A stretch of DNA of 64,000 bases, from positions 1 to 64,000 of the forward strand of contig JAFXYZ010000068.1 in NCBI GenBank assembly GCA_017541465.1, in the 5' to 3' direction. The translations under genes and the position numbers were made by a program. Origin of the DNA: a bacterium. Its GTDB lineage: Bacteria; Cyanobacteriota; Vampirovibrionia; Gastranaerophilales; Gastranaerophilaceae. Under the pieces are notes generated by a model. The model was not told the origin of the DNA. It did no database searches and worked only from the letters and a program-made list of their open reading frames with translations. How positions within the stretch are numbered: the first letter of the stretch is position 1; every line of letters starts with the position of its first letter. Positions 1 to 64,000 of this stretch are shown piece by piece.

Positions 1-372
1 TAAATCAGCCGTTTTAAGGAACGAAAAACCATTTTTTCGGACAAACAACCCTCCCGCTATTACAGCACCAATAATTGCGCCATGGATAGATAAGCCCCCC
101 TGCCAGACTGCAAATATTTCAAGAGGGTGTCTTAAATAATACCCGAAGTCCATAAGAACGTAATAAAGTCTTGCCCCGACAATTCCGCTGACGACCAAAA
201 CAAGCGACAAATCAATGAGAAAATCTTCGCTATACTCCCTGTAAAAACGTTTTGCAAGGTATTTTACAAGAAATATCCCGCCCAGTATCGCCAGAAACAT
301 AAAAATACCGTACCAGCGAATTTGATAACCAAAAACACCGAAAGCAATTTCACCCGGGGAAGTAAAGACCAT
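1..372 (-). CDS. lgt: Prolipoprotein diacylglyceryl transferase, N-terminal part (cut by window edge)
   Basis: Lgt is the inner-membrane enzyme that moves diacylglyceryl from phosphatidylglycerol onto the lipobox cysteine of prolipoproteins. The visible 124 residues start at the ATG at 372 and run off the left edge. They contain the family segments RWYGIFMFLAILGG, GARLYYVLMD and the hallmark WQGGLSIHGAIIGA, with alternating hydrophobic membrane segments. The TPR lipoprotein gene ends 7 bases upstream, so the two are probably cotranscribed and functionally linked as substrate and modifying enzyme. Identification is firm although the C-terminal half is not in the window. Confidence 0.93.
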   Translation of the reverse strand, partial: MVFTSPGEIAFGVFGYQIRWYGIFMFLAILGGIFLVKYLAKRFYREYSEDFLIDLSLVLVVSGIVGARLYYVLMDFGYYLRHPLEIFAVWQGGLSIHGAIIGAVIAGGLFVRKNGFSFLKTADL

Positions 373-379
373 AAGGCTT

Positions 380-961
380 TTATTCTTCCTCAGTTTCTTC
401 TATATCGGAAAAATCCTCATCGTCATTTTGAACACCTGCGCCCGACTTTTCCGCGCGCTCCTTCAAAATACCCGACAACTGTTCTATCTGATTTTTAATA
501 TCCTCTGCATTGTCCGCCTTAGGAACATTCGCAATATACCTGTTAAATTTATCAACGGCTTCATTAAGGGCATAGTCAAGTTTTTGGTTTTCCTCGGCAC
601 TAAGCCCTTCAGTCTGCTCTTTTTCTGATAATTTATAGGCTACAGAAGCATTTGCAACCCCAAGAGAATAATAAGCATCATTATAATCGGGTTTTAGTTC
701 AATAACTCTGGTAAAAGCAGAGATGGCATCCTCCTGGTTGTCGGCCGCAAGATAGGCAACACCAAGATTATAGTGTGTTTCATAGAGCTCACTGTCCAGG
801 TCAAGACTTGATTTAAGACGGCAGATGGCACTATCTACATCCCCACTGTTGAGATAATCCTGAGCTTTATTATTAAGTTCTTTAATTGCAAAATTACTTA
901 TACAGGCGGTAGAAACTACCGAAACAGCTAATATAGTCATTAAAAGAAGTATTCGCTTCAT
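380..961 (-). CDS. TPR-repeat lipoprotein
   Basis: A 193-residue exported protein. It opens with a basic-hydrophobic signal ending VSVVSTAC, with Cys20 as likely lipidation site (the lipobox STAC is a little non-canonical). It then carries two to three tetratricopeptide repeats, visible around ETHYNLGVAYLAADNQEDA and PDYNDAYYSLGVANAS, a helical region, and a very acidic tail. TPR lipoproteins usually act as scaffolds at the envelope; no specific partner can be read here. The start at 961 has a GGGAGAG site just upstream. An in-frame ATG at 973 also has a possible AAGGA site, so four extra residues are possible. lgt follows directly. Confidence 0.8.
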   Translation of the reverse strand: MKRILLLMTILAVSVVSTACISNFAIKELNNKAQDYLNSGDVDSAICRLKSSLDLDSELYETHYNLGVAYLAADNQEDAISAFTRVIELKPDYNDAYYSLGVANASVAYKLSEKEQTEGLSAEENQKLDYALNEAVDKFNRYIANVPKADNAEDIKNQIEQLSGILKERAEKSGAGVQNDDEDFSDIEETEEE

Positions 962-1009
962 ACTCTCTCCCATTATATCCTTATAAAAGTATAAACAAAT
1001 TATGAAGAT

Positions 1010-1038
1010 TTGGCAATATTTTAAAAATGATATACAAT
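1010..1038 (+). promoter_or_regulatory. Sigma70-type promoter for the zinc-finger/HEAT/ruvX operon
   Basis: TTGGCA at 1010-1015 and TACAAT at 1033-1038 are separated by exactly 17 bases. They sit 29 bases before the ATG at 1068, which has an AAAGGAAA ribosome site. The position in a divergent intergenic region supports a real promoter; it has not been tested. Confidence 0.55.
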
Positions 1039-1067
1039 ATTCGTAGTAGTAAAAGGAAACATTCAAA

Positions 1068-1346
1068 ATGTCAGACAAAGAAAAAGTTGTTTCTCTCAAA
1101 CAGGCAAGAAACAGCGCCAAAAAAACGGAACCTGAAGCAAAAGACAACCATGACAGAGAACCTGTTTACTGCAGCTTCTGCGGTCGTCCGAATACTCAGG
1201 TGGTAAAAATGGTTCAGGGGCCAGGAGTAAATATTTGCTCGGAATGTACTATGATTGCCGTTCAGTATTTGATTTTAGAGGATAAAATGCCCTCAGGTGA
1301 AGCACAAAAAATTCTCGATATTTTTTGGAGTAAACTTTCTAAATGA
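1068..1346 (+). CDS. Free-standing ClpX-type C4 zinc-binding domain protein
   Basis: A 92-residue protein whose C-terminal two thirds match the zinc-binding domain normally found at the N-terminus of the ClpX unfoldase. Cys35-x2-Cys38 (YCSFCGR) and Cys57-x2-Cys60 (ICSEC) form the C4 site, followed by the typical hydrophobic helix. The AAA+ ATPase part of ClpX is absent; the stop codon overlaps the next gene by four bases (ATGA). The first 30 residues are charged and probably disordered. In ClpX this domain dimerises and binds adaptors and substrates, so a regulatory or adaptor role is plausible but is only inference. It leads an operon with a HEAT-like protein, ruvX and a DUF1292 protein. Confidence 0.75.
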   Translation: MSDKEKVVSLKQARNSAKKTEPEAKDNHDREPVYCSFCGRPNTQVVKMVQGPGVNICSECTMIAVQYLILEDKMPSGEAQKILDIFWSKLSK

Positions 1347-2986
1347 GCGAATACAATAAGCTTCAAATACGCGCAAAAGCGCTGTCTGTAATCTCTGAGC
1401 TGCAATATATGCAGCCTGCCGAAAAATGTGTGGTTAAAAAATTAATCGATGAATTAAAAGATATTTCGGATAAAAAGACTCTGTGCGAAATCATGATTAA
1501 TGAAATGATTAAGTATGAAGAGCCCTTCAGCCTTTTGGTCGGAACAGTTATCTCTGAGGTCGCCGACAATGACACTATTGTCGATATTGTAAGCATAATG
1601 CTTCAGTCACAAAAATACAACGACACAGAAAAATACAGGGCAGTCCAGCTTTTAAGGGGTATTTCAAGTGAGCTGAGTTATGAAAGTATTATCGAAAATT
1701 TTGATAACCCAACGGAAATTCTTAATTCTGACACCGCAAAAATGCTCAAAAAAGCGCTCAATAACCCTGAAGCGCAAATTGATTTTATGGATTTCATCTC
1801 TGCTATTTCGGATAAAGATAAAGGATTACTCTTAAACTCTTTTTCTGAAGATTTTGACGGAGACAGTCTGGCTAATATTTTAGCCCCCATAGCATATTCA
1901 AACTTTTCAGAGGATATAATATACAGCGCTCTCGGGCTTATGGGTGATTCAAAATCGTCCTTTGCGCTGTCTCCCCTTAAACACATTGTTGAAACTTCAG
2001 AGGATAAAGACCTTGTTCAGATAGCAAAAAAAGGGCTTGCAAAATTAAAACTGGCAGGCGCAACGGAAGAAAAAGCACATGAACTTCACCTGAAATCCCT
2101 TTCAAAAAGCACTCCCGACAAATGCTATGCCTCAATTCCGGACGGAAGAGGAAACCAGGGACTTATATTTACGAGATTAAAAAACAGCGGAAACTATGAA
2201 TTTGCATCCTTTGTTATTAACAACAGAGAAGGAATTATAGATTCCTTCGGGTTTTATAACGTTGCAATAACAGAGATTTCAAGAATTGTTCAGAGATTTT
2301 TCTGCGGGGAGCAGGAAATTCAGGTTTCCCCCGGGTGTTTAAAATCGCTTCTGAACAGTGCCGTAGAGAAAACAGAAAAAAGAAAAGCTGTTTTTCCTTA
2401 TGAGTTCATCGCCTGGAACAGAAGAACTCTCGACATTTTGCCACTTAAAACAACAATAAAAGAATTTGTTGAGAAGAATATTAAACCTCAAAAACTCTCC
2501 CCGGAAGAAGGTTTAGAGGTTTTAGCAGACAGGACCTTCAGAACCTGGTTCTTTACAACTTCAGACAATAACATTTTCAATGAACTGTGCAACACCTGTT
2601 TTACAAACGAAAATGTTACTCTTGAGATAATTGAAGAAGAGATGAACAGAGTGTTTGACAAAATCTGGACAGAGGAAGAAAAAGAGCTCTGGAGGGAAAA
2701 AATTATTTTGACAAGTTATCTTCTTTTTACAAACGGCAGAGAAGAAGTGGCGCAAAGGCTTTTGGGAATAATACAAGATGATGAGGTTTTCAGAAATATT
2801 CAGTATTCAATTTTAAAAAGAAGTCTTCACAACCACATCTTCAGCCTTATAGAGTTTGAAAAAGAGCTCGCTGAGACTACAAACATTTTCAGAAAAAACC
2901 AGAAGAGCGAAAATAAATATATTTCCTCCGAAAAACTCTCAGTGCTTGATTTAGCTATACAAAAGAAATGGATAGAAAATGAATAG
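1343..2986 (+). CDS. HEAT-like helical repeat protein of unknown function
   Basis: A 547-residue soluble protein with no signal peptide or membrane segment. The first 240 residues are regular pairs of amphipathic helices of HEAT/ARM character, for example IIYSALGLMGDSKSSFALSP and DLVQIAKKGLAKLKLA. The rest is mixed alpha/beta with no motif I recognise. It overlaps the zinc-finger gene by four bases and ruvX by eight, so translation of the three is probably coupled. HEAT repeats usually bind other proteins, and coupling to a ClpX-type zinc domain suggests the two proteins may work together; this is inference from layout only. Confidence 0.7.
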   Translation: MSEYNKLQIRAKALSVISELQYMQPAEKCVVKKLIDELKDISDKKTLCEIMINEMIKYEEPFSLLVGTVISEVADNDTIVDIVSIMLQSQKYNDTEKYRAVQLLRGISSELSYESIIENFDNPTEILNSDTAKMLKKALNNPEAQIDFMDFISAISDKDKGLLLNSFSEDFDGDSLANILAPIAYSNFSEDIIYSALGLMGDSKSSFALSPLKHIVETSEDKDLVQIAKKGLAKLKLAGATEEKAHELHLKSLSKSTPDKCYASIPDGRGNQGLIFTRLKNSGNYEFASFVINNREGIIDSFGFYNVAITEISRIVQRFFCGEQEIQVSPGCLKSLLNSAVEKTEKRKAVFPYEFIAWNRRTLDILPLKTTIKEFVEKNIKPQKLSPEEGLEVLADRTFRTWFFTTSDNNIFNELCNTCFTNENVTLEIIEEEMNRVFDKIWTEEEKELWREKIILTSYLLFTNGREEVAQRLLGIIQDDEVFRNIQYSILKRSLHNHIFSLIEFEKELAETTNIFRKNQKSENKYISSEKLSVLDLAIQKKWIENE

Positions 2987-3380
2987 AATTTTAGGGCTTG
3001 ATGTCGGAACAAAAAGAATAGGTGTTTCCCTAAGTGATGCCTTGGGAATAACCGCGCAGCCGCTGAAGGCAATTGCGCGCACACCCGAAGATAAAGCCAT
3101 AGAAGAAATTAAGCAGATATGCAAAGCAAATTCCATTCAGACAATTGTGATAGGACTTCCAAAAAATATGGATAACACAATAGGTGCGCAGGCTCAGGAC
3201 TGTATTGATTTTTCAAAGAATTTCAGCGAGTTTGAGGTTATATTTGAAGATGAGCGCCTGACAAGCCGCCAGGCAGAATATATCCTTCAGCAGACAGGAA
3301 CAAAATACACAAAAAACAAAGAGTTAGTTGATATAAAAAGCGCATGCATTATTTTGCAGCAGTATTTAGACAGAAAGTGA
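2979..3380 (+). CDS. ruvX: Putative pre-16S rRNA nuclease / Holliday-junction-resolvase-like (YqgF/RuvX)
   Basis: 133 residues, the usual length. The RNase H-like fold is marked by the opening LGLDVGTKRIGVSLSD with the first catalytic Asp, by EDERLTSRQAE, and by DIKSACIILQQYLD near the C-terminus, which supplies the last acidic residue. YqgF/RuvX family proteins trim the 5-prime end of 16S rRNA precursor in E. coli and resemble RuvC resolvases. The start codon lies eight bases inside the HEAT-like gene. A DUF1292 gene follows after six bases, the same pairing seen in Firmicutes (yrrK-yrzB). Confidence 0.92.
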   Translation: MNRILGLDVGTKRIGVSLSDALGITAQPLKAIARTPEDKAIEEIKQICKANSIQTIVIGLPKNMDNTIGAQAQDCIDFSKNFSEFEVIFEDERLTSRQAEYILQQTGTKYTKNKELVDIKSACIILQQYLDRK

Positions 3381-3386
3381 GACATT

Positions 3387-3656
3387 ATGAGCGAATCAAA
3401 TTATGTTGAAACCTTTGACGAAGAGGGCAATCCCGTAACCTTTGAATTAATCGACATCATTGAAGTTGATGACATCGAATATGCTCTTCTTCTTCCCGTT
3501 GATTCAGAATCAACCGAAACGGCAGAAGACGAGGTAGAGGTTATGAGAATAAAACGCTCGGGCGATGAAATCGAATTTGAAACCATCGATGATGAAGAGG
3601 AATTTAACAGAGTCGCCGACTATATCCAGCAGGTTGAAGACGAGATGGACGACTAA
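3387..3656 (+). CDS. DUF1292 (YrzB-like) small acidic protein
   Basis: An 89-residue, strongly acidic cytosolic protein. The pattern TFDEEGNPVTFELIDIIEVD followed by YALLLPV and a later VMRIKR strand is the DUF1292 signature (YrzB in Bacillus). The function of the family is unknown. It sits six bases after ruvX, a conserved neighbourhood in other phyla, and closes this operon; the GH13 gene on the opposite strand overlaps its last four bases. Confidence 0.85.
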   Translation: MSESNYVETFDEEGNPVTFELIDIIEVDDIEYALLLPVDSESTETAEDEVEVMRIKRSGDEIEFETIDDEEEFNRVADYIQQVEDEMDD

Positions 3657-5719
3657 TCGAGGTTATCTATTCTCTTAAACATTATAAAACCGTATTTTGG
3701 GAGGGAAATATAATTGTATTTCCCTTCTAAAACATCTCCGTTCAGGTATTTTCCTTCCCCGAAATATTTCGTTTCATCGCTGTTGAGGACTTCAAGCCAG
3801 AGCCCTTCAGGAAAACTTATTCCGTAGTTCTTTTCATACCTGTTTTGAGAAAAATTTGAAATAGTAAAAATTTCATTATCACCGCTTACAGAGTGGATTG
3901 CATGGAGTTTTGAGAGAGGATGCACTGTCGTTTTTTCGATTTTGCCGACAGTCAAAGCATCATTTTCCTCGCAAAACCCGTTCAGTGCCTTCATAAACAA
4001 AGAAACCGACTCAAAAATGTGTTTATGGGCTTCATCAAAAATATTCTCGGACATCTTTGAGGTCAAAAACGCATCAAGCCCGGGCTCATAACCTTTTGAT
4101 TCAAGACATTTTTCACGCCCTATCGAAAATTTTCTGAAGAATTTAAAATAGGAATAATTTATACTCTCTTCCCCCTGAAAAATCATCTTCGGCCCCGGTA
4201 CGGAATAGACCTTCGCTATTGCCAGCTTGATTTTCTGAACGGAGTCAATATAAAACTCGTTTATTTTATCAATATCGGTTGTGCAGTTTAAAGAACTCAG
4301 AAACCCCTGTTTTTCATGGTCATCCATTTTAGCCCACTCGCCTTTTGAAATGGTTTCGATGAGTTTTTGACCTCTGTGGGCAAGAGTTGAGGGTTCAAGT
4401 TCCTTATCATACCTTAAATATTGGCAGAAAATTTTTGTCAAAAGTCTTGTGCCATCGATATTTCCGATTTCATCGTGGCTCATCGGGTACTTAACTCTGT
4501 GCTTTGAATTTATGCAGGCCTTATCAAGTGCCTCCATTGAACAGGTATAACCTTCCCATTTTCCCAAAATTGCCGCAGCTATTTGTTTATGAAACGGAAA
4601 ATCCCATTCACTATCAAACCCGATTGAAGACAGGTGAACTCTGTTATCTGAAACCTTTGAGATAAAAGACTTATGGTTGTTTTCATTTTCCTTCTGCTCT
4701 TTTATATCAAACTTTTTGGTTACTCGCTCATCATTGTCTCTTCCATCCTCAGCAATTAAAAAAGAATGAGGAGAATAATACTGAACCTCTGCCGCCATCT
4801 GCTTCATAGTAAAATCAGATTCCATAAACTTAGTCATATCAACTCTTAAACCGTCACAGTGGTAGTTAATAAGCCAGTTTAAAGCGGTATTGACGATATA
4901 TTCCCTGACGTGATAATTATATTTATTTTCAAAATTGAACTTATACCCGAACATATTGCACCCTGAAATATAAGGTCCTGTTTCCTGCAACTGCGCTACG
5001 TCAGGTCCTAAGTGGTTCGGAACAATATCCATAATAACATTGAGTTCTAGTTTATGGGCATAATCTATAAGGGTTTTGAGGTCATCGGGAGTGCCGTAAG
5101 TGTGGTTTGGCGCAAATTTATCCACCCCGTCATAGCCCCAGTTGAAGGAATAAGTATTTTCAACGGGCATAAGTTCAATTGCGTTGAAACCGAGGTTTTT
5201 AATACCCTTTAGTTTATCTTTAGCACTTAAAAAAGTTCCTTCCTTTGTCAGAGTGCCGATATGAAGTTCATATATAGAAAGTTTTTCAACGGGTTTAAGG
5301 TTATTATTTTTATCAGATAGCCTGCTAACCCTGTTTTTATTCTTTCCGCTCTGCCAGTTTTCGTCATGCCATCTGAATTTATTGTGGTCATATATTATTG
5401 ACCACCTGAAATATGTATCCTGCCACATTGAATAAGGATCTTTTACGGTCAAGACCTCGCCGTCATCAAAGGTTAGCTGAAATCTGTATCTGACGGGCCT
5501 GCCCTTCGGTGTCAGATTTTTAACGACTGTCTCAAAAATTCCTTTGCCCTTATTTTCCATCGGGAGTGATAAAATACTTGATTTTTGGAAATTGAGCTGG
5601 AGGTCAACAGATTTTACCGTTTCAAACGTAAAGAGAGAAAACTCTGCGTCGCCGTTTTCTCTGACATAAGCCCCTTTTAATCTGCTCTTTGCTTCAAGTA
5701 TTTTTTCTTCTTCGTTCAT
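3653..5719 (-). CDS. GH13 alpha-glucan enzyme (branching enzyme / TreZ-like)
   Basis: 688 residues. An N-terminal beta-sandwich of CBM48 type spans about 15-100. The (beta/alpha)8 catalytic domain starts near SIYELHIGTLTKEGTF (149-164). The GH13 signature regions are intact: DIVPNHLG (231-238), GLRVDM with nucleophile Asp294, IAED with acid/base Glu324, and MSHDE with His415-Asp416. The enzyme should act on alpha-1,4-glucans in the cytosol, either as a 1,4-alpha-glucan branching enzyme or a maltooligosyltrehalose trehalohydrolase relative. The YELHIGT motif leans to the latter, but no treY is present here, so the exact reaction is left open. It is divergent from ribF and has no clear ribosome site. 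Confidence 0.85.
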   Translation of the reverse strand: MNEEEKILEAKSRLKGAYVRENGDAEFSLFTFETVKSVDLQLNFQKSSILSLPMENKGKGIFETVVKNLTPKGRPVRYRFQLTFDDGEVLTVKDPYSMWQDTYFRWSIIYDHNKFRWHDENWQSGKNKNRVSRLSDKNNNLKPVEKLSIYELHIGTLTKEGTFLSAKDKLKGIKNLGFNAIELMPVENTYSFNWGYDGVDKFAPNHTYGTPDDLKTLIDYAHKLELNVIMDIVPNHLGPDVAQLQETGPYISGCNMFGYKFNFENKYNYHVREYIVNTALNWLINYHCDGLRVDMTKFMESDFTMKQMAAEVQYYSPHSFLIAEDGRDNDERVTKKFDIKEQKENENNHKSFISKVSDNRVHLSSIGFDSEWDFPFHKQIAAAILGKWEGYTCSMEALDKACINSKHRVKYPMSHDEIGNIDGTRLLTKIFCQYLRYDKELEPSTLAHRGQKLIETISKGEWAKMDDHEKQGFLSSLNCTTDIDKINEFYIDSVQKIKLAIAKVYSVPGPKMIFQGEESINYSYFKFFRKFSIGREKCLESKGYEPGLDAFLTSKMSENIFDEAHKHIFESVSLFMKALNGFCEENDALTVGKIEKTTVHPLSKLHAIHSVSGDNEIFTISNFSQNRYEKNYGISFPEGLWLEVLNSDETKYFGEGKYLNGDVLEGKYNYISLPKYGFIMFKRIDNLD

Positions 5720-5773
5720 AATTTTATTTTATCAAAAATTAAAAAAAATGTAGAGCGAATATTGGTTTTTATA

Positions 5774-5786
5774 TATAATAGTTTTT
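5774..5786 (+). promoter_or_regulatory. TATAAT box immediately before ribF (possible leaderless start)
   Basis: TATAAT at 5774-5779 is only seven bases before the ribF ATG and there is no purine-rich ribosome site in between. Transcription would then start at or next to the ATG. No good -35 hexamer is visible. Confidence 0.4.
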
Positions 5787-6704
5787 ATGGAAGTCTTTAA
5801 CGAACTAAAAACATCCCCCCATATTTCGCTCGCACTCGGGTTCTTTGACGGAATACACGAGGGACATCAGGTTGTTATAAAAAACGCGATAAACATAGCA
5901 AAAAAAGAGGGCACAAAATCTGCAATACTGATGTTCAGAGAGCATCCGATGAAATTTATTACGGGCGCAAAAACAAAAAATATTTTATATATTGAGGATA
6001 AACTCTCGTATCTTGAGAAAATCGGGGTGGATGAGGTCTATTTAATGGACTTTCCCTCTTATGAAAACCTGAGCGCCGAAGAGTATATTAAAGATGTTCT
6101 TATTAAATACTTTTCCCCGATAGCAATTACAACAGGCTTCAACCACAGCTTCGGAAAAAACAAAACGGGTACGCCTGCTTTACTAAGAGAGCTTCAGTCA
6201 AAATACAATTACAAATACTTTGAAATACCTCCGATTACCTGCTCTCAGAGTGTAATAAGCAGTTCTGCCGTAAAGAAAGCAATAGAAGAAGGGAATGTAT
6301 TTTTTGCTCATTCACTTCTCGGGTACAAGTTTTTTATAAAGTCAAAAGTCATAGAGGGAGCACATATCGCCTCGACATTAGGTTTCCCCTCGGCAAATAT
6401 AAATTACCCCGAAAATATAGTTGAAATCCCTTACGGTGTTTATTACGTTATCGTTGAATACAAGGGAGAAAAATATAACGGAATTTTGAACCATTCAAAA
6501 TCGCCATCTCTGTTCCCGACAAATAAACCCAAAACAGAAGTGCATATAATTGATTTTGACAAAAATATTTACGGAGAGGAAATCAAAGTTTCGTTTGTGA
6601 CAAAAATCAGAAACGAACTGAGTTTTGAGAGCAAAGAAAAACTATCCGCCCAACTGCTCCGCGACAAAGCATTCGTTGAAATTTACAAGTATTATGTTAA
6701 TTAA
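5787..6704 (+). CDS. ribF: Bifunctional riboflavin kinase / FAD synthetase
   Basis: 305 residues, standard length. The N-terminal FMN adenylyltransferase domain shows the nucleotidyltransferase motif LGFFDGIHEGHQ (about 18-29) and an SS region (VISSSAVKKAIEEGN). The C-terminal riboflavin kinase domain shows TLGFPSANINYP, the family's GxPTAN-like motif, and YYVIVEYKGEKYNGI. It phosphorylates riboflavin to FMN and adenylates it to FAD. ribH lies 2.4 kb downstream on the same strand but separated by other genes. Confidence 0.95.
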   Translation: MEVFNELKTSPHISLALGFFDGIHEGHQVVIKNAINIAKKEGTKSAILMFREHPMKFITGAKTKNILYIEDKLSYLEKIGVDEVYLMDFPSYENLSAEEYIKDVLIKYFSPIAITTGFNHSFGKNKTGTPALLRELQSKYNYKYFEIPPITCSQSVISSSAVKKAIEEGNVFFAHSLLGYKFFIKSKVIEGAHIASTLGFPSANINYPENIVEIPYGVYYVIVEYKGEKYNGILNHSKSPSLFPTNKPKTEVHIIDFDKNIYGEEIKVSFVTKIRNELSFESKEKLSAQLLRDKAFVEIYKYYVN

Positions 6705-6718
6705 GGATAGATAATATA

Positions 6719-6746
6719 AATGGTGCAAACGTTTTTTTGCACCATT
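6719..6746. repeat. GTGCAA-type palindrome after ribF
   Basis: An 11-bp perfect inverted repeat AATGGTGCAAA / TTTGCACCATT with a short T-rich loop. The same GGTGCAA..TTGCACC core recurs at 13916, 42897 and 58234. It lies 14 bases after the ribF stop, so it may also end transcription. Confidence 0.6.
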
Positions 6747-6824
6747 AAAAAATTTCTATTTATTTTGTATATTCGCAAATACACTATTTTAAATTCAGTA
6801 AGTTAGGCTTTCTTATCCCCAAAA

Positions 6825-7577
6825 TTACCACGGATAATCGTCTTTAATCTGCCAGCTGTCTAACATAATCAATGCCAAACAACCATCGCCTTGCTGATTT
6901 TTATGGCACATGCTATCACTATTTGAAACCAAACTTGCTCTATTTTGGTCAAAATATCTTGGAACTAATTTTCCGTTTAATTGAGGAAATATACAATCAA
7001 TCATGTAATTAAAACCAAAAATATCTCGTCCTTGTTTATTTGGCTTCTTTTGACCATTTATGTCAACAAATATATTTGCCATTTTTTTATGGCCTGATGA
7101 AGAAAGATTTTGTCTTGCATTTACTGCAACTAAAGTACCATCAGATAAATAAAATCTATGGTAAGAATTATCAATATTTCTGCCTGTTGAACCATTAAGA
7201 TTGTTGTACTCAAATTTGCACTCATTAGTAGTTTGTAGTCCACAATCTTTTGCAATGCTTAAATATGGAAGCATATATTTTTTTGTAAAATATTGCGATG
7301 CTTCTCCCGTAACACCATCCATCATTTCCCAAGTTTTAATATCTCCATATTCAGCAACAGCTTTATAAGTTGTTTGAGAAAGAGTTGAATAAACCTTCTT
7401 TAACCTTGTAACTGTTTCTTCTTTTTGATGTTTGATAATTAAAGTCGGAACAGTAATAGCGGCAATAACACCAATGATAACAAGAGTTATCAACACTTCT
7501 GCAAGAGTAAAACCTTCTAATGTTTTACGACTGTAGGGGGGGGTAGTAAGAACTAAATCATTTTTTCTAATAATCAT
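6825..7577 (-). CDS. Type IV pilin-like protein A (DDYPW subfamily) with poly-C leader tract
   Basis: About 250 residues. A class III (prepilin-type) leader ends at Gly22, followed by FTLAEVLITLVIIGVIAA with Glu5, the classic substrate of prepilin peptidase PilD, and an N-terminal hydrophobic helix. The globular part has FYLSDGT, DINGQKKPNKQGRDIFGFNY, two Cys near the end (a possible disulfide loop) and the terminus WQIKDDYPW. I place the start at 7577 because GAAAGAGAGAA lies just before it, the same site as in pilin D; an ATG at 7595 is possible. Leader residues Thr12-Pro13-Pro14 are encoded by a run of eight C. No pilus assembly genes are nearby. Confidence 0.85.
   Translation of the reverse strand: MIIRKNDLVLTTPPYSRKTLEGFTLAEVLITLVIIGVIAAITVPTLIIKHQKEETVTRLKKVYSTLSQTTYKAVAEYGDIKTWEMMDGVTGEASQYFTKKYMLPYLSIAKDCGLQTTNECKFEYNNLNGSTGRNIDNSYHRFYLSDGTLVAVNARQNLSSSGHKKMANIFVDINGQKKPNKQGRDIFGFNYMIDCIFPQLNGKLVPRYFDQNRASLVSNSDSMCHKNQQGDGCLALIMLDSWQIKDDYPW
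7536..7543 (-). repeat. Homopolymer C8 tract in pilin A leader
   Basis: Eight C on the coding strand, read ACC CCC CCC TAC (Thr-Pro-Pro-Tyr), eight codons before the FTLAEV segment. A gain or loss of one base would shift the frame before the mature protein. Four other pilin genes have a matching tract. Confidence 0.9.
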
Positions 7578-7603
7578 AATATTTCTCTCTTTCATATCTA
7601 CTA

Positions 7604-7628
7604 CTTAAAATATATTACCACATTTTTC
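7604..7628 (-). promoter_or_regulatory. Conserved AT-rich upstream motif of pilin A
   Basis: On the minus strand this reads AAAATGTGGTAATATATTTT. The block resembles the upstream sequences of the other pilin genes, which show AATATGGTATTATAAATAT or a close variant and probably contain the -10 element. It lies about 30-50 bases before the start codon. Confidence 0.4.
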
Positions 7629-7663
7629 AAATTTTTAACATTGTTTTTTTACGAACGTGCAAA

Positions 7664-7698
7664 ACCCTCTCCCCTACCCCCTCTCCCCGGGAGAGGGG
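7664..7698. repeat. CCCTCTCC/GGAGAGGG palindromic repeat
   Basis: An intergenic inverted repeat with core CCCTCTCCCCGGGAGAGGG preceded by ACCCTCTCCCCTACC. It belongs to a family with at least nine copies in this window, all intergenic. Confidence 0.7.
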
Positions 7699-7802
7699 AA
7701 TAATTTTTCCATGTCAATTTTTTCTCTGAAAATTACTTATATAAGTTAGAGAGATTTTCTATCTGATTTTTATGAGAGTAAAACAATTTAAGAGGGACAT
7801 TT

Positions 7803-8933
7803 ATGGGTATTTCAGTTAACAGCGATTACAACAGATATGACTATGAACAACAACAAAATCAAACCGAAGAAGTTCAAAAAGAAGAACAACAACAGGAAGA
7901 ATCTATTTTCGACATAGTCAAAGAAGAATTTGAAGAAATTAAAGAAGGCTTTGGCGAAATAAAAAATATATTCTCGGGCGCAATAGAGAGCCTGGTTGCT
8001 AATTATAACGCCTACATTGACGCTCAGGAGGACGGGTTTGAAGAAGACACAGACAAAGATGTCAGCCCGTTTAAAGATGGTGTTACCACCGATTCAAACG
8101 GTGAAGCCAAAGTTACCGTTGAAAAATGGACAGGTGACAGTTCCGAGAATTCATCTCTCTTTGGCATCATAAGAAATCACTATGATATTGATGCCGTAAG
8201 AGACCAAAACCCCGAGCTGAAAGACTACAGCGACGAAGATATGAGATTTTATATCGCTGATTTAATCGCAAAAGAAAACGGAATTGACGATATTAACGTA
8301 ATTGAAACAGGCGCAGAACTGACACTTCCCAACATTTTTGCACCGAAAGAAATTAAAGACGACACAAATAATACAGATAGTACAGATAATACTACATCGG
8401 ATGATACCGTTTCAGTTGACGGCGAAACCTTTTTGAATAAGTTAAAGCAGGCAGGCGGAGATGCCTGGAATGAGTTCGACAAATTGTGTTCGACTCTCGG
8501 TTTAAATCAGGGGGCTGCAGCCGATTACATCACAAAATTATGCAGCGAAACAGGCGATAACTGCATTGACCCCGTTGTTTTTACGGCACTTTTAAGGCAG
8601 GAATCGGGCTTTAATGAAGGAGCAGTTGGTGACGGAGGACTTGCCATCGGGTTAGGTCAGCTTCAGCCCGTTGCCGTTGAACAGTTAAATCAATGGTATC
8701 CCGACAAAAACTATTCGGACAGCGACAGATATGATGCCTATAAAAACCTTGAAATGACAATGATGTTCTTAAAAGGACACTATAACGAATATGTTAATGC
8801 TTACGGCACAAAGCCTTCGGTTGAGACTTTGCTCGGCGCTTACAATCAGGGTTGGATTACACTTGCAGATAACTCTGGCGGCAGGCAGTATGTCAAAGAG
8901 GTAATGTCAAGACTTAATTCCTACAGTATCTAA
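7803..8933 (+). CDS. Lytic transglycosylase with LysM-like region
   Basis: 376 residues. An acidic, glutamine-rich N-terminus (1-60) is followed by a region resembling LysM (about 105-177, with VEKWTGDSSENSSLFGII and ending GAELTLPNIF), a Thr/Asp-rich linker (183-204) and a C-terminal SLT goblet domain. The catalytic Glu267 lies in LLRQESGFN, followed by GLGQLQPVA and LLGAYNQGW, typical of soluble lytic transglycosylases that cleave the MurNAc-GlcNAc bond of peptidoglycan. No signal peptide is visible, which is odd for a wall enzyme and raises the question of how it reaches the periplasm. AAGAGGGA precedes the ATG. Confidence 0.85.
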   Translation: MGISVNSDYNRYDYEQQQNQTEEVQKEEQQQEESIFDIVKEEFEEIKEGFGEIKNIFSGAIESLVANYNAYIDAQEDGFEEDTDKDVSPFKDGVTTDSNGEAKVTVEKWTGDSSENSSLFGIIRNHYDIDAVRDQNPELKDYSDEDMRFYIADLIAKENGIDDINVIETGAELTLPNIFAPKEIKDDTNNTDSTDNTTSDDTVSVDGETFLNKLKQAGGDAWNEFDKLCSTLGLNQGAAADYITKLCSETGDNCIDPVVFTALLRQESGFNEGAVGDGGLAIGLGQLQPVAVEQLNQWYPDKNYSDSDRYDAYKNLEMTMMFLKGHYNEYVNAYGTKPSVETLLGAYNQGWITLADNSGGRQYVKEVMSRLNSYSI

Positions 8934-9053
8934 TCCGGTGTAGCGCCACCCCAAAAATTCGCTCACGTTCCGTATCGCAAATTTTGCTCGGACAAATCTA
9001 AATATTCCGTTACCTAACCTTTAATATTTTTCTTGAGCGTTGTAAAATTTTTA

Positions 9054-9078
9054 TTGTCGGGCAGGAATACCCAACTTA
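9054..9078. repeat. TTGGGCA-type palindromic repeat upstream of ribH
   Basis: TCGGGCAGGAATACCCAACTT is a degenerate member of the family whose other copies read TTGGGCATTCCTGCCCAA (58270, 61257). It lies in the 168-base gap before ribH, which otherwise holds only a low-complexity GC-richer patch at 8945-8995. Confidence 0.55.
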
Positions 9079-9101
9079 TAAAAACAACGATTGGAGAAAT
9101 T

Positions 9102-9569
9102 ATGGCAAATATTATCGAAGGAATGCTGACCGCAGGGAATGAAAAATACTGCATTATAGTATCACGTTTCAATGATTTTATCGGTTCAAAACTATTATCG
9201 GGCGCACTCGATGAACTCATCAGACACGGCGTTAATTCTGATAATATTGACGTCATCAAAGTACCCGGGGCATTTGAAATTCCTCTGACTGCACAAAAAG
9301 CCGCAGAGACAAAGAAATATGCCGCTATAATTACTCTAGGCGCAATAATCAAAGGTGCAACCGCTCATTTTGATTATGTTTCCTCAGAACTCTCAAAAGG
9401 AATTGCCTCAGTTTCTCTCAAATATTCTATCCCCGTTATCTTCGGTGTTTTGACCTGCGATAATTTAGAACAGGCAATCGAAAGAGCAGGCACAAAATCA
9501 GGAAACAAAGGTGCTGATGCCGCTAAGACCGCCATCGAAATGGTTAATGTTACCTCTCTGATTAAATAA
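9102..9569 (+). CDS. ribH: 6,7-dimethyl-8-ribityllumazine synthase
   Basis: 155 residues, the normal length for lumazine synthase, which condenses the ribityl-aminouracil intermediate with 3,4-dihydroxybutanone phosphate. Family motifs are [44 protein letters not shown] with the catalytic His, and [11 protein letters not shown]. The ATG at 9102 has GGAG at the right distance; the longer reading frame upstream runs into a repeat. The other riboflavin-ring genes (ribA/B/D/E) are not in the window, and no FMN riboswitch sequence is visible in front. Confidence 0.95.
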
Positions 9570-9583
9570 CAAATATAAATATG

Positions 9584-9620
9584 TTCCCTCTCCGAGGGAG
9601 AGGGCTAGGGAGAGGGTTGT
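9584..9620. repeat. CCCTCTCC/GGAGAGGG palindromic repeat after ribH
   Basis: CCCTCTCCGAGGGAGAGGG followed by CTAGGGAGAGGGTTGTACCC. It starts 15 bases after the ribH stop and may act as a terminator or RNA-stabilising hairpin. Confidence 0.65.
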
Positions 9621-9664
9621 ACCCATTAGGGATATAAACTGTTTGTCGTATTTATCAACCCTAT

Positions 9665-10627
9665 TTATTTTTGTTCATCGTGCTGAATACGGTAGTTGCT
9701 CGCTCTTTCATAGAGTTCACAGCTGTTCATACCAAACTCACCATAGTGGTTATAAACAAAATCGAGCATTTCATAAACGGTTTCAGGCACCTGTTCTCTG
9801 TTTGCCTTAAACCAGTTATCCTCAATATCAAAGGCTATATCTTTAATCCCAGCCTCCTGCGTCATATTCAGCCAGTTTTTAATCTGTGTCCAGCTGTCAT
9901 TGACATAAGGCATAAGAACATATTTTGTTCTGATTAAACTACCCTTATTGTGTTTTGCATACTCTCTCAGGTTTTCCCAGACCTTATCAAAGCAGGGTAC
10001 ACATTTAACCTTCTCATAAATCTCTTTAGAACCGGAATCAACGGAAACAATAAGAGCGAGTTTGCCCTCCTCCAGGCATCTTTCTATTGATTTTGAATAC
10101 TTAATTCCTGAAGAGTGTATTCTGAAGCGCTTAATTCCATAGTCAGAGAGGAAATCCATCAATTCTTCAAACTCGGTCAGAATGGTAGGCTCACCGCCCC
10201 CAAAGGTGATAAGAGCATCTTTGCTCAGAATATTTTTTTCAGCCATGTCTCTGATTACGGGCATTATATTGTAGGTTCTAAGAGAATTAAAGAACTTTTT
10301 GTCGGAGTTTGTGTAACAATAGGTGCAATTACAGTTGCAATAAGTCCAGTGCCCGATTAAAACCTCGTCAATATAGTCGCCTTCAGGCCATTCCTGTTCT
10401 TTCAGGTAATAACAACCCTCGCACTTATCGGGAATACCGTTGGTGCTGTTGGCTCTCAGTTGTCTGCGTTTTTCAAAAAACTTATCCCAGTCAATAAGTT
10501 CACCCTTATAGTTATCTATCTGGCAGATATTACCTCCCCCTGCGTGCGAGCTGATACAACAAATCATAACACTGTTTGAATAAAAGGTTATTCCATGCTC
10601 TAACTGGGGACAACTGATATATTTCAT
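9665..10627 (-). CDS. Radical SAM protein with N-terminal cysteine cluster (paralogue 1)
   Basis: 320 residues. The radical SAM [4Fe-4S] motif CX3CX2C is Cys97, Cys101, Cys104 (YCNCNCTYCY), followed by TFGGGEPTI (141-149) for SAM binding and later VSVDSGSKEIYEKV. Upstream of the core lies a cysteine-rich stretch: Cys6, Cys23-Cys24 and Cys69-x2-Cys72, with HG, GGG and NG motifs. It looks like a SPASM-type auxiliary cluster moved to the N-terminus. GGAGAG lies before the ATG. It is divergent from a paralogue at 10736. The substrate is unknown; a peptide or surface-polymer modification is possible. Confidence 0.82.
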   Translation of the reverse strand: MKYISCPQLEHGITFYSNSVMICCISSHAGGGNICQIDNYKGELIDWDKFFEKRRQLRANSTNGIPDKCEGCYYLKEQEWPEGDYIDEVLIGHWTYCNCNCTYCYTNSDKKFFNSLRTYNIMPVIRDMAEKNILSKDALITFGGGEPTILTEFEELMDFLSDYGIKRFRIHSSGIKYSKSIERCLEEGKLALIVSVDSGSKEIYEKVKCVPCFDKVWENLREYAKHNKGSLIRTKYVLMPYVNDSWTQIKNWLNMTQEAGIKDIAFDIEDNWFKANREQVPETVYEMLDFVYNHYGEFGMNSCELYERASNYRIQHDEQK

Positions 10628-10735
10628 TATTTCTCTCCAAAACTGTTTGTTATTTTATTATATACCAAATAATTGTTTTCTTGACTACTTATTTTTATGA
10701 TGTTACGCTAAATAAAGAATAGCAGGTAATTTAAT

Positions 10736-11710
10736 ATGAAATATCTTAGTTGTAAATATATGGAACACGGAATGGATTTTGAACACCGCAGGCTCGATAC
10801 CTGTTGTTTTACAAGCCACAAAGGCGGCGGACATATTCATTATAAAGACGTATATAACGGCGAGCAGATAGACTGGGACGATTTTTTCGCCTTTAAAAAA
10901 CCCTTCAGGGAAAACCACAGGAACGGAATTTTAACCCCTCAGTGCGAAGGCTGTATTATGCTTGAGGAAAAAGAATGGGACGAAGAAAACTATATCGATT
11001 TTCTTCAGTTTAACTACTGGATTAACTGCAACAGCAAATGTACTTACTGCTACATTATGCAAAACCCCGATATTTTCCACGATATGAGCGCCTACAATGC
11101 CGTTCCCGTAGTTAAGGAAATGCTTGAAAAAAAGATTTTAAGACCGGGCGGAGAAGTTTCCTTCGGAGGCGGTGAACCCACTATCCACCCCGAATTTGAT
11201 GAACTCATCAACCTTCTGACCGACAACAATTTTCAGTATATGAAAATACACTCCTCAGGAATTAAATATTCCCCTGCTATTGCAAATTCAATTTCAAAAG
11301 GTGCAATGAAGGTCGTCATCTCTATTGACTCGGGCTCAAAAGAGATTTATGAAAAAATAAAAAGAGTTCCCTGCTACGATAAAGTCATTGAGACAATGAA
11401 AAAATACGTTCAGGCGGATATTCTGAAAAAACGTGCCGTTATTTCAAAATATATCATTATCCCTGACGTCAACGACAACTACGATGAAATTGAAAACTGG
11501 ATTCAGACCGCAAACGATATAGGAATAAAAGCCCTTGCAGTCGATATTGAGGACGGCTGGTACAAGGATTCAAGAGAACACGTTTCGCCCTATTATCTTG
11601 ACCTTGTGAACTATATAATCAAACGCACTCAGGAACTCAAAATGGCATTTGAACTCTATGATAGGGCAAAAGGCTTAAAAGAGTTCTATGACCTCCAAAA
11701 CAGAGGCTAG
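10736..11710 (+). CDS. Radical SAM protein with N-terminal cysteine cluster (paralogue 2)
   Basis: 324 residues, colinear with its divergent neighbour. Cys98-x3-Cys102-x2-Cys105 (INCNSKCTYCY) is the radical SAM cluster and FGGGEPTIHPEF the glycine-rich SAM site. The N-terminal cysteines Cys6, Cys23-Cys24 and Cys70-x2-Cys73 are at the same positions as in paralogue 1, as are HG, GGG and NG, so the extra cluster is conserved. The C-terminal region contains ELYDRAKGL, echoed by ELYERASNY in the other protein. The next gene begins inside its last 23 bases. No precursor peptide gene was identified nearby. Confidence 0.82.
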   Translation: MKYLSCKYMEHGMDFEHRRLDTCCFTSHKGGGHIHYKDVYNGEQIDWDDFFAFKKPFRENHRNGILTPQCEGCIMLEEKEWDEENYIDFLQFNYWINCNSKCTYCYIMQNPDIFHDMSAYNAVPVVKEMLEKKILRPGGEVSFGGGEPTIHPEFDELINLLTDNNFQYMKIHSSGIKYSPAIANSISKGAMKVVISIDSGSKEIYEKIKRVPCYDKVIETMKKYVQADILKKRAVISKYIIIPDVNDNYDEIENWIQTANDIGIKALAVDIEDGWYKDSREHVSPYYLDLVNYIIKRTQELKMAFELYDRAKGLKEFYDLQNRG

Positions 11711-12410
11711 TCTTTTGAATTTAAAAAATTCTCTTAAAATCTTTTTGAATAAACAAATTAATCCCCCCTATCAAATCATTTCTCTCGGGGTTAACTGCTA
11801 TGCAAAAACTTTTCTGACCAAACGCAAATTCAAAAAGAAAAAAGACGCAGGGGAACTAACCCTTCCCTTCGATTTTACCTTCTATACAAACGCAAAATAT
11901 ATTACGGAATTTATCCAAAATGATTTTTCCGATTATTTTGAAGAACTCTATTTTATCGAGAAAAGTCAATACTGGGGAAAAGCAAGAAAAATTTTCTTCA
12001 GCCACGAAACCGATTTTAAGGAAAACGACAAAGAAAAACTCGTTGAGATGTATTCAAAAAGAATAAAAAACTTCTATTCTTATCTTTCATCGGATAAACC
12101 CGTTCTCTTTTTTCAGATTTTAACCGATAAAGAAGAGGGTGAAGATTTAGAAAACCTCTTTTGTGTTTTAAAACAAAAGATAAAACCGCCCTTTATCCTC
12201 GCGGTGGTTGACTGTGATGAGGTTATCGAAAGAGAACTGCCGAAAGAAATATGCGTTTTAAAACTCCAAAAACCAGCCCCCGACTACGATTTTTATTCCA
12301 AAAAATGCTATAAATCAAGTAAAGGAAAAGAGTTTGAAAACAAAATCGAAAAATTCGTTTCAGAGGTTATTTCAAAAGAAATGAAGCAAAGGGTAGTAAA
12401 ATATTTTTAA
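11688..12410 (+). CDS. DUF1796-type putative papain-like cysteine peptidase
   Basis: 240 residues. The segment IISLGVNCYAKTFLTKRKF followed by LPFDFTFY matches the DUF1796 opening (SLGxNC...PFDW), a family predicted to be papain-like cysteine peptidases, with the Cys of NCY as putative nucleophile. The ATG at 11688 overlaps the radical SAM gene; a TTG at 11715, after its stop, is an alternative start that keeps the domain. Its function is not known. The overlap indicates cotranscription with radical SAM paralogue 2. It converges on rnpA with a four-base overlap. Confidence 0.65.
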   Translation: MTSKTEASLLNLKNSLKIFLNKQINPPYQIISLGVNCYAKTFLTKRKFKKKKDAGELTLPFDFTFYTNAKYITEFIQNDFSDYFEELYFIEKSQYWGKARKIFFSHETDFKENDKEKLVEMYSKRIKNFYSYLSSDKPVLFFQILTDKEEGEDLENLFCVLKQKIKPPFILAVVDCDEVIERELPKEICVLKLQKPAPDYDFYSKKCYKSSKGKEFENKIEKFVSEVISKEMKQRVVKYF

Positions 12411-12763
12411 TACTTTTTCTTTAAAAGTTTAAACACCGACTGTTTCATTGTATTAAAATCACAATCGAGTGCGCCTTGTCTGCCGACAAAAATAAGAGAA
12501 AGCCTGTTTTGTACAAAATCAATTTCTCCGTTTTTGAGCATGAGACGGTAAGCCTCACGAATAAGTCTTTTAATCCTGTTTCTTATGACGGCACGTTTAT
12601 GAATTTTTTTGCTCACGACCACCCCAACTTTTGTCGGAGTTGTTTCCTCCGTTTTTTCTTTACCGAGGTATAGGAACAGATTTTTATCACATACAAAATT
12701 ATTGATTTTATATGTGGCGCTGAAGGCTGATTTGTTTTTTAACCTGTATTTTTTTGGTAACAT
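12407..12763 (-). CDS. rnpA: Ribonuclease P protein component
   Basis: 118 residues, typical. The protein binds the RNase P RNA and the 5-prime leader of pre-tRNA. The family motif is RNRIKRLIREAYR (the RNR motif), preceded by KVGVVVSKKIHKRAVI. The start MLPKKYRLKNKSAFSATY is the usual RnpA opening. rpmH lies 81 bases upstream on the same strand, the near-universal rpmH-rnpA order. The genes that normally follow (yidD, yidC) are absent here, replaced by a convergent DUF1796 gene. Confidence 0.96.
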   Translation of the reverse strand: MLPKKYRLKNKSAFSATYKINNFVCDKNLFLYLGKEKTEETTPTKVGVVVSKKIHKRAVIRNRIKRLIREAYRLMLKNGEIDFVQNRLSLIFVGRQGALDCDFNTMKQSVFKLLKKKY

Positions 12764-12844
12764 AGAACCTCATAAAACGCTAAAAAACGGCTTGTAACGG
12801 TTTTAAGCCTGTTGCAAGCCATTTGAAACTTACATAAAAAAGAG

Positions 12845-12997
12845 TTATGCTCTTTCTTTTTGAGTGATAGCCAATTTATGACGGCCTTTTGCACGGCGTC
12901 TGTTGATGACTTCTCTGCCGCCATCTGTTGCCATTCTTGCTCTGAAGCCGCTTGTATTTTGTCTTTTTCTCTTTGTACCTTCAAGTGTGCGTTTCAT
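12845..12997 (-). CDS. rpmH: 50S ribosomal protein L34
   Basis: A 50-residue basic protein, [20 protein letters not shown] onward, with the conserved [23 protein letters not shown] block. L34 is one of the smallest proteins of the large ribosomal subunit. It is slightly longer than the common 44-46 residues because of a C-terminal QKERA tail and one N-terminal insertion. AAGGAG lies upstream. It sits 81 bases upstream of rnpA. A longer reading frame in another phase (12739-12984) covers the same bases and is not real. Confidence 0.97.
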
Positions 12998-13092
12998 TTT
13001 ATTTCTCCTTGAATAATATTTTTCTTGCTTGTATCATAGTAAAAAAGACATAACCAAATGTCAATCATCATTCAAAATAAAGGTTAACGATT

Positions 13093-13899
13093 ATGAATAA
13101 AAAATTAGGTTTTATCGGCGCAGGGAAAATGGCAACCGCAATACTTAAAGGTGTTTTAGCATCAAAAGTGTTTGAAAAGGAAAATATTTTTATCTCAGAT
13201 AAAAATGAAGATGCGCTTTCAATTTTGAAAAAAGAATATAATATTAATATTTGTTCTTCAAACGCAGAGGTCGTCAAAAATGCTGATATTATTCTTTTTG
13301 CCGTTAAACCTTTTGTTTTGAGAGATGTTTTGAAAGAAATAAAGCCCTCATTAACAAAAAATCATCTCGTTCTTTCAATAGCCGCAGGTATTTCGATTGA
13401 TACAATCAAAGAAATTCTCGGTGAAACAAGCATAATAAGGATTATGCCAAACACTCCAGCCTTAGTAACCTGCGGAATGAGTGCCGTCTGCCCAGATGAA
13501 AATGTCAGCGACAGCGAAAAAGATATTGCACTCAAAATCTTTGGAAGCATAGGTGAAGTCATCACCGCAAGCGAAAAAGATATTGATACAATAACCGCAA
13601 TTTCAGGCTCGGGCCCTGCATTTTATTACCGCTTTATAGAAGACATCGCAAGAGCAGGAGAGAAGCTTGGGCTTTCTTATGAAACCGCTTTAAAACTTTC
13701 AGCCCAGACGGCTTTGGGTTCTGCGAAAATGATTATGGATACAAAAGTTTCCCCTGAACAGTTAATTATAAACGTTACAACCCCGGGGGGCTGCACCGCA
13801 GTCGGAAACGAGGTTTTGAGAGACCACAATATCTCAGATATTCTTCTTGAAACAATAGAAGAAACAAAAATCAAAGCCTATGAACTCGGAAAACAATAA
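13093..13899 (+). CDS. proC: Pyrroline-5-carboxylate reductase
   Basis: 268 residues, standard length. It reduces 1-pyrroline-5-carboxylate to proline with NAD(P)H. The Rossmann motif GFIGAGKMATAILKGVL begins at residue 6, and the P5CR signature SGSGPAFYYRF and the C-terminal TPGGCTAVGNEVL are present. It stands alone: divergent from rpmH and convergent with pilin B. proA/proB are not in the window. Confidence 0.95.
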   Translation: MNKKLGFIGAGKMATAILKGVLASKVFEKENIFISDKNEDALSILKKEYNINICSSNAEVVKNADIILFAVKPFVLRDVLKEIKPSLTKNHLVLSIAAGISIDTIKEILGETSIIRIMPNTPALVTCGMSAVCPDENVSDSEKDIALKIFGSIGEVITASEKDIDTITAISGSGPAFYYRFIEDIARAGEKLGLSYETALKLSAQTALGSAKMIMDTKVSPEQLIINVTTPGGCTAVGNEVLRDHNISDILLETIEETKIKAYELGKQ

Positions 13900-13915
13900 T
13901 GTTTTTTGGTTCAAA

Positions 13916-13927
13916 AATTGCACCCTA
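13916..13927. repeat. Partial GTGCAA-type REP copy
   Basis: TTGGTTCAAAAATTGCACCC followed by TAC is a decayed member of the palindrome family that also appears at 42897 and 58234. It is followed by a decayed CTCCC..GGGA hairpin up to about 13950. Confidence 0.4.
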
Positions 13928-13973
13928 CTCCTGCCATCTCCCGTAGGGAAAGGAATTAAATAGGATTTGTAAG

Positions 13974-14720
13974 TTAATAATTTATTGCACCTTCACGAAG
14001 AACTTTACAAGCACATCCAAAACCTGACGAATTATTATTATTGCACGCATTGACATCACAACCTGCAGGATATAAACCATTTTCTTTTAAAACAAATTCA
14101 AATACATCTTTACCAAAGGTATTTGGTTTTTTCATACCGTTCAAATCTACCCAAACTCTTGCACAACCATTTTGTGTACCATTACCGGCGCCGTTAACTT
14201 GACATGTACTATCTGCACTTCCGAATAAAATTTGTGTACCGTCAGCTAAGACAAGCATGCTGGTATCAGAATTGATAGATTTTGAGCTATAGACTGATTG
14301 ACTATACAAGCCTCGTAATTCTTGTGAAAAACAATTGCTTGAATATCCGCATTCTTTTGCATTATTTAAATATTTTTTATACATATCATACACATTCTTA
14401 TTAGTTGTTGCCCAATTGTTTTTTGGTAAACCTTCTTCGGCAATAATCAGATTAGTAGTTTGAGAGAGGGTTGAATAAGTTTTTTTTAGTTTAGAAACTG
14501 TTTCCTGATTGTTAGTTTTATTAATCAACGTCGGCACTGTCAAAGCAGCAATAACACCAATAATAACGAGGGTAATAAGAACTTCTGCAAGAGTGAAAGC
14601 CTTCTTCGTACACTGGACAGGAAGTATTGTGGGAGAGTGATTAACTGAAACAAGTTCCGTATAACATTTATTTAAATAATAGGGGGGGGTAGATGATTTT
14701 TGTTTATATAAATTTGTCAT
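13974..14720 (-). CDS. Type IV pilin-like protein B (VLREGAxNY subfamily) with long leader
   Basis: 248 residues. The prepilin cleavage site is after Ala41, followed by FTLAEVLITLVIIGVIAA, so this leader is much longer than in the other copies (15-22 residues). The extra 25 or so residues between Thr-Pro-Pro (11-13) and the cleavage site include YTELVSVNHSP, which looks like a translated repeat insertion. The mature part has STLSQTTNLIIAEEG, LVLADGTQI, VDLNGMKKPNTFGKDVFEF, paired cysteines and the terminus CACKVLREGAINY, close to pilin E but unlike A, C and D. Thr-Pro-Pro is encoded by a C8 run. Confidence 0.85.
   Translation of the reverse strand: MTNLYKQKSSTPPYYLNKCYTELVSVNHSPTILPVQCTKKAFTLAEVLITLVIIGVIAALTVPTLINKTNNQETVSKLKKTYSTLSQTTNLIIAEEGLPKNNWATTNKNVYDMYKKYLNNAKECGYSSNCFSQELRGLYSQSVYSSKSINSDTSMLVLADGTQILFGSADSTCQVNGAGNGTQNGCARVWVDLNGMKKPNTFGKDVFEFVLKENGLYPAGCDVNACNNNNSSGFGCACKVLREGAINY
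14682..14689 (-). repeat. Homopolymer C8 tract in pilin B leader
   Basis: Eight C on the coding strand, read ACC CCC CCC TAT (Thr-Pro-Pro-Tyr), residues 11-13. It equals the tract of pilins A and C. Confidence 0.9.
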
Positions 14721-14844
14721 AATAAATTACCTATATCTCTCATTTATTCATTTATATGATATCATATTCCACAATATTTGTAAAAAATAACATGTTTTAA
14801 TAAAAGTTTCAATTTCCCCGCTAAAGCCCGGTCTATAAATATTA

Positions 14845-15504
14845 TTACAACATAGGAAACAAATTCAAACTTCCGTCATCATTTCGCCATTTGAGCCAGC
14901 CGATATTGTTTGAGCCGTCATATTCCCTTGCGGTTACAAGCATCCAGTTTCCTTTAATCATCGAAAATGTTACTTTTGAAGGGTATTCAAGAAATTTTAT
15001 TATCTGAGAATCAAAAGAGTCAGAAGCATAGAGTGTCTGAATTTCATCGGGAACACCGTGCATAAACCTCAGCCCCGTTGTTTTTCCGTAAACATCAAAG
15101 AGCCATTTCCAGGTGTAAAAATCTTTTTGGTTTTCGTCATATACCCAGCCCTTTTCACCCTTCTTCTGGCTTATATAAACCTCATACCAGCCGTCCTCCT
15201 GAGCCGTTTCAACCGTCAGAAAAGCTATTTTTTCCTTGCTCCTCAGCGCAATAAACGAATCCTTAACGGAATTTTTATTTATATTTGAAGAAATTATTGA
15301 TGAGTTTTTGCTAGTATCGGGTGTCATTTTTTTTATTATCGGTGATTTAAAATCCGGTCTGCTGTAAACAATAAAACTCTCAGGTCTGTTCAAAACCCCG
15401 ATGCCGTAGTATTTTATCGACTTCACGTTGTGCGGAAGAAAATCGGCAAACGCTGCAAGCGGCATAAAAAATATTATCAAAACCAATAAAATTATTTTCT
15501 TCAT
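14845..15504 (-). CDS. Exported SH3-like domain protein
   Basis: 219 residues. A clear signal peptide (KKIILLVLIIFFMPLAAFA, cleavage near Ala20-Asp21) is followed by a region with beta-strand patterns typical of bacterial SH3 domains: SFIVYSRPDFKSPIIKKM, then WYEVYISQKKGEKGWVYDE, and a second half with SQIIKFLEYPSKVTF and NWMLVTAREYDGSNNIGW. Such domains often bind cell-wall peptides or ligands in the periplasm. It lies downstream of thrS but beyond a strong terminator at 15550-15585, so it is probably transcribed separately. Substrate unknown. Confidence 0.65.
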   Translation of the reverse strand: MKKIILLVLIIFFMPLAAFADFLPHNVKSIKYYGIGVLNRPESFIVYSRPDFKSPIIKKMTPDTSKNSSIISSNINKNSVKDSFIALRSKEKIAFLTVETAQEDGWYEVYISQKKGEKGWVYDENQKDFYTWKWLFDVYGKTTGLRFMHGVPDEIQTLYASDSFDSQIIKFLEYPSKVTFSMIKGNWMLVTAREYDGSNNIGWLKWRNDDGSLNLFPML

Positions 15505-15544
15505 AACGAAATTATACCATTTTTCTCTCTAAAGTCATTCACTT

Positions 15545-15585
15545 AATAAAACGAAACCGATGAGAAAAGGTTCATCGGCTTCGTT
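15545..15585 (-). terminator. Terminator after thrS
   Basis: A long hairpin, AACGAAGCCGATGA paired with TCATCGGTTTCGTT on the minus strand with one mismatch, is followed by TTTTATTAA. It lies 23 bases beyond the thrS stop. Confidence 0.75.
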
Positions 15586-15607
15586 AAAAAAAATAATAAT
15601 TAAAAAA

Positions 15608-17374
15608 TTATAACTCCAGTTTCTGAGATTTTGTTCTGACGTTCTTTGAGAGTTTATCGATGAAGTTATCAATATCAATTTTTCCGGCTTCACCGATACC
15701 TCTTATGCGGAGCGAGAGTTGACCGTCTTCCATCTCTTTATCGCCGATAACAAGAACGTAAGGAATTTTGTGCTCCTGGAAGGCTTCTCTGATTTTATAT
15801 CCCATACCCTCAGAGCGGTCGTCGAGTTTTGCTCTGATGTCATTAGCGGTCAATTTATCATAAACCTCTTTCGCATAGTCGTTATGTCTTTCCGAAATAG
15901 GAACAATAGCAACCTGCTGAGGTGCAAGCCATGCCGGGAACGCACCCGCATAGTGTTCAATCAGAACGCCCATAAATCTTTCCATAGAACCGAAGATTAC
16001 TCTGTGGAGCATAACGGGAGTTTTCATAGAGCCGTCTTTATCCTGGTATTTAATATCAAATCTTTCAGGAAGGTTGAAATCAAGCTGAATAGTTGCGCCC
16101 TGCCAGGTTCTTCCGATAGCATCTTTAAGTTTAAAGTCGATTTTAGGCCCGTAAAATGCACCATCACCTTCGTTGATGTCATATTTAAGTCCTTTTGATT
16201 CAAGCGCTTTCTTCAGACCTTCTTCTGCTCTGTCCCAGTTCTCGAGTGAACCGACATAGCTTTCGGGACGGGTTGAGAGCTCAACTTCATATTTCATATT
16301 GAATAAGCTCAAAGTATAATCGACAAAATCAATAATAGCGTTGATTTCATCAACCATTTGCTCGGGAGTACAGAAAACATGGGCATCATCCTGAGTAAAA
16401 CCTGTAACTCTGGTGAGTCCGCTCAGAACACCTGAGCGCTCTCTTCTGTATACAGTGCCGAGTTCCGCCATTCTCAAAGGCAGGCTTCTGTAAGAATATC
16501 TGTTTGCCTGATAGATAAGAATGTGGAAGGGACAGTTCATCGGTTTTAAAACGTATTCTGTTCCTTCGTCCTCAAGAAAATACATATTTTCTCTGTAATG
16601 TGAGCTGTGTCCCGAAATATCCCAAAGTTTTGATTTTGCGATATGGGGAGTGTTAACAATGACATAGCCTCTTCTTCTGTGCTCGCTTCTCCAGTAGTTT
16701 TCAATCTGTTCACGGACAACCGCAAGATTCGGATGCCAGAGAACAAGCCCTGAGCCGACTTCATCACGAATAGAGAACAAATCCATTTTCGCTGAAATCT
16801 TTCTGTGGTCGCGTTTTGCTGCTTCTTCGAGGAAGTTAAGGTAATCATCAAGCTCTTTTTGAGTCCAGAAAGCAGTTGCATAAATTCTCTGGAGCATTTT
16901 GTTCTTTTCGCTTCCGCGCCAGTATGCGCCTGCAGTTTTTAAAAGTTTAAACGCCTTAATGTCGCTTGAATTTTCAAGGTGAGGACCTGAGCAAAGGTCG
17001 TTAAAAAGAACATTTCCGTCTTTATCTTTTGTTAAATAGAGTGTCGGATTGTCGTTCTTGTGTTCTTCAAGCAATTCTGCCTTATAAACTTCACCCTGTG
17101 CTTTAAATTCAGCGATTTGTTTTTCAACATCGGGAATCTGATATTTTTCAAATGTCAGAGTATCCTTTAAAATACGTTTCATTTCCTTTTCGATATTTGC
17201 TAAATCTTCTTCCGTTAAGGTATGACCTTCAATATCAAAATCATAATAGAACCCTGTATCAATAGCAGGACCTATTGCAAGTTTTGCGTTTTTGAAAAGG
17301 TTTTGCACTGCCTGCGCCATAATGTGCGAGGTTGAGTGTCTTAAAATGTAGAGATTTTCACTGTTTTTTTCCAT
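15608..17374 (-). CDS. thrS: Threonyl-tRNA synthetase without TGS domain
   Basis: 588 residues against about 640 for the E. coli enzyme. It starts directly at the editing domain (ILRHSTSHIMAQAV, the HxxxH zinc-like site), with the second editing motif LCSGPHLENS; the usual N-terminal TGS domain of about 60 residues is absent. The class II core shows motif 2 (TVYRRERSGVLSGLTRVTGF), the zinc/threonine site CPFH, and motif 3 (HRVIFGSMERFMGVLIEHY), then the anticodon-binding domain (QVAIVPISERHNDYAKEVYD). AAGGAGTG precedes the ATG, which confirms the short start. No T-box leader is present in the 61-base gap upstream. Confidence 0.95.
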   Translation of the reverse strand: MEKNSENLYILRHSTSHIMAQAVQNLFKNAKLAIGPAIDTGFYYDFDIEGHTLTEEDLANIEKEMKRILKDTLTFEKYQIPDVEKQIAEFKAQGEVYKAELLEEHKNDNPTLYLTKDKDGNVLFNDLCSGPHLENSSDIKAFKLLKTAGAYWRGSEKNKMLQRIYATAFWTQKELDDYLNFLEEAAKRDHRKISAKMDLFSIRDEVGSGLVLWHPNLAVVREQIENYWRSEHRRRGYVIVNTPHIAKSKLWDISGHSSHYRENMYFLEDEGTEYVLKPMNCPFHILIYQANRYSYRSLPLRMAELGTVYRRERSGVLSGLTRVTGFTQDDAHVFCTPEQMVDEINAIIDFVDYTLSLFNMKYEVELSTRPESYVGSLENWDRAEEGLKKALESKGLKYDINEGDGAFYGPKIDFKLKDAIGRTWQGATIQLDFNLPERFDIKYQDKDGSMKTPVMLHRVIFGSMERFMGVLIEHYAGAFPAWLAPQQVAIVPISERHNDYAKEVYDKLTANDIRAKLDDRSEGMGYKIREAFQEHKIPYVLVIGDKEMEDGQLSLRIRGIGEAGKIDIDNFIDKLSKNVRTKSQKLEL

Positions 17375-17435
17375 TGGTCACTCCTTAACTTTTGGTATAT
17401 ATATTGTTTTATCACCAACAATGTTGAATATCAAA

Positions 17436-18881
17436 CTATTTATTATTAAATTTTGACAACACAAAGTTTTCCCAGTGTGCCTTATATCCTTCCGAAACAA
17501 AAATAATCTCTGTATTTTCAACAGGAAGGTAATAATCTTTTCTTTGCAAAATATAAATTTCTTTATCTTTTGAATCCTCATTTTCCTTCAGATATTTATT
17601 CATAAACTGTCCCCAGACCTCAAGAGACATAAGTTTGTTAATTCTCTTATCCCATTTAACGAACTTCAAATCCTCCTTGTAAGGTACATAGAGGGTGTCA
17701 TAGTCTTCAAGATAGTAAATAAGAGGGACCATGACATTTGGCTGCTGATAAAAAATTACGGAATTATTTTTATCAATATTCTTCAAAATAAACTGTGCCA
17801 TAGGCGCAGAGCCCGAATACGGTTGTTTTATGTCCTTATAACAGTTCAGAAAACCGTTATAAGTGCTAAGAAAGAATAAAACTGCAAGAAGAATATTTAA
17901 AATTCTGACCTGTTTTTCGCTCTTGTTATTCTCACTTAAAACTATCCAGTAAGCAAAAATCAAAATGAGATATGCACTGAAAATTCTTGTACCATAAACA
18001 AAATAAGGATAAGCGGCAACATAAATTCCAAGCTGAAATCCGACAGAGAGAAGAACAAGAAAGAACATCTTCTTTGATTTTTTAAACAGTGCGCCAACCA
18101 TAAACAAAAAATATCCCCAAAGAATAAACGAGATAAAGGGAATAACTATTAAAGACATATCGTTCAGGGTATTAGCGAAAAATTCAACAAAAACATTTAC
18201 TATTAAAGTCTTATCAAAGCCCCCGACTTCCCCTATGGCACTGTTACTCTGTATCGTAAAGCAAAGCTGGGCAATAACCAGCAATAAACCAAGACACATA
18301 AGGGAAAAAGCGGTTATGGTTTTTCCGTTAATTCTGTTGTCCTTCTTCGCTTCAAGCCCAAAATATAAAGTCAGAAGCGCCACAAACGCAAACATTATGA
18401 CGTGCACCTGAGAAATTAAAAAGAGAGCAAGTGAATATAAAACAGGTTTTTCTTTTCGCTTATCATACAGAACCGCAGTCCCAAACACAAGAAGAGGAAG
18501 GAGTGAATAGTTTCTTGCGATAACGGGAAAATAATACAAAAACCCTGCACTCAAAATAATAGCAAGCTTCGACCACCATTTAAACGGTGAGAAGTGAAGG
18601 AGTAAAAACACCCCGAGAGTTGAAGAGAGCCAACAAATAATCTGCATCGCAAGTATAGAAAACTTCATCTTTGCAAACGGCATCAAAATAAGATAAAACA
18701 AAGAAGGATGTCCTTCATTTACCAAATGTTTAAAGAGTTCAAAGATATTTAAATACTTTGCTATCTGCCAGACCTGGACCTCATCCACCCAAACCTCGTG
18801 GTGAAGCACAACAAATAAAGTAAAAACCGCATATATAAAAGTAAGAATAATATTCAGAACAAGTTTTTTAGTGTTTGTCAT
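17436..18881 (-). CDS. GT-C fold membrane glycosyltransferase, paralogue 3
   Basis: About 481 residues with some ten membrane segments. The first loop carries HEVWVDEVQVWQIAKYLN, whose Asp-Glu pair matches the catalytic acidic site of GT-C (PMT/ArnT-type) polyprenyl-phosphate sugar transferases, and further on NEGHPSLFYLILMPFAK and IARNYSLLPLLVFG. The C-terminal 120 residues are a soluble exported region. The chosen ATG at 18881 (MTNTKK) overlaps the previous gene by 14 bases. It is the third of three tandem homologues. The lipid-linked sugar and the acceptor are unknown. Confidence 0.75.
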   Translation of the reverse strand: MTNTKKLVLNIILTFIYAVFTLFVVLHHEVWVDEVQVWQIAKYLNIFELFKHLVNEGHPSLFYLILMPFAKMKFSILAMQIICWLSSTLGVFLLLHFSPFKWWSKLAIILSAGFLYYFPVIARNYSLLPLLVFGTAVLYDKRKEKPVLYSLALFLISQVHVIMFAFVALLTLYFGLEAKKDNRINGKTITAFSLMCLGLLLVIAQLCFTIQSNSAIGEVGGFDKTLIVNVFVEFFANTLNDMSLIVIPFISFILWGYFLFMVGALFKKSKKMFFLVLLSVGFQLGIYVAAYPYFVYGTRIFSAYLILIFAYWIVLSENNKSEKQVRILNILLAVLFFLSTYNGFLNCYKDIKQPYSGSAPMAQFILKNIDKNNSVIFYQQPNVMVPLIYYLEDYDTLYVPYKEDLKFVKWDKRINKLMSLEVWGQFMNKYLKENEDSKDKEIYILQRKDYYLPVENTEIIFVSEGYKAHWENFVLSKFNNK

Positions 18882-20292
18882 TTTCGTATTCCCATATAAT
18901 ATAATCTTCAAATCTCACGACAGATGAAGGTGAAACATATTTAACCTCACCAAACACCTTTGCCTGGGGTTTTGACTGAATAATATAAATTTTTCTGCCG
19001 TCAAAATTATTATGGCTCAAAATATAATTATCCCAGTCCTCAGGGGTTAGTCTTTTCAGTATTTTATTTGTCCAGACAACAAAAGTTGTAGGTCTGTCGT
19101 TGTTTACATCAATAATATCGTAGCCTTCCGGGAGATAGAGAAAAACTGTTTCCGTCATCGGAAAGGTATCCGACAAAATGACGGAGTTTTTGTCTATGTT
19201 TTGCACAATATACTCTGCAGCCGGTTTTGCAGCGGAGTAGTTATATAAAACCTCCATTCTGCACATATTAAGACCGTTCAGGGTTGTCATTAAAAAGAAC
19301 AGTGAAAGAGTAACAGAGGTTTTTAATATTAATTTTTGGTTATCACTTTCCCTGAAGGCAAGCCAGAAGCCAAAAATCATTACCAAATATGCGCAAAACA
19401 CCCTGTTTACAAATAAAACATCTGCGTAGTAGTGAATATAAACATAAAACTGGTATAAAACACCCGCAAGGGCAATAAGAAAAGTTTTCTTTGAGAGTTT
19501 AAAGAGCAGAACATACAACACAAGAAAGATAATAAAATAAACTGCCAATATAGAGAGGTAGCCTCTTGACAGAGAACTTGAAATCGGGGTTGTAAAGAAC
19601 TGGTATAAAACACTGAAGGTCTGATAAAGAACCCCTTTTGCAGTTGGCATATCAAGAAAATAATTGCTCTGAACGGATAAAAATGAGCGAAAAACGGTTA
19701 ATAATACCCCAAAGGAGGATATTAAAAGCCCCAAAACCGCACCTTTTGAGAAGTATTTGTTTTTTATAACATCAAATAAAAATACCGCTATCAAAACGGA
19801 TACAAACCCGAGCATAATCGAGTGAAGCTGAGAGAGTGCAAACAAAATTAGCGCATACAAAATCGGGTGTTCTTTTGCCTTTGAATAAAGTGCGGCTGCT
19901 GAAAACACCAAAAAAGGAAGAAGAGAATAACTTCTTGCAATAACAGGAAAGTCATAAATAAACCCTGCACTCAGGACTATCGAGAGATTAACCCACCATT
20001 TAAAGGGGGAATAGCGAAATAAAAGAAAAACACCGAGGACTGAAGAGAGCCAACAGAAGAGCTGCATTGATAGAATACTCAGTCCGATTTTCTGAAATAA
20101 CATATTAATAAGATAGAAAAGGGGTGGGTGTCCTTCATTTATCAGTCTTTCAAAGAGTTGGGGCAGGTTTGAATATTTAACGAGAAGCCAGACCTGAGCT
20201 TCATCACGCCAAATCTCGTGGTGAAGCACAAGAAAAAGGGTAAAAAGAGCATAAACAAGTGCTATTATAATGCTTTTTACGGTTTTATTCAT
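18868..20292 (-). CDS. GT-C fold membrane glycosyltransferase, paralogue 2
   Basis: 474 residues, a multi-span membrane protein. The first extracytoplasmic loop has HHEIWRDEAQVWLLVKYSN with the Asp-Glu pair, then NEGHPPLFYLINMLF, SPFKWWVNLSIVLSAGF and VIARSYSLLPFLVF, all shared with its neighbours. These are features of GT-C transferases that use polyprenyl-phosphate sugars on the outer face of the inner membrane. It overlaps both neighbours (7-14 bases), showing a tightly packed operon. It is a true paralogue, not a frameshift product. Confidence 0.75.
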   Translation of the reverse strand: MNKTVKSIIIALVYALFTLFLVLHHEIWRDEAQVWLLVKYSNLPQLFERLINEGHPPLFYLINMLFQKIGLSILSMQLFCWLSSVLGVFLLFRYSPFKWWVNLSIVLSAGFIYDFPVIARSYSLLPFLVFSAAALYSKAKEHPILYALILFALSQLHSIMLGFVSVLIAVFLFDVIKNKYFSKGAVLGLLISSFGVLLTVFRSFLSVQSNYFLDMPTAKGVLYQTFSVLYQFFTTPISSSLSRGYLSILAVYFIIFLVLYVLLFKLSKKTFLIALAGVLYQFYVYIHYYADVLFVNRVFCAYLVMIFGFWLAFRESDNQKLILKTSVTLSLFFLMTTLNGLNMCRMEVLYNYSAAKPAAEYIVQNIDKNSVILSDTFPMTETVFLYLPEGYDIIDVNNDRPTTFVVWTNKILKRLTPEDWDNYILSHNNFDGRKIYIIQSKPQAKVFGEVKYVSPSSVVRFEDYIIWEYENDKH

Positions 20293-21703
20293 TTTCTCTT
20301 CCCTTCAGTATATAAAATTTCTCTTTTTTCGATATGGAATTTGAAGAAACAAAAGCCTTTTCGGTATTTTCTATGTCCTTATCCTCAACAAGCAGAAGAT
20401 AAAATTTACCCTCTTTGGCGGCTAAATATTCACTCCACTCTGAAGGCAAAAAGCCCTCCTGAGTGTCTTTTTCCCAAACCGCATATTTTAATTCGCGGTT
20501 TGAGGGGGCATATAAAACCTTATATCCCTTATTCAGATATGATAGCACTGAGGCGCTTGTCTGGGCAACATCGGTAAAAATTACGGTATCTTTGTCAATA
20601 TTATTTCTGATGAACTCTGCCGTTTCTTTTGAGCCCGAATAAGCCTGAAAATAATCGGCTTTTATATGTTTTATGCCGTTTAAAGTCGTCAGAAGAAAGA
20701 AGATAGAGAGCAAAACAGAAATATTTCTCTTTAAAAAATTATCGTTACTTGTTTTCCAGGCTGCCCAGTAGCAGAAAAGAATTATAATAAACATAGAAAA
20801 AATTCTTGTCTGATAAACAGGGGAAAAATAAAACATCACATATATTGTAAACTGACCGATAACAGATAAAAGCGCAATAAAAAAGGCTTTTTTGGAAAAC
20901 CTGAAGATTTCTGTGAGCAAAATCAAAAATAAAATAATATAAGCAAAAACAAAATTTACTGAAATCTTTGACAGAGGCCCGAGCGCCGTTGAGAAGAATT
21001 TTAAAAGAAAAATTATAGGGGTATAGATATTATTGTTTGAATAAAAATGAATAAAATGATTATGCTCAACCGCACTCAGCGAAATCAAAAGAACGTAAAC
21101 AATTCCCAAGAACATAAGAAAGGCGGTTGAAACGGTTTTTAAATCAACCCTCTTTTCTTTAAATATTTCAAGAATAAAGCACAAAAGAAGAGCTGAAACG
21201 AAAGGAAGCATAATAACATGCGTCATTGAAATTAAAAAGAGAATAATTCCGTATAAAATCGGCATTTCCCGTCTTTTTTCATACAAAATTGCAGATAAAA
21301 ACACAAGAAAAGGCAAAATAGAATAGCTTCTTGCTATGACGGGAAACGCATACAAAAACCCGCAGCTCAGAACAACAGATGTATTCACCCACCATTTAAA
21401 CGGGGAATAGTGAAACAAAAGAAACACCCCAAAAACGCAAGAGAGCCAGCAGAGAACCTGCATAGAAAAAACACCGAGCCCCAGTTTTGCAAAAGGCATG
21501 GTTAAGAGGTAGAAAAGCGGAGGATGACCTTCAGAAAACAGATTTTGAAAAAGTTCAACAATAGAAAGGTTTTGAGCCAAAAGCCAGACCTGAGCCTCAT
21601 CTTCCCAGATTTCGTGGCGCAGGACAATTAAAAAAGTGAATATCGCATAACACAGGGTTATTGCGATATTCACCATGAATTTTTTATTTTCGGTTTTCAA
21701 CAT
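20285..21703 (-). CDS. GT-C fold membrane glycosyltransferase, paralogue 1
   Basis: 472 residues. LRHEIWEDEAQVWLLAQNLS, SEGHPPLFYLLTMPFAK, SPFKWWVNTSVVLSCGF and IARSYSILPFLVFLSA repeat the pattern of the two downstream copies. About ten hydrophobic segments are followed by a C-terminal hydrophilic domain. Its start codon overlaps the stop of the phosphofructokinase gene (TAATG), so the pfp and glycosyltransferase genes form one transcript. It is probably involved in surface-glycan or protein glycosylation in the periplasm; specificity cannot be read from the sequence. Confidence 0.75.
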   Translation of the reverse strand: MLKTENKKFMVNIAITLCYAIFTFLIVLRHEIWEDEAQVWLLAQNLSIVELFQNLFSEGHPPLFYLLTMPFAKLGLGVFSMQVLCWLSCVFGVFLLFHYSPFKWWVNTSVVLSCGFLYAFPVIARSYSILPFLVFLSAILYEKRREMPILYGIILFLISMTHVIMLPFVSALLLCFILEIFKEKRVDLKTVSTAFLMFLGIVYVLLISLSAVEHNHFIHFYSNNNIYTPIIFLLKFFSTALGPLSKISVNFVFAYIILFLILLTEIFRFSKKAFFIALLSVIGQFTIYVMFYFSPVYQTRIFSMFIIILFCYWAAWKTSNDNFLKRNISVLLSIFFLLTTLNGIKHIKADYFQAYSGSKETAEFIRNNIDKDTVIFTDVAQTSASVLSYLNKGYKVLYAPSNRELKYAVWEKDTQEGFLPSEWSEYLAAKEGKFYLLLVEDKDIENTEKAFVSSNSISKKEKFYILKGRENE

Positions 21704-23382
21704 TATTTCGCGCCGACTAATTTTGCCTGACTTTCAAGTCTTAGTGTTTCAGTCGTTATGTCGCATACACTTGAAGGCCCGAAATACTGAATTGAGCCGG
21801 GGAATAAATATTTATCCTCTAGTGCCCATTTTTCTCTGTTTTCCATTAAAACTTTATAAACAGGGCCGTCAAGTCTTACAAGCGCCTTTTGAATTACGGG
21901 TTTATATTCCCCGTGTCTTTTTTCCATGTTCATCATCATTGTGAGAGGAACACCGCCTGCAACCCATTTATCCGCGCCTTCCGAGAGGTTTTTAACCGAT
22001 GAAATATAGCCGGTTAAACCAAACTTCAGAAGAACAAAGGCATTGAAGCCAAGAGAGTAGCAATAATCAGCATCAAAGTTTGACGGGAAAGCGCATCTTC
22101 CTTCATATCCGAAGAAGTGGCACTGGTCTGAGAATTTGCCGTTGTATTTACCCTCTTTCTTCAACTGAGCGAGTTTTGTCTTTAACATTTCAATGATTAA
22201 TTTTTCCGTTTCAATCTTTGAAACCTGTACGTTTCCGTGAGGATCTCTGTCCATTGAAAGCTGGGCTTTGATTAATTCAGGCAGAGAAGCATAAACTTTT
22301 GCGTTGTCAGCTTCAAGCATACCCTCTATTATAGAAAATCTTTCACGCAAAGGAGCATTTTGATATTTTTCATCGTTTTCTACTTTAGCCATAACGTCAT
22401 TGAGGTTTGCAATCATTTTCTTAAATTCGGGGATAAACTCGATTAAGCCCTCGGGAACAAGCGCAATACCGAAGTTTTTACCCATTTCCGCACGTTTAAC
22501 AACGATGTCAGCGATATAGTCAATGATTTGAGAGAGTGACATTTCGCAGTGTTCAACCTCTTCCGATATAAGAGTGATGTTAGGCTGAGTCTGAAGAGCA
22601 ACTTCAAGTCCTACGTGAGTAGCACTTCTGCCCATAAGTTTGATGAAGTGCCAGTATTTTTTCGCTGAATTAGCATCTCTTAAAATGTTTCCTATCATTT
22701 CGGCATAAGTTTTAGTTGCCGTATCAAAGCCGAAGCTGATTTCGATTTGGTCATTCTTTAAATCGCCGTCAATGGTTTTGGGGCATCCAATAACCTGAAT
22801 GCCTGCGTGTTTTGAAGCAAACCATTCGGCAAGAAGTGCTGCGTTTGTGTTGGAATCGTCACCACCGATGATTACAATACCCGTGATGTCGAGTTTCTTG
22901 CAGTTTTCCCATGCTTTTTGGAACTGTTCTTCTGTTTCGAGCTTTGTTCTGCCCGAGCCGATGATGTCAAAACCGCCTGTATTTCTGTATCTGTCAATTA
23001 TTTCAGAAGTCAGCTCGATGTATTTTCCGTCAATGATACCTGAAGGACCACCTAAGAAACCATAGAGTTTGTTTTCCGGGTTTGACTGTTTTAAAGCATC
23101 AAACAGACCTGCGATAACGTTATGACCACCGGGAGCCTGTCCGCCCGAGAGAATAACTCCGACATTTTTCTTTTCAGCTTTAACTTCTGCGCCTGTTTCA
23201 TAAGAAACGACAGGCTTTCCGTAGGTGTTAGGGAACAACTTTTTAATCTGTTCTTGGTCTCTGACAGATTCCGTTGCCGCCCCGAGTTTTAAATTAAGCC
23301 CGTTTACCCCGTGTCTTAACTGTGAGGGTAATTTAGGCTGATACTTTAATCTTTCGATTTGAAGTGGTGATAGTTCTTTCAT
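21703..23382 (-). CDS. pfp: Pyrophosphate-dependent 6-phosphofructokinase, long form
   Basis: About 559 residues, the size of long (plant beta/spirochaete-type) PPi-PFKs. [12 protein letters not shown] and [18 protein letters not shown] mark the substrate and phosphoryl-donor sites; GGDDS, rather than the GGDGS typical of ATP enzymes, points to pyrophosphate use. [11 protein letters not shown] and [20 protein letters not shown] are also family signatures. It interconverts fructose 6-phosphate and fructose 1,6-bisphosphate reversibly in glycolysis. GGAG lies six bases before the ATG at 23382; TTG and ATG codons slightly upstream are less well placed. fba and pgi elsewhere in the window complete this part of glycolysis. 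Confidence 0.92.
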
Positions 23383-23478
23383 GCTCATCTCCAATTATTT
23401 TATTAAACATGAAGATTTTAGCATAAAAATAAAATTGGTGGACAACTTCGTTTTGCCCCCCCTACCACTTATATAATC

Positions 23479-23530
23479 CTTCACCCCTCACCCGGACTTC
23501 GTCCACCCTCTCCCTCAAGGGGCGAGGGTT
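23479..23530. repeat. CCCTCTCC-family palindromic repeat
   Basis: CACCCTCTCCCTCAAGGGGC with GAGGGTT following, preceded by CACCCCTCACCCGGACTTCG. It occupies the gap between pilin C and pfp. Confidence 0.6.
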
Positions 23531-23535
23531 AAATT

Positions 23536-24225
23536 TTACCACGGATAATCGTCAGCAATTCTCCAACCGTCTTTCAAGATTAATGCCCCACAATATAATC
23601 CGGTAGTTGCCTTGTTGCAATTATGTGTCTGTGACGATAATAAAGTTCCTCGAGAAGAGGCTGAACCACTAAATAATAATTTACCCGAATTAGTATAATA
23701 GTTTATCTGAAAAATATCTTTGCCCCATTTATTGGGTTTTTTATCTCCATTTATATCAATATACAATACCATTCTGTATTCATTTTCTTTCTCAACAGTT
23801 ATTGAAGTTCCATCACTTAAATAAAATCGAATTTTATTATCACCATAATGTCTTTCCTCACCGTTTAATGCATAAACCGTAGTATCATAATTACCTTCTT
23901 GAAGTGTAAGTGGTGCCTTTAATATACTTAAATATGGAATCATATACTTATTAACAAATGTTTTTGATGCTTCAGCAGAGCCTTCATCTGTTATTTCCCA
24001 AGTTTTAACAGGTCCGTAATCCATTATAGCTCTATTTGTTGTTTGTGCTAACGCAGAATAAGCCTTCTTCAGCCTCGTAACGGTTTGTTCCTTTTGATAT
24101 TTAGTAATCAAAGTCGGGACTGTTATTGCGGCGATTACACCTATAATAACGAGAGTTATCAGAGTTTCTGCGAGAGTAAAACCATTATTTTTGTAGGGGG
24201 GGGTAAGAACAGACTTATTTTTCAT
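23536..24225 (-). CDS. Type IV pilin-like protein C (DDYPW subfamily) with poly-C leader tract
   Basis: 229 residues with a short leader (15 residues, ending KNNG) and then FTLAETLITLVIIGVIAA, including Glu5 of the prepilin peptidase signature. Subfamily marks are KYQKEQTVTRLKKAYSALAQ, FVNKYMIPYLSI, FYLSDGT, DINGDKKPNKWGKDIFQINY, two Cys near the end and the terminus WRIADDYPW. It is thus a close relative of pilins A and D. Leader residues Thr8-Pro9-Pro10 are coded by a C8 run. The upstream sequence contains GGTATTATAAATAT, identical to that of pilin E. No pilus machinery is nearby. Confidence 0.87.
   Translation of the reverse strand: MKNKSVLTPPYKNNGFTLAETLITLVIIGVIAAITVPTLITKYQKEQTVTRLKKAYSALAQTTNRAIMDYGPVKTWEITDEGSAEASKTFVNKYMIPYLSILKAPLTLQEGNYDTTVYALNGEERHYGDNKIRFYLSDGTSITVEKENEYRMVLYIDINGDKKPNKWGKDIFQINYYTNSGKLLFSGSASSRGTLLSSQTHNCNKATTGLYCGALILKDGWRIADDYPW
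24196..24203 (-). repeat. Homopolymer C8 tract in pilin C leader
   Basis: Eight C on the coding strand, read ACC CCC CCC TAC, only five codons before the first residue of the mature pilin. Confidence 0.9.
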
Positions 24226-24250
24226 TATTTTTTCTCTTTCTCAAAACTAA

Positions 24251-24276
24251 TCATATATTTATAATACCATATTTTC
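24251..24276 (-). promoter_or_regulatory. Conserved AT-rich upstream motif of pilin C
   Basis: The minus strand contains ATATGGTATTATAAATATA, identical over at least 18 bases to the sequence upstream of pilin E at 48717-48735. It probably includes the -10 element (TATTAT or TATAAA). Confidence 0.5.
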
Positions 24277-24318
24277 TAATTTTTTAAACATTTTATCTTT
24301 AATTATTGTTTCTGGTTT

Positions 24319-24353
24319 CACCCCTACCCCTCTCCCTCAAGGGTAGAGGGGAG
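24319..24353. repeat. CCCTCTCC-family palindromic repeat
   Basis: CCCCTCTCCCTCAAGGGTAG followed by AGGGGAG, in the divergent gap between pilin C and fba. The rest of this 260-base gap is AT-rich, with an ACAAC-T8-GTTGT hairpin at about 24425-24442. Confidence 0.6.
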
Positions 24354-24485
24354 CTGCTACAAAAACAGAATGAAAATTTTGCTCACAAAAGATAGGGAAT
24401 TTTTTTATTAAATAGTTATTGTAAACAACTTTTTTTTGTTGTAAATTGATTTCATAGGTTGTTGCAAACAGATAGGAGTAAACTT

Positions 24486-25451
24486 ATGCAAACACTCGAA
24501 AGAAAACTCGTCAAGACTGACGAAATGTTCAAAAAAGCACTTGCAGGCAAATATGCAATAGGTGCTTACAACGTTAACAACATGGAAATTCTTCAGGCTA
24601 TCGCCGAAGCAGCCGAAGAAACACGTTCACCCATCATTCTTCAGGTATCGGCAGGCGCAAGAAAATATGCTAACCAAACATATTTAATCAAGCTGGTAGA
24701 AGCAGCTTTGGCTACTACAACAGTTCCTATAGCTCTTCACCTCGACCACGGCGCTGATTTTGAAATCTGCAAAGCATGTATTGACGGCGGTTTCTCATCA
24801 GTTATGATAGACGGTTCAAGATTCCCGCTTGAAGAAAATATCAGAGTTACAAAAGAAGTTGTTGAATATGCACACGCACACGGAGTTTCAGTTGAAGCAG
24901 AACTCGGCAAACTCGCAGGTGTTGAAGATGACGTTAAAGTTAAAGCCGCGGATTCAACCTACACAGATCCTCAGGATGCAGTTAAATTCGTTCTTGAAAC
25001 AGGCTGCGATTCTTTAGCGGTTGCTATCGGTACTTCACACGGTGCTTACAAGTTCAAGGGCGAAGCTAAACTCGATTTCACAAGACTTGCAGAAATCAAA
25101 AAAGCCGTAAACGAAGCTGTAGGATATGACTTCCCGCTCGTTCTTCACGGTTCATCATCTGTTCCCAAGTACTTAGTTGAAAAATGCAACAAGTTCGGCG
25201 GCAACCTCCCCGATGCTCAGGGTGTTCCCGAAGATATGCTCAACTACGCATCAAAGAACGGTGTTGCTAAAATCAACATTGATACAGATTTAAGACTTGC
25301 AATGACTTCAACTATCAGAGAGTTCTTCATCGAACACCCTGAAAAATTTGACCCCAGAGAATATATGGGCCCCGGCAGAACTGCAATCAAAGAAATGGTT
25401 AAACACAAAATGGTTGACGTTCTCGGTACTGCAGGTCATGCAGACGACTAA
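24486..25451 (+). CDS. fba: Fructose-bisphosphate aldolase, class II
   Basis: About 321 residues. Class II aldolases use a divalent metal to split fructose 1,6-bisphosphate into dihydroxyacetone phosphate and glyceraldehyde 3-phosphate. Metal and substrate motifs are LHLDHGADFE, VSVEAELGKLAG, AIGTSHGAYKFKG, LHGSSSVP and KINIDTDLRLAM. The ATG at 24486 is preceded by AGGAG; an ATG at 24459 is less likely. A strong terminator follows. Together with pfp (1.1 kb away, opposite strand) and pgi it supplies upper glycolysis. Confidence 0.95.
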   Translation: MQTLERKLVKTDEMFKKALAGKYAIGAYNVNNMEILQAIAEAAEETRSPIILQVSAGARKYANQTYLIKLVEAALATTTVPIALHLDHGADFEICKACIDGGFSSVMIDGSRFPLEENIRVTKEVVEYAHAHGVSVEAELGKLAGVEDDVKVKAADSTYTDPQDAVKFVLETGCDSLAVAIGTSHGAYKFKGEAKLDFTRLAEIKKAVNEAVGYDFPLVLHGSSSVPKYLVEKCNKFGGNLPDAQGVPEDMLNYASKNGVAKINIDTDLRLAMTSTIREFFIEHPEKFDPREYMGPGRTAIKEMVKHKMVDVLGTAGHADD

Positions 25452-25470
25452 CTTTTTTGAAAAAAGATTA

Positions 25471-25503
25471 AAACAGCTCCGAAATTTCGGGGCTGTTTTT
25501 TTT
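25471..25503 (+). terminator. Rho-independent terminator of fba
   Basis: The hairpin AACAGCTCCG / CGGGGCTGTT with an AAATTT loop is followed by eight T. It starts 19 bases after the fba stop. Confidence 0.9.
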
Positions 25504-25505
25504 AT

Positions 25506-26621
25506 TTAATCGGAATACTTTTTAAACACAAGCGAAGAAAATCTTTTTGCCATCTTCTCATATTGGGTTAGTTTTTTCTTTTTAAACTCCAGAAGATAAA
25601 ACAAATCAGCCAGTATTTTTTGATTTAAAAGAGGAGGAACGGGAATTTTTGTTCTTATAAAATCACTCCATTCAAACATCTCTCTTGCGCAGCCCCAGGA
25701 GGAAAAACGGGCAAACCTGTTAAACTCTTCTCTTGTAAAATAAAGATACAAAAACTCCTCAATAATTTTATCCGAAGTAATCTTAAACACCCTGTATCTG
25801 TTTGAAACGAGGATATTTTTATCCGTTATATTAAAGGCTAAAGACAAACTCTCTTTATTTCGCGAGGTTATTTCGTTATAGGCAAAATACTTCGGTTTTA
25901 CAATAAAAAATGCCGAAAGATTAACCTTTTTAACATCGGTCATTGAAGCGCAGAAGGTCTTATCCGCTGAAATCCCGTATAAATCTTTTGCACCGAGAAG
26001 ATTTTCACTGTTTTGCACTTCTTCTTTTGTGATAAATTCCCCAAGCTCTAAGGTTGGGGCTTCGCGCAAATGTTCCTCCATAACGGCTGAAATCAGTCTT
26101 TTTAGAAGATTATTATATTTTTTTAAAAGGGCAATATTCTCTCTGAGAGAAAGGAATACATCGACTACCCTCTTCTGTTCGTCTATAGGGGGAACTTTTA
26201 ATTCGGCAGAGCAAAAAGTTTTCCAATCTACTCTGTCTCTGACCGAGGACTCAGTATGATAGGAAAAATATCTGTCCATATCCTCCGAAAACAGAAGAAG
26301 AAAGAAATATTCCTTTAAAATATGGGGATTATCCTTAAATTTAAAGACATAATAGTTAAAGCTGACGATTTTAGCCTTGTCGTCCCTGTTAAGTGCAATG
26401 GGGAGTACCTTATCTCGCCCGACATGAAGAAGATTACAGGCAAAACAACCTGGAGAAACTATCTTATACCCGCTTGTATCCTGCCCTATCTGTCTTGCGG
26501 GCGAAAAAAATTCCTTCTTAGCGCTTATTCCCCAGACATCATCGGGGGTTAAATTTCGCTTTAAACAAATTTCCCTGTATTGTTCAACTATATCGCCTAT
26601 TTTTATTGTTCTACAGGTCAT
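25506..26621 (-). CDS. hsdS: Type I restriction-modification specificity subunit
   Basis: About 371 residues with two target-recognition domains, each followed by a helical spacer: one ending SAELKVPPIDEQKRVVDVFL, the other RTKIPVPPLLNQKILADLFY. This is the standard HsdS plan, where each domain reads half of a bipartite site and the helices set the spacing. The ATG at 26621 overlaps the end of hsdM by 11 bases; an ATG at 26642 would add seven residues. It should form a methyltransferase with the HsdM next to it. No hsdR is present in the window. Confidence 0.85.
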   Translation of the reverse strand: MTCRTIKIGDIVEQYREICLKRNLTPDDVWGISAKKEFFSPARQIGQDTSGYKIVSPGCFACNLLHVGRDKVLPIALNRDDKAKIVSFNYYVFKFKDNPHILKEYFFLLLFSEDMDRYFSYHTESSVRDRVDWKTFCSAELKVPPIDEQKRVVDVFLSLRENIALLKKYNNLLKRLISAVMEEHLREAPTLELGEFITKEEVQNSENLLGAKDLYGISADKTFCASMTDVKKVNLSAFFIVKPKYFAYNEITSRNKESLSLAFNITDKNILVSNRYRVFKITSDKIIEEFLYLYFTREEFNRFARFSSWGCAREMFEWSDFIRTKIPVPPLLNQKILADLFYLLEFKKKKLTQYEKMAKRFSSLVFKKYSD

Positions 26622-28137
26622 ATCCGAAACTCTCAACGGCATTTTTCAGAAGAGAGAAGCACTTTTCATTCTCGGATTTTATTTCTCTCAGCTCTTCTAT
26701 AATTTCAGACATTTCCTTTTCAAAATTCAAATCAGTGTTTTTGTGTTCAAAATCAATGTATCGTGAGGGAACAAGATTATAGTTTTGCGCTCTTATAGCT
26801 TCAAGCGAAGCGCTCGCGCATAATTCGGGAATATCAGAATATACACCGCTTTCATACCGCCACGAGCCGAAAATTTCTTTTATCTTTTCTATCTGCGCTT
26901 CATCGAGCACAACAAAATTCCCGTCTCGTCTGTTTTGAGTCCAGGTCCTCAAATCCATAAACAAAACCTGCTCAGTTCTGTCTCTGTATATTTTTCCGCC
27001 TTTTTGCCCCTGCTTTTTATTATTGTTGAGTATCCACAGAGAAACACTAATATCGGTAGAATAGAACATTTCCCGAGGAAGCACAATTATCGCTTCAATT
27101 TTATCACCCTCGACAATACTTTTCCTGATTAAATACTCCTCCTCGCTGTTTAAAGGACTGTTAGAGAGAATTACCCCTGCAACTCCGCCCTCGTTGAGTT
27201 TTGAGAGTATATGCAAAAGCCAGGCATAATTACCGTTCGGGCTTTTCGAGAAATCAAACCCCGAAAATCTCTTGTCGTTCAGAAAATCAACCCCATCTCG
27301 CCAGGACCTCTGGTTAAAAGGCGGGTTAGCCAGAATATAATCGGATTTAAGTGTTGGATGAATGTCCTCCAAAAAGACCGAAGCGCATTTTTGCCCCAAA
27401 TCCGCCTGTATTCCGTGAAGCGCAAGATTGAGTTTTGTTAATCGCCACATTTCTTTGTTTATTTCCTGTCCGAAGAGCCCGAGAGCACCTGACTTAACCT
27501 TCTTCGAGAATTTTGACGACTGAACAAATAATCCCCCCGTACCAAAACAGGGCTCATAGACAATATTTTCATAGGGCTCAATCAACTCAACCATAAGCTC
27601 GACAATACTTTTCGGGGTAAAATATTCCCCTCTGATTTTCCTCTCGTCCATAGCATAATGGGTAATAAAAAACTCATACACCCGCCCGATTATATCCTCA
27701 CCCGCAACATCAGAAATCAAATCCACACTTTCTATAAATGCCCTGAGTTTTTCAGGTTCAATATCAAGAGAAGAAAAGAAACCCTTTAGAAACACCCCTT
27801 CAAGAACAGGGTTATTCTTCTCTGTTGAAGAAAGCGCCTCATCAACAAGTTTTGCTATTTCCGAAGAAGAAGAATTCTGAACAATATAATTCCAGGTCGC
27901 ACACTGTTCAAGATACAAAACATTCGCCCTGTGGTATAAATCAATGTCATCAAGCGCCCCGACACCCTCCGTCATAATTATTTCATGCTGGCGCGCAATA
28001 AATTTATCCTGGGCAAACTTCAAAAAGACAAGCATCAAAACTGCGTTTCGGTTCTCGACATAATCCAGCTTTCCCCGAAGAAAACTTCGGCATTTTGACA
28101 GAATATCATCAAGTCTGTCCTCTTTTTTATTTAACAT
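26611..28137 (-). CDS. hsdM: Type I restriction-modification DNA methyltransferase subunit
   Basis: 508 residues, the normal HsdM length. The N-terminal helical domain begins KKEDRLDDILSKCRSFLRGK. The methylase core has the SAM motif VYEPCFGTGGLFVQ (motif I) and the catalytic DYILANPPFNQRSW (motif IV, NPPF), which indicates N6-adenine methylation. IRGEYFTPKSIVELMVEL is another family landmark. hsdS follows with overlap. The gene upstream is unrelated and no HsdR helicase-nuclease is encoded nearby, so this pair may act as a methylase only, or with an unlinked hsdR. Confidence 0.92.
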   Translation of the reverse strand: MLNKKEDRLDDILSKCRSFLRGKLDYVENRNAVLMLVFLKFAQDKFIARQHEIIMTEGVGALDDIDLYHRANVLYLEQCATWNYIVQNSSSSEIAKLVDEALSSTEKNNPVLEGVFLKGFFSSLDIEPEKLRAFIESVDLISDVAGEDIIGRVYEFFITHYAMDERKIRGEYFTPKSIVELMVELIEPYENIVYEPCFGTGGLFVQSSKFSKKVKSGALGLFGQEINKEMWRLTKLNLALHGIQADLGQKCASVFLEDIHPTLKSDYILANPPFNQRSWRDGVDFLNDKRFSGFDFSKSPNGNYAWLLHILSKLNEGGVAGVILSNSPLNSEEEYLIRKSIVEGDKIEAIIVLPREMFYSTDISVSLWILNNNKKQGQKGGKIYRDRTEQVLFMDLRTWTQNRRDGNFVVLDEAQIEKIKEIFGSWRYESGVYSDIPELCASASLEAIRAQNYNLVPSRYIDFEHKNTDLNFEKEMSEIIEELREIKSENEKCFSLLKNAVESFGYDL

Positions 28138-28243
28138 AAAAAATCCTATGACTTAAAAACTATCTTATTTTATCTTAAATAGTCATTATTTCATAGAATT
28201 TTTATTAAAATTTGATAAAATTTTGCAAATTTTAAAGATAAGA

Positions 28244-29056
28244 TTAAGAACCTAAGTTTTCGATAGACTTCTTATCGCCTTCAAGCTGGTCTTTCAGAAG
28301 TTTCTTAACAACATCGTTCTGGGCATCGAGCATCTTAACTACGGTTTCAATGTTCTTAACTTTATTCTCCAAAATCGTATCGGCATTCGCCAAAATATTA
28401 TTCGTTACTGCCTGATAAGCTGCAAGCGGTGCATTACCGGTACCCTGAAGGAGGTTACCTACCAAAGTTGCGCCTAAACCGTAAACACCCAGATAGGGTG
28501 ACATAGACTGCAAAATACTTCCGAACCCCGAAACAATACTTGCCGCAGGAAGAAGGAAGGTATCACCAAAGCCCATACCCGAAGCAACACCAGCCGTATA
28601 GCCTGCTATATCAACCAGTGAGGAAATTGTACTGGATGATGTCAGTGAAGAAGCACCACCTGTCAGATACCCGATTTCGCCCTGATTGTTTGACGGAAAA
28701 ACGATGTTTGCGGCATATCCGGGGAAACCCGAATAGGAACTCAGACTGCCTATGCCGTAAGAGGAATATTGTCCTGTCGAGGTTGCAGCCGAATTAGGGC
28801 TCCAGTAAGAAGTACCGGGGAGGTTCAGAGCAGTACCGCCGCCCATGACGTTCATAAACGAACTCGGCGCTATCATGCCGGCTAATTTCCACAGGAAGCT
28901 GCCTGCCGTAGCAAAACCGCCGCCCGATGCGGAAGAACCACCGATTGAAATATCTCTCAAAAGGTCATAAGTTTCAAATAACTGTGCCGTCGCATCAGAG
29001 CTGGCACTTCCGTATTTATTGGATATTACCAAATAACTGTCATTTTTGTAACTCAT
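28244..29056 (-). CDS. Gly/Ser-rich protein of unknown function
   Basis: 270 residues, not recognised. The middle (about 30-170) is rich in Gly, Ser, Ala and Thr, with SSASGGGFATAG, GTSYWSPNSAATSTG and GGASSLTSSSTISS, and moderately hydrophobic. The last 60 residues form a likely coiled coil (NKVKNIETVVKMLDAQNDVV). There is no signal peptide. AGGAAG precedes the ATG. It lies 54 bases downstream of another lineage-specific protein on the same strand, so the two may be cotranscribed and act together, perhaps as envelope or filament-like components; that role is a guess. Confidence 0.6.
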   Translation of the reverse strand: MSYKNDSYLVISNKYGSASSDATAQLFETYDLLRDISIGGSSASGGGFATAGSFLWKLAGMIAPSSFMNVMGGGTALNLPGTSYWSPNSAATSTGQYSSYGIGSLSSYSGFPGYAANIVFPSNNQGEIGYLTGGASSLTSSSTISSLVDIAGYTAGVASGMGFGDTFLLPAASIVSGFGSILQSMSPYLGVYGLGATLVGNLLQGTGNAPLAAYQAVTNNILANADTILENKVKNIETVVKMLDAQNDVVKKLLKDQLEGDKKSIENLGS

Positions 29057-29110
29057 ACTTACTTTCTTCCTCTTAATTTACTGCCTAACCAACCCTTAAT
29101 TCTTTAAATA

Positions 29111-30076
29111 TTAGCCTGACGAATTGAAGGTATTAAAGATATTCTTAACATTATCATCGAGAAGTTTTGTAACAGACTCAAGCTCAGTCTTTAAAGTCTG
29201 CTGCTCTGTATCGAGCTGGTCAAGTTTCAGCTCTAAAGTTTTATCCTGCTGCTGAATTCTGTTGGTTTCATTCTGTAATCTTTTAACTTCGCTGTCATAA
29301 TCAGCCTGTTTTGCATTATAGACTTTCATAGCCTGCTGATAAGCGATTTCGTCAAACTGAGTTGTTGAGTTAACTTCAACATTTGTATAATCGGGTGTTG
29401 AAATTTTTGTCAGTCTGCCGGTTGTATCAAACTCAAGACTTGCATCGTTTATTGTAACTTTTTCGGTAGCCGAAGTCTTGTAAACGGAATAATCATTATA
29501 AGTAGTTGCCGTTCCTGCCAAAAGTTCCTGAAGCTCGGTGTTTGTTAAATAGTGAACATTACCGCTGTCGGTATCTGTATATTGATATAACTGTTCACCG
29601 TCAGGGATTGCCTGAGTACCGAGTGCTTTGTTGATTATATCAATGATAGTCTGAGAATTTGACGTTGTGGAATATATTTTTTGTGAACCGTCTGCAAAAG
29701 TTAATGTAAAAGTTCCGTCTCCGTTATCTATGGCATTTGTAACCTGAGAAGAGGTCGTTCTTGAAGCGGTCTGAGTGTCATAAGTTCTTGTTGCATAAAC
29801 GGTGTATGTATCTGCACCCGTATTCTTAACATAACTGTCTATAGTATAATTTCCCGATTCATCACCCGAAGTAACGGAATAAGAATAGTCTGTCTTATAG
29901 TAATCGACAGGGCTTGGCTGAACAGGCTGGTCTAAAGAACAAAGTTTATTGTAGATTTCACTTGTTCTTGTTGCCAAAGAAGTTCTCTGCTGGTTAATCT
30001 GCAAAGCTTCATATTCAACATTAGTTTTTCTAGCTGTTATACTGAGGTAACGAGCCTGACAAGCCGCTAAACCCAT
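29111..30076 (-). CDS. Lineage-type protein with MGLAACQARYLS N-terminus and C-terminal coiled coil
   Basis: 321 residues. The opening MGLAACQARYLSITARKTNV followed by an EYEALQINQQRTSLA helix is a conserved N-terminal block that I associate with multi-copy proteins of this gut lineage. The middle is Thr/Ser-rich beta-type sequence, including DNGDGTFTLTFADGSQKIY, and the C-terminal 80 residues (QTKQADYDSEVKRLQ type heptads, many Gln and Leu) form a coiled coil. No signal peptide is visible. The plan of helix, variable middle and helix recalls flagellin or hook-type proteins, without detectable identity. A strong AAGGAG precedes the ATG. Confidence 0.65.
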   Translation of the reverse strand: MGLAACQARYLSITARKTNVEYEALQINQQRTSLATRTSEIYNKLCSLDQPVQPSPVDYYKTDYSYSVTSGDESGNYTIDSYVKNTGADTYTVYATRTYDTQTASRTTSSQVTNAIDNGDGTFTLTFADGSQKIYSTTSNSQTIIDIINKALGTQAIPDGEQLYQYTDTDSGNVHYLTNTELQELLAGTATTYNDYSVYKTSATEKVTINDASLEFDTTGRLTKISTPDYTNVEVNSTTQFDEIAYQQAMKVYNAKQADYDSEVKRLQNETNRIQQQDKTLELKLDQLDTEQQTLKTELESVTKLLDDNVKNIFNTFNSSG

Positions 30077-30257
30077 TGTTTTACTCCTTGATTACTTTTT
30101 CTGTCCTTTTTAGTTATCGGCTGCCAAACTTCAGCGCTTTAGTATTTTTCATCAAAATGTTAAGTTTGTTTAAGATAATAAATCACACAAAAATAAGTAA
30201 TGCAATTTTGTATAAGAATTACACCTTGCATTTAATGATTAAAAAACAAAAGTCAAA

Positions 30258-30491
30258 TTATGACATATATAAATCTTTTGCAAGGCATTTATTAAGGGTT
30301 TTCTTGAGCTGAGTCAGGCGAACATCCATATTGTTTTTAAGGTTTTGGGATTTGATTTTATCTGAAATAATATCAAACTCAATATCCTGAAGAGAATTGT
30401 AGCGCATAGTAACCGGTGTAAAGTCCTTTACACCTGCGTTGACCATAGGTTCAACATTTATTGAACTGAAACTCAGCGGATTAATTCTCAT
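30258..30491 (-). CDS. Small hypothetical protein with N-terminal SFSS motif
   Basis: 77 residues, starting MRINPLSFSSINVEP, like several other lineage proteins here that carry a Ser-Phe motif near the N-terminus. The C-terminal half is a charged helix (DKIKSQNLKNNMDVRLTQLK). The ribosome site is weak (GAAAAG). It stands between two minus-strand genes with gaps of 134 and 181 bases. Coding status is likely but not certain. Confidence 0.5.
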   Translation of the reverse strand: MRINPLSFSSINVEPMVNAGVKDFTPVTMRYNSLQDIEFDIISDKIKSQNLKNNMDVRLTQLKKTLNKCLAKDLYMS

Positions 30492-30625
30492 AATCTTTTC
30501 AATCTTTCATACTCATTTGAGGCAGAACTATAATAGCATAAAAATAATTCTTCTCAAATATATAAAGTCTAAAAATACCCCTTTTTTTCACATTTGTAAA
30601 TAATTTTTACAATATTTAATATTTT

Positions 30626-31210
30626 TTAGATAATTCCCTTGGTTGAGGGAATACGGTCATTTTCTTTATCGGAAATTTTAACTGCTTCTCTGAGAGAGCG
30701 AGCAAAAGATTTGAAGGCGGCTTCTATTATATGGTGAGTATTAAAGCCGTCAAGCATCCTTATGTGAAGTGTTATTAGTGCATTCTGCGCAAAACTCATA
30801 AAGAAATGGGGAACAAGCACGGTTTCAAAATCATCTGTTCTTTCGTCTTTTAAATCAAGTGAAGTTTTTGAAAATGCTCTGCCTGAAATATCAACGCAGG
30901 TCATAACCAGGGCTTCGTCTAAAGGAAGAGCCTTTTCCCCATATCTCTTTATTCCCTTTTTATCCCCTAAAGCCTTCAGAAAAGCTCTGCCAAGAGTTAT
31001 TCCGACATCCTCAACGCAGTGGTGATTATTTCCGTCAAGAGAATTTGCCTTTATTTCAACATCAAACCCGGAATGGCAGGCAAACTGCTCGAGCATGTGA
31101 TTAAAGAACTTAATACCCGTATCAATGTTGTAAACACCGTTTCCGTCAAGATTAATCTTAACGAAAACCTCTGTTTCTTTAGTATTTCGGTTCTCTATGG
31201 CTTCTCTCAT
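30626..31210 (-). CDS. hisB: Imidazoleglycerol-phosphate dehydratase
   Basis: 194 residues, the monofunctional size. It converts imidazole-glycerol phosphate to imidazole-acetol phosphate in histidine synthesis. The manganese-binding histidine motifs are HHCVEDVGITLGRA, FFNHML and NTHHIIEAAFKSFARSLREAV. Its ATG follows directly on the stop codon of the hisC-HAD gene, with GGAG inside that gene's end, so the two are translated together. In the pathway the hisC product works on the compound hisB makes. Confidence 0.95.
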   Translation of the reverse strand: MREAIENRNTKETEVFVKINLDGNGVYNIDTGIKFFNHMLEQFACHSGFDVEIKANSLDGNNHHCVEDVGITLGRAFLKALGDKKGIKRYGEKALPLDEALVMTCVDISGRAFSKTSLDLKDERTDDFETVLVPHFFMSFAQNALITLHIRMLDGFNTHHIIEAAFKSFARSLREAVKISDKENDRIPSTKGII

Positions 31211-32926
31211 CTAAATCTCCAGAACTTTTCCGACATCATTAAGCGAGTCAACAACCATAACAGCGCCTTTTTCATACATCTTGTTCTTTAAATCATCTTT
31301 CTTATCAAGAGGAGGAAGAACTCCTATCGGTATGACATCAGCTTTTTCTGCACACTGAAGGTCATCTAAAGTATCGCCAAAATAGAAAATCTTATCAAAC
31401 AAAATCTTCTTCTTTATTAAATCAAGCCCGTAAGGATCGGGTTTTCCTTTACCCTCGGGGATGTCAGAGGTCGTTACAATATCGAGGAAGTATTCTCTTA
31501 TACCCAGTTTTTCAAGCGTGTATTCGGCTTCCTCTCTTAATCTTCCCGTAAAGATAAACATATTATACTTTTTATTTAGTTTATCGAGAATTTTCTTATC
31601 CACAAGGAGAGTTTCATTGTTAATAAGTCCTTTTCCATCGTCCCAGTATGTTTTTTGGAACTGTTCGACTATCTGTTTTTTATCTATCTTACTGTCAACA
31701 CTTCTCAGAAGGTATTCTGTCAAATCCCAGTCGTTATTATAACCGCCCATATTCTTGATTTCCTGAATTTTTTCGTTTGAAACCTTTACTCCCGTAAAGT
31801 ATTCAAAGGTATCAGAAATGGTTTTTCTGTAAGATTCGGTTGCGTCAATTAAAACTCCATCCATATCAAAGACAATAGTGTGTCTTAATTTTACGGTATC
31901 CTCAATTAAAGGCACTTTGCTTTCGGGCGGAACTGTCAGCCTGATATGGTTTTTGAGCTTGGTATTGCCTTCAAAGGTTTTAACGGAAATATTCTGCCTT
32001 GAAAACAGCTCCATAAGATAATCAAATTTCTGCCCGCAGTTAATAAGAAGGAAATTAGCCCCCGAAGGATAAACCTTACACCCAAGCGAGGTAAAGAGTT
32101 TTGTGAGTTTGTTCTTTGCCCTTGTGACCTCATTTTTTATATCAATGAAGTATTTAAAATCCTCCAGTGCGGCAAGCCCTGCTTTAACAGCCGCAATATT
32201 AACACTGTAGGGACTTATAACCTTATCAAGCACTTCAATATTCTGTTTTGCGCTGATGACATACCCAAGCCTTAAACCCGCTAAGGCAAAGTCTTTTGAG
32301 AATGAACGAACGATAAATATGTTATCAAACTTCCTTACAACGCCCTTAAAACTCTCGCCATAGTAATTTGCATAGGTTTCGTCAATAATAACCACCTTAT
32401 TTTTTGCTTTGGTTAATATTTTGGCGAGATTTTCGGGTGATAATACAGTGCCTGTCGGGTTATTCGGTGAAGCAAGATAAATAACCTTAACTCGTATATC
32501 ATTGAGGTGGCAGGAAAAGGTGTCGAGAGGGAAGGTAAAATTATTTTCATAATCGACCTCAACAACCTCCGCACCCGCAACTTTTGCATACATTACAGGC
32601 ATTACAAAAGACGGTTTTAAAGTGAGCATGACATCGCCCTCACCCAGATATGCCTGGATAATTCCCGAAATAGCCTCGTCAGCGCCGTCTGTCACCTTTA
32701 TATTTTCCAATTCAAATCGGTTAAACTCAGCAATTTTCTCTCTGAGCTTCCCGTAGGCGGGATACAAAGAAATTTCTTTTTTACCGAGTTTCCTTAGAGC
32801 CTCAAGAACTCTCGGGGAAGGTCCGTGGAGGTTCTCGTTTGAATCCAGCTTTAGTGTGCACTCCTTAATATCCAAAGGAATGGAATAAGCTGTCAGTTTC
32901 TGAACTTGTTTTTTTGGTTTAATCAT
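31211..32926 (-). CDS. hisC: HisC aminotransferase fused to HAD phosphatase
   Basis: 571 residues made of two enzymes. Residues 1-345 are a histidinol-phosphate aminotransferase: KLDSNENLHGPSPRVLEAL, ASPNNPTGTV, DETYANYYGE, and Lys211 in RSFSKDFALAGLRLGY as PLP lysine. Residues 349-571 are a HAD hydrolase, with nucleophile Asp354 in VFDMDGVLID, a FTGRLREEAE motif 2 region, and YFGDTLDDLQCA for the last acidic pair. The fusion could transaminate imidazole-acetol phosphate and then dephosphorylate histidinol phosphate. A HAD module attached to His-pathway enzymes is known in some lineages, but the phosphatase substrate here is inferred from context. hisB follows immediately. Confidence 0.88.
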   Translation of the reverse strand: MIKPKKQVQKLTAYSIPLDIKECTLKLDSNENLHGPSPRVLEALRKLGKKEISLYPAYGKLREKIAEFNRFELENIKVTDGADEAISGIIQAYLGEGDVMLTLKPSFVMPVMYAKVAGAEVVEVDYENNFTFPLDTFSCHLNDIRVKVIYLASPNNPTGTVLSPENLAKILTKAKNKVVIIDETYANYYGESFKGVVRKFDNIFIVRSFSKDFALAGLRLGYVISAKQNIEVLDKVISPYSVNIAAVKAGLAALEDFKYFIDIKNEVTRAKNKLTKLFTSLGCKVYPSGANFLLINCGQKFDYLMELFSRQNISVKTFEGNTKLKNHIRLTVPPESKVPLIEDTVKLRHTIVFDMDGVLIDATESYRKTISDTFEYFTGVKVSNEKIQEIKNMGGYNNDWDLTEYLLRSVDSKIDKKQIVEQFQKTYWDDGKGLINNETLLVDKKILDKLNKKYNMFIFTGRLREEAEYTLEKLGIREYFLDIVTTSDIPEGKGKPDPYGLDLIKKKILFDKIFYFGDTLDDLQCAEKADVIPIGVLPPLDKKDDLKNKMYEKGAVMVVDSLNDVGKVLEI

Positions 32927-32930
32927 TTTC

Positions 32931-33665
32931 CTACTTCACAAAAATTTGTACTTCTACATTTGCATCTATTTTAACTTTTCCTGCCTCTATCGGCGTGGAA
33001 ACAGTTTCTTCGGCTGCGCCGTCAGCCATATATGCTTTTGCCATAACGGCATTACTTCTGTACATCGTTGAATACTGCTTTCCGCAGGAGGCTGAGAGGT
33101 ATTTTATACCTGCAAGAGTTGAACCGAAGCCCGATGAAAGAACAGTTGCCTGGTTTCTTAAATTTTTAACAATCTCGGGATACAACTCATCGCAAACCTT
33201 TTTATCCTCCGTAAACATAAAATTGAGCCCGTTCATTCTGTTTGCACCGTTAGAAAGAGCCGCATCCACGATTTGAGAGATACTCTCGACCTGCTCTGTT
33301 CTTATTGTTACGGAATTAACAACGGTATAGTCTTTAAGTGACTTTTTTCCGTCTTTTGAATAATTGTAATTCGGAGTAACCGAAATTCTGCCTGTTTTGA
33401 TAATGTCTTTATCCTTGTTCAGCTTTGATTTTATTGCATTCACAACTGCCGTTGCGGTTTTGTTATTCTCGGCAATAGCCGTTTTTGCATCTTTATTAAA
33501 GTTTTCAACCGTAAAAGAAATCTCGGCAACGTTCGGTGTAACCTCTCTTGAAGCCGTTCCGCGAAGGGAAATATACCCTCTTTCCTGCTGAACCTCATTT
33601 GCCGCAAAGGAGGAGGAAACCATTAACCCCGAAACAACCGCCAAAACTAACACTTTTTTAAACAT
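32931..33665 (-). CDS. Exported SIMPL (DUF541) domain protein
   Basis: 244 residues. A signal peptide (FKKVLVLAVVSGLMVSSSFA) precedes a SIMPL domain, recognisable by ISLRGTASREVTPNVAEISF near the start, VVNSVTIRTEQVESISQIVD in the middle and VEVQIFVK at the very end. Members include periplasmic and outer-membrane proteins such as BP26/OMP28 and the YggE stress protein; the biochemical role is unsettled. It lies five bases upstream of the hisC-HAD gene, so it is likely cotranscribed with it and with the membrane protein before it. Confidence 0.85.
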   Translation of the reverse strand: MFKKVLVLAVVSGLMVSSSFAANEVQQERGYISLRGTASREVTPNVAEISFTVENFNKDAKTAIAENNKTATAVVNAIKSKLNKDKDIIKTGRISVTPNYNYSKDGKKSLKDYTVVNSVTIRTEQVESISQIVDAALSNGANRMNGLNFMFTEDKKVCDELYPEIVKNLRNQATVLSSGFGSTLAGIKYLSASCGKQYSTMYRSNAVMAKAYMADGAAEETVSTPIEAGKVKIDANVEVQIFVK

Positions 33666-33668
33666 CAG

Positions 33669-34060
33669 CTACCTCTTTATTTCTTCCTGAACTTTATCTT
33701 CGTCAGTTTTATTAAGGTCAATATTATCCATAAACGGCGAAGTCATTGAATTTTTAACATCAGAGCGAAGTATGGATTTAATTTTTTCCTCATCAAACTC
33801 GCGATAAACGGGAATACCGAAGCATACTCGACTTTTGCAGCTTGCAAATATACTCAGACCGATTATTCCCCAAAGCATAGCACCATGATAAATCTGCATG
33901 TGAGGCATAGCGATAAAGTTATCGGCTATATAATTCCATAAGTACATGCACCCGAAAGACGGCGCAACAATAAAGCCTGAGATAAGCCCGCAGATAATAA
34001 AAGCTACGAACACAAGCCCTCTGATACCATCAATGGTTATTACTTTCACATTCTTCTTCA

Positions 34061-34061
<1 letters not shown>
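33669..34061 (-). CDS. Small membrane protein of unknown function
   Basis: 130 residues. Two hydrophobic segments (GLVFVAFIICGLISGFIVA at about 15-33 and MLWGIIGLSIFASC at about 62-75) are followed by a charged cytosolic tail with FDEEKIKSILRSDVKNS. No domain recognised. Its start codon overlaps the ligA stop (TAATG), and a SIMPL gene follows after three bases, so it is part of a ligA-SIMPL-his transcript. Confidence 0.65.
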
Positions 34062-36109
<2,048 letters not shown>

Positions 36110-36110
36110 T

Positions 36111-36124
36111 TATAATAAAAAATC
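36111..36124 (+). promoter_or_regulatory. TATAAT box immediately before the PLP decarboxylase gene (possible leaderless start)
   Basis: TATAAT at 36111-36116 lies eight bases before the ATG at 36125, and no ribosome site intervenes. The arrangement matches those before ribF and the gene at 59601. Confidence 0.4.
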
Positions 36125-37498
36125 ATGTCTATCATTAAATATTCGGAAAAATTTAAAAATAGTAACAGATTACTTTTTACAACCCCCTCGCACTCTCAGG
36201 GCGAAATAATTGCCCCCGGAAGTATGAAGATGCTCGGAAAAACCGTGTTTGAAAACGATTTTTCAGAGGTGGACGGGTTTGATAACCTCGCAAATCCTGA
36301 GGGGATAATAAAAGAAACCGAAGAAAAGTTTGCGCAGATTTACGGCACAAGAGCTTCCTTTATGCTTTTAAACGGCTCAACCTCGGGTATGATAGCCGCA
36401 ATGCTTGCAACTTTAAGAAAATATGAGAAAGTTCTTGTCGCAAGAAACTGTCATATCTCTGTTTTTAAAGGACTTGTTCTCTCGAGAGCCTTCCCTATCT
36501 GGCTTTTACCGAAATACAATAAAGAATGGGGAATATTTGAGCCTATCGAGCCCGAACAGGTAGAGGAGGTTTTAAAGAAAAACAGGGATATAAAAGTATT
36601 TATAATGACTAACCCGACCTATGAAGGTCTGAGAGCCGATATTTTCAAAATTTCTCAGGTTTGCAAAAGGTACGGGGTTATTTTAATCGTAGATGAAGCG
36701 CATGGCGCACTATGGAATTTTGAGGGCTCGTTTGGTGTTCCCTCCGTCAATTTGGGAGCGGATATAACCTTCCAGTCACTTCATAAAACCGCAGGCGCAC
36801 TAAATCCGAGCGCAATTATGCACATCGGGCGCTCATCGGTTATCGATCCTCAGGCGGTCAGAAATGCCCTCAATTTAATCACAACCACCTCGCCTTCATA
36901 TCCTCTGATGATGAATATTGAAGCAACGGTTGATTTTCTCGCTTCAGGTGAGGGGCAAAGACAGCTCACAACACTCAAAAACAATATAACCGATTTTATC
37001 AGGGCAATAAAAGATTCCCCAAGTATTATGATTTATACGGGAAATAACGATCCCACAAAGCTTTTAATCAGGGTTGCAAGTCTTTCAGGGCCTGAACTTT
37101 CCGAAATTTTGAGCGAAAAGTTTAATGTGGAAGATGAGCTTTCAAACGATAAATCAGTTCTTTTCCTCACAGGGATAGGAACTACAAAGAAAAAATTAAA
37201 CAGATTACTGAAGGTATTAAAGCAGATAGCTTCGGATAACATCACTCTGACCGTTCACAACAACGAACAGGGCGATTTTAAAATCTCTGAGCCGAGAGTA
37301 AAATATTCACCGGGCGAAATTTTCAACAAAAAATCGGTAGAAGTCGAGCAGAAATATCTGATAGCAAGAGTTTCAATGGAAACCGTCATCAACTATCCCC
37401 CGGGAATACCGATTTTGCTTCCCGGCGAGGTTATCAGAAAAGAACACCTTCCTTTCATTAAAGACAAAGAAACCTTTAAAGTTCTTGATAATGTTTAA
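36125..37498 (+). CDS. Orn/Lys/Arg decarboxylase family PLP enzyme (SpeA-like)
   Basis: 457 residues. Fold type I decarboxylase with TPSHSQG near the start (family TPGHxxG), a LLNGSTSGMIAAMLA cofactor-phosphate site, VDEAHGALWNF for the PLP Asp-His pair and SLHKTAGALNPSA with the PLP lysine. It has a major domain and a short C-terminal part (YPPGIPILLPGE is the usual ending), close to the Bacillus SpeA/YaaO type. It makes a diamine (agmatine, putrescine or cadaverine) from the basic amino acid; the exact substrate cannot be told. It ends one base before the convergent SFKG protein gene. Confidence 0.88.
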   Translation: MSIIKYSEKFKNSNRLLFTTPSHSQGEIIAPGSMKMLGKTVFENDFSEVDGFDNLANPEGIIKETEEKFAQIYGTRASFMLLNGSTSGMIAAMLATLRKYEKVLVARNCHISVFKGLVLSRAFPIWLLPKYNKEWGIFEPIEPEQVEEVLKKNRDIKVFIMTNPTYEGLRADIFKISQVCKRYGVILIVDEAHGALWNFEGSFGVPSVNLGADITFQSLHKTAGALNPSAIMHIGRSSVIDPQAVRNALNLITTTSPSYPLMMNIEATVDFLASGEGQRQLTTLKNNITDFIRAIKDSPSIMIYTGNNDPTKLLIRVASLSGPELSEILSEKFNVEDELSNDKSVLFLTGIGTTKKKLNRLLKVLKQIASDNITLTVHNNEQGDFKISEPRVKYSPGEIFNKKSVEVEQKYLIARVSMETVINYPPGIPILLPGEVIRKEHLPFIKDKETFKVLDNV

Positions 37499-37499
37499 A

Positions 37500-39086
37500 T
37501 TATTTTGACGTTACAACCGTTCTTGTCGTAAACGGAGTTTGTTTCGGATAGCCAAAGGTATTTACTCTTATAAATTTTTCATCAACAGAGTTTGACGTTA
37601 CAAAGGTTTTTGAGGTAAACGGATTTGTTTTTGTATTCCCGAAAGAAGTTACTTTTACAAAAGATTTGTCCTGTTTATTATCCAATTTTGATGAAACTAT
37701 CTTCATACTTGAAAAAGTCTTGTCTGCCTTTTTCTTGTCGCCAAACGAAAATACCTTTACAAATCTGTCCTTAGGCAGTTTGCCGCCGTTTTTATCCGCT
37801 TCTGCCTTCAATTCAGCCTGATGAAGTTTGTTATAACGGTACTGTGTCCAAAATCTCGACATTCCTGCAATAGCAAAACCCATAACTATCATTGAGAAGG
37901 CAAACGGAACACCCGAGATGATTGCTTTACCTCTCATCTTGTTTGCGTGAGCGGCTTTATCTATTATTCCGTCAGCAAGCTGTTTATCCAGCTCGACTTT
38001 GGTCGGCACTTCAAACAAACCATCCTTTGTCTGCTTTATTAAATCGGGGAATTTTTCCATAAATTTTTTACTCTTTGAGAGTTTATTCATAAACACATCC
38101 TCGAGCAAATCACTTCCGAAGATAGCATATGCACCCGAAATCGGAGTTCTTGTCAAAACCTCTTTAAAGTCCAGATCACTTCTGTCTTTGGCTGCACCTA
38201 AGTAACCTAAGATACCGATAGAAACAGTTGCACCGAGCATACCCTTGCTCAGACCTAAGGTTTCAGAACCTTTTTTAGCTAAATCGAGATTAAAAAATTC
38301 GTTCAGAAATCTTGTCATTTTTGGTTTTGTATGGAATTTTTCAGCGAGGTGTTTTCCGGGCTCTAAGATAACCTCTGATAATTTTTGCAGTTTAGCGCTG
38401 TCGGGCGCTTTCTTTGCGAGCAGTAATCCGCCCGTTATCGCTGCTGCGGAAACTATTCCTGCTCCGACAATGTGCTTTATTGCGCTTGATTTAACCTTTT
38501 GCTGATGTTTTATTTCCTCAGGGGTTAATTGTTTAACATTTTTTGCATTTTTATCGAGATTTGCGATTTTATCGAAGTTGCTTGTCTTAAATACCTTCAG
38601 GGTAAAGAGGTTTTTAGCGAAGCTCAGAGCATATTCCATAGCGGGAATAGCCATACACCCCAAGAGGATGCCTGCTTTTGCGGGAATAATCTTCTTTGCT
38701 GCGCCCGAGCTTACCAGAGCATCGTTTGATAATATTTCGCCTACGGTTTTGCTTACGTGTTTATTTAATTCCTTAGGCAAAACCTTTTTCATTAAGCCGT
38801 TTCTCATAACATGCTCGCCGACTATTGCGGGTGCGCCATAGAAAATAGCTGATTCCAGAAACTCCATAAAGGACATTTCGGCTAAATCGACAGGACTTCT
38901 TGTAAATACTGCCTTAGGTGCCCAGTTTGTGGCGGTATCCTGGAAAAATCTTGCCGCGGCTGTGCTTTCCTGCATTTTTATAAAAGCATTTATACCGCTG
39001 TCCACCACTCCCTTAAAGGACTGGTTTGAATTATTGTTTTTATGGTTTGTATTACTAAAATTGTTATTAACTCTTGCTATTTTCAT
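37500..39086 (-). CDS. Large SFKG-motif membrane-associated protein with C-terminal repeats
   Basis: About 528 residues, not in any family I know. An Asn-rich N-terminus leads to SNQSFKGVVDSG, a motif shared with other proteins in this window. Several Ala/Gly-rich hydrophobic segments (GILLGCMAIPAMEYALSF, IVGAGIVSAAAITGGLLLA, VPFAFSMIVMGFAIAGM) suggest membrane association without a signal peptide. The C-terminus has three imperfect repeats of about 28 residues: RFVKVFSFGDKK..., SFVKVTSFGNTKTNPFTS and KFIRVNTFGYPKQTPFTT. The ATG at 39086 is preferred over a TTG at 39134. It is similar in style to the protein at 52803. Confidence 0.65.
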   Translation of the reverse strand: MKIARVNNNFSNTNHKNNNSNQSFKGVVDSGINAFIKMQESTAAARFFQDTATNWAPKAVFTRSPVDLAEMSFMEFLESAIFYGAPAIVGEHVMRNGLMKKVLPKELNKHVSKTVGEILSNDALVSSGAAKKIIPAKAGILLGCMAIPAMEYALSFAKNLFTLKVFKTSNFDKIANLDKNAKNVKQLTPEEIKHQQKVKSSAIKHIVGAGIVSAAAITGGLLLAKKAPDSAKLQKLSEVILEPGKHLAEKFHTKPKMTRFLNEFFNLDLAKKGSETLGLSKGMLGATVSIGILGYLGAAKDRSDLDFKEVLTRTPISGAYAIFGSDLLEDVFMNKLSKSKKFMEKFPDLIKQTKDGLFEVPTKVELDKQLADGIIDKAAHANKMRGKAIISGVPFAFSMIVMGFAIAGMSRFWTQYRYNKLHQAELKAEADKNGGKLPKDRFVKVFSFGDKKKADKTFSSMKIVSSKLDNKQDKSFVKVTSFGNTKTNPFTSKTFVTSNSVDEKFIRVNTFGYPKQTPFTTRTVVTSK

Positions 39087-39110
39087 CTTATTCTCTGTTC
39101 TGTGCAAACT

Positions 39111-39203
39111 AAAAGCCGCCTGATTTAATTTCAAGCGGCTTTCAAAACTTTTTGTATTATTTAAAATAACTTAAATCTCACATTCGCAATACAAAAGCCG
39201 CTT
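39111..39203 (-). promoter_or_regulatory. Possible attenuator: three mutually pairing segments upstream of the SFKG gene
   Basis: Reading the minus strand, AAGCGGCTTTT (39203-39193), GAAAGCCGCTT (39143-39133) and AGGCGGCTTTT (39121-39111) occur in this order. The middle one can pair with either of the others. The 2:3 hairpin ends in TTTT shortly before the ATG at 39086, so it could be a terminator, and the 1:2 pair an antiterminator. Segment 1 lies in the last codons of a 30-codon hydrophobic reading frame (start near 39260). Confidence 0.35.
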
Positions 39204-39357
39204 ACTATCAAGTAGGCTGATAATAATTAGGCTAATAATTGCAATGTTTAAAGAAGTTATCATATTTTTCTCTTTTTTCTTACCGAATATAAATTTAACT
39301 CTAAGACTGATTCTTGTCAACCCCCGTAATAATAAAACTTTGAGAATTGTAAACGGG

Positions 39358-40248
39358 TTAGTTGTTATCCTCGAGTTTTTTAATATCGATGGCTTCGTCC
39401 GATTCCTCTTTGTAGTCATAGGGATTATCAATATCAATGTTTACATCGGTATCAATCATTTCGATTTCGTCTTTTGTATATTCTTTAATCTTGCCGTCCT
39501 CGTGTTTTACGGAAATTTTACCGCTCAAAACAAGAAGGGCATTAACTCTTCCGACACCGTCAGGCGTCATAACGGAAGAACCGACAGGGCACATGCCCTT
39601 TGCCGCCTCAATGTAGGTCTTGTATTCATAGTCAAGACAGCATAAAAGCCTTCCGCATGTTCCGGAGATTTTTCCCGAGGTTATGGGCATCCCCTGATCT
39701 CTTGCGAGTTTTATATTGATAGGCTCAAAGGCTTTTTTAAATGAACAGCAGCAGAAGGGCTTTCCGCATAAGCCGTAGCCCGAGCAAATTGCCGTTTCAT
39801 CCCTAACTCCTACATGCTTCAAATCTATTCTGACGCGTCTGAACACCTGGGTTAAATCCTTCAGAAGCTCCCTGAAATCAACCCTTTCGGGCGCGGTATA
39901 ATAGAAGGTTACCTTTTTTCTGTCAAAGGTGTATTTACACGCAATAAGGCTCATAACGAGATTGTGCTGTTTTATAAGACGGACACAGTCCTTGTAGCCT
40001 ATCGCCTCCGCCTCTTCTATTTCCTTATATAATGCTTTATCCTCATCTGTCATAACTCTCACGAGCGGAACGGAGGGCGTTTTGCTCTTTTCGACAAGCG
40101 AGGCTATTTTTGAATGAACATAAAATGCTTTTGCGACTTCTTCACCCTTTTCGGTTTTCACAATAACCATATCGCCATGGTTTACGGTTACCCCCTCAGG
40201 GATACTCAAAGGACTTATTCTGTTTTTAAGAAGTCTTACGGCAAACAT
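39358..40248 (-). CDS. ricT: PSP1-domain RicT/YaaT-type protein
   Basis: 296 residues. The PSP1 domain includes KVTFYYTAPERVDFRELLKD and RRVRIDLKHVGVRDETA. The following cysteine-rich stretch, GYGLCGKPFCCCSF then GTCGRLLCCLDYE and GMCPVGS, is characteristic of RicT (YaaT). In Bacillus RicT joins RicA and RicF in an Fe-S complex that guides RNase Y-dependent mRNA processing. A very acidic tail ends the protein. GAGG precedes the ATG. It stands alone here. Confidence 0.88.
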   Translation of the reverse strand: MFAVRLLKNRISPLSIPEGVTVNHGDMVIVKTEKGEEVAKAFYVHSKIASLVEKSKTPSVPLVRVMTDEDKALYKEIEEAEAIGYKDCVRLIKQHNLVMSLIACKYTFDRKKVTFYYTAPERVDFRELLKDLTQVFRRVRIDLKHVGVRDETAICSGYGLCGKPFCCCSFKKAFEPINIKLARDQGMPITSGKISGTCGRLLCCLDYEYKTYIEAAKGMCPVGSSVMTPDGVGRVNALLVLSGKISVKHEDGKIKEYTKDEIEMIDTDVNIDIDNPYDYKEESDEAIDIKKLEDNN

Positions 40249-40376
40249 TCAACTACCTCAATTCTCTTATATATTATCATAAATTTTTGTAAATAAAAGT
40301 AAATAAAATAATCAATTTAAACTAACAAAAACACTTTATATAAATAAGGTAAGTTTTGGTTAGGTAGTTGTTTTTT

Positions 40377-40538
40377 ATGTTAAATCCGCAATTATTGAAA
40401 TTAATGATTGAAATGCAAAGTGTCGAAGATTACGACGAAGAAGAGGAAGAAAACAAGTTTTCGGGGGGCTCAAAAAGAAAGCTCTTTGAATTAAAAAAAC
40501 GCGAATACGCAACAATTCCGATCAGGTATCACGACTGA
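40377..40538 (+). CDS. Small acidic/basic hypothetical protein (53 aa)
   Basis: A 53-residue frame: MLNPQLLKLMIEMQSVEDYD, then five Glu, then a basic half with KRKLFELKKREY and the end IPIRYHD. The split acidic/basic composition and the bidirectional terminator right after its stop support a real gene. The only ribosome-site candidate is a weak AGGTAG about 10 bases upstream. No function is known. Confidence 0.5.
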   Translation: MLNPQLLKLMIEMQSVEDYDEEEEENKFSGGSKRKLFELKKREYATIPIRYHD

Positions 40539-40545
40539 ACACATG

Positions 40546-40576
40546 AAAAAAGACCGCCCCAAAAGGCGGTCTTTTG
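40546..40576. terminator. Bidirectional terminator between convergent genes
   Basis: AAAAAGACCGCC / GGCGGTCTTTT with a CCAAAA loop, flanked by A and T runs on both sides. It serves the 53-aa gene on the plus strand and the DUF1858 gene on the minus strand. Confidence 0.85.
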
Positions 40577-40635
40577 AAAAATTGTTATTCTATAATTATC
40601 TTGAACGTCATTATTATTTTTGTCCCTACGGGTAT

Positions 40636-40670
40636 AACCCTCTCCTCTATCCTCTCCCTCGGAGAGGAAG
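40636..40670. repeat. CCCTCTCC-family palindromic repeat
   Basis: CCTCTCCCTCGGAGAGG core preceded by ACCCTCTCCTCTAT, 25 bases beyond the DUF1858 stop. Confidence 0.6.
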
Positions 40671-40694
40671 AAAATTTTACGTTCAATTTTTTCG

Positions 40695-40895
40695 CTATTC
40701 CCCGATAAGTGCGTTGATTTCGTCAACCATTTCCTGAGGATCAAAGCCGTGTACTCTTGCACCTGCTTCGAGGTTTTCAAATCTTGCAGCGGCACAGCCA
40801 ATACAACCTAAGCCGTATTTAGCAAAGATTTCGATTGATTCGGGGTGATTTTGTACAATATCAATAATGCTCATTTCTTTCGTTACTTTAGCCAT
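40695..40895 (-). CDS. DUF1858 small redox-disulfide domain protein
   Basis: 66 residues. EMSIIDIVQNHPESIEIFAK followed by YGLGCIGCAAARFENLE is the DUF1858 pattern, with a CxxC pair (Cys31 and Cys34) predicted to be a redox-active disulfide. Related proteins occur next to hybrid-cluster proteins or as domains of redox enzymes; no such partner is adjacent here. GGAAG lies before the ATG, and a hairpin terminator lies downstream. Confidence 0.85.
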   Translation of the reverse strand: MAKVTKEMSIIDIVQNHPESIEIFAKYGLGCIGCAAARFENLEAGARVHGFDPQEMVDEINALIGE

Positions 40896-40964
40896 TTTGA
40901 ACTTCCTTTCTTGATTTATTTTCTTATCTCATTAAATATTATACACAAAAGAAAGGGATTTACC

Positions 40965-41165
40965 ATGACAAATTTTTTCAGAGAACTTTTTTCGGACGAC
41001 AGCGGAATAATCGGGCTTTGTGCGTTTGAAACAAAACACGAGAGAAGGCAGAAACGAATTAATAAACGACAAAGAGCAGAAATAAAAATCAATACGGACT
41101 ACAGTTCGATTATTTTCAAAAGAAGCATAAACAAATTTATCGGACAGATTCCCTGTCGTGTCTGA
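40965..41165 (+). CDS. Small basic hypothetical protein (66 aa)
   Basis: 66 residues, MTNFFRELFSDDSGIIGLCA at the start and then a very basic stretch (KHERRQKRINKRQRAEIKI). AAAGGGA lies at a good distance before the ATG, which favours expression. No homologue is recognised; the basic tail could bind nucleic acid. A hairpin repeat element begins eight bases after the stop codon. Confidence 0.5.
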   Translation: MTNFFRELFSDDSGIIGLCAFETKHERRQKRINKRQRAEIKINTDYSSIIFKRSINKFIGQIPCRV

Positions 41166-41173
41166 TAAATCTT

Positions 41174-41265
41174 GAAAAACCTTCTCGCTCGTTGCTGTCG
41201 TTGACTTCACTTCGTTGTCGTCAACTTCGCACTCGCTCCCCGGAACTTCGTCCGTCCGGTTTTTC
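41174..41265. repeat. 92-bp element with GAAAAACC terminal inverted repeats (copy 1)
   Basis: It begins GAAAAACC (41174-41181) and ends GGTTTTTC (41258-41265). The interior is rich in TCG/TTC and contains an inner GTTGAC..GTCAAC palindrome. A second copy lies at 56896-57003. It fills the gap between the 66-aa gene and the nuclease gene and touches the latter's stop codon. Confidence 0.75.
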
Positions 41266-41266
41266 G

Positions 41267-41776
41267 CTATTGGTCAGATTCCTTATCGTGTTTAATCATT
41301 TTCTCAAAATCAGAGGGTTTGATGCTCTGAATAAAGTTTCTGAACTCCTGCAATTCTTCTTCATCCTTTGCGGCATCACAGGAAATTGCGCCATCCGCAA
41401 GTACATTCGGGGTAACAAAAATCGGAGCATTTACTCTTATTGAAATAGCGATTGCATCAGAAGGACGTGCGTCTATCTCAACCTCTTTCCCTTCATCGTT
41501 TGTGAGAAAAATTGAAGCGAAATAAGTTTCTTCGTTGACGTTGTTTATCTCAATTCTGTCAACCTTAAACCCTGTTTTTTCAATAATATCGGGGATAAGG
41601 TCGTGAGTCATCGGACGTGCAACCTTAATATTTTCGATAACTCTTATTATTGAGCTGGCTTCGGCAGAGCCTATCCAGATGGGCAGTGCTTTTCTGTTGT
41701 CCTTGTCGTTCAAAACAACTATGGGAGAACCTGTGTTCGTATCTATTGCTATTCCCATTACTTTCATTTCTAACAT
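41267..41776 (-). CDS. Bifunctional nuclease (BFN, DUF151) family protein
   Basis: 169 residues. MKVMGIAIDTNTGSPIVVL, then ALPIWIGSAEASSIIRVIEN and IDARPSDAIAISIRVNAPIF are the family landmarks. Plant members have RNase and DNase activity, and bacterial members (as in Thermotoga and cyanobacteria) are less well characterised. AGAGGG precedes the ATG. The gene is monocistronic as far as seen; a repeat cluster lies upstream. Confidence 0.9.
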   Translation of the reverse strand: MLEMKVMGIAIDTNTGSPIVVLNDKDNRKALPIWIGSAEASSIIRVIENIKVARPMTHDLIPDIIEKTGFKVDRIEINNVNEETYFASIFLTNDEGKEVEIDARPSDAIAISIRVNAPIFVTPNVLADGAISCDAAKDEEELQEFRNFIQSIKPSDFEKMIKHDKESDQ

Positions 41777-41847
41777 ATCAATTTCCCTCTATATAGCAAT
41801 ATTATTGCACACAGAAAGAAAAAAGACAAATGTTTTAGTGATAATAT

Positions 41848-42030
41848 TTCCCTCTCCAATGGAGAGGGATTAAGGGAGAGGGTTTTATACAACGTTGGAC
41901 AAGTATGCCCAACCTACACATCTCTCCCTCTCCTTTGGGAGAGGGCTGGGGTGAGGGTTGATATTTATTGCTCGGTAGACTAAAGTCTACCCTACTCGCT
42001 AAAGTCTACCCTACCTCTAAAGTCTACACT
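41848..42030. repeat. Composite cluster of four palindromic repeat types
   Basis: In order: CCCTCTCCAATGGAGAGGG (41850-41869); a TTGGAC..GCCCAA palindrome ending in CCTAC (41893-41918); CCCTCTCCTTTGGGAGAGGG (41925-41944) with CTGGGGTGAGGGTT after it; GGTAGACTAAAGTCTACC plus CTAC (41973-41995); then two decayed AAAGTCTACCCTAC copies (41999-42030). It fills the 264-base gap between the nuclease gene and pilin D. Confidence 0.75.
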
Positions 42031-42040
42031 TGGACATTAA

Positions 42041-42766
42041 TTACCAAGGATAATCATCCTTTATTTGCCAAGAATCTTTCATAATAACTGCAGAACAATA
42101 TGCTCCGCTGCCAGTTTGTTTATTACAACAAATTGAACAACTTGAAAGAAGATAACTTCTTGGCGCATAATATGATGCAGGTAAAATCTTTCCTGTACGA
42201 CCATCATATTTAATTAAATAATTAAATTCAAATATATCTCTGCCAACTCTATTTGGTTTACGCTTACCATTAATATCTATTAACATAATAAATCTTTTAT
42301 CTGATTCAGTATTAAGTAAAACACCAGTAATAAAAGTACCATCAGATAAATAAAAGCGTGTTCTATTTTGATTTAAAGGCTCAGGTTCTGTTGATGAAAG
42401 AAAATAGAAAGAATAATCACAATCACCTGTATTTGATGTTTCACAATTTTTACTAATTTGAAGATATGGCAGAATATATTTGTTTGCAAAATCTACAGAA
42501 CCTTCACCAGTTCCGTTTTGCCCTAATTCCCAAGTATTCATTGGACCATTATCTGCAATTGCTCGCTGCATTGATTGCACAAGAGATGAATATACTTTTT
42601 TGAGACGTGAAACTGTTTGTTCCTTTTGGTATTTAGTAATTAAAGTCGGTATTGTAATTGCAGCAATAACTCCGATAATAACAAGAGTAATTAAAACCTC
42701 GGCAAGTGTGAAAGCGCTATTTTTGTGGGGGGGGGTAGGAATTAATTTATTATTCATATTAAACAT
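42041..42766 (-). CDS. Type IV pilin-like protein D (DDYPW subfamily) with poly-C leader tract
   Basis: 241 residues. The leader (MFNMNNKLIPTPPHKNSA, 18 residues) is followed by FTLAEVLITLVIIGVIAA. Mature features are KYQKEQTVSRLKKVYSSLVQ, FANKYILPYLQI, FYLSDGTFI, DINGKRKPNRVGRDIFEFNY, a Cys cluster (CSICC) and another Cys before the terminus WQIKDDYPW. Thr11-Pro12-Pro13-His14 is coded ACC CCC CCC CAC, a run of nine C. The leader resembles that of pilin E although the mature part belongs with pilins A and C. GAAAGAGAGAA precedes the ATG. Confidence 0.87.
   Translation of the reverse strand: MFNMNNKLIPTPPHKNSAFTLAEVLITLVIIGVIAAITIPTLITKYQKEQTVSRLKKVYSSLVQSMQRAIADNGPMNTWELGQNGTGEGSVDFANKYILPYLQISKNCETSNTGDCDYSFYFLSSTEPEPLNQNRTRFYLSDGTFITGVLLNTESDKRFIMLIDINGKRKPNRVGRDIFEFNYLIKYDGRTGKILPASYYAPRSYLLSSCSICCNKQTGSGAYCSAVIMKDSWQIKDDYPW
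42727..42735 (-). repeat. Homopolymer C9 tract in pilin D leader
   Basis: Nine C on the coding strand; the next codon is CAC, not TAC as in pilins A and C, so nine rather than eight keeps the frame. Confidence 0.9.
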
Positions 42767-42854
42767 AAATCTTCTCTCTTTCTATAAAATATCCGATATT
42801 TATAATATATAATATCATATTACCCAAGATTTGTAAAAAATAACAATAATAAAA

Positions 42855-42920
42855 TCACCCCACCTTAATCCTCCCCGTCCAGGGAGGAAAATCAGTTGTA
42901 GGGTGCAATTTTTTGCACCA
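42855..42920. repeat. Two adjacent palindromic repeats before map
   Basis: A CCTCCCCGTCCAGGGAGG hairpin (42870-42887), then GTAGGGTGCAATTTTTTGCA followed by CC (42898-42919). The second has the GTAG edge plus palindrome seen in REP elements. Confidence 0.6.
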
Positions 42921-42924
42921 AACT

Positions 42925-43677
42925 TTACAACAACTTCGTCAAAATCTCGACTTCGCCATCCGTGATTAAAACAGAGTGTTCAAAGTGAGCAGACGGGCGT
43001 TTATCCTTAGTTATTACAGTCCAGTTATCGTCAAGCTGAACAACATCATCACATCCGAGGTTTAACATGGGTTCTATCGCAAGTGTCATGCCTGCCTCAA
43101 GAATAATTTTACTGTTTGTTCTGTAATTATATATAAACGGCTCTTCGTGCATATCTTTTCCGACACCATGCCCGCCATATTGCCTTACTATCCCGAGGTT
43201 ATTCCACCTGGCAACATCTTCAATAGCCCCTGCGACATCTTCCAGCCCCGCGCCTGCGGTTGCTCTGCTCAACCCCTGGAAGAGTGCGTCTTCGGTTGCC
43301 TTCAACAGCATCTTACATTCATCGGATATTTCACCGCAAGGGTATGTCCAGGCGCTGTCCCCGACAAAACCTCTGTAGGTTGCACCGACATCAACACTGA
43401 CTATATCACCGTTTTTAATGATAACATCGTCTGAAGGAATCCCGTGAACGACCTGTTCGTTGACAGAAACGCAAATGCTAGCGGGAAAACCGTTATAACC
43501 TAAAAAAGTCGGATCACATCTGTTCGCTTTTATAATCTTGTTTGCGATTGTATCAAGCTCTTTTGTGGTTACACCCTCTTTTATACTTTCCTTCATCGCC
43601 TGATGAACAAGGGCAACAACATTCCCCGCCTGTTTCATCAGTTCTATCTGATATTTTGATTTTTTCTTAATTCCCAT
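42925..43677 (-). CDS. map: Methionine aminopeptidase, type I
   Basis: 250 residues. It removes the N-terminal Met of new proteins with a dinuclear metal site. Metal ligands are visible: Asp in VSVDVGATYRGF and in VGDSAWTY, His in GGHGVGKDMHEEPF, Glu in LAIEPMLN and Glu in HFEHSVLITDGE. The gene overlaps adk by 11 bases (adk-map order, as in many bacteria, although here outside the ribosomal-protein cluster). infA and secY are not present. Confidence 0.96.
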   Translation of the reverse strand: MGIKKKSKYQIELMKQAGNVVALVHQAMKESIKEGVTTKELDTIANKIIKANRCDPTFLGYNGFPASICVSVNEQVVHGIPSDDVIIKNGDIVSVDVGATYRGFVGDSAWTYPCGEISDECKMLLKATEDALFQGLSRATAGAGLEDVAGAIEDVARWNNLGIVRQYGGHGVGKDMHEEPFIYNYRTNSKIILEAGMTLAIEPMLNLGCDDVVQLDDNWTVITKDKRPSAHFEHSVLITDGEVEILTKLL

Positions 43678-44365
43678 TCTTCTCTACTGCCTTTTTTAAT
43701 TGTGCATAAACGGTTTTGATGTCCTTATCCGCCTGAATTGTGCAAACGAGGTTCCTTTTTGAATAGAGGTCTATTAAAGGATGTGTTTCGCTGAAATAGG
43801 TTTCAAATCTTGCCTTTGCAACCTCTTCCGTATCATCTTTTCTCTGAGTCAGTTCAGCTTCACAATGAGGACAAAACAGGCTATCCCCTCTCTTCAGCGG
43901 TTTTAAGGGCGGAGTATCGCCTTTTATAGTCTTTAAATTAAAGATTTCACCGCACTTAGGGCAGGTTCTTCTGTTGACAAGTCTTTCAATTAAACTGTCT
44001 TCAGCAATATCAAAGTAGAAAACCTTTCTATCCGTTTGGGTTGTGCCGTCAATTTCCTCAAAAATTTTATCAAGCGCCTTTGCCTGCTCAAGACTTCTCG
44101 GATAACCGTCAAGGATAAAGCCGTTTTCACAGTCTTTTTCTTTAAGTCTGTTTTTAATTATTTCGCTGACTATTTCGATAGGAACGAGCTGACCTTTTTT
44201 AATTCTCTCATTTGCTCTTTCACCTATTTCAGAGCCCGAAGCTATTTCAGCCCTCAAAAGTGCACCCGTATCAATGTGAGGAAGTTTATATTCCCTCGAC
44301 AGCATTATCGTCTGAGTACCTTTTCCGCTCCCAGGCGGTCCTATAAAAATATATTCGCGCTTCAT
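43667..44365 (-). CDS. adk: Adenylate kinase with zinc-type LID
   Basis: 232 residues. It equilibrates ATP, ADP and AMP. P-loop GPPGSGKGTQT, AMP site RAEIASGSEIGERANE, core FILDGYPRSLEQAK, and a LID with four cysteines (RRTCPKCGEIFN and LFCPHCEAEL) that probably binds zinc, as in Bacillus Adk. GGAGA precedes the ATG at 44365; the reading frame open upstream is only translated repeat sequence. map follows with overlap. Confidence 0.95.
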   Translation of the reverse strand: MKREYIFIGPPGSGKGTQTIMLSREYKLPHIDTGALLRAEIASGSEIGERANERIKKGQLVPIEIVSEIIKNRLKEKDCENGFILDGYPRSLEQAKALDKIFEEIDGTTQTDRKVFYFDIAEDSLIERLVNRRTCPKCGEIFNLKTIKGDTPPLKPLKRGDSLFCPHCEAELTQRKDDTEEVAKARFETYFSETHPLIDLYSKRNLVCTIQADKDIKTVYAQLKKAVEKNGN

Positions 44366-44393
44366 CCGTTTTCTCCGTTTGAATATCCGATTC

Positions 44394-44471
44394 GTCATTC
44401 TGAGGGCAAAGCCCGAAGAATAGCAAAAACCCGGCAAATACTGAGATTCTTCGCTAACGCTCAGAATGACA
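44394..44471. repeat. GTCATTCTGAG inverted repeat element
   Basis: GTCATTCTGAGGGC at one end and GCTCAGAATGAC at the other form an inverted pair of about 11 bases, enclosing an inner pair (GAAGAATAGC / GAGATTCTTC). Such GTCATTCTGAG-type elements are common intergenic repeats in many bacterial genomes. It lies just upstream of adk. Confidence 0.6.
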
Positions 44472-44602
44472 AAATAGTTACCAAAAACATTATACCACAT
44501 TTAAAATATAATATTAATTTTTTTTAATTATCCCCTTTCAAACCCGCATATTTTTTTATGTCCGATTTTAAAACGAACAAGAGAGCAAAAGAGGTTTTTT
44601 AT

Positions 44603-45337
44603 ATGTATATCAGTCCTGTTTCGTTTAAGAGTGAGATAATTTATCTTAAAGACCATTTAAAAAAAAGTCAGCCCCCAAAAGTGCCGAAGAGCGATGTATT
44701 TATAAAATCCGATGAGCAAAAACGCTCACTTGAGGACTGCAACACATACCTTAAAGGAATTTTAAAAGATTTAAAAAGTAAAAAATCAACCCCCGAGAGT
44801 GTTGCAGATAAATTTATTGCGTTCTTAAAAGATAAAACGACTATGGAAGCCTTTCAGAAGGAAATCTCTCTGCTTGATACAACTCCCGCAGAAGAAATTG
44901 ACACAAGAAAAGTCGAGGACTTTTATCAGTTAACCTACAAACTTGAAAACAAACTCGATGAAACACTGAAGGACAGAAACAAAAACCCTTTGATATTTAT
45001 GTTCCTTGAGCCTTTTGATGACGCGTATCTTGAATATGAGAAAAAATGCGGAGAAATCTTTGGCGATGACGAAGAAGATGATGAAGACGACCAAAGACTT
45101 GTTCTCGATTTAAACTCTCTTGTCGCAATTGATGATGAACAAGCCGATGAAGAAGAAACAAAAGAGGTTTTAACCCACATAACGGAAGCACTCAAAAACG
45201 CGTTTGAAGAAACCCCTGAGCCCTCCTTTGACCTTGACATCACTATTGACGATGAATACAGCGAGGAAAAATACATAAATGCCTGCAAAAATCTCTTTAA
45301 ACTCGTTACAATGACAAGAGAAAATTCAAAAAAATAA
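44603..45337 (+). CDS. Acidic SFK-motif protein of unknown function
   Basis: About 244 residues starting MYISPVSFKSEIIYLKDHLK, which shares the Ser-Phe-Lys N-terminal motif with other lineage proteins here. AGAGG precedes the ATG at 44603; an upstream ATG at 44558 is less likely. The protein is helical and strongly acidic, with an Asp/Glu stretch around GDDEEDDEDDQRL. No signal peptide, no domain recognised. It is flanked by repeats and transcribed alone. Confidence 0.6.
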   Translation: MYISPVSFKSEIIYLKDHLKKSQPPKVPKSDVFIKSDEQKRSLEDCNTYLKGILKDLKSKKSTPESVADKFIAFLKDKTTMEAFQKEISLLDTTPAEEIDTRKVEDFYQLTYKLENKLDETLKDRNKNPLIFMFLEPFDDAYLEYEKKCGEIFGDDEEDDEDDQRLVLDLNSLVAIDDEQADEEETKEVLTHITEALKNAFEETPEPSFDLDITIDDEYSEEKYINACKNLFKLVTMTRENSKK

Positions 45338-45340
45338 TTA

Positions 45341-45426
45341 ACAATGTTACAATAAAAACTCCGCTAAATGCTGTTGGGTTAGTAAACCCAACCTACTTTG
45401 CCGATTAATGTTTATTGTAACATTGT
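45341..45426. repeat. 86-bp nested palindrome with perfect 16-bp terminal inverted repeats
   Basis: ACAATGTTACAATAAA (45341-45356) is matched exactly by TTTATTGTAACATTGT (45411-45426). Inside is a second palindrome, GTTGGGTTAGTAAACCCAAC (45373-45392), followed by CTAC, which is a REP-type unit. It begins three bases after the stop codon of the gene at 44603. Confidence 0.8.
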
Positions 45427-45450
45427 ATATAAACTTTTCAGAGAAAAATA

Positions 45451-45479
45451 TTGTCAAATCAGAGTGTTTAGTTCATAAT
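45451..45479 (+). promoter_or_regulatory. Sigma70-type promoter of the asd-dapA operon
   Basis: TTGTCA (45451-45456) and CATAAT (45474-45479) are spaced by 17 bases and lie 33 bases before the asd ATG, which has AAAGGA upstream. No lysine riboswitch fits in this short leader. Confidence 0.5.
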
Positions 45480-45512
45480 TAACTCAATTATTTTTTAGGG
45501 AAAGGACTAAAC

Positions 45513-46529
45513 ATGAGATTACCGGTGATTGGTGTACTTGGGGCAACAGGTGTTGTCGGCAGGGAAATTTTGAAGATTTTAGAGGAAAACGATGTCAGAT
45601 ATTCTGATATTAAATTTTTCGCAAGTAAAAAAAGCGCCGGTAAAACAATAGAGTTCAAAGGAAAACCCTTTACAGTCATAGAAGCAACCCCTGATGCGTT
45701 TGAGGGTGTAAATATCGTGCTTGCTTCCGCTGGAGGTTCAACAAGTCTTGCACTTGCTCACGAGATCGTCAAAAGAGGCGGTGTTTATATCGACAACTCA
45801 AGCGCATTTCGTATGGAAGATGACGTTCCTCTTGTCATTGCAGGGGTAAACGATGAAGATTTAAGAAAACACAAAGGTATTATTGCAAACCCGAATTGCT
45901 CGACTTCACAGTTAATGCTTGTTTTGAAGCCGTTAGATGATTATGCAAAAATTAAAAGACTTATAGTAAGCACTTATCAGTCGGTTTCCGGCGCGGGGTT
46001 AAAGGCTATTACAGAGTTAAAAGACAATACTGTTGCAGTTAATAAGGGTGAAAAGTTTGAAAATTCAGCCTTCAAAAAGCCTATTGCCTATAACGTTATT
46101 CCTCAAATTGATGTCTTTTGCGATAACGGCTACACAAAAGAAGAGATGAAGGTTACAAACGAAACAAGAAAAATTCTTCACCTCTCCCCGTCCGTTCCTA
46201 TTTCCTGCACGGCAGTCAGAGTTCCTGTCTTTAGAAGCCACTCTGAAGCCGTCAACATCGAGTTTGAAAAGCCGATTACCCCGGAAAAAGTCAGAGAAAT
46301 TCTCTCAAATGCCTGGGGGGTAGAGGTTATGGACAACCCCGAGAACTTTGAGTTCCCGACACCCGTTGATACAGCCTACAAAAACCCCGTTTATGTCGGC
46401 AGAATAAGGAAAGATATAGCCTTTGACAACGGAATTGCACTCTGGTGCGTTGCGGATAACCTCAGAATAGGGGCAGCGCTCAACACGGTCAGAATCGCCG
46501 AAAAAGTCATTGAAATGCAGTTATTTTAA
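45513..46529 (+). CDS. asd: Aspartate-semialdehyde dehydrogenase
   Basis: 338 residues. It reduces aspartyl phosphate to aspartate semialdehyde, the branch point to lysine/diaminopimelate, threonine and methionine. VIGVLGATGVVGREILKIL is the NADP site, SSAFRMEDDVPLVIAGVN and ANPNCSTSQLML (with the catalytic Cys) are family motifs, and RVPVFRSHSEAVNIEF supplies the active-site His. dapA follows after 18 bases with its own AAAGGAG, so the operon channels the product to diaminopimelate. Confidence 0.96.
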   Translation: MRLPVIGVLGATGVVGREILKILEENDVRYSDIKFFASKKSAGKTIEFKGKPFTVIEATPDAFEGVNIVLASAGGSTSLALAHEIVKRGGVYIDNSSAFRMEDDVPLVIAGVNDEDLRKHKGIIANPNCSTSQLMLVLKPLDDYAKIKRLIVSTYQSVSGAGLKAITELKDNTVAVNKGEKFENSAFKKPIAYNVIPQIDVFCDNGYTKEEMKVTNETRKILHLSPSVPISCTAVRVPVFRSHSEAVNIEFEKPITPEKVREILSNAWGVEVMDNPENFEFPTPVDTAYKNPVYVGRIRKDIAFDNGIALWCVADNLRIGAALNTVRIAEKVIEMQLF

Positions 46530-46547
46530 GAAAAAAGGAGAAAAATT

Positions 46548-47456
46548 ATGAACGGAAATTTTGGTGAAGTCATTACCGCAATGGTAACTCCTTTTAAAAA
46601 AGATTTGTCTGTTGATTTTGAAGCACTTGAAAAACTGACAAACCACCTGATAAATAACGGCTCTGATGCAATTTTGGTTGCAGGCACAACGGGTGAATGC
46701 CCAACCTTAACTCACGAGGAGGAAAGAGAAGTCTTTAAATGCGTTCAGAATACCGCAAAAGGAACAAATGTTAAGGTTATTCTCGGTGCAGGTTCAAACT
46801 CAACGAAAACTGCGGTTAATTCGGCAATAGAAGCGGAAAAACTTAACGCAGACGCTATTCTGACCGTTGTCCCATACTACAACAAACCCTCACAGAGAGG
46901 TATGATAACTCACTTTTCGGCTATTGCAAACGCGGTTGATTTACCGATTATTATTTATAATATCCCGGGAAGAACGGGGGTAAATATGCAGCCCCAAACG
47001 GTTGCACAACTTTCAGCCGACCATAAAAACATTGTGGCACTAAAGCAGAGCAACTCTGATTTAGACCTCATTTCAGACATCAAAAGCCTTTGCTCTGATG
47101 ATTTTGTTATCTATTCGGGCGATGACAGTCTTACCCTTCCGATGCTCTCTTTAGGGGTAGAAGGGGTTATCAGTGTAGCTTCTCACGTAATCGGAAACGA
47201 GATTAAAGAGATGATAAGCGCGTTTAAGCAGGGTAACAACAAAAAAGCACTTGATTTGCACCTCAAAATGTACCCGCTCTTCAGAAAAATTTTCTTTGCA
47301 CCTAATCCGACACCGATTAAACAGATTTTAAGCGAATTAAATATTATGAATAATTGTCTGAGAGAACCGCTGGTTGAACTGACGGAAAGTGAAAAAGCCG
47401 AACTTCGTGCGGTTTATGAAGCAACAGTTAATTCGTTAAGGAAAATGGCAGTATAA
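46548..47456 (+). CDS. dapA: 4-hydroxy-tetrahydrodipicolinate synthase
   Basis: 302 residues. It condenses aspartate semialdehyde and pyruvate, the first committed step to diaminopimelate and lysine. Motifs: AMVTPFKKDLSVD, VAGTTGECPTLTHEE, PIIIYNIPGRTGVNM with the catalytic Tyr, and IVALKQSN with the Schiff-base Lys. It is coupled to asd upstream; a glycosyltransferase gene follows after 12 bases. Confidence 0.96.
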   Translation: MNGNFGEVITAMVTPFKKDLSVDFEALEKLTNHLINNGSDAILVAGTTGECPTLTHEEEREVFKCVQNTAKGTNVKVILGAGSNSTKTAVNSAIEAEKLNADAILTVVPYYNKPSQRGMITHFSAIANAVDLPIIIYNIPGRTGVNMQPQTVAQLSADHKNIVALKQSNSDLDLISDIKSLCSDDFVIYSGDDSLTLPMLSLGVEGVISVASHVIGNEIKEMISAFKQGNNKKALDLHLKMYPLFRKIFFAPNPTPIKQILSELNIMNNCLREPLVELTESEKAELRAVYEATVNSLRKMAV

Positions 47457-47468
47457 AAAGGACAAACG

Positions 47469-48686
47469 ATGAAGGGCAAATATCCCGTTGATTATTTTAT
47501 GAACCCAAAAGTAAATAAACCTATAGAGAAAATCTGGGCTGATATTGACGCGTATTCGGGGGAATATTTTGAGGACGAAGAATACAGAAAAATGACTGAC
47601 TTTTATGTCATTCTCCCTCCGCTTCAGTACGAAGGCAAGAAAACAAAAGGGATATTTATGAGCCAGGGGGTTGATTATATTTATAAACTCTACCCCAACA
47701 TCTCAGAGCTCTTTTATTCAATGGCATATACTATGTGGTCGTCTTACCCCTGGTCAGAAAAGGCGGACGTTTACCTGACCTGCTACAAAAACCCCGAAAG
47801 AGAAGAGTGGTATTTTAAAACCCACCCCGAGAAAAGGAATAAAATTCTGCTTCCCCTTCAGGATGCCGATTTTACGAACGAATATATTCTTGCACCCCAG
47901 TTCAATGTTAAACGTGATATTGATATTCTTTATATCGCAAGGGTTACCCAGATGAAGAATATTCCTGTCTTTATTGAAGCCCTGAAGATTTATGAGCAAA
48001 AGTACGGCACGAAATTAAAAGCGGTGCTTTTAACAGGCGATATGCGTGATAACAAACAGTTCCAGAGAGATAAAATAATCCTGGAAATAAACAAAAAAAT
48101 CGGACAAATCGAAAATTATGCCGAGGTGCTCGACTATGTTCACTACAGCGAAATGCCAAAATACTATTCAAGAGCAAAGTTTACGGTTTTGACTTCCCTG
48201 ATTGAGGGCAAAAACAGGACTATTCAGGAATCAATGTCCTGCAATACCCCTGTTATAGTATTCAGAGACCATAACAAATGGGCAAGAGGTCCGCACGAGC
48301 TCTTTTACAAAAACTCCGGGCTCTATGTTGAAACCTTCTCACCTGAAGCGCTCGCTGACACTATCCATAACGGTTTGATGAACTATAAAGGAAGGTTTTA
48401 CCCGAGAAGAAACTACCTCAAAAATAACGGAAGAAAGAATTTTATAAATATGTGCGTAGATGCTATCCCATATTTTAGGGAAAATCTGCCCGAATACAAG
48501 GAAGGACGAATACAGGATAACCTCTGGGTTGATTTGGCGATGCAGGATAACTATCAGCTCAGCTTTATGGACTTTTTGTACGGAAAAAATTATGCAATTC
48601 AGCACGTTAAATGCCACGAAAACGACCACTCTTTAACAGATTTCTTCTACGAAAGATTTCATGTCCCGAATCCGATGAAAAAATAA
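47469..48686 (+). CDS. GT4-like glycosyltransferase
   Basis: 405 residues, no membrane segment. The C-terminal half has GT-B features: DILYIARVTQMKNIPVFIEAL as acceptor/donor hinge, VLDYVHYSEMPKYYSRAKFTV, and TSLIEGKNRTIQESMSC followed by NTPVIVF, the E-x7-E nucleotide-sugar motif of GT4 enzymes. The N-terminal domain is divergent. It is probably involved in polysaccharide or lipid glycosylation at the cytosolic face; the donor is unknown. It is the third gene after asd-dapA, likely by read-through. Confidence 0.8.
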   Translation: MKGKYPVDYFMNPKVNKPIEKIWADIDAYSGEYFEDEEYRKMTDFYVILPPLQYEGKKTKGIFMSQGVDYIYKLYPNISELFYSMAYTMWSSYPWSEKADVYLTCYKNPEREEWYFKTHPEKRNKILLPLQDADFTNEYILAPQFNVKRDIDILYIARVTQMKNIPVFIEALKIYEQKYGTKLKAVLLTGDMRDNKQFQRDKIILEINKKIGQIENYAEVLDYVHYSEMPKYYSRAKFTVLTSLIEGKNRTIQESMSCNTPVIVFRDHNKWARGPHELFYKNSGLYVETFSPEALADTIHNGLMNYKGRFYPRRNYLKNNGRKNFINMCVDAIPYFRENLPEYKEGRIQDNLWVDLAMQDNYQLSFMDFLYGKNYAIQHVKCHENDHSLTDFFYERFHVPNPMKK

Positions 48687-48716
48687 ATCGGACATATTTG
48701 TTATTTTCATGAAAAA

Positions 48717-48735
48717 TATGGTATTATAAATATAA
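48717..48735 (+). promoter_or_regulatory. Conserved AT-rich upstream motif of pilin E
   Basis: ATATGGTATTATAAATATA, 28 bases before the ATG, is identical to the upstream block of pilin C on the other strand at 24251-24276. A weak TTGTTA lies about 18 bases before TATTAT. Confidence 0.5.
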
Positions 48736-48762
48736 GATAGTTAGAGATAAGAGGATAGTTTT

Positions 48763-49459
48763 ATGTTTAATATTAAAAATGTAGTTATTACTACCCCCCC
48801 CCACAAAAAATAATGCGTTTACCTTAGCCGAGGTATTAATTACGCTGGTTATAATCGGTGTAATTGCCGCTATAACTGTTCCGACTTTAATGAATAATAC
48901 TAATAATGAAGAATATGTTACAAGACTAAAAAAGGCATATTCAACTCTTTCACAAGCAACTAATCAGATAATATTTGAAGAAGGCACTCCTAAAGCAACT
49001 GTAGGAGGTTGGGCAACCTCTGTAGAAGAAATCTATAAACATTATAAAAAGCACTTATTGAATGCAAGAGATTGTGGTACAAGTAGCGGTTGTTTTGGAC
49101 AAGGAATAATTAAAACTCTTAAAGGCACAAATGATGCTGATTATGATAATTATACTACTTCACCAAAACTTGTTTTAGCAGATGGTACGCAAGTTATGTT
49201 CTTTGCAAGCGATTATTTTTCTCAAAGTTGCGAAGCAACATATGCTGGACTTGCAACACATGTTTGTGCAAATATCTACGTTGATGTAAATGGAAGAAGG
49301 AAACCAAATACTTACGGAAGAGATGTTTTTGTTTTTGCATTAAAAGAAAACGGATTACACCCAATAGGCTGTGAAACATCAATTGATAATTGCAATAAAT
49401 CAAGTATAGGTAATGGTTGCGCATGCAAAGTTCTTCGTGAAGGTGCGATGAATTATTAA
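48763..49459 (+). pseudogene. Type IV pilin-like protein E, frame broken in the leader (phase-off or decayed)
   Basis: The ATG at 48763 (AAGAGGA upstream) reads MFNIKNVVITTPPHKK and stops at 48811. In the +1 frame from 48815 a complete pilin follows: AFTLAEVLITLVIIGVIAA, LVLADGTQVMF, VDVNGRRKPNTYGRDVFVF and terminus CACKVLREGAMNY, so this is the partner of pilin B in the second subfamily. Removing one base in either the C9 run (48794-48802) or the A6 run (48805-48810) restores a full protein of about 231 residues. Comparison with pilin D (C9, A5) puts the extra base in the A run. The rest of the gene is undamaged, which argues for a recent or reversible change; a sequencing error is possible. 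Confidence 0.8.
48794..48802 (+). repeat. Homopolymer C9 tract next to the frameshift in pilin E
   Basis: Nine C, then ACA5 AT. The first codons read ACC CCC CCC CAC AAA AAA TAA. A single-base loss here or in the following A6 run reopens the frame. Confidence 0.9.
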
Positions 49460-49472
49460 ACTAATTTTTGTA

Positions 49473-49509
49473 CAACCCTCACCCCAGCCCTCTCCCCAGG
49501 AGAGGGGGA
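49473..49509. repeat. CCCTCTCC-family palindromic repeat after pilin E
   Basis: CCCTCTCCCCAGGAGAGGG preceded by ACCCTCACCCCAGC. It lies between the convergent ends of pilin E and murI. Confidence 0.65.
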
Positions 49510-49525
49510 AAAATAAATGTTTCAA

Positions 49526-50323
49526 TTATACCAGAGTCGAATTTATTCCCTTAACCTCTTTAAATTCGCAGAAGAATTTTGATGAGGTTTTGAAATTCTC
49601 GGGGTTTGAACTTGCATAAAATTCGGGTGTTTTTTCTGTTTCAAAATCGGATAAAAGCCTCTCTGCCGTCAAATCTTCAAGAATTTTTTTCGCAAAAATC
49701 GGCGCAGGGTTCAAAAACATTTCTTTTGGGGCATAAGAAGATAATTTATCAAGCAGATAAGGATAGTGAGTACATCCTAAAATAATCTTTTCCACCTTTT
49801 TATCAAGCAGACTAAAAAGATGCTCTTCGATAATCTTTTTCGCTTCATCTGTATCATAGAGCGAGTTTTCAACTATCTGAACCCAGTCAAAACAAGGCTC
49901 TTCAAAGACTTCCATATTCGGGTTGTATCTTGCTATTTCTCTTAAATATGCCCCCGAGTTCGCAGTCGCGGGTGTTGCAAGCACTCCGAGTTTTTTTATA
50001 GGAAGCAAAGAAAACTCCTTTGCAACAGTCTGGATAATCGGGTAAATTTTAAAATTATAGTTATCTTTTAAGGTTTCATAAGCGGCGGCAGAGGTGGTAT
50101 TACACGCAATTACAACCGACTTAACCTTTTTCGTTTCAAAGAAATCAAGTATCTTTGAGGTTATCTGAATTAAGGCAGGCTTTGATTTTGTTCCGTAGGG
50201 CAAATTGAGGGTATCCGCGAAATAGATATAATTCTCGTTTGCTCTTAAAGAATAGAGCTCCCGGAAAACGGTCAAACCGCCGAGTCCCGAGTCAAAAATA
50301 CCTATTGGTGAATTGTCTGTCAT
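49526..50323 (-). CDS. murI: Glutamate racemase
   Basis: 265 residues. It makes D-glutamate for peptidoglycan. IGIFDSGLGGLTVFREL, IYFADTLNLPYGTKS, VIACNTTSAAAYE (first catalytic Cys) and IILGCTHYPYLLDKL (second catalytic Cys) are all present. Its ATG lies two bases after the stop of the amidase gene, so the two wall genes form an operon. Confidence 0.96.
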   Translation of the reverse strand: MTDNSPIGIFDSGLGGLTVFRELYSLRANENYIYFADTLNLPYGTKSKPALIQITSKILDFFETKKVKSVVIACNTTSAAAYETLKDNYNFKIYPIIQTVAKEFSLLPIKKLGVLATPATANSGAYLREIARYNPNMEVFEEPCFDWVQIVENSLYDTDEAKKIIEEHLFSLLDKKVEKIILGCTHYPYLLDKLSSYAPKEMFLNPAPIFAKKILEDLTAERLLSDFETEKTPEFYASSNPENFKTSSKFFCEFKEVKGINSTLV

Positions 50324-50325
50324 AA

Positions 50326-52239
50326 TTATTCCGATGCTCTTAAATACCTGACAAGCCCGTCCGCTATCGCCTTTATTATCTGCTCCTGCTTTTCTTTTGT
50401 CATAATTTCCCGTCTTTCCTCGTCATTTGAAAGGAAAGCAACCTCAAGCAGAATTGACGGCGCTATGGTATGATTTATAACATAAAATTTCGACTTAAAC
50501 AACCCTCTGTCGTAATCGACGAGTTGAGAGGAAAGTTCAGAGTGAATGACCTTCGCCATCCCGTAACCCTCATCAGTATAATAGTGAGTTTCAAACCCTC
50601 TGACGTCAGGCTTGACGCTCGAATTAAGGTGAATGCTCACGAACGCATCCGCCCCATGTTCGCTCGCAAACTCAACCCTTTCCGCTAAAGTGAGATAGGT
50701 GTCATCGTCTCTTGTCAGATATACTCTTGAAAACCCTCTGTCCTCAAGTTCATCTTTAAGCCTCAAAATCATCTCGAGGGTAATATCCTTTTCGTTTATT
50801 CCGCTCTTTATTGCCCCTGTATCTTTTCCGCCATGTCCTGCGTCAAGAATAATCGTCTTTTTAAGAACGGACGAGGGTATTTTTGAACTGTCTTTGTCCT
50901 TTTTTCCCAGACCTATTTTTATTTTGCTTTCTTCCTTTGGCTTTTGAGGTTTAACCGACTTAGCCGAGCCCGTAATATTTAACCGTATCTGAGTAGCATT
51001 AAGGGTTTCGTAGCAGTCGAGTTTCATATTATCAGAGAGTTTAAACTTAATCACATACTCATTCTGCCCGACCTTAACAGCCGAAATATCCTCCTGCTGA
51101 TTTTCGATAGCCTGCTGGTTAAAAGAAATGACATTAAAGTTTTCGAGGTTATAAAATCTGAGTTCAAGCTCGTTATTATAGCGCTTCAGAGAATATACAA
51201 CAGGGTTTGAGAACATTATATTAATCATTTTGGTCGCATCTGAAATCTGAGATGCTTTATAGTAAGTTATCTGAGAGTTTTTATCCGCAAAAATCAGCCC
51301 TTTTATTTTGTCCTCGTTCGCAAAGAGAATGCTCTGAAGGTCAAAAGAATAGATAGGTTTATATTTCATCGGGAAATTTGTGCTGATAACAAGACGTGCC
51401 TTTGAGGGTTCAAACTGCCCGAGCTTAACACTCTCATATTCGTTAATTTTAATCTCTTTATTCCTGAGCTCCTGCGCGACAATTGTGTTTGGAATATCAA
51501 AAACTATCCTTCTCGGTTCTTCAAGAATTATGGGCGCTTCGAGGTTTACAACACCGATACCGTTGATGAGGATATTTCCCTGTCTGACTTCAAAACGGTT
51601 GATAAAATACCTCGACATCAATCTCGCCTGCTTCTGTTCAATGTTCGGAAGTACAAGAGTTCCCTGAGATTCGTTAAAGGCAGAGCGCACCTGGTTGAAG
51701 ATTTCATCCTGGGGCTTCGGCACAGGTGCAATAACATTTTCAACCACACTCGTTTTCTCGTTATAATCGTAAGGACTTTCCTTGGATTCTCTGTAAACCT
51801 GGGTAAGGTATGCCTGAGCAGGTATTGTGTCGTCAAGTTTTATAAAAAGGTTGTTATTAATGGTGTTGAGTTTAATTTTTGAGATGTCATAAGTGTCATT
51901 ATAGTTGATAACAACCCTCACGACATTCGGATTAGTTGAAAACTGGGCTATTCTGACGGAGGACAGCTTACTGTTTTTGAGCTGGTAAGTGGAATTTGGG
52001 ATGGTCAAAACCGCGTTGTTTATATCAAAAAACACCCTGTTTGGAGAAGTTAATTGTTGTTTTGTGATATTAAAATCAGTTAATTCCTCGGTCTGGGAAG
52101 TGCCTAAAAAGATTATAGAATCAGAGTTGTCAAAATTTATACTGTTAATTTTCAGCAAAGCCTCAGCCTGCGCACTATTAAACGAAAACAGGCTAAAAAT
52201 AATAATCAAAAATGTGTAAAATAAAATTTTTGGTCGCAT
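50326..52239 (-). CDS. Secreted N-acetylmuramoyl-L-alanine amidase with AMIN domains
   Basis: 637 residues. A signal peptide (to about residue 26, NSAQA-EA) is followed by beta-rich AMIN-type domains at about 28-135 and 215-300 (for example VVRVVINYNDTYDISKI and KARLVISTNFPMKYKP), a further beta-rich stretch and a basic linker (425-455). The Amidase_3 catalytic domain (461-637) has IILDAGHGGKDTGA with zinc ligand His469, SIHLNSS with the second His, and ILLEVAFLSNDEER with the catalytic Glu. It cleaves the lactoyl-peptide bond of peptidoglycan in the periplasm, as in daughter-cell separation. AMIN-amidases are typical of cyanobacteria and proteobacteria. murI follows. Confidence 0.93.
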   Translation of the reverse strand: MRPKILFYTFLIIIFSLFSFNSAQAEALLKINSINFDNSDSIIFLGTSQTEELTDFNITKQQLTSPNRVFFDINNAVLTIPNSTYQLKNSKLSSVRIAQFSTNPNVVRVVINYNDTYDISKIKLNTINNNLFIKLDDTIPAQAYLTQVYRESKESPYDYNEKTSVVENVIAPVPKPQDEIFNQVRSAFNESQGTLVLPNIEQKQARLMSRYFINRFEVRQGNILINGIGVVNLEAPIILEEPRRIVFDIPNTIVAQELRNKEIKINEYESVKLGQFEPSKARLVISTNFPMKYKPIYSFDLQSILFANEDKIKGLIFADKNSQITYYKASQISDATKMINIMFSNPVVYSLKRYNNELELRFYNLENFNVISFNQQAIENQQEDISAVKVGQNEYVIKFKLSDNMKLDCYETLNATQIRLNITGSAKSVKPQKPKEESKIKIGLGKKDKDSSKIPSSVLKKTIILDAGHGGKDTGAIKSGINEKDITLEMILRLKDELEDRGFSRVYLTRDDDTYLTLAERVEFASEHGADAFVSIHLNSSVKPDVRGFETHYYTDEGYGMAKVIHSELSSQLVDYDRGLFKSKFYVINHTIAPSILLEVAFLSNDEERREIMTKEKQEQIIKAIADGLVRYLRASE

Positions 52240-52297
52240 ACTTCAATAATAATAGCAAAACGCAAAAAGACCAAAAATTTAATATTTGTTGATAGAA

Positions 52298-52555
52298 TTA
52301 AGCGTCAGCGACAAAACCTGAGGAAGGTTGTCCTTTTCTCGCAACCTGACCGTAAGCATAGAGCTGGGCATTATATTTATTGAGTTCTTCTCTGACTTCA
52401 CCCGTAAAGACCTTCTGGTTATCTTCAAGATACTCAAAAATCGGGGATACAATATCTCCAAGATGATTAATAGCGGTATCCTTAACCTGTTTAATCGTTC
52501 TGGTCGGGATATGTATATTCATTCCAAAAAAATTTATTCCGCTGTTTTGTGCCAT
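52298..52555 (-). CDS. Small hypothetical protein (85 aa)
   Basis: 85 residues, MAQNSGINFFGMNIHIPTRT at the start, then a helical, charged C-terminal half (HLGDIVSPIFEYLEDNQKVF). TAGGAG lies 11 bases before the ATG. No domain or signal peptide. It lies 58 bases upstream of the amidase gene on the same strand and may share its transcript. The function is unknown. Confidence 0.6.
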   Translation of the reverse strand: MAQNSGINFFGMNIHIPTRTIKQVKDTAINHLGDIVSPIFEYLEDNQKVFTGEVREELNKYNAQLYAYGQVARKGQPSSGFVADA

Positions 52556-52802
52556 GCTAAGTCTGAACTCCTAATAATGTTACATACAATTTATCGGTTC
52601 ATGGTTATTTTTTCTTTAATGATTTCTGAAAAAAAGTAAAGATAATTTAACAAAAAAGGTGAAATACGGCATAATGACTTGATAGAGATATAGTTTAACG
52701 ATATAATAACAAACGGAATTTAACCGAAACAAAAATGTAACAATTGTGATAAAAACACGCAAATTTTTCTTTCACCGTTGTTAAAGTATTCAGAGAAAAC
52801 TT

Positions 52803-54368
52803 ATGATTAGCGAAATTAATAATACTCAATACACAATACCGAAACAACAGAATAAAAATACAAGTTTTAAAAGTCTTTCAGCTTTAGGGCTTAACGGGTT
52901 AAATTTTCTGGCAACAAATCAGGGACTTGGAGCTTGCGCTGTTGACCTCAGTTCTATGGTTATCCCCAGAACAGTTATTGACTTTAAGAAAAGAGGACCT
53001 CAGGCAGGTATCGAAACAGGTATCAGAGAAGGTTCTAGCTGTTTTATCCATGCCGCCATAGGCTTAATAGGAACGGCAATAGGCGCGCTTGTTTCAAAAG
53101 GCATTAACAAAAAATTCAATATAAAAGCACACAACATCTATGCTAACAGCGAAACTATCGACTACTGCGCTGATTTATGGAAACAATCGGGCTCTAAAAA
53201 AGAATACTTCTCAAAAATTTTAGGAAGTATGCAGGGGCTTGACGGTCAAACCTGGAAAAGAATACCTAAGGAAGTCAGCGAAAATATAGCAGACTCACTT
53301 GCAAATGCAGGTACGGATAAATCTGTCATAGGAAAAGCTGTTGCTCAAATCACAAAAGCAACAGGCGCTCAGGCAAACTTTAAAATCGAAAACGGCGGAA
53401 AGATTATGAAAAACTCTGCCGAAACATTGCTCGAGCATGCCAAATCACTCTCTCAGGCATTTGAAAAAGTCGACGTTACCAACACAAGTGTGTTCAACAG
53501 CTTCGTTTCAAAACTGAAAAAGACAAAACTCAGAACAACCATCGCAGGGATAGGCTTCTGCGCGGCGCTTTGTATGTCAATTCAGCCTATCAACAAATTT
53601 TTAACCAAAATGCGCACCGGACAAGATGGTTTCGTAGGTGTTCAGGGCGCAGGCGCAGATAATTCAAAAGCCTTCAAAGTTAAGAAAACCGCTATCGGTC
53701 TTGGTATGCTTGCCGCTATGCATGCTTCCATCGGCAAACCGCAAAACCTTCTGAAAAACATCCAGTTTAACGGAAAAGCTCCGACTATCAACCAGTTCAA
53801 ATTCATCTACGGTTTAACTATTGCAAGCAGAATACTTTCGGCAAGAGACGACAACGAGCTCAGAGAAAGCGCTATCAAAGATTCCCTCGGGTTCACCAAC
53901 TGGCTGATTTTGGGCGGTATGGTTTCAAAACTGACCGCAAGAGCTATGGGAAAAGATTTAATCAATAACCCCGTTGTCGCAGAAAACGGCAAAAAAGGGT
54001 TAAAATATGCAGCTCAGTGGATAACAAAAGCCTCGGTTAAAAACTACAGTGAAATTCTCATGCCCGGAGCAAAAGAACTCACAAGAAACGGCAAATTGCT
54101 AAATATCGCACAATTATATAAGGCTGCAGACAAAGTAACAAAATCAAAAGTTCTAAAAGTCGCAGGCTCGCAAATACTCGGATACTTATACTCGGGACTC
54201 GTACTAGGTGTAGGTATTGCAAAATTAAACATCTTCATCACAAACAGAATTAAAAATAAAGAAAGAGAACAATCCCTCTCAAATAACCCTATTACAGTCA
54301 GAGTAAGCGATAACACAGTAAAAAATCGGTCACTTGCATTTGCAATGAGCGACAAAATCAGCAAATAA
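52803..54368 (+). CDS. Large SFKS-motif membrane-associated protein
   Basis: 521 residues, similar in style to the protein at 37500-39086. The N-terminus (ISEINNTQYTIPKQQNKNTSFKS) carries the Ser-Phe-Lys motif without a signal peptide. Hydrophobic Ala/Gly-rich segments include FIHAAIGLIGTAIGALVSKG, TTIAGIGFCAALCMSI and ILGYLYSGLVLGVGIAKL; between them are conserved-looking stretches such as RMRTGQDGFVGV-type loops and FIYGLTIASRILSARDD. The ending is charged. Not recognised in any family; perhaps an inner-membrane lineage protein. Transcribed alone. Confidence 0.62.
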   Translation: MISEINNTQYTIPKQQNKNTSFKSLSALGLNGLNFLATNQGLGACAVDLSSMVIPRTVIDFKKRGPQAGIETGIREGSSCFIHAAIGLIGTAIGALVSKGINKKFNIKAHNIYANSETIDYCADLWKQSGSKKEYFSKILGSMQGLDGQTWKRIPKEVSENIADSLANAGTDKSVIGKAVAQITKATGAQANFKIENGGKIMKNSAETLLEHAKSLSQAFEKVDVTNTSVFNSFVSKLKKTKLRTTIAGIGFCAALCMSIQPINKFLTKMRTGQDGFVGVQGAGADNSKAFKVKKTAIGLGMLAAMHASIGKPQNLLKNIQFNGKAPTINQFKFIYGLTIASRILSARDDNELRESAIKDSLGFTNWLILGGMVSKLTARAMGKDLINNPVVAENGKKGLKYAAQWITKASVKNYSEILMPGAKELTRNGKLLNIAQLYKAADKVTKSKVLKVAGSQILGYLYSGLVLGVGIAKLNIFITNRIKNKEREQSLSNNPITVRVSDNTVKNRSLAFAMSDKISK

Positions 54369-54417
54369 TTTTTCTTTGAAATCGTGTAAACAATGTATAT
54401 TATTGAAAAGAAATGAC

Positions 54418-54446
54418 TTTACAAATTCATATTTTTGTATTATAAC
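54418..54446 (+). promoter_or_regulatory. Sigma70-type promoter of the winged-helix gene
   Basis: TTTACA (54418-54423) and TATAAC (54441-54446) with a 17-base spacer, 46 bases before the ATG at 54493. AAAGGAG precedes the ATG. Confidence 0.5.
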
Positions 54447-54492
54447 AATGGATGTGTAAGCCGAAGAGTTAAATAATAACAAAGGAGAGAAC

Positions 54493-54690
54493 ATGATGGA
54501 AACTATCGGACAATCAGCTGGACAAATCTGGGAATACTTGAACGCTAACGGCGAATCAACATTAACAAAAATGAAAAAAGACCTCGACCTTCAAGGCAAT
54601 TTCGCTGAATTAGGTCTTGGCTGGTTAGCCAGAGAAGGCAAAGTTGAAATCACTAAAAAAGGTGCTTCAACAAAAGTTAGATTAGTTTAG
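54493..54690 (+). CDS. Winged-helix domain protein (DUF2582-like)
   Basis: 65 residues. ETIGQSAGQIWEYLNANGES followed by TLTKMKKDLDL and LGLGWLAREGKVEI matches the small winged helix-turn-helix family DUF2582, whose members are predicted DNA-binding proteins. It has its own promoter, a strong ribosome site (two ATG codons in tandem, the first chosen) and a terminator, so it is probably well expressed. The target is unknown. Confidence 0.82.
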   Translation: MMETIGQSAGQIWEYLNANGESTLTKMKKDLDLQGNFAELGLGWLAREGKVEITKKGASTKVRLV

Positions 54691-54711
54691 TCTAATCTTT
54701 AAATTAAATTT

Positions 54712-54740
54712 AAAAGGTCGGTGTCAAAGCCGGCTTTTTT
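54712..54740 (+). terminator. Terminator of the winged-helix gene
   Basis: AAGGTCGG / CCGGCTTT hairpin (one G-T pair) followed by six T, 22 bases after the stop. A smaller AGATTAG/CTAATCT hairpin overlaps the stop codon at 54680-54699. Confidence 0.75.
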
Positions 54741-54807
54741 AATGTTAAAAAAATTATGTTCATGCTAAAGTAGAAGAAGAATAAGACACAAAAAACGGCA
54801 GGATATT

Positions 54808-56043
54808 ATGGAAACAACTGAAGAAAAAATAGAACAAAAGTTTATAGAGCAGGCAGAATTTTTTGCGCGCGGTGCGGAGGTACTTCCGGGCGGAGTTATA
54901 GAACTTGCAAAAAAACTCCAGAAAGCAGAAAAGAACAATAAGCCTTTAAGAATAAAACTCGGTATGGATCCTTCCCGTCCCGACCTTCACCTCGGACACA
55001 CAGTTGTTATGAGAAAAATCAAACAATTTCAGGAGGCAGGACACAAAATTATTCTTCTAATCGGCGGCGGAACGGCGATGATAGGCGATCCTTCAGGCAA
55101 ATCAGACACCCGCCCCAGCCTTACAAAAGAACAGGTTGACGAAAACGCAAAAACCTATTTTGACCAGATGGCAAAGGTAGTTGATATAACAAGAGCCGAA
55201 GTCAGAAACAATGCCGACTGGCTTTTGCCTTTAGACCTTCAGAAAATGCTTACTCTCTCTTCAAAAGTAACTGTCGCGCAGTTAATGACAAGAGACGATT
55301 TCGCAAAAAGATACGCAGAAGGAAAACCCATAAGTGTTCATGAATTTTTCTATCCGCTTCTTCAGGCTTATGACTCCGTTGAAATAGACGCAGATATTGA
55401 GCTCGGCGGAACGGATCAGAGGTTTAATACCCTGCTTGGCAGAGATATTCAGTCAGCCTACGGAAAAGAAGATGCTCAGATGGTTATGCTCCTTCCTCTC
55501 TTAGAAGGAACAGACGGGCTTGTTAAGATGTCAAAATCATACCCCGAACACTGCATAGGCATCTGTGAAGCACCAAACGATATGTACGGCAAGTTAATGA
55601 GCATCCCGGACAATATGATTTTGAAATACTTCACTCTTTTAACAGACATCTCAAATGCGGAATTAAAAGAAATCGAAGAAAAACTCAAAACCCAAAACCC
55701 GAGAGACCTGAAGATGCAGCTTGCCTTCACGATAACAGAGATGTATAACGGCACACAGGCTGCTGAGGAGGCTCAGGAGCACTTTATCAGAACGGTTCAG
55801 AAAAAAGAAATTCCTGATGACCTCCCCGAAATAACGGTTGAAGCCGGTAAATCACTTCTTGATATAATTTCCTCTTTTGACACCTCTTTAAGCAGAAGCG
55901 AAATCAAAAGACTTATGCAGTCGGGCGCAGTCAAGGTTGACGGAGAAAAGGTCTCAGACTTAGGGTTTACCCTTTCTTCAGACAAAAAAGAATACACAAT
56001 TCAGTTCGGCAAAAGAAAGTTCTTTAAAGGAATAATAAAATAA
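54808..56043 (+). CDS. tyrS: Tyrosyl-tRNA synthetase
   Basis: 411 residues. Class I motifs are LGMDPSRPDLHLGHTVVM (HLGH in place of HIGH) and KMSKSYPEH. PLLQAYDSVEIDADIELGGT, with the tyrosine/tRNA recognition segment GGTDQRFN, is typical of the TyrS branch that lacks a long insert. A C-terminal S4 RNA-binding domain follows (LSRSEIKRLMQSGAVKVDGE). The cysE start overlaps its stop (TAATG), an operon link between unrelated functions. No T-box lies upstream. Confidence 0.95.
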   Translation: METTEEKIEQKFIEQAEFFARGAEVLPGGVIELAKKLQKAEKNNKPLRIKLGMDPSRPDLHLGHTVVMRKIKQFQEAGHKIILLIGGGTAMIGDPSGKSDTRPSLTKEQVDENAKTYFDQMAKVVDITRAEVRNNADWLLPLDLQKMLTLSSKVTVAQLMTRDDFAKRYAEGKPISVHEFFYPLLQAYDSVEIDADIELGGTDQRFNTLLGRDIQSAYGKEDAQMVMLLPLLEGTDGLVKMSKSYPEHCIGICEAPNDMYGKLMSIPDNMILKYFTLLTDISNAELKEIEEKLKTQNPRDLKMQLAFTITEMYNGTQAAEEAQEHFIRTVQKKEIPDDLPEITVEAGKSLLDIISSFDTSLSRSEIKRLMQSGAVKVDGEKVSDLGFTLSSDKKEYTIQFGKRKFFKGIIK

Positions 56044-56702
56044 TGCCAAGTTTAAAGCGAATTTATTCGGTAATAAAAGAAGATATTCAGACTATCTATG
56101 AGAAGGATCCTGCAGCGGAAAACCTTTTAGAGGTAATTTTATGCTACCCCGGACTTCACGCACTGATTTTGCACAGGATAGCCCACAAACTCAATTACTG
56201 GAAAATTCCGCTTATCCCGAGAATGCTCTCAAACTTTTCAAGATTTTTGACGGGGATAGAAATTCACCCGAACGCAAGAATAGGACGAAGATTTTTTATC
56301 GACCACGGAATGGGTGTCGTCATCGGCGCAACAACAATCATAGGTGATGACGTACTTCTCTATCAGGGGGTGACTTTAGGCGGAACAGGGAAAGAACACG
56401 GAAAACGTCATCCGACTTTGGGCGACAACATCGTTGTCGGCTCTGGCGCAAAAATTTTGGGCAACATCAACATCGGCTCAAACTCAAGAATAGGTGCAGG
56501 CTCTGTCGTTATAGATGATGTTCCCGAAAATTCAACCGTCGTAGGCATCCCCGGAAGAATAGTACACCAAAAACTTTTGATAGAAGGTCAGCTCTTCCAC
56601 AACAGAATCCCCGATCCCGTTACCTGCCAACTGAACAGGCTCAAATATGAAGTTCAGGAACTCAAATCAAAAGTTGATGAAATGTCAAAAAAAGAGGGTT
56701 AA
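56043..56702 (+). CDS. cysE: Serine O-acetyltransferase
   Basis: 219 residues. It acetylates serine with acetyl-CoA, the first step to cysteine. After a helical N-terminus, the left-handed beta-helix hexapeptide repeats start at EIHPNARIGRRFFIDHGMG, with VVIGATTIIGDDVLLYQGV, LGGTGKEHGKRHPTLGDN and VGSGAKILGNINIGSNSRIG. The active His residues lie in IDHGMG and KRHPTLGD. cysK is not in the window. A short charged coiled tail ends the protein. Confidence 0.95.
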   Translation: MPSLKRIYSVIKEDIQTIYEKDPAAENLLEVILCYPGLHALILHRIAHKLNYWKIPLIPRMLSNFSRFLTGIEIHPNARIGRRFFIDHGMGVVIGATTIIGDDVLLYQGVTLGGTGKEHGKRHPTLGDNIVVGSGAKILGNINIGSNSRIGAGSVVIDDVPENSTVVGIPGRIVHQKLLIEGQLFHNRIPDPVTCQLNRLKYEVQELKSKVDEMSKKEG

Positions 56703-56727
56703 TAAAAAATCTCTCTTTTTAATTTAT

Positions 56728-56750
56728 CGGTAGACTAAAGTCTACCCTAC
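56728..56750. repeat. GGTAGACT palindromic repeat (REP type)
   Basis: GGTAGACTAAAGTCTACC followed by CTAC, identical to the copy at 41973. Read on the minus strand it starts GTAG, the tetranucleotide that marks REP elements. Confidence 0.7.
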
Positions 56751-56895
56751 ATACTTCGTTGCCGTCCGTCCTGAAAACAAAATACAAATTATTGCTTCAC
56801 AAAAAACTGTATTCGCTTCGCTGCGCTGCCGCTCATTAGTTTTTTGCTACTTCGTGTCTCCGCTTCGCTTCGCACTACGCAAAATTCATTCTCTT

Positions 56896-57003
56896 GAAAA
56901 ACCTTCTCGCTCGTTGCTGCCGTTGACTTCACTTCGTTGCCGTCAACTTCGCACTCGCTCCCCGGACTCGTTCACGTTGTTCACTCCGTCCGTCCGGTTT
57001 TTC
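56896..57003. repeat. 108-bp element with GAAAAACC terminal inverted repeats (copy 2)
   Basis: Ends GAAAAACC (56896-56903) and GGTTTTTC (56996-57003). The first 70 or so bases are nearly identical to copy 1 at 41174, differing by T-to-C changes at two equivalent places around the inner GTTGAC/GTCAAC palindrome. About 16 extra bases (CTCGTTCACGTTGTTCAC region) lie near the right end. Confidence 0.75.
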
Positions 57004-57005
57004 GC

Positions 57006-57030
57006 AAAAAAAAACGAGCAGTGCTCGTTG
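57006..57030 (-). terminator. Strong minus-strand terminator, candidate small RNA 1 end
   Basis: On the minus strand AACGAGCACTGCTCGTT is followed by nine T. No coding gene ends here on this strand. Confidence 0.75.
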
Positions 57031-57170
57031 TTAATATTGAGAAAGAAATTGTTGTGAAAAAGAATATTGTAGAATGTGTGTGTAGATTGCAAATTCTCAA
57101 AAGTAATGATTATTAATCATTTACAAACAAAATTAACAACATTAATAACCAAAACTCTTATATTTATAAA
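57006..57170 (-). ncRNA. Candidate small RNA 1 (minus strand)
   Basis: A promoter-like TATAAATATAAG block (around 57150-57160, read on the minus strand) lies about 150 bases before the terminator at 57006-57030, with no reading frame in between. A parallel arrangement occurs at 57429-57570. Expression is unproven; start and end are approximate. Confidence 0.3.
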
Positions 57171-57297
57171 AACAATTTTTGAATGATTATTTACTTCAAA
57201 AAAAATTATGTTAACAAAATTAAATAAAATAGAGAAACAAAATATGAATTATTGCTTCACGCCTTCAAGCCGTTCGCTTCACTTTGTTGCATTCTAG

Positions 57298-57431
57298 ATA
57301 GGATTATGGGCAACTCGAAAATTGAGTACTCCGCTTTTGAAAATCTTCGATTTCCAGTCGCTCCGACAATTTTCTCGAACAGACGGGCTCGCTCGTTGTC
57401 ACTCGACTCCGCCCTAGCCAAAATCCTAAAA
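57298..57431. repeat. 134-bp element with TAGGATT..AATCCTA inverted ends
   Basis: TAGGATTATGGGC at the left is matched by GCCAAAATCCTA at the right, an imperfect 12-base terminal repeat. The interior shares the CTCGCTCGTTG style of the GAAAAACC elements, and it too is followed directly by an A-run and a CGAGC hairpin. Confidence 0.5.
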
Positions 57432-57453
57432 AAAAACGAGCGGTTGCTCGTTA
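57429..57453 (-). terminator. Strong minus-strand terminator, candidate small RNA 2 end
   Basis: On the minus strand AACGAGCAACCGCTCGTT is followed by nine T. Its stem arms AACGAGC/GCTCGTT are the same as those of the terminator at 57006. Confidence 0.75.
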
Positions 57454-57570
57454 AAGATAATGAGATTATGAGAAGAAAAACACAAACTTGATAATATAAT
57501 TCGCACTATATTATCTTATTGAAAATTCACACTTTTTTTAACCCAAATCTAAAACCATTATATTTATATA
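57429..57570 (-). ncRNA. Candidate small RNA 2 (minus strand)
   Basis: On the minus strand TATATAAATATAATGG contains a good -10 (TATAAT at 57562-57557), about 105 bases before the terminator. It is similar to the block in front of candidate 1 (TATAAATATAAGAG). No reading frame lies between. Expression is unproven. Confidence 0.3.
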
Positions 57571-57701
57571 AACTGTTTTTCTAATCGATAATTGCACTAA
57601 TCAGGCTTATTTTAATATAACTTTACAAATCCGCATTTTTTCAATGATAGTGTTACTTTTTATATATAGAAGGGAATACTACAATTGTAGGAGATAGTAT
57701 T

Positions 57702-58226
57702 ATGGAAAAAGTGCTTTTACTCGACTATGATAACAAACCCCTGAACTTCTGTACGTGGAAGAAGGCACTCTTGTTGATTTTAAAGGGTAAGGCAGAGTAT
57801 CTTGATACCATCCGAAAAATCGAATTAATCACGATTAACGATACCATTATTATTCCAAGAGTCATTAAAATGGCATATAAGACGGCAGTTTCAAATAAGG
57901 AACTGCCGTTTTGCCGTGAAAATATATATGTAAGGGACAATTACACCTGCCAGTATTGCGGTAAAAAATTCCCCGAATCGGAACTGACACTTGATCACGT
58001 TTTCCCAAAATCCCGTTTAGGCCCTGACATCTGGGAAAATATCGTCACCTGCTGCAAAAAATGTAATCAGCATAAAGCGGACAAGACGCCAAAAGAAGCA
58101 AAAATGAAGCTCTACAGAAGGCCATACAGACCAAAAGACTATTTAAGATTTGAACTTCAAAAATATCCGATTAATATAACCTCTCTGTGGGAAGAATATT
58201 TTGAGGACAACCAAAAAGCATCGTAA
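57702..58226 (+). CDS. HNH endonuclease domain protein
   Basis: 174 residues. The HNH domain spans about 75-150: NYTCQYCGKKFPESELTLDH with the first Cys pair and the catalytic DH, then VFPKSRLGPDIWENIVTCC and KKCNQHKADKTPKEA with the second Cys pair and His. The N-terminal 70 residues (LLLDYDNKPLNFCTWKKALL) are those of small HNH proteins common in cyanobacteria and bacteroidetes. It is not part of an intron or restriction system here. It could be a housekeeping repair nuclease or a remnant of a mobile element; its position beside a repeat cluster is notable. TAGGAG precedes the ATG. Confidence 0.85.
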   Translation: MEKVLLLDYDNKPLNFCTWKKALLLILKGKAEYLDTIRKIELITINDTIIIPRVIKMAYKTAVSNKELPFCRENIYVRDNYTCQYCGKKFPESELTLDHVFPKSRLGPDIWENIVTCCKKCNQHKADKTPKEAKMKLYRRPYRPKDYLRFELQKYPINITSLWEEYFEDNQKAS

Positions 58227-58233
58227 AAAATAA

Positions 58234-58293
58234 GGTGCAAATAATTGCACCCTATTTTTATAATAAACAGTAAGTTGGGCATTCCTGCCCAAC
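58234..58293. repeat. Two REP-type palindromes between convergent HNH and pgi genes
   Basis: GGTGCAAATAATTGCACC plus CTA (58234-58254) and GTAAGTTGGGCATTCCTGCC plus CAAC (58270-58293). They fill the 75-base gap and may terminate transcription from both sides. Confidence 0.65.
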
Positions 58294-58301
58294 ATTAAAA
58301 T

Positions 58302-59534
58302 TTAATTCCCCATAGCCTTTCTGACTTCCTTTTTATAGATTTCAACATTAGGCTGAAGAACTTCAGGAAGTGCGATATCATTTGGAGTGATATCTTGTTT
58401 CAGGTATCTTAAAATATAGCCCGTATAAAGTGTTTCAAAGTGTTTGAGTTCGATAAATCTTGCAACTGATTGAACCGATAAATCTTTGAGTTCGATTTTT
58501 GAAACGGGGTGCTGATTTGAATATGCACTGATAACACCCGTCAAAACCGCAGTTGTAACTTTATCTTCGGGTGTTACATAAATGAAGGTAAAGAAGGAAT
58601 CTGTGTTTGCACTGTCAAGGTCTGCCTCTGCGTTATAGTGTAAATACCCGGGGCCTACGTTTGTATCGGTCGAAATATTTGCCTTTAAAGATTCATTCTT
58701 TAATTGTTTTTCCCATAAAGTCGCGCCCATAAAAGCATCGCCAAAATATTCGTTGAAGTGTTTAATCTTGCCGTTCTTTCTTGAATTGACGTTGAAAGCA
58801 GCCAACTGAAGCGCAGGGTTTGATTTAATATCTGAAACGGTAAAATCTTTTTGCGCGCTTAAAGACGCATTTAAAAGTTCAAGTACATCATTTTTGCTCA
58901 TGCCGGCATACGCAAGAGTAAAGAGTGTAGCATCATCAAAAATTGAGAAACGGCCTCCGACATCATCGTGAACAAAACCTGAGAGTTTGAGTTCGCCTGC
59001 CTCAACTTTTTGTCTGAGTTTACTCTTTTCTGCCGATTTATCGGTCATAGCGATGAATCTGTCTGAAACATCTTCTCTTTCCAAAAATTCCTGCATAACC
59101 TTTTTAGCGCTCTCGTAAGCGACAGTTGTTTCCATTGTTCCGCCTGATTTTGAAACAACAAGGAATTGTGTTTTTGATAAATCAAGAGTATTGATAAATC
59201 TTCTGAAGCTCTCGGGATCAACCGAAGAATAGAAGTGAATTTTAGAATCAAGATTTAACATCTTAACCATTGATTCCGTTGTATGACGTGAGCCTCCGAT
59301 ACCAAGAATTGCCAAATCTGTGTATTTTCCTGCTTTTGCCTTTTCCGCAAGATCAAAAATAGTGTCTATATTCTTAATCTGGTTTTCGCCGAGCCATTTT
59401 ATCCAGTTCAAAAACTGACCGGGTTTGCCAGCTCTTGAGAGAATATCCTTTACTGCAGCTTCTCCTGCGGCTTCGTATAAGTCCAAATTAACATTTCCGA
59501 TTGATACGCTAACTTTTGTTTGTGTTTCAAGCAT
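58302..59534 (-). CDS. pgi: Glucose-6-phosphate isomerase
   Basis: 410 residues, a short-form Pgi. It interconverts glucose 6-phosphate and fructose 6-phosphate. Phosphate-binding sites are LAILGIGGSRHTTESMV and LVVSKSGGTMETTVAYES of the SIS fold; GGRFSIFDDATLFTLAYAG carries the conserved GGR/S motif, and FIELKHFETLYTGY is near the C-terminus. It stands alone, divergent from a YkgJ-family gene. With pfp and fba in the same window it forms upper glycolysis. Confidence 0.94.
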   Translation of the reverse strand: MLETQTKVSVSIGNVNLDLYEAAGEAAVKDILSRAGKPGQFLNWIKWLGENQIKNIDTIFDLAEKAKAGKYTDLAILGIGGSRHTTESMVKMLNLDSKIHFYSSVDPESFRRFINTLDLSKTQFLVVSKSGGTMETTVAYESAKKVMQEFLEREDVSDRFIAMTDKSAEKSKLRQKVEAGELKLSGFVHDDVGGRFSIFDDATLFTLAYAGMSKNDVLELLNASLSAQKDFTVSDIKSNPALQLAAFNVNSRKNGKIKHFNEYFGDAFMGATLWEKQLKNESLKANISTDTNVGPGYLHYNAEADLDSANTDSFFTFIYVTPEDKVTTAVLTGVISAYSNQHPVSKIELKDLSVQSVARFIELKHFETLYTGYILRYLKQDITPNDIALPEVLQPNVEIYKKEVRKAMGN

Positions 59535-59588
59535 GGTTTCTTCCCCTTATTTAATAACTATATTTTTATTATATGATAAAGAAAGAAG

Positions 59589-59600
59589 TATAATAGTGTT
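59589..59600 (+). promoter_or_regulatory. TATAAT box immediately before the YkgJ-family gene (possible leaderless start)
   Basis: TATAAT at 59589-59594 is six bases before the ATG at 59601 and no ribosome site is present. Confidence 0.4.
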
Positions 59601-60008
59601 ATGTTGAAAAAAATTAAAAAATTTATATATAAAACCATCTTGAGAAGACAATACTACAGGACAGGCCAGTGCAACCGCTGCGGAGACTGCTGTAAAAGAA
59701 TTTATGTCAGGCATAAAAAAGATGTAATAAAAGATGAAAAAGAGTTTGAAAAGTTAAGAAGGCTTCACCCGTTTTATTTGGGGCTTGAGATAGTCGAAAA
59801 AGACGATAACGGCCTGGTTTTTAGATGCACAAATTTTGACGAGGAAAACAGAATATGCAAAATTCACTCAAAAAGATATGCCATCTGCCGAAAATACCCG
59901 GATGAAATAATACTCAAAATGAAAGCCGTTATGAGCGAAAAATGCGGCTACAAATTTACTCCTATCGAAAGTTTTGAGGAAGTTATGAAAAAGATGAGGA
60001 AGAAATAG
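59601..60008 (+). CDS. YkgJ-family cysteine-cluster protein
   Basis: 135 residues. The Cys cluster CNRCGDCCKR, then FRCTNFDEENRICKIHSKRY and AICRKYPDE, matches the YkgJ family, whose members are predicted to chelate zinc or iron-sulfur clusters. The N-terminus is basic. The function of the family is not settled. It is divergent from pgi and ends 27 bases before the convergent folP. Confidence 0.85.
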   Translation: MLKKIKKFIYKTILRRQYYRTGQCNRCGDCCKRIYVRHKKDVIKDEKEFEKLRRLHPFYLGLEIVEKDDNGLVFRCTNFDEENRICKIHSKRYAICRKYPDEIILKMKAVMSEKCGYKFTPIESFEEVMKKMRKK

Positions 60009-60034
60009 AAATACAGGACGGTTTTCAGCACAAA

Positions 60035-61186
60035 CTACAAAACTCTACCCAAAAACTCAAAACTTCGTTTTAAATCTCTGACTTCGTGTGTGCGGATAAA
60101 GTTTGCGCCGTTTTGAACAAGATAATCTGAATAAACAAGAGAAGGGAAATCACACTCCTTCGGGTTTAAGCCGAAAGTCTTTTGCATAAACGATTTTCGG
60201 GATATTCCCCAGTACATGGGAAGATTAAGAGAATTGAACTCTGAAGCTCTTTTAATAAGTGCAAAACAGTCCTCAACCGTTTTATTAAACCCTATTCCTA
60301 CATCAAGGATAATGTTTTTTCTTTCAACTCCCTGCGCACAAAGAGAAGAAACAGTATCATTAAAATATTCATAAACATTTTCGACTATATCACCCGTTTT
60401 AAAGTCTTTATTTGCGGTTACAACAATCGGGCAGGAAAATTTCTTTTGCACCTTAACCATCTCATCATCGATTAAATCAATATCGTTAATAATATCAGCC
60501 CCTGCTTCAAGCGCCTTTTCAGCCACATAAGGTTTTCTTGTATCAACGCTCAAAACAATTTCGGGGTAGATAGAGCGCAGTTTTTCAATTATCGGCAGAA
60601 TTCTGATGCACTCATCCATATCTGAGACCTCAATATACCCCGGTTTCGTCGATTCACCGCCGATATCAATTATATCAGCGCCTTCTTCGATGAGTTCTTT
60701 TGCTCTTTTTAGCGCACTATCCATGCTAAAATACTTACCGCCATCAGAAAAACTGTCGGGGGTAATATTCAAAATAGCGACTATATAAGGTCTTGACCAG
60801 TCAAAAATCTTGCCTCTGATTTCAATAACTTCTTTTTTCTCAGTCAAAACCTTCTCAAACTCTTCTGCGAGCTGTTTTAATCTGTACGGCTGGAGTTTTA
60901 ATTTCCTGATTAATTCGTTAAGCTGGGCTTCACTCGGGGATAAAATGGCATTCGTATAATCAACAACACAATTAACAACACCTTTTGAAACACCGCAGTC
61001 AAACCCCAAAGAGAGACAAAGTTGTTTTAAAATATTCGCTTCAGGTGATTTCAGATTAAAAATTTTGATTTTCTTCGTCTTATACTTTAAAGCGGCAGAG
61101 TTCAGATAGAGAGAGTCAAACCCGATTTTGTGAAGCTCCTCTTCAGGCATAAGAGATGAATATTTAATAAAAATTTCGTTGTTCAT
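60035..61186 (-). CDS. folP: Dihydropteroate synthase with N-terminal extension
   Basis: 383 residues against about 280 for the usual enzyme. It joins dihydropterin pyrophosphate with p-aminobenzoate in folate synthesis. The TIM-barrel begins at about residue 133: YIVAILNITPDSFSDGG, GADIIDIGGESTKPGY, VLSVDTRKPYVAEKALEAGA, ILDVGIGFNKT and GISRKSF. The first 130 residues form an additional domain with LKSPEANILKQLCLSLGFDC and NCVVDYTNAILSPSEAQLNE, which I do not recognise with confidence. No other folate gene is adjacent. Confidence 0.92.
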   Translation of the reverse strand: MNNEIFIKYSSLMPEEELHKIGFDSLYLNSAALKYKTKKIKIFNLKSPEANILKQLCLSLGFDCGVSKGVVNCVVDYTNAILSPSEAQLNELIRKLKLQPYRLKQLAEEFEKVLTEKKEVIEIRGKIFDWSRPYIVAILNITPDSFSDGGKYFSMDSALKRAKELIEEGADIIDIGGESTKPGYIEVSDMDECIRILPIIEKLRSIYPEIVLSVDTRKPYVAEKALEAGADIINDIDLIDDEMVKVQKKFSCPIVVTANKDFKTGDIVENVYEYFNDTVSSLCAQGVERKNIILDVGIGFNKTVEDCFALIKRASEFNSLNLPMYWGISRKSFMQKTFGLNPKECDFPSLVYSDYLVQNGANFIRTHEVRDLKRSFEFLGRVL

Positions 61187-61217
61187 TTTTCCTCAATATT
61201 TTAGTTTCCCTACGGGT

Positions 61218-61281
61218 ACAACCCTCACCCCTGCCCTCTCCCTCGGAGAGGGGGTATGTAAGTTGGGCATTCCTGCCCAAC
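61218..61281. repeat. CCCTCTCC palindrome plus TTGGGCA palindrome before folP
   Basis: CCCTCTCCCTCGGAGAGGGG (61234-61253), then GTAAGTTGGGCATTCCTGCC plus CAAC (61258-61281), the latter matching the copy at 58270 over 24 bases. They fill the gap between mscS and folP on the minus strand. Confidence 0.7.
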
Positions 61282-61286
61282 AAAAA

Positions 61287-62162
61287 TTAATCCTCTTTTT
61301 GGATATGCAAAACTCTTTGGGGGAACGGAATTTCAATTCCTTTTTCATCAAAGGTCTTTTTAATAAGCCTGTTGAACTCACGACCTACAATATTGTGGCA
61401 CATCGGTTTTGATTTAATCTGGTATTTGATGACAATAGAAGAATCATCAAACTTATTGAGCCCGAGAACAACAATTTCACCTAAAATCTGATGCTTGAAT
61501 TTGGGGTTTGTAACAAGTTTTTCGTTAAAAATTTCTTTTAAAGTTGCGATAACATTATCGATGTCTTCCTTATAACTGACACCGATTTCGCCGATATAGT
61601 TCATATAACCTCTTGAACAGTTGACGACAACATCTATCATACCGTTTCTGATATAGTTGAGTTCCCCTGAATACGACCTCAGGACAACAAGTTTCAGGTC
61701 AAACCTTTCAACAAACCCTTCAAAATTACCGATTTTGACATAATCTCCGACTCTGATTTGACCTTCAATAAGAAGAATAACCCCTGTGATAACGTCCTCA
61801 ACCAGTCGTTTTGCGCCAAAGCCGACTGCAACACCCAAAACTCCGGCTGCCGTCAAAATAGGCGCTATATCTATCCCGAGTTTTGAGAGCAAAGTCATAA
61901 TATAAAGCGCGCCGACAACAAGCAAAACCAATGTTTGAAGGAAATCAAACAATGTTCTTAACTGCTTCTTATGCCCTTCATCATCGGAAACATTAATGAG
62001 TGCGCCCGTAAGTTTATTCAAAACAAACTTTATTCCCCTGATTACAAAATAAAGAATAATCAGCGCAAGAGTAATATTGAAAGGCTTTGAATGTACTATT
62101 GTATGTAAAAACGAGCCCTGATATATCTGCCAAATGTTTTGAAAAGTTTCAGTAAATGTCAT
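61287..62162 (-). CDS. Small-conductance mechanosensitive channel (MscS family)
   Basis: 291 residues, E. coli MscS size. Three membrane segments precede the pore helix: FNITLALIILYFVIRGI, LVLLVVGALYIMTLL and the pore-lining ILTAAGVLGVAVGFGAKRLV, with its Gly/Ala packing. The beta domain follows (GQIRVGDYVKIGNFEGFVER) and a cytosolic C-terminal domain (VSYKEDIDNVIATLKEIF). It opens under membrane tension to release solutes in hypoosmotic shock. AAAGGG precedes the ATG. It lies 15 bases downstream of pheT. Confidence 0.93.
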   Translation of the reverse strand: MTFTETFQNIWQIYQGSFLHTIVHSKPFNITLALIILYFVIRGIKFVLNKLTGALINVSDDEGHKKQLRTLFDFLQTLVLLVVGALYIMTLLSKLGIDIAPILTAAGVLGVAVGFGAKRLVEDVITGVILLIEGQIRVGDYVKIGNFEGFVERFDLKLVVLRSYSGELNYIRNGMIDVVVNCSRGYMNYIGEIGVSYKEDIDNVIATLKEIFNEKLVTNPKFKHQILGEIVVLGLNKFDDSSIVIKYQIKSKPMCHNIVGREFNRLIKKTFDEKGIEIPFPQRVLHIQKED

Positions 62163-62177
62163 ATTTTTATCCCTTTA

Positions 62178-64000
62178 TTATCTGAACTTAACTTCGCCGA
62201 GTTGTTTTTCCAAACCTGCTCGAACAGAGTTCATTTCGGCATCTATCATCTCATCAGTCATTGTCATTTCAGAGTTTTGGAGTTTAATTCTGTATGCAAC
62301 ACTCTTAAATCCTGCCTCAACACCGTCACCCTGATATACATCAAAGACATCACAGCTTCTGAAGAGCTTCGGATTAACCGATTTCTTAATTGCATTAACG
62401 ATTTTATCGTTGTCAATATCAGTCTTAACCGCAAACGATATATCTCTCTGGACTTCGGGGAACTGCTCAAGTTTTTTGTATTTGACCACTTTGTTTGCAA
62501 CCGCCCTGATTATTGCATCAAGGTTGAGTTCAAAGAGGTAAACATCTTTTGTGAGCTTCATATCGTCTTTTAAAATCGGATAAATCTCGCCAAAAACACC
62601 GATTTGAACCATGGGCTTACCCAGAAGTTCAATCTTTGCGCTCTTCCCGGGGTGAAGATACTCGGAATTTTCAATATTGGAAATTTTTACTCTCGGGGTT
62701 AAACCGAGCATATCAAAAAGCCCCATTAACATACCTTTTAAGGTATAGAAATCAATTTTTTCGGTCTTTTTCCACAAATTAGGGTTACCTTCGCCCATCA
62801 TAACCCCTGAGAGCATCTGAGTTTCACGAACACCGCCGTCTTGGAGCGTCGCTTCTCTTTCAACAAAATAAGTTTTGCCGATTTCATATAACCAGACATT
62901 CTTTTGTCCGTTGTCAGCATTGAGTTTTACAGAGTTCAGCATATTTACGATTAAAGTCTGCCTTAACATTGTATGCTCTTCAGACTGGGGATTTTGGACA
63001 TAGACTGCTTTTTTATCATCAAAACTTAGCCCGAATTGTTTTAATAACGGCTTTCCGATTAAGGAGGAAGAAATTGCTTCATTAAAGCCGTAACCCAAAA
63101 AGAGATTATTAATCTGTCTTATTATCTTTGTTTCATCTGAAATTTCAGGTGTTACGGTCTTTTTCGGAAGTGTCGGCTCAATTTTGTCATAACCGTAAAT
63201 TCTTGAAATTTCCTCTATTAAATCGCATTCTCTCGTGACATCGTTTGCCCTGTAAGAAGGAACGGAGTATCTTGCAGCGGAATCGTTTTTACCGCAAAGT
63301 TTAAAGCCGAGGTGTTCGAGTATCTGAGTGCAGGTTTCGGGCTCTATTGTGCAGCCTAAAAGTTTGTTCATATAGGCATATCTCAGAGTTATCGTTTGCT
63401 CGGGGAGTTTATTGTTTCCTGTTTCAACAACACCTTCGATTTTTGCCTCAGCAAGCTCAGCCATTAACTGCATAGCTCTGAAAAGAGCAGGCTTCGTTGC
63501 TTCAATATCAACTCCTCTTTCAAATCTGGCACTCGCTTCACTGCGGTAGCCCACACTTCTTGCACTTTTTCTGTTTGTGTGAGGTGTAAAATATGCGCTC
63601 TCTAAAACAATATTCTTTGTATTCTCATCAACCTCACTGTTTTTACCGCCAAAGACACCGGCGATACAAACACCTTCTTCTTTTGTTGCGATTAAAACAG
63701 AATCTTTTGTGAGTTTTCTTTCATTTTCATCAAGCGTAACAATGGTTTCACCGTCTTTAGCGCGTCTGACACAAAGATAGCCGTTCAGTTTATCCATATC
63801 AAAAGCATGCAAGGGCTGACCGTATTCGAGTAAAACATAATTTGTTATATCAACAACGTTGTTAATAGACCTTATCCCCGAAGCTTCAAGCCTGTTTTTG
63901 AGCCAGGAGGGTGAAGGTTTGATTTTGACATCTTTTATAAGCCCGGCTGAGTAGTATTTGCAGGTATCTTCATCTATAATTTCAACCTTAAACTTGTCGG
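62178..64000 (-). CDS. pheT: Phenylalanyl-tRNA synthetase beta subunit (cut by window edge)
   Basis: The frame is open to the right edge (607 codons visible), so the N-terminus is missing. B3/B4 signatures are SINNVVDITNYVLLEYGQPL followed by HAFD, then TPHTNRKSARSVGYRSEASA with the following RFERGVD motif. The B5 domain lies around YSVPSYRANDVTRECDLIEE, the catalytic-like core has GYGFNEAISSS, and the C-terminal anticodon-binding FDX domain ends the protein (FEVQRDISFAV-like region). It forms an alpha2beta2 enzyme with PheS. An apparent Met start within the window is a TTG inside the domain, not a real start. mscS follows. Confidence 0.95.
   Translation of the reverse strand, partial: DKFKVEIIDEDTCKYYSAGLIKDVKIKPSPSWLKNRLEASGIRSINNVVDITNYVLLEYGQPLHAFDMDKLNGYLCVRRAKDGETIVTLDENERKLTKDSVLIATKEEGVCIAGVFGGKNSEVDENTKNIVLESAYFTPHTNRKSARSVGYRSEASARFERGVDIEATKPALFRAMQLMAELAEAKIEGVVETGNNKLPEQTITLRYAYMNKLLGCTIEPETCTQILEHLGFKLCGKNDSAARYSVPSYRANDVTRECDLIEEISRIYGYDKIEPTLPKKTVTPEISDETKIIRQINNLFLGYGFNEAISSSLIGKPLLKQFGLSFDDKKAVYVQNPQSEEHTMLRQTLIVNMLNSVKLNADNGQKNVWLYEIGKTYFVEREATLQDGGVRETQMLSGVMMGEGNPNLWKKTEKIDFYTLKGMLMGLFDMLGLTPRVKISNIENSEYLHPGKSAKIELLGKPMVQIGVFGEIYPILKDDMKLTKDVYLFELNLDAIIRAVANKVVKYKKLEQFPEVQRDISFAVKTDIDNDKIVNAIKKSVNPKLFRSCDVFDVYQGDGVEAGFKSVAYRIKLQNSEMTMTDEMIDAEMNSVRAGLEKQLGEVKFR

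Follow-up and report, generated by a model that had tools for sequence, protein, structure and literature searches.

The DNA analysed here, a stretch of 64,000 nt that we call the window, carries five distinct C runs of eight or more bases, and all five stand at the starts of pilin genes (Table 1). These runs give seven C8 matches, against 0.8 expected, a number that none of 100 shuffles reached; homopolymeric tracts are thus present in coding sequence far beyond chance, as is characteristic of a contingency locus. Four of the genes, pilin D among them, are in frame from their start codons. In the case of pilin E, translation from the ATG ends after 16 codons at the C9/A6 tracts, and the pilin goes on unbroken in the +1 frame, with its core off by one base, down to a C-terminus (...ACKVLREGAMNY) that is common to its subfamily. 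An earlier sequence-only reading had described this early stop and the undamaged pilin behind it, which a direct check of the sequence bore out to the base, as well as the subfamily terminus, which is present.

Table 1. Pilin genes and leader features located in the window
Feature	Position	Strand	Basis
Pilin E, ribosome-binding-like site AGAGGA	48750..48755	+	Read in sequence
Pilin E, start ATG	48763-48765	+	Read in sequence
Pilin E, short leader ORF, MFNIKNVVITTPPHKK then TAA (48811-48813)	48763..48813	+	Read in sequence
Pilin E, C9 tract, proposed switch	48794..48802	+	C-run counts and leader reading
Pilin E, A6 run (A5 in paralogues sharing the same motif)	48805..48810	+	Paralogue comparison
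Pilin E, prepilin core (FTLAEVL, start 48818) and body, 213 aa and stop (TAA, 49457-49459), intact in +1 frame	48818..49459	+	Sequence; AlphaFold2 pLDDT 93.4
Pilin D, in-frame paralogue; C9 tract 42727-42735	42041..42766	-	Sequence, leader reading
In-frame pilin paralogue; C8 tract 24196-24203	23536..24225	-	C-run and leader reading
In-frame pilin paralogue, long leader; C8 tract 14682-14689	13974..14720	-	C-run and leader reading
In-frame pilin paralogue; C8 tract 7536-7543	6825..7577	-	C-run and leader reading

When pilin E is joined across the frame break, it carries the N-terminal cleavage/methylation motif of PF07963 (27.7 bits, with a cut-off of 21.2); pilin D also matches TIGR02532. The AlphaFold2 model of the mature protein, of high confidence (Table 1), predicts a helix at residues 3-55 followed by a strand-rich mixed domain. 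The long N-terminal helix and globular C-terminal domain seen in this model are type IV prepilin-like. A Foldseek comparison of the model with the PDB gave no useful match.

The extra base of pilin E had been assigned to the A run by comparison with pilin D, which is indeed in frame and reads C9 then A5. This remains the most parsimonious placement, since A6 is found only in pilin E among the seven paralogues with (T)ACAAAAATA after the tract. A change in the C9 adjoining the A6 could likewise alter the frame. Across the genes, it is the C run that constitutes the proposed systematic switch (in relatives, a C or G run), and the A6 is a private feature of the pilin E copy. An in-frame ortholog of pilin E was sought in 60 genomes of the family; the best match outside its own genome is only 46% identical, so that there is no clear ortholog among them.

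The frame break of pilin E is not a solitary event. The source genome, a fragmented metagenome assembly of 2.12 Mb in 74 contigs, was searched by motif for pilin cores, and the leaders were then read, the start codons being picked by a simple ribosome-binding-site rule. There are 78 pilin-type genes, 63 of which show a ribosome-binding-like site, an ATG and then a run of C7-C10 before the FTLAEV core; the remaining ones have no run or break off at the end of a contig. A GA-rich site precedes the ATG in each of the 63, and a codon of the ATG frame starts on the base just ahead of the run (the ACC of a Thr-Pro-Pro motif). Counted by state, 25 genes are in frame, 24 are shifted by +1 and 14 by -1, a split compatible with equal thirds (p=0.17). 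In-frame and out-of-frame states therefore both occur in genes whose coding sequence is otherwise intact, as expected of contingency loci. In this regard, 14 genes sharing the leader element CTTCTTTT..AAAGAAG directly after the run are informative: run and spacer together measure 9, 10 or 11 bases, placing two genes in frame 2, four in frame 0 and eight in frame 1, respectively. Tract length thus differs among close copies with constant flanks, another feature of contingency loci. Conversely, the C runs of the genome belong almost entirely to these genes, 58 of the 63 distinct runs of C8 or more lying at pilin leaders among the matches listed (100 of 108 overlapping). The other five, among the same matches, comprise three similar-looking leaders cut by contig ends and two unrelated runs; among the matches listed, G000:C25:5756 (L116) and G000:C27:17617 (L117) are the only C9 runs with no pilin core downstream.

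Could the out-of-frame genes be ordinary pseudogenes, that is, pilin copies killed by a frameshift and now decaying? A few pilins of this genome are truly truncated (L015, L031 and L054, with mature frames of 92, 69 and 30 aa), but two of these have tracts in phase and the third has no tract, and none belongs to the out-of-frame set. In each of the 38 out-of-frame genes the body is full-length (201-240 aa), with a second lesion in none of them. Between tract and core, the pilin frame contains no stop in 1,728 codons, against 311 stops when this DNA is read in its two alternative frames. The N-terminal core is conserved alike in both states, with 129 of 1,140 codons changed in OFF genes and 90 of 750 in ON genes. 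We consider decay extremely improbable as an account of the set, and the reading of pilin E as an isolated pseudogene is rejected in view of the 38 intact out-of-frame genes. The sequence-only reading had preferred a reversible or recently switched-off gene over decay. The genome-wide evidence favours that preference; its treatment of pilin E as a single case does not stand, as the gene is one of 38, and a recent switching-off need not be invoked, because all 38 share the architecture and none shows decay.

A second alternative is that the genes are really in frame and the runs were misread or misassembled. The records are metagenome assemblies, and long C or G runs are error-prone on Illumina, with read failure at G tracts having been described (PMC9187656). 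The runs of the source genome, however, are merely C7-C10, and yet 38 of 63 genes are out of frame, in both directions; neighbouring genes of the window with A or T runs read intact. The direction also differs by genome, runs of 10 lying in frame 2 in G021 and runs of 12 in frame 1 in G049 and G077, among the matches listed. Such error is very unlikely to be the general explanation.

The same design, with C or G runs, is found in related Gastranaerophilales genomes. When about 85,000 species genomes were scanned for a pilin core preceded by a C7 run, matches came only from Candidatus Gastranaerophilales MAGs; the fixed FTLAE-type core of the pattern limits what can match, and the set scanned may by design have omitted the window genome itself. 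The G-run version of the pattern is present in 71 of 383 genomes of the family and 10 of 41 genera; 19 of 111 such matches are in frame, a fraction that is only indicative, as it comes from a subset among the matches listed. The number of pilin-like genes per genome varies from none to more than 55 within one family, even between genera of similar genome size.

In the case of G060 (CANRHZ, Lapin-023 bin10), C runs stand before one leader motif at 28 places. A start could be read for 19 genes, of which 12 have C12 (frame 2), six have C11 or C10 (frame 1) and one, L103, has C13 and is in frame; one copy with an interrupted run is also in frame. These runs of C10-C13 precede near-identical flanks, so that here, too, tract length varies while its surroundings do not. 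Many G060 contigs end in or beside a pilin C run (e.g., L121-L125, L127 and L143), and the loci thus also fragment this assembly. In another relative, G122 (CANPZP), contig 68 overlaps at its end with the beginning of contig 41; the 113 bases in common differ solely in the tract, C10 in the former and C9 in the latter. This pair, which lies in a relative and not at pilin E, is the only candidate for a same-locus difference in tract length; it fits what an assembler would leave when the reads of one locus disagree in tract length, and may alternatively represent two recent copies.

The sister genomes G127 and G129 present a different picture. Of 100 pilins examined in them, 71 have a tract of C or G, which is exactly ten bases long in 62 cases, and 60 of the 71 genes share one off-frame, with ON variants having runs of 11 or 8 in six genes. 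This pattern is awkward for switching, because both off-frames should be represented if switching were purely random, and the uniformity fits a default-OFF state or programmed slippage better than free random switching. A systematic contraction in assembly, in which a uniform loss of one base would turn an in-frame 11 into the observed 10, is a minor rival in these two genomes.

The constancy of G127 and G129 bears on programmed recoding, in which RNA polymerase or the ribosome slips on the C or G run, so that out-of-frame genes are expressed to some extent from unchanged DNA. The combination of length 10 and one off-frame in 60 of 71 genes, with both C10 and G10 and with unrelated leaders, speaks for it, as do the at least nine C9 tracts that lie in the same frame in G122. 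In the source genome, however, genes with the same leader element span all three frames, and no single direction of shift could rescue them; in G060, frames 2, 1 and 0 likewise coexist with near-identical flanks. The constant frame relation that marks a programmed frameshift is thus absent from the source genome, where all three frames occur, and is nearly attained only in G127 and G129. As a general account, we regard recoding as unlikely. A restricted version is still rather unlikely, although slightly less so: in some sister genomes, C10 or G10 would be programmed slippage elements, with dozens of pilins one base off and made only via transcriptional or ribosomal slippage, giving a constant low-level display of the whole repertoire, and DNA slippage to 11 would serve as the full-ON state. 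The uniformity also fits a mutational equilibrium in which tracts cluster around a single length, by chance an OFF one, and ON variants are less common; poly-G tracts of Campylobacter reportedly have a narrow equilibrium length. This equilibrium, or plain phase variation, is favoured by the coexistence of all three frames among the source-genome genes with one leader element.

All together, these observations lead us to regard pilin E as probably a phase-variable (contingency) pilin gene in its OFF state, one of about 60 genome-wide. The at least 38 intact out-of-frame pilins look like genome-wide reversible on/off switches for surface fibres, rather than one broken gene. In the mechanism that we propose from the differences between tracts, replication slippage (slipped-strand mispairing) at the homopolymer would add or remove a base. 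A total divisible by three would yield the complete prepilin; with any other total, translation would end early, giving a short leader peptide (11-35 codons among the leaders read) and no pilin. As a result, each cell lineage would show a different subset of pilins, heritable and yet reversible. Structurally, the pilin loci are those of contingency loci, with putative switching of expression; slipped-strand mispairing is the probable cause, and switching is presumably frequent as well as reversible. The products would be surface-exposed pilus subunits, the diversity of which may be the benefit under selection.

The contingency loci of Campylobacter jejuni mostly modify surface glycans and other factors. 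Strain NCTC11168 has 29 poly-G/C loci of this kind, and the resemblance lies in C or G runs of seven or more within the reading frames of an AT-rich genome, with ON and OFF states (PMC4965091); here, in contrast, the count is about double and nearly all runs fall in one protein family. The closest parallel in ecology is the sortase pilus of Bifidobacterium breve, a gut commensal in which a pilin gene is broken into two ORFs by a G run near its start and is expressed or not according to replication slippage; the predominant tract length can be an out-of-frame one, and tracts of in-frame length become enriched in the mouse gut (PMC9187656). That system differs in comprising two loci for sortase pili of a Gram-positive bacterium, whereas here there are more than 60 type IV-like pilin loci in a single genome, with C runs. 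In Neisseria, a homopolymer frameshift in pilC varies the type IV pilus phenotype, according to Jonsson 1991 as cited in PMC5084427; pilin variants also form a large repertoire in that genus. This repertoire arises through gene conversion into pilE, the one expressed locus, and the homopolymer sits in an accessory protein, unlike the present case, in which every complete pilin gene carries its own switch. A search of the literature outside subscription journals found no earlier account of pilins or phase variation of this kind in Gastranaerophilales or Melainabacteria. The novelty of the present case lies in its scale, its restriction largely to one gene family and the lineage concerned.

If this reading is true, dozens of genes in an uncultured order of gut bacteria encode pilins that can each be switched independently, which would point to immune or phage pressure on surface fibres as a force shaping these commensals. 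It would also explain why many pilins appear broken in assemblies, and it would offer a countable readout of population history from metagenomes. More than half of the tract-bearing genes would be missed or truncated by gene callers.

In many leaders, the stretch from tract to core includes repeated elements that stay in frame, such as FFWKRSRQENFRSFSSS and NPLPRRGN / SVGWAYLPN, some of them palindromic at the DNA level. Such repeats are found in L023, L036, L042, L044, L052, L062 and others, as well as in L003, L041 and L051, and they extend the leader to about 80 aa with the frame kept. Just 3' of pilin E, at 49475-49516 of the window, the intergenic sequence CAACCCTCACCCCAGCCCTCTCCCCAGGAGAGGGGGAAAAATAA resembles the palindromic repeat found inside several pilin leaders.
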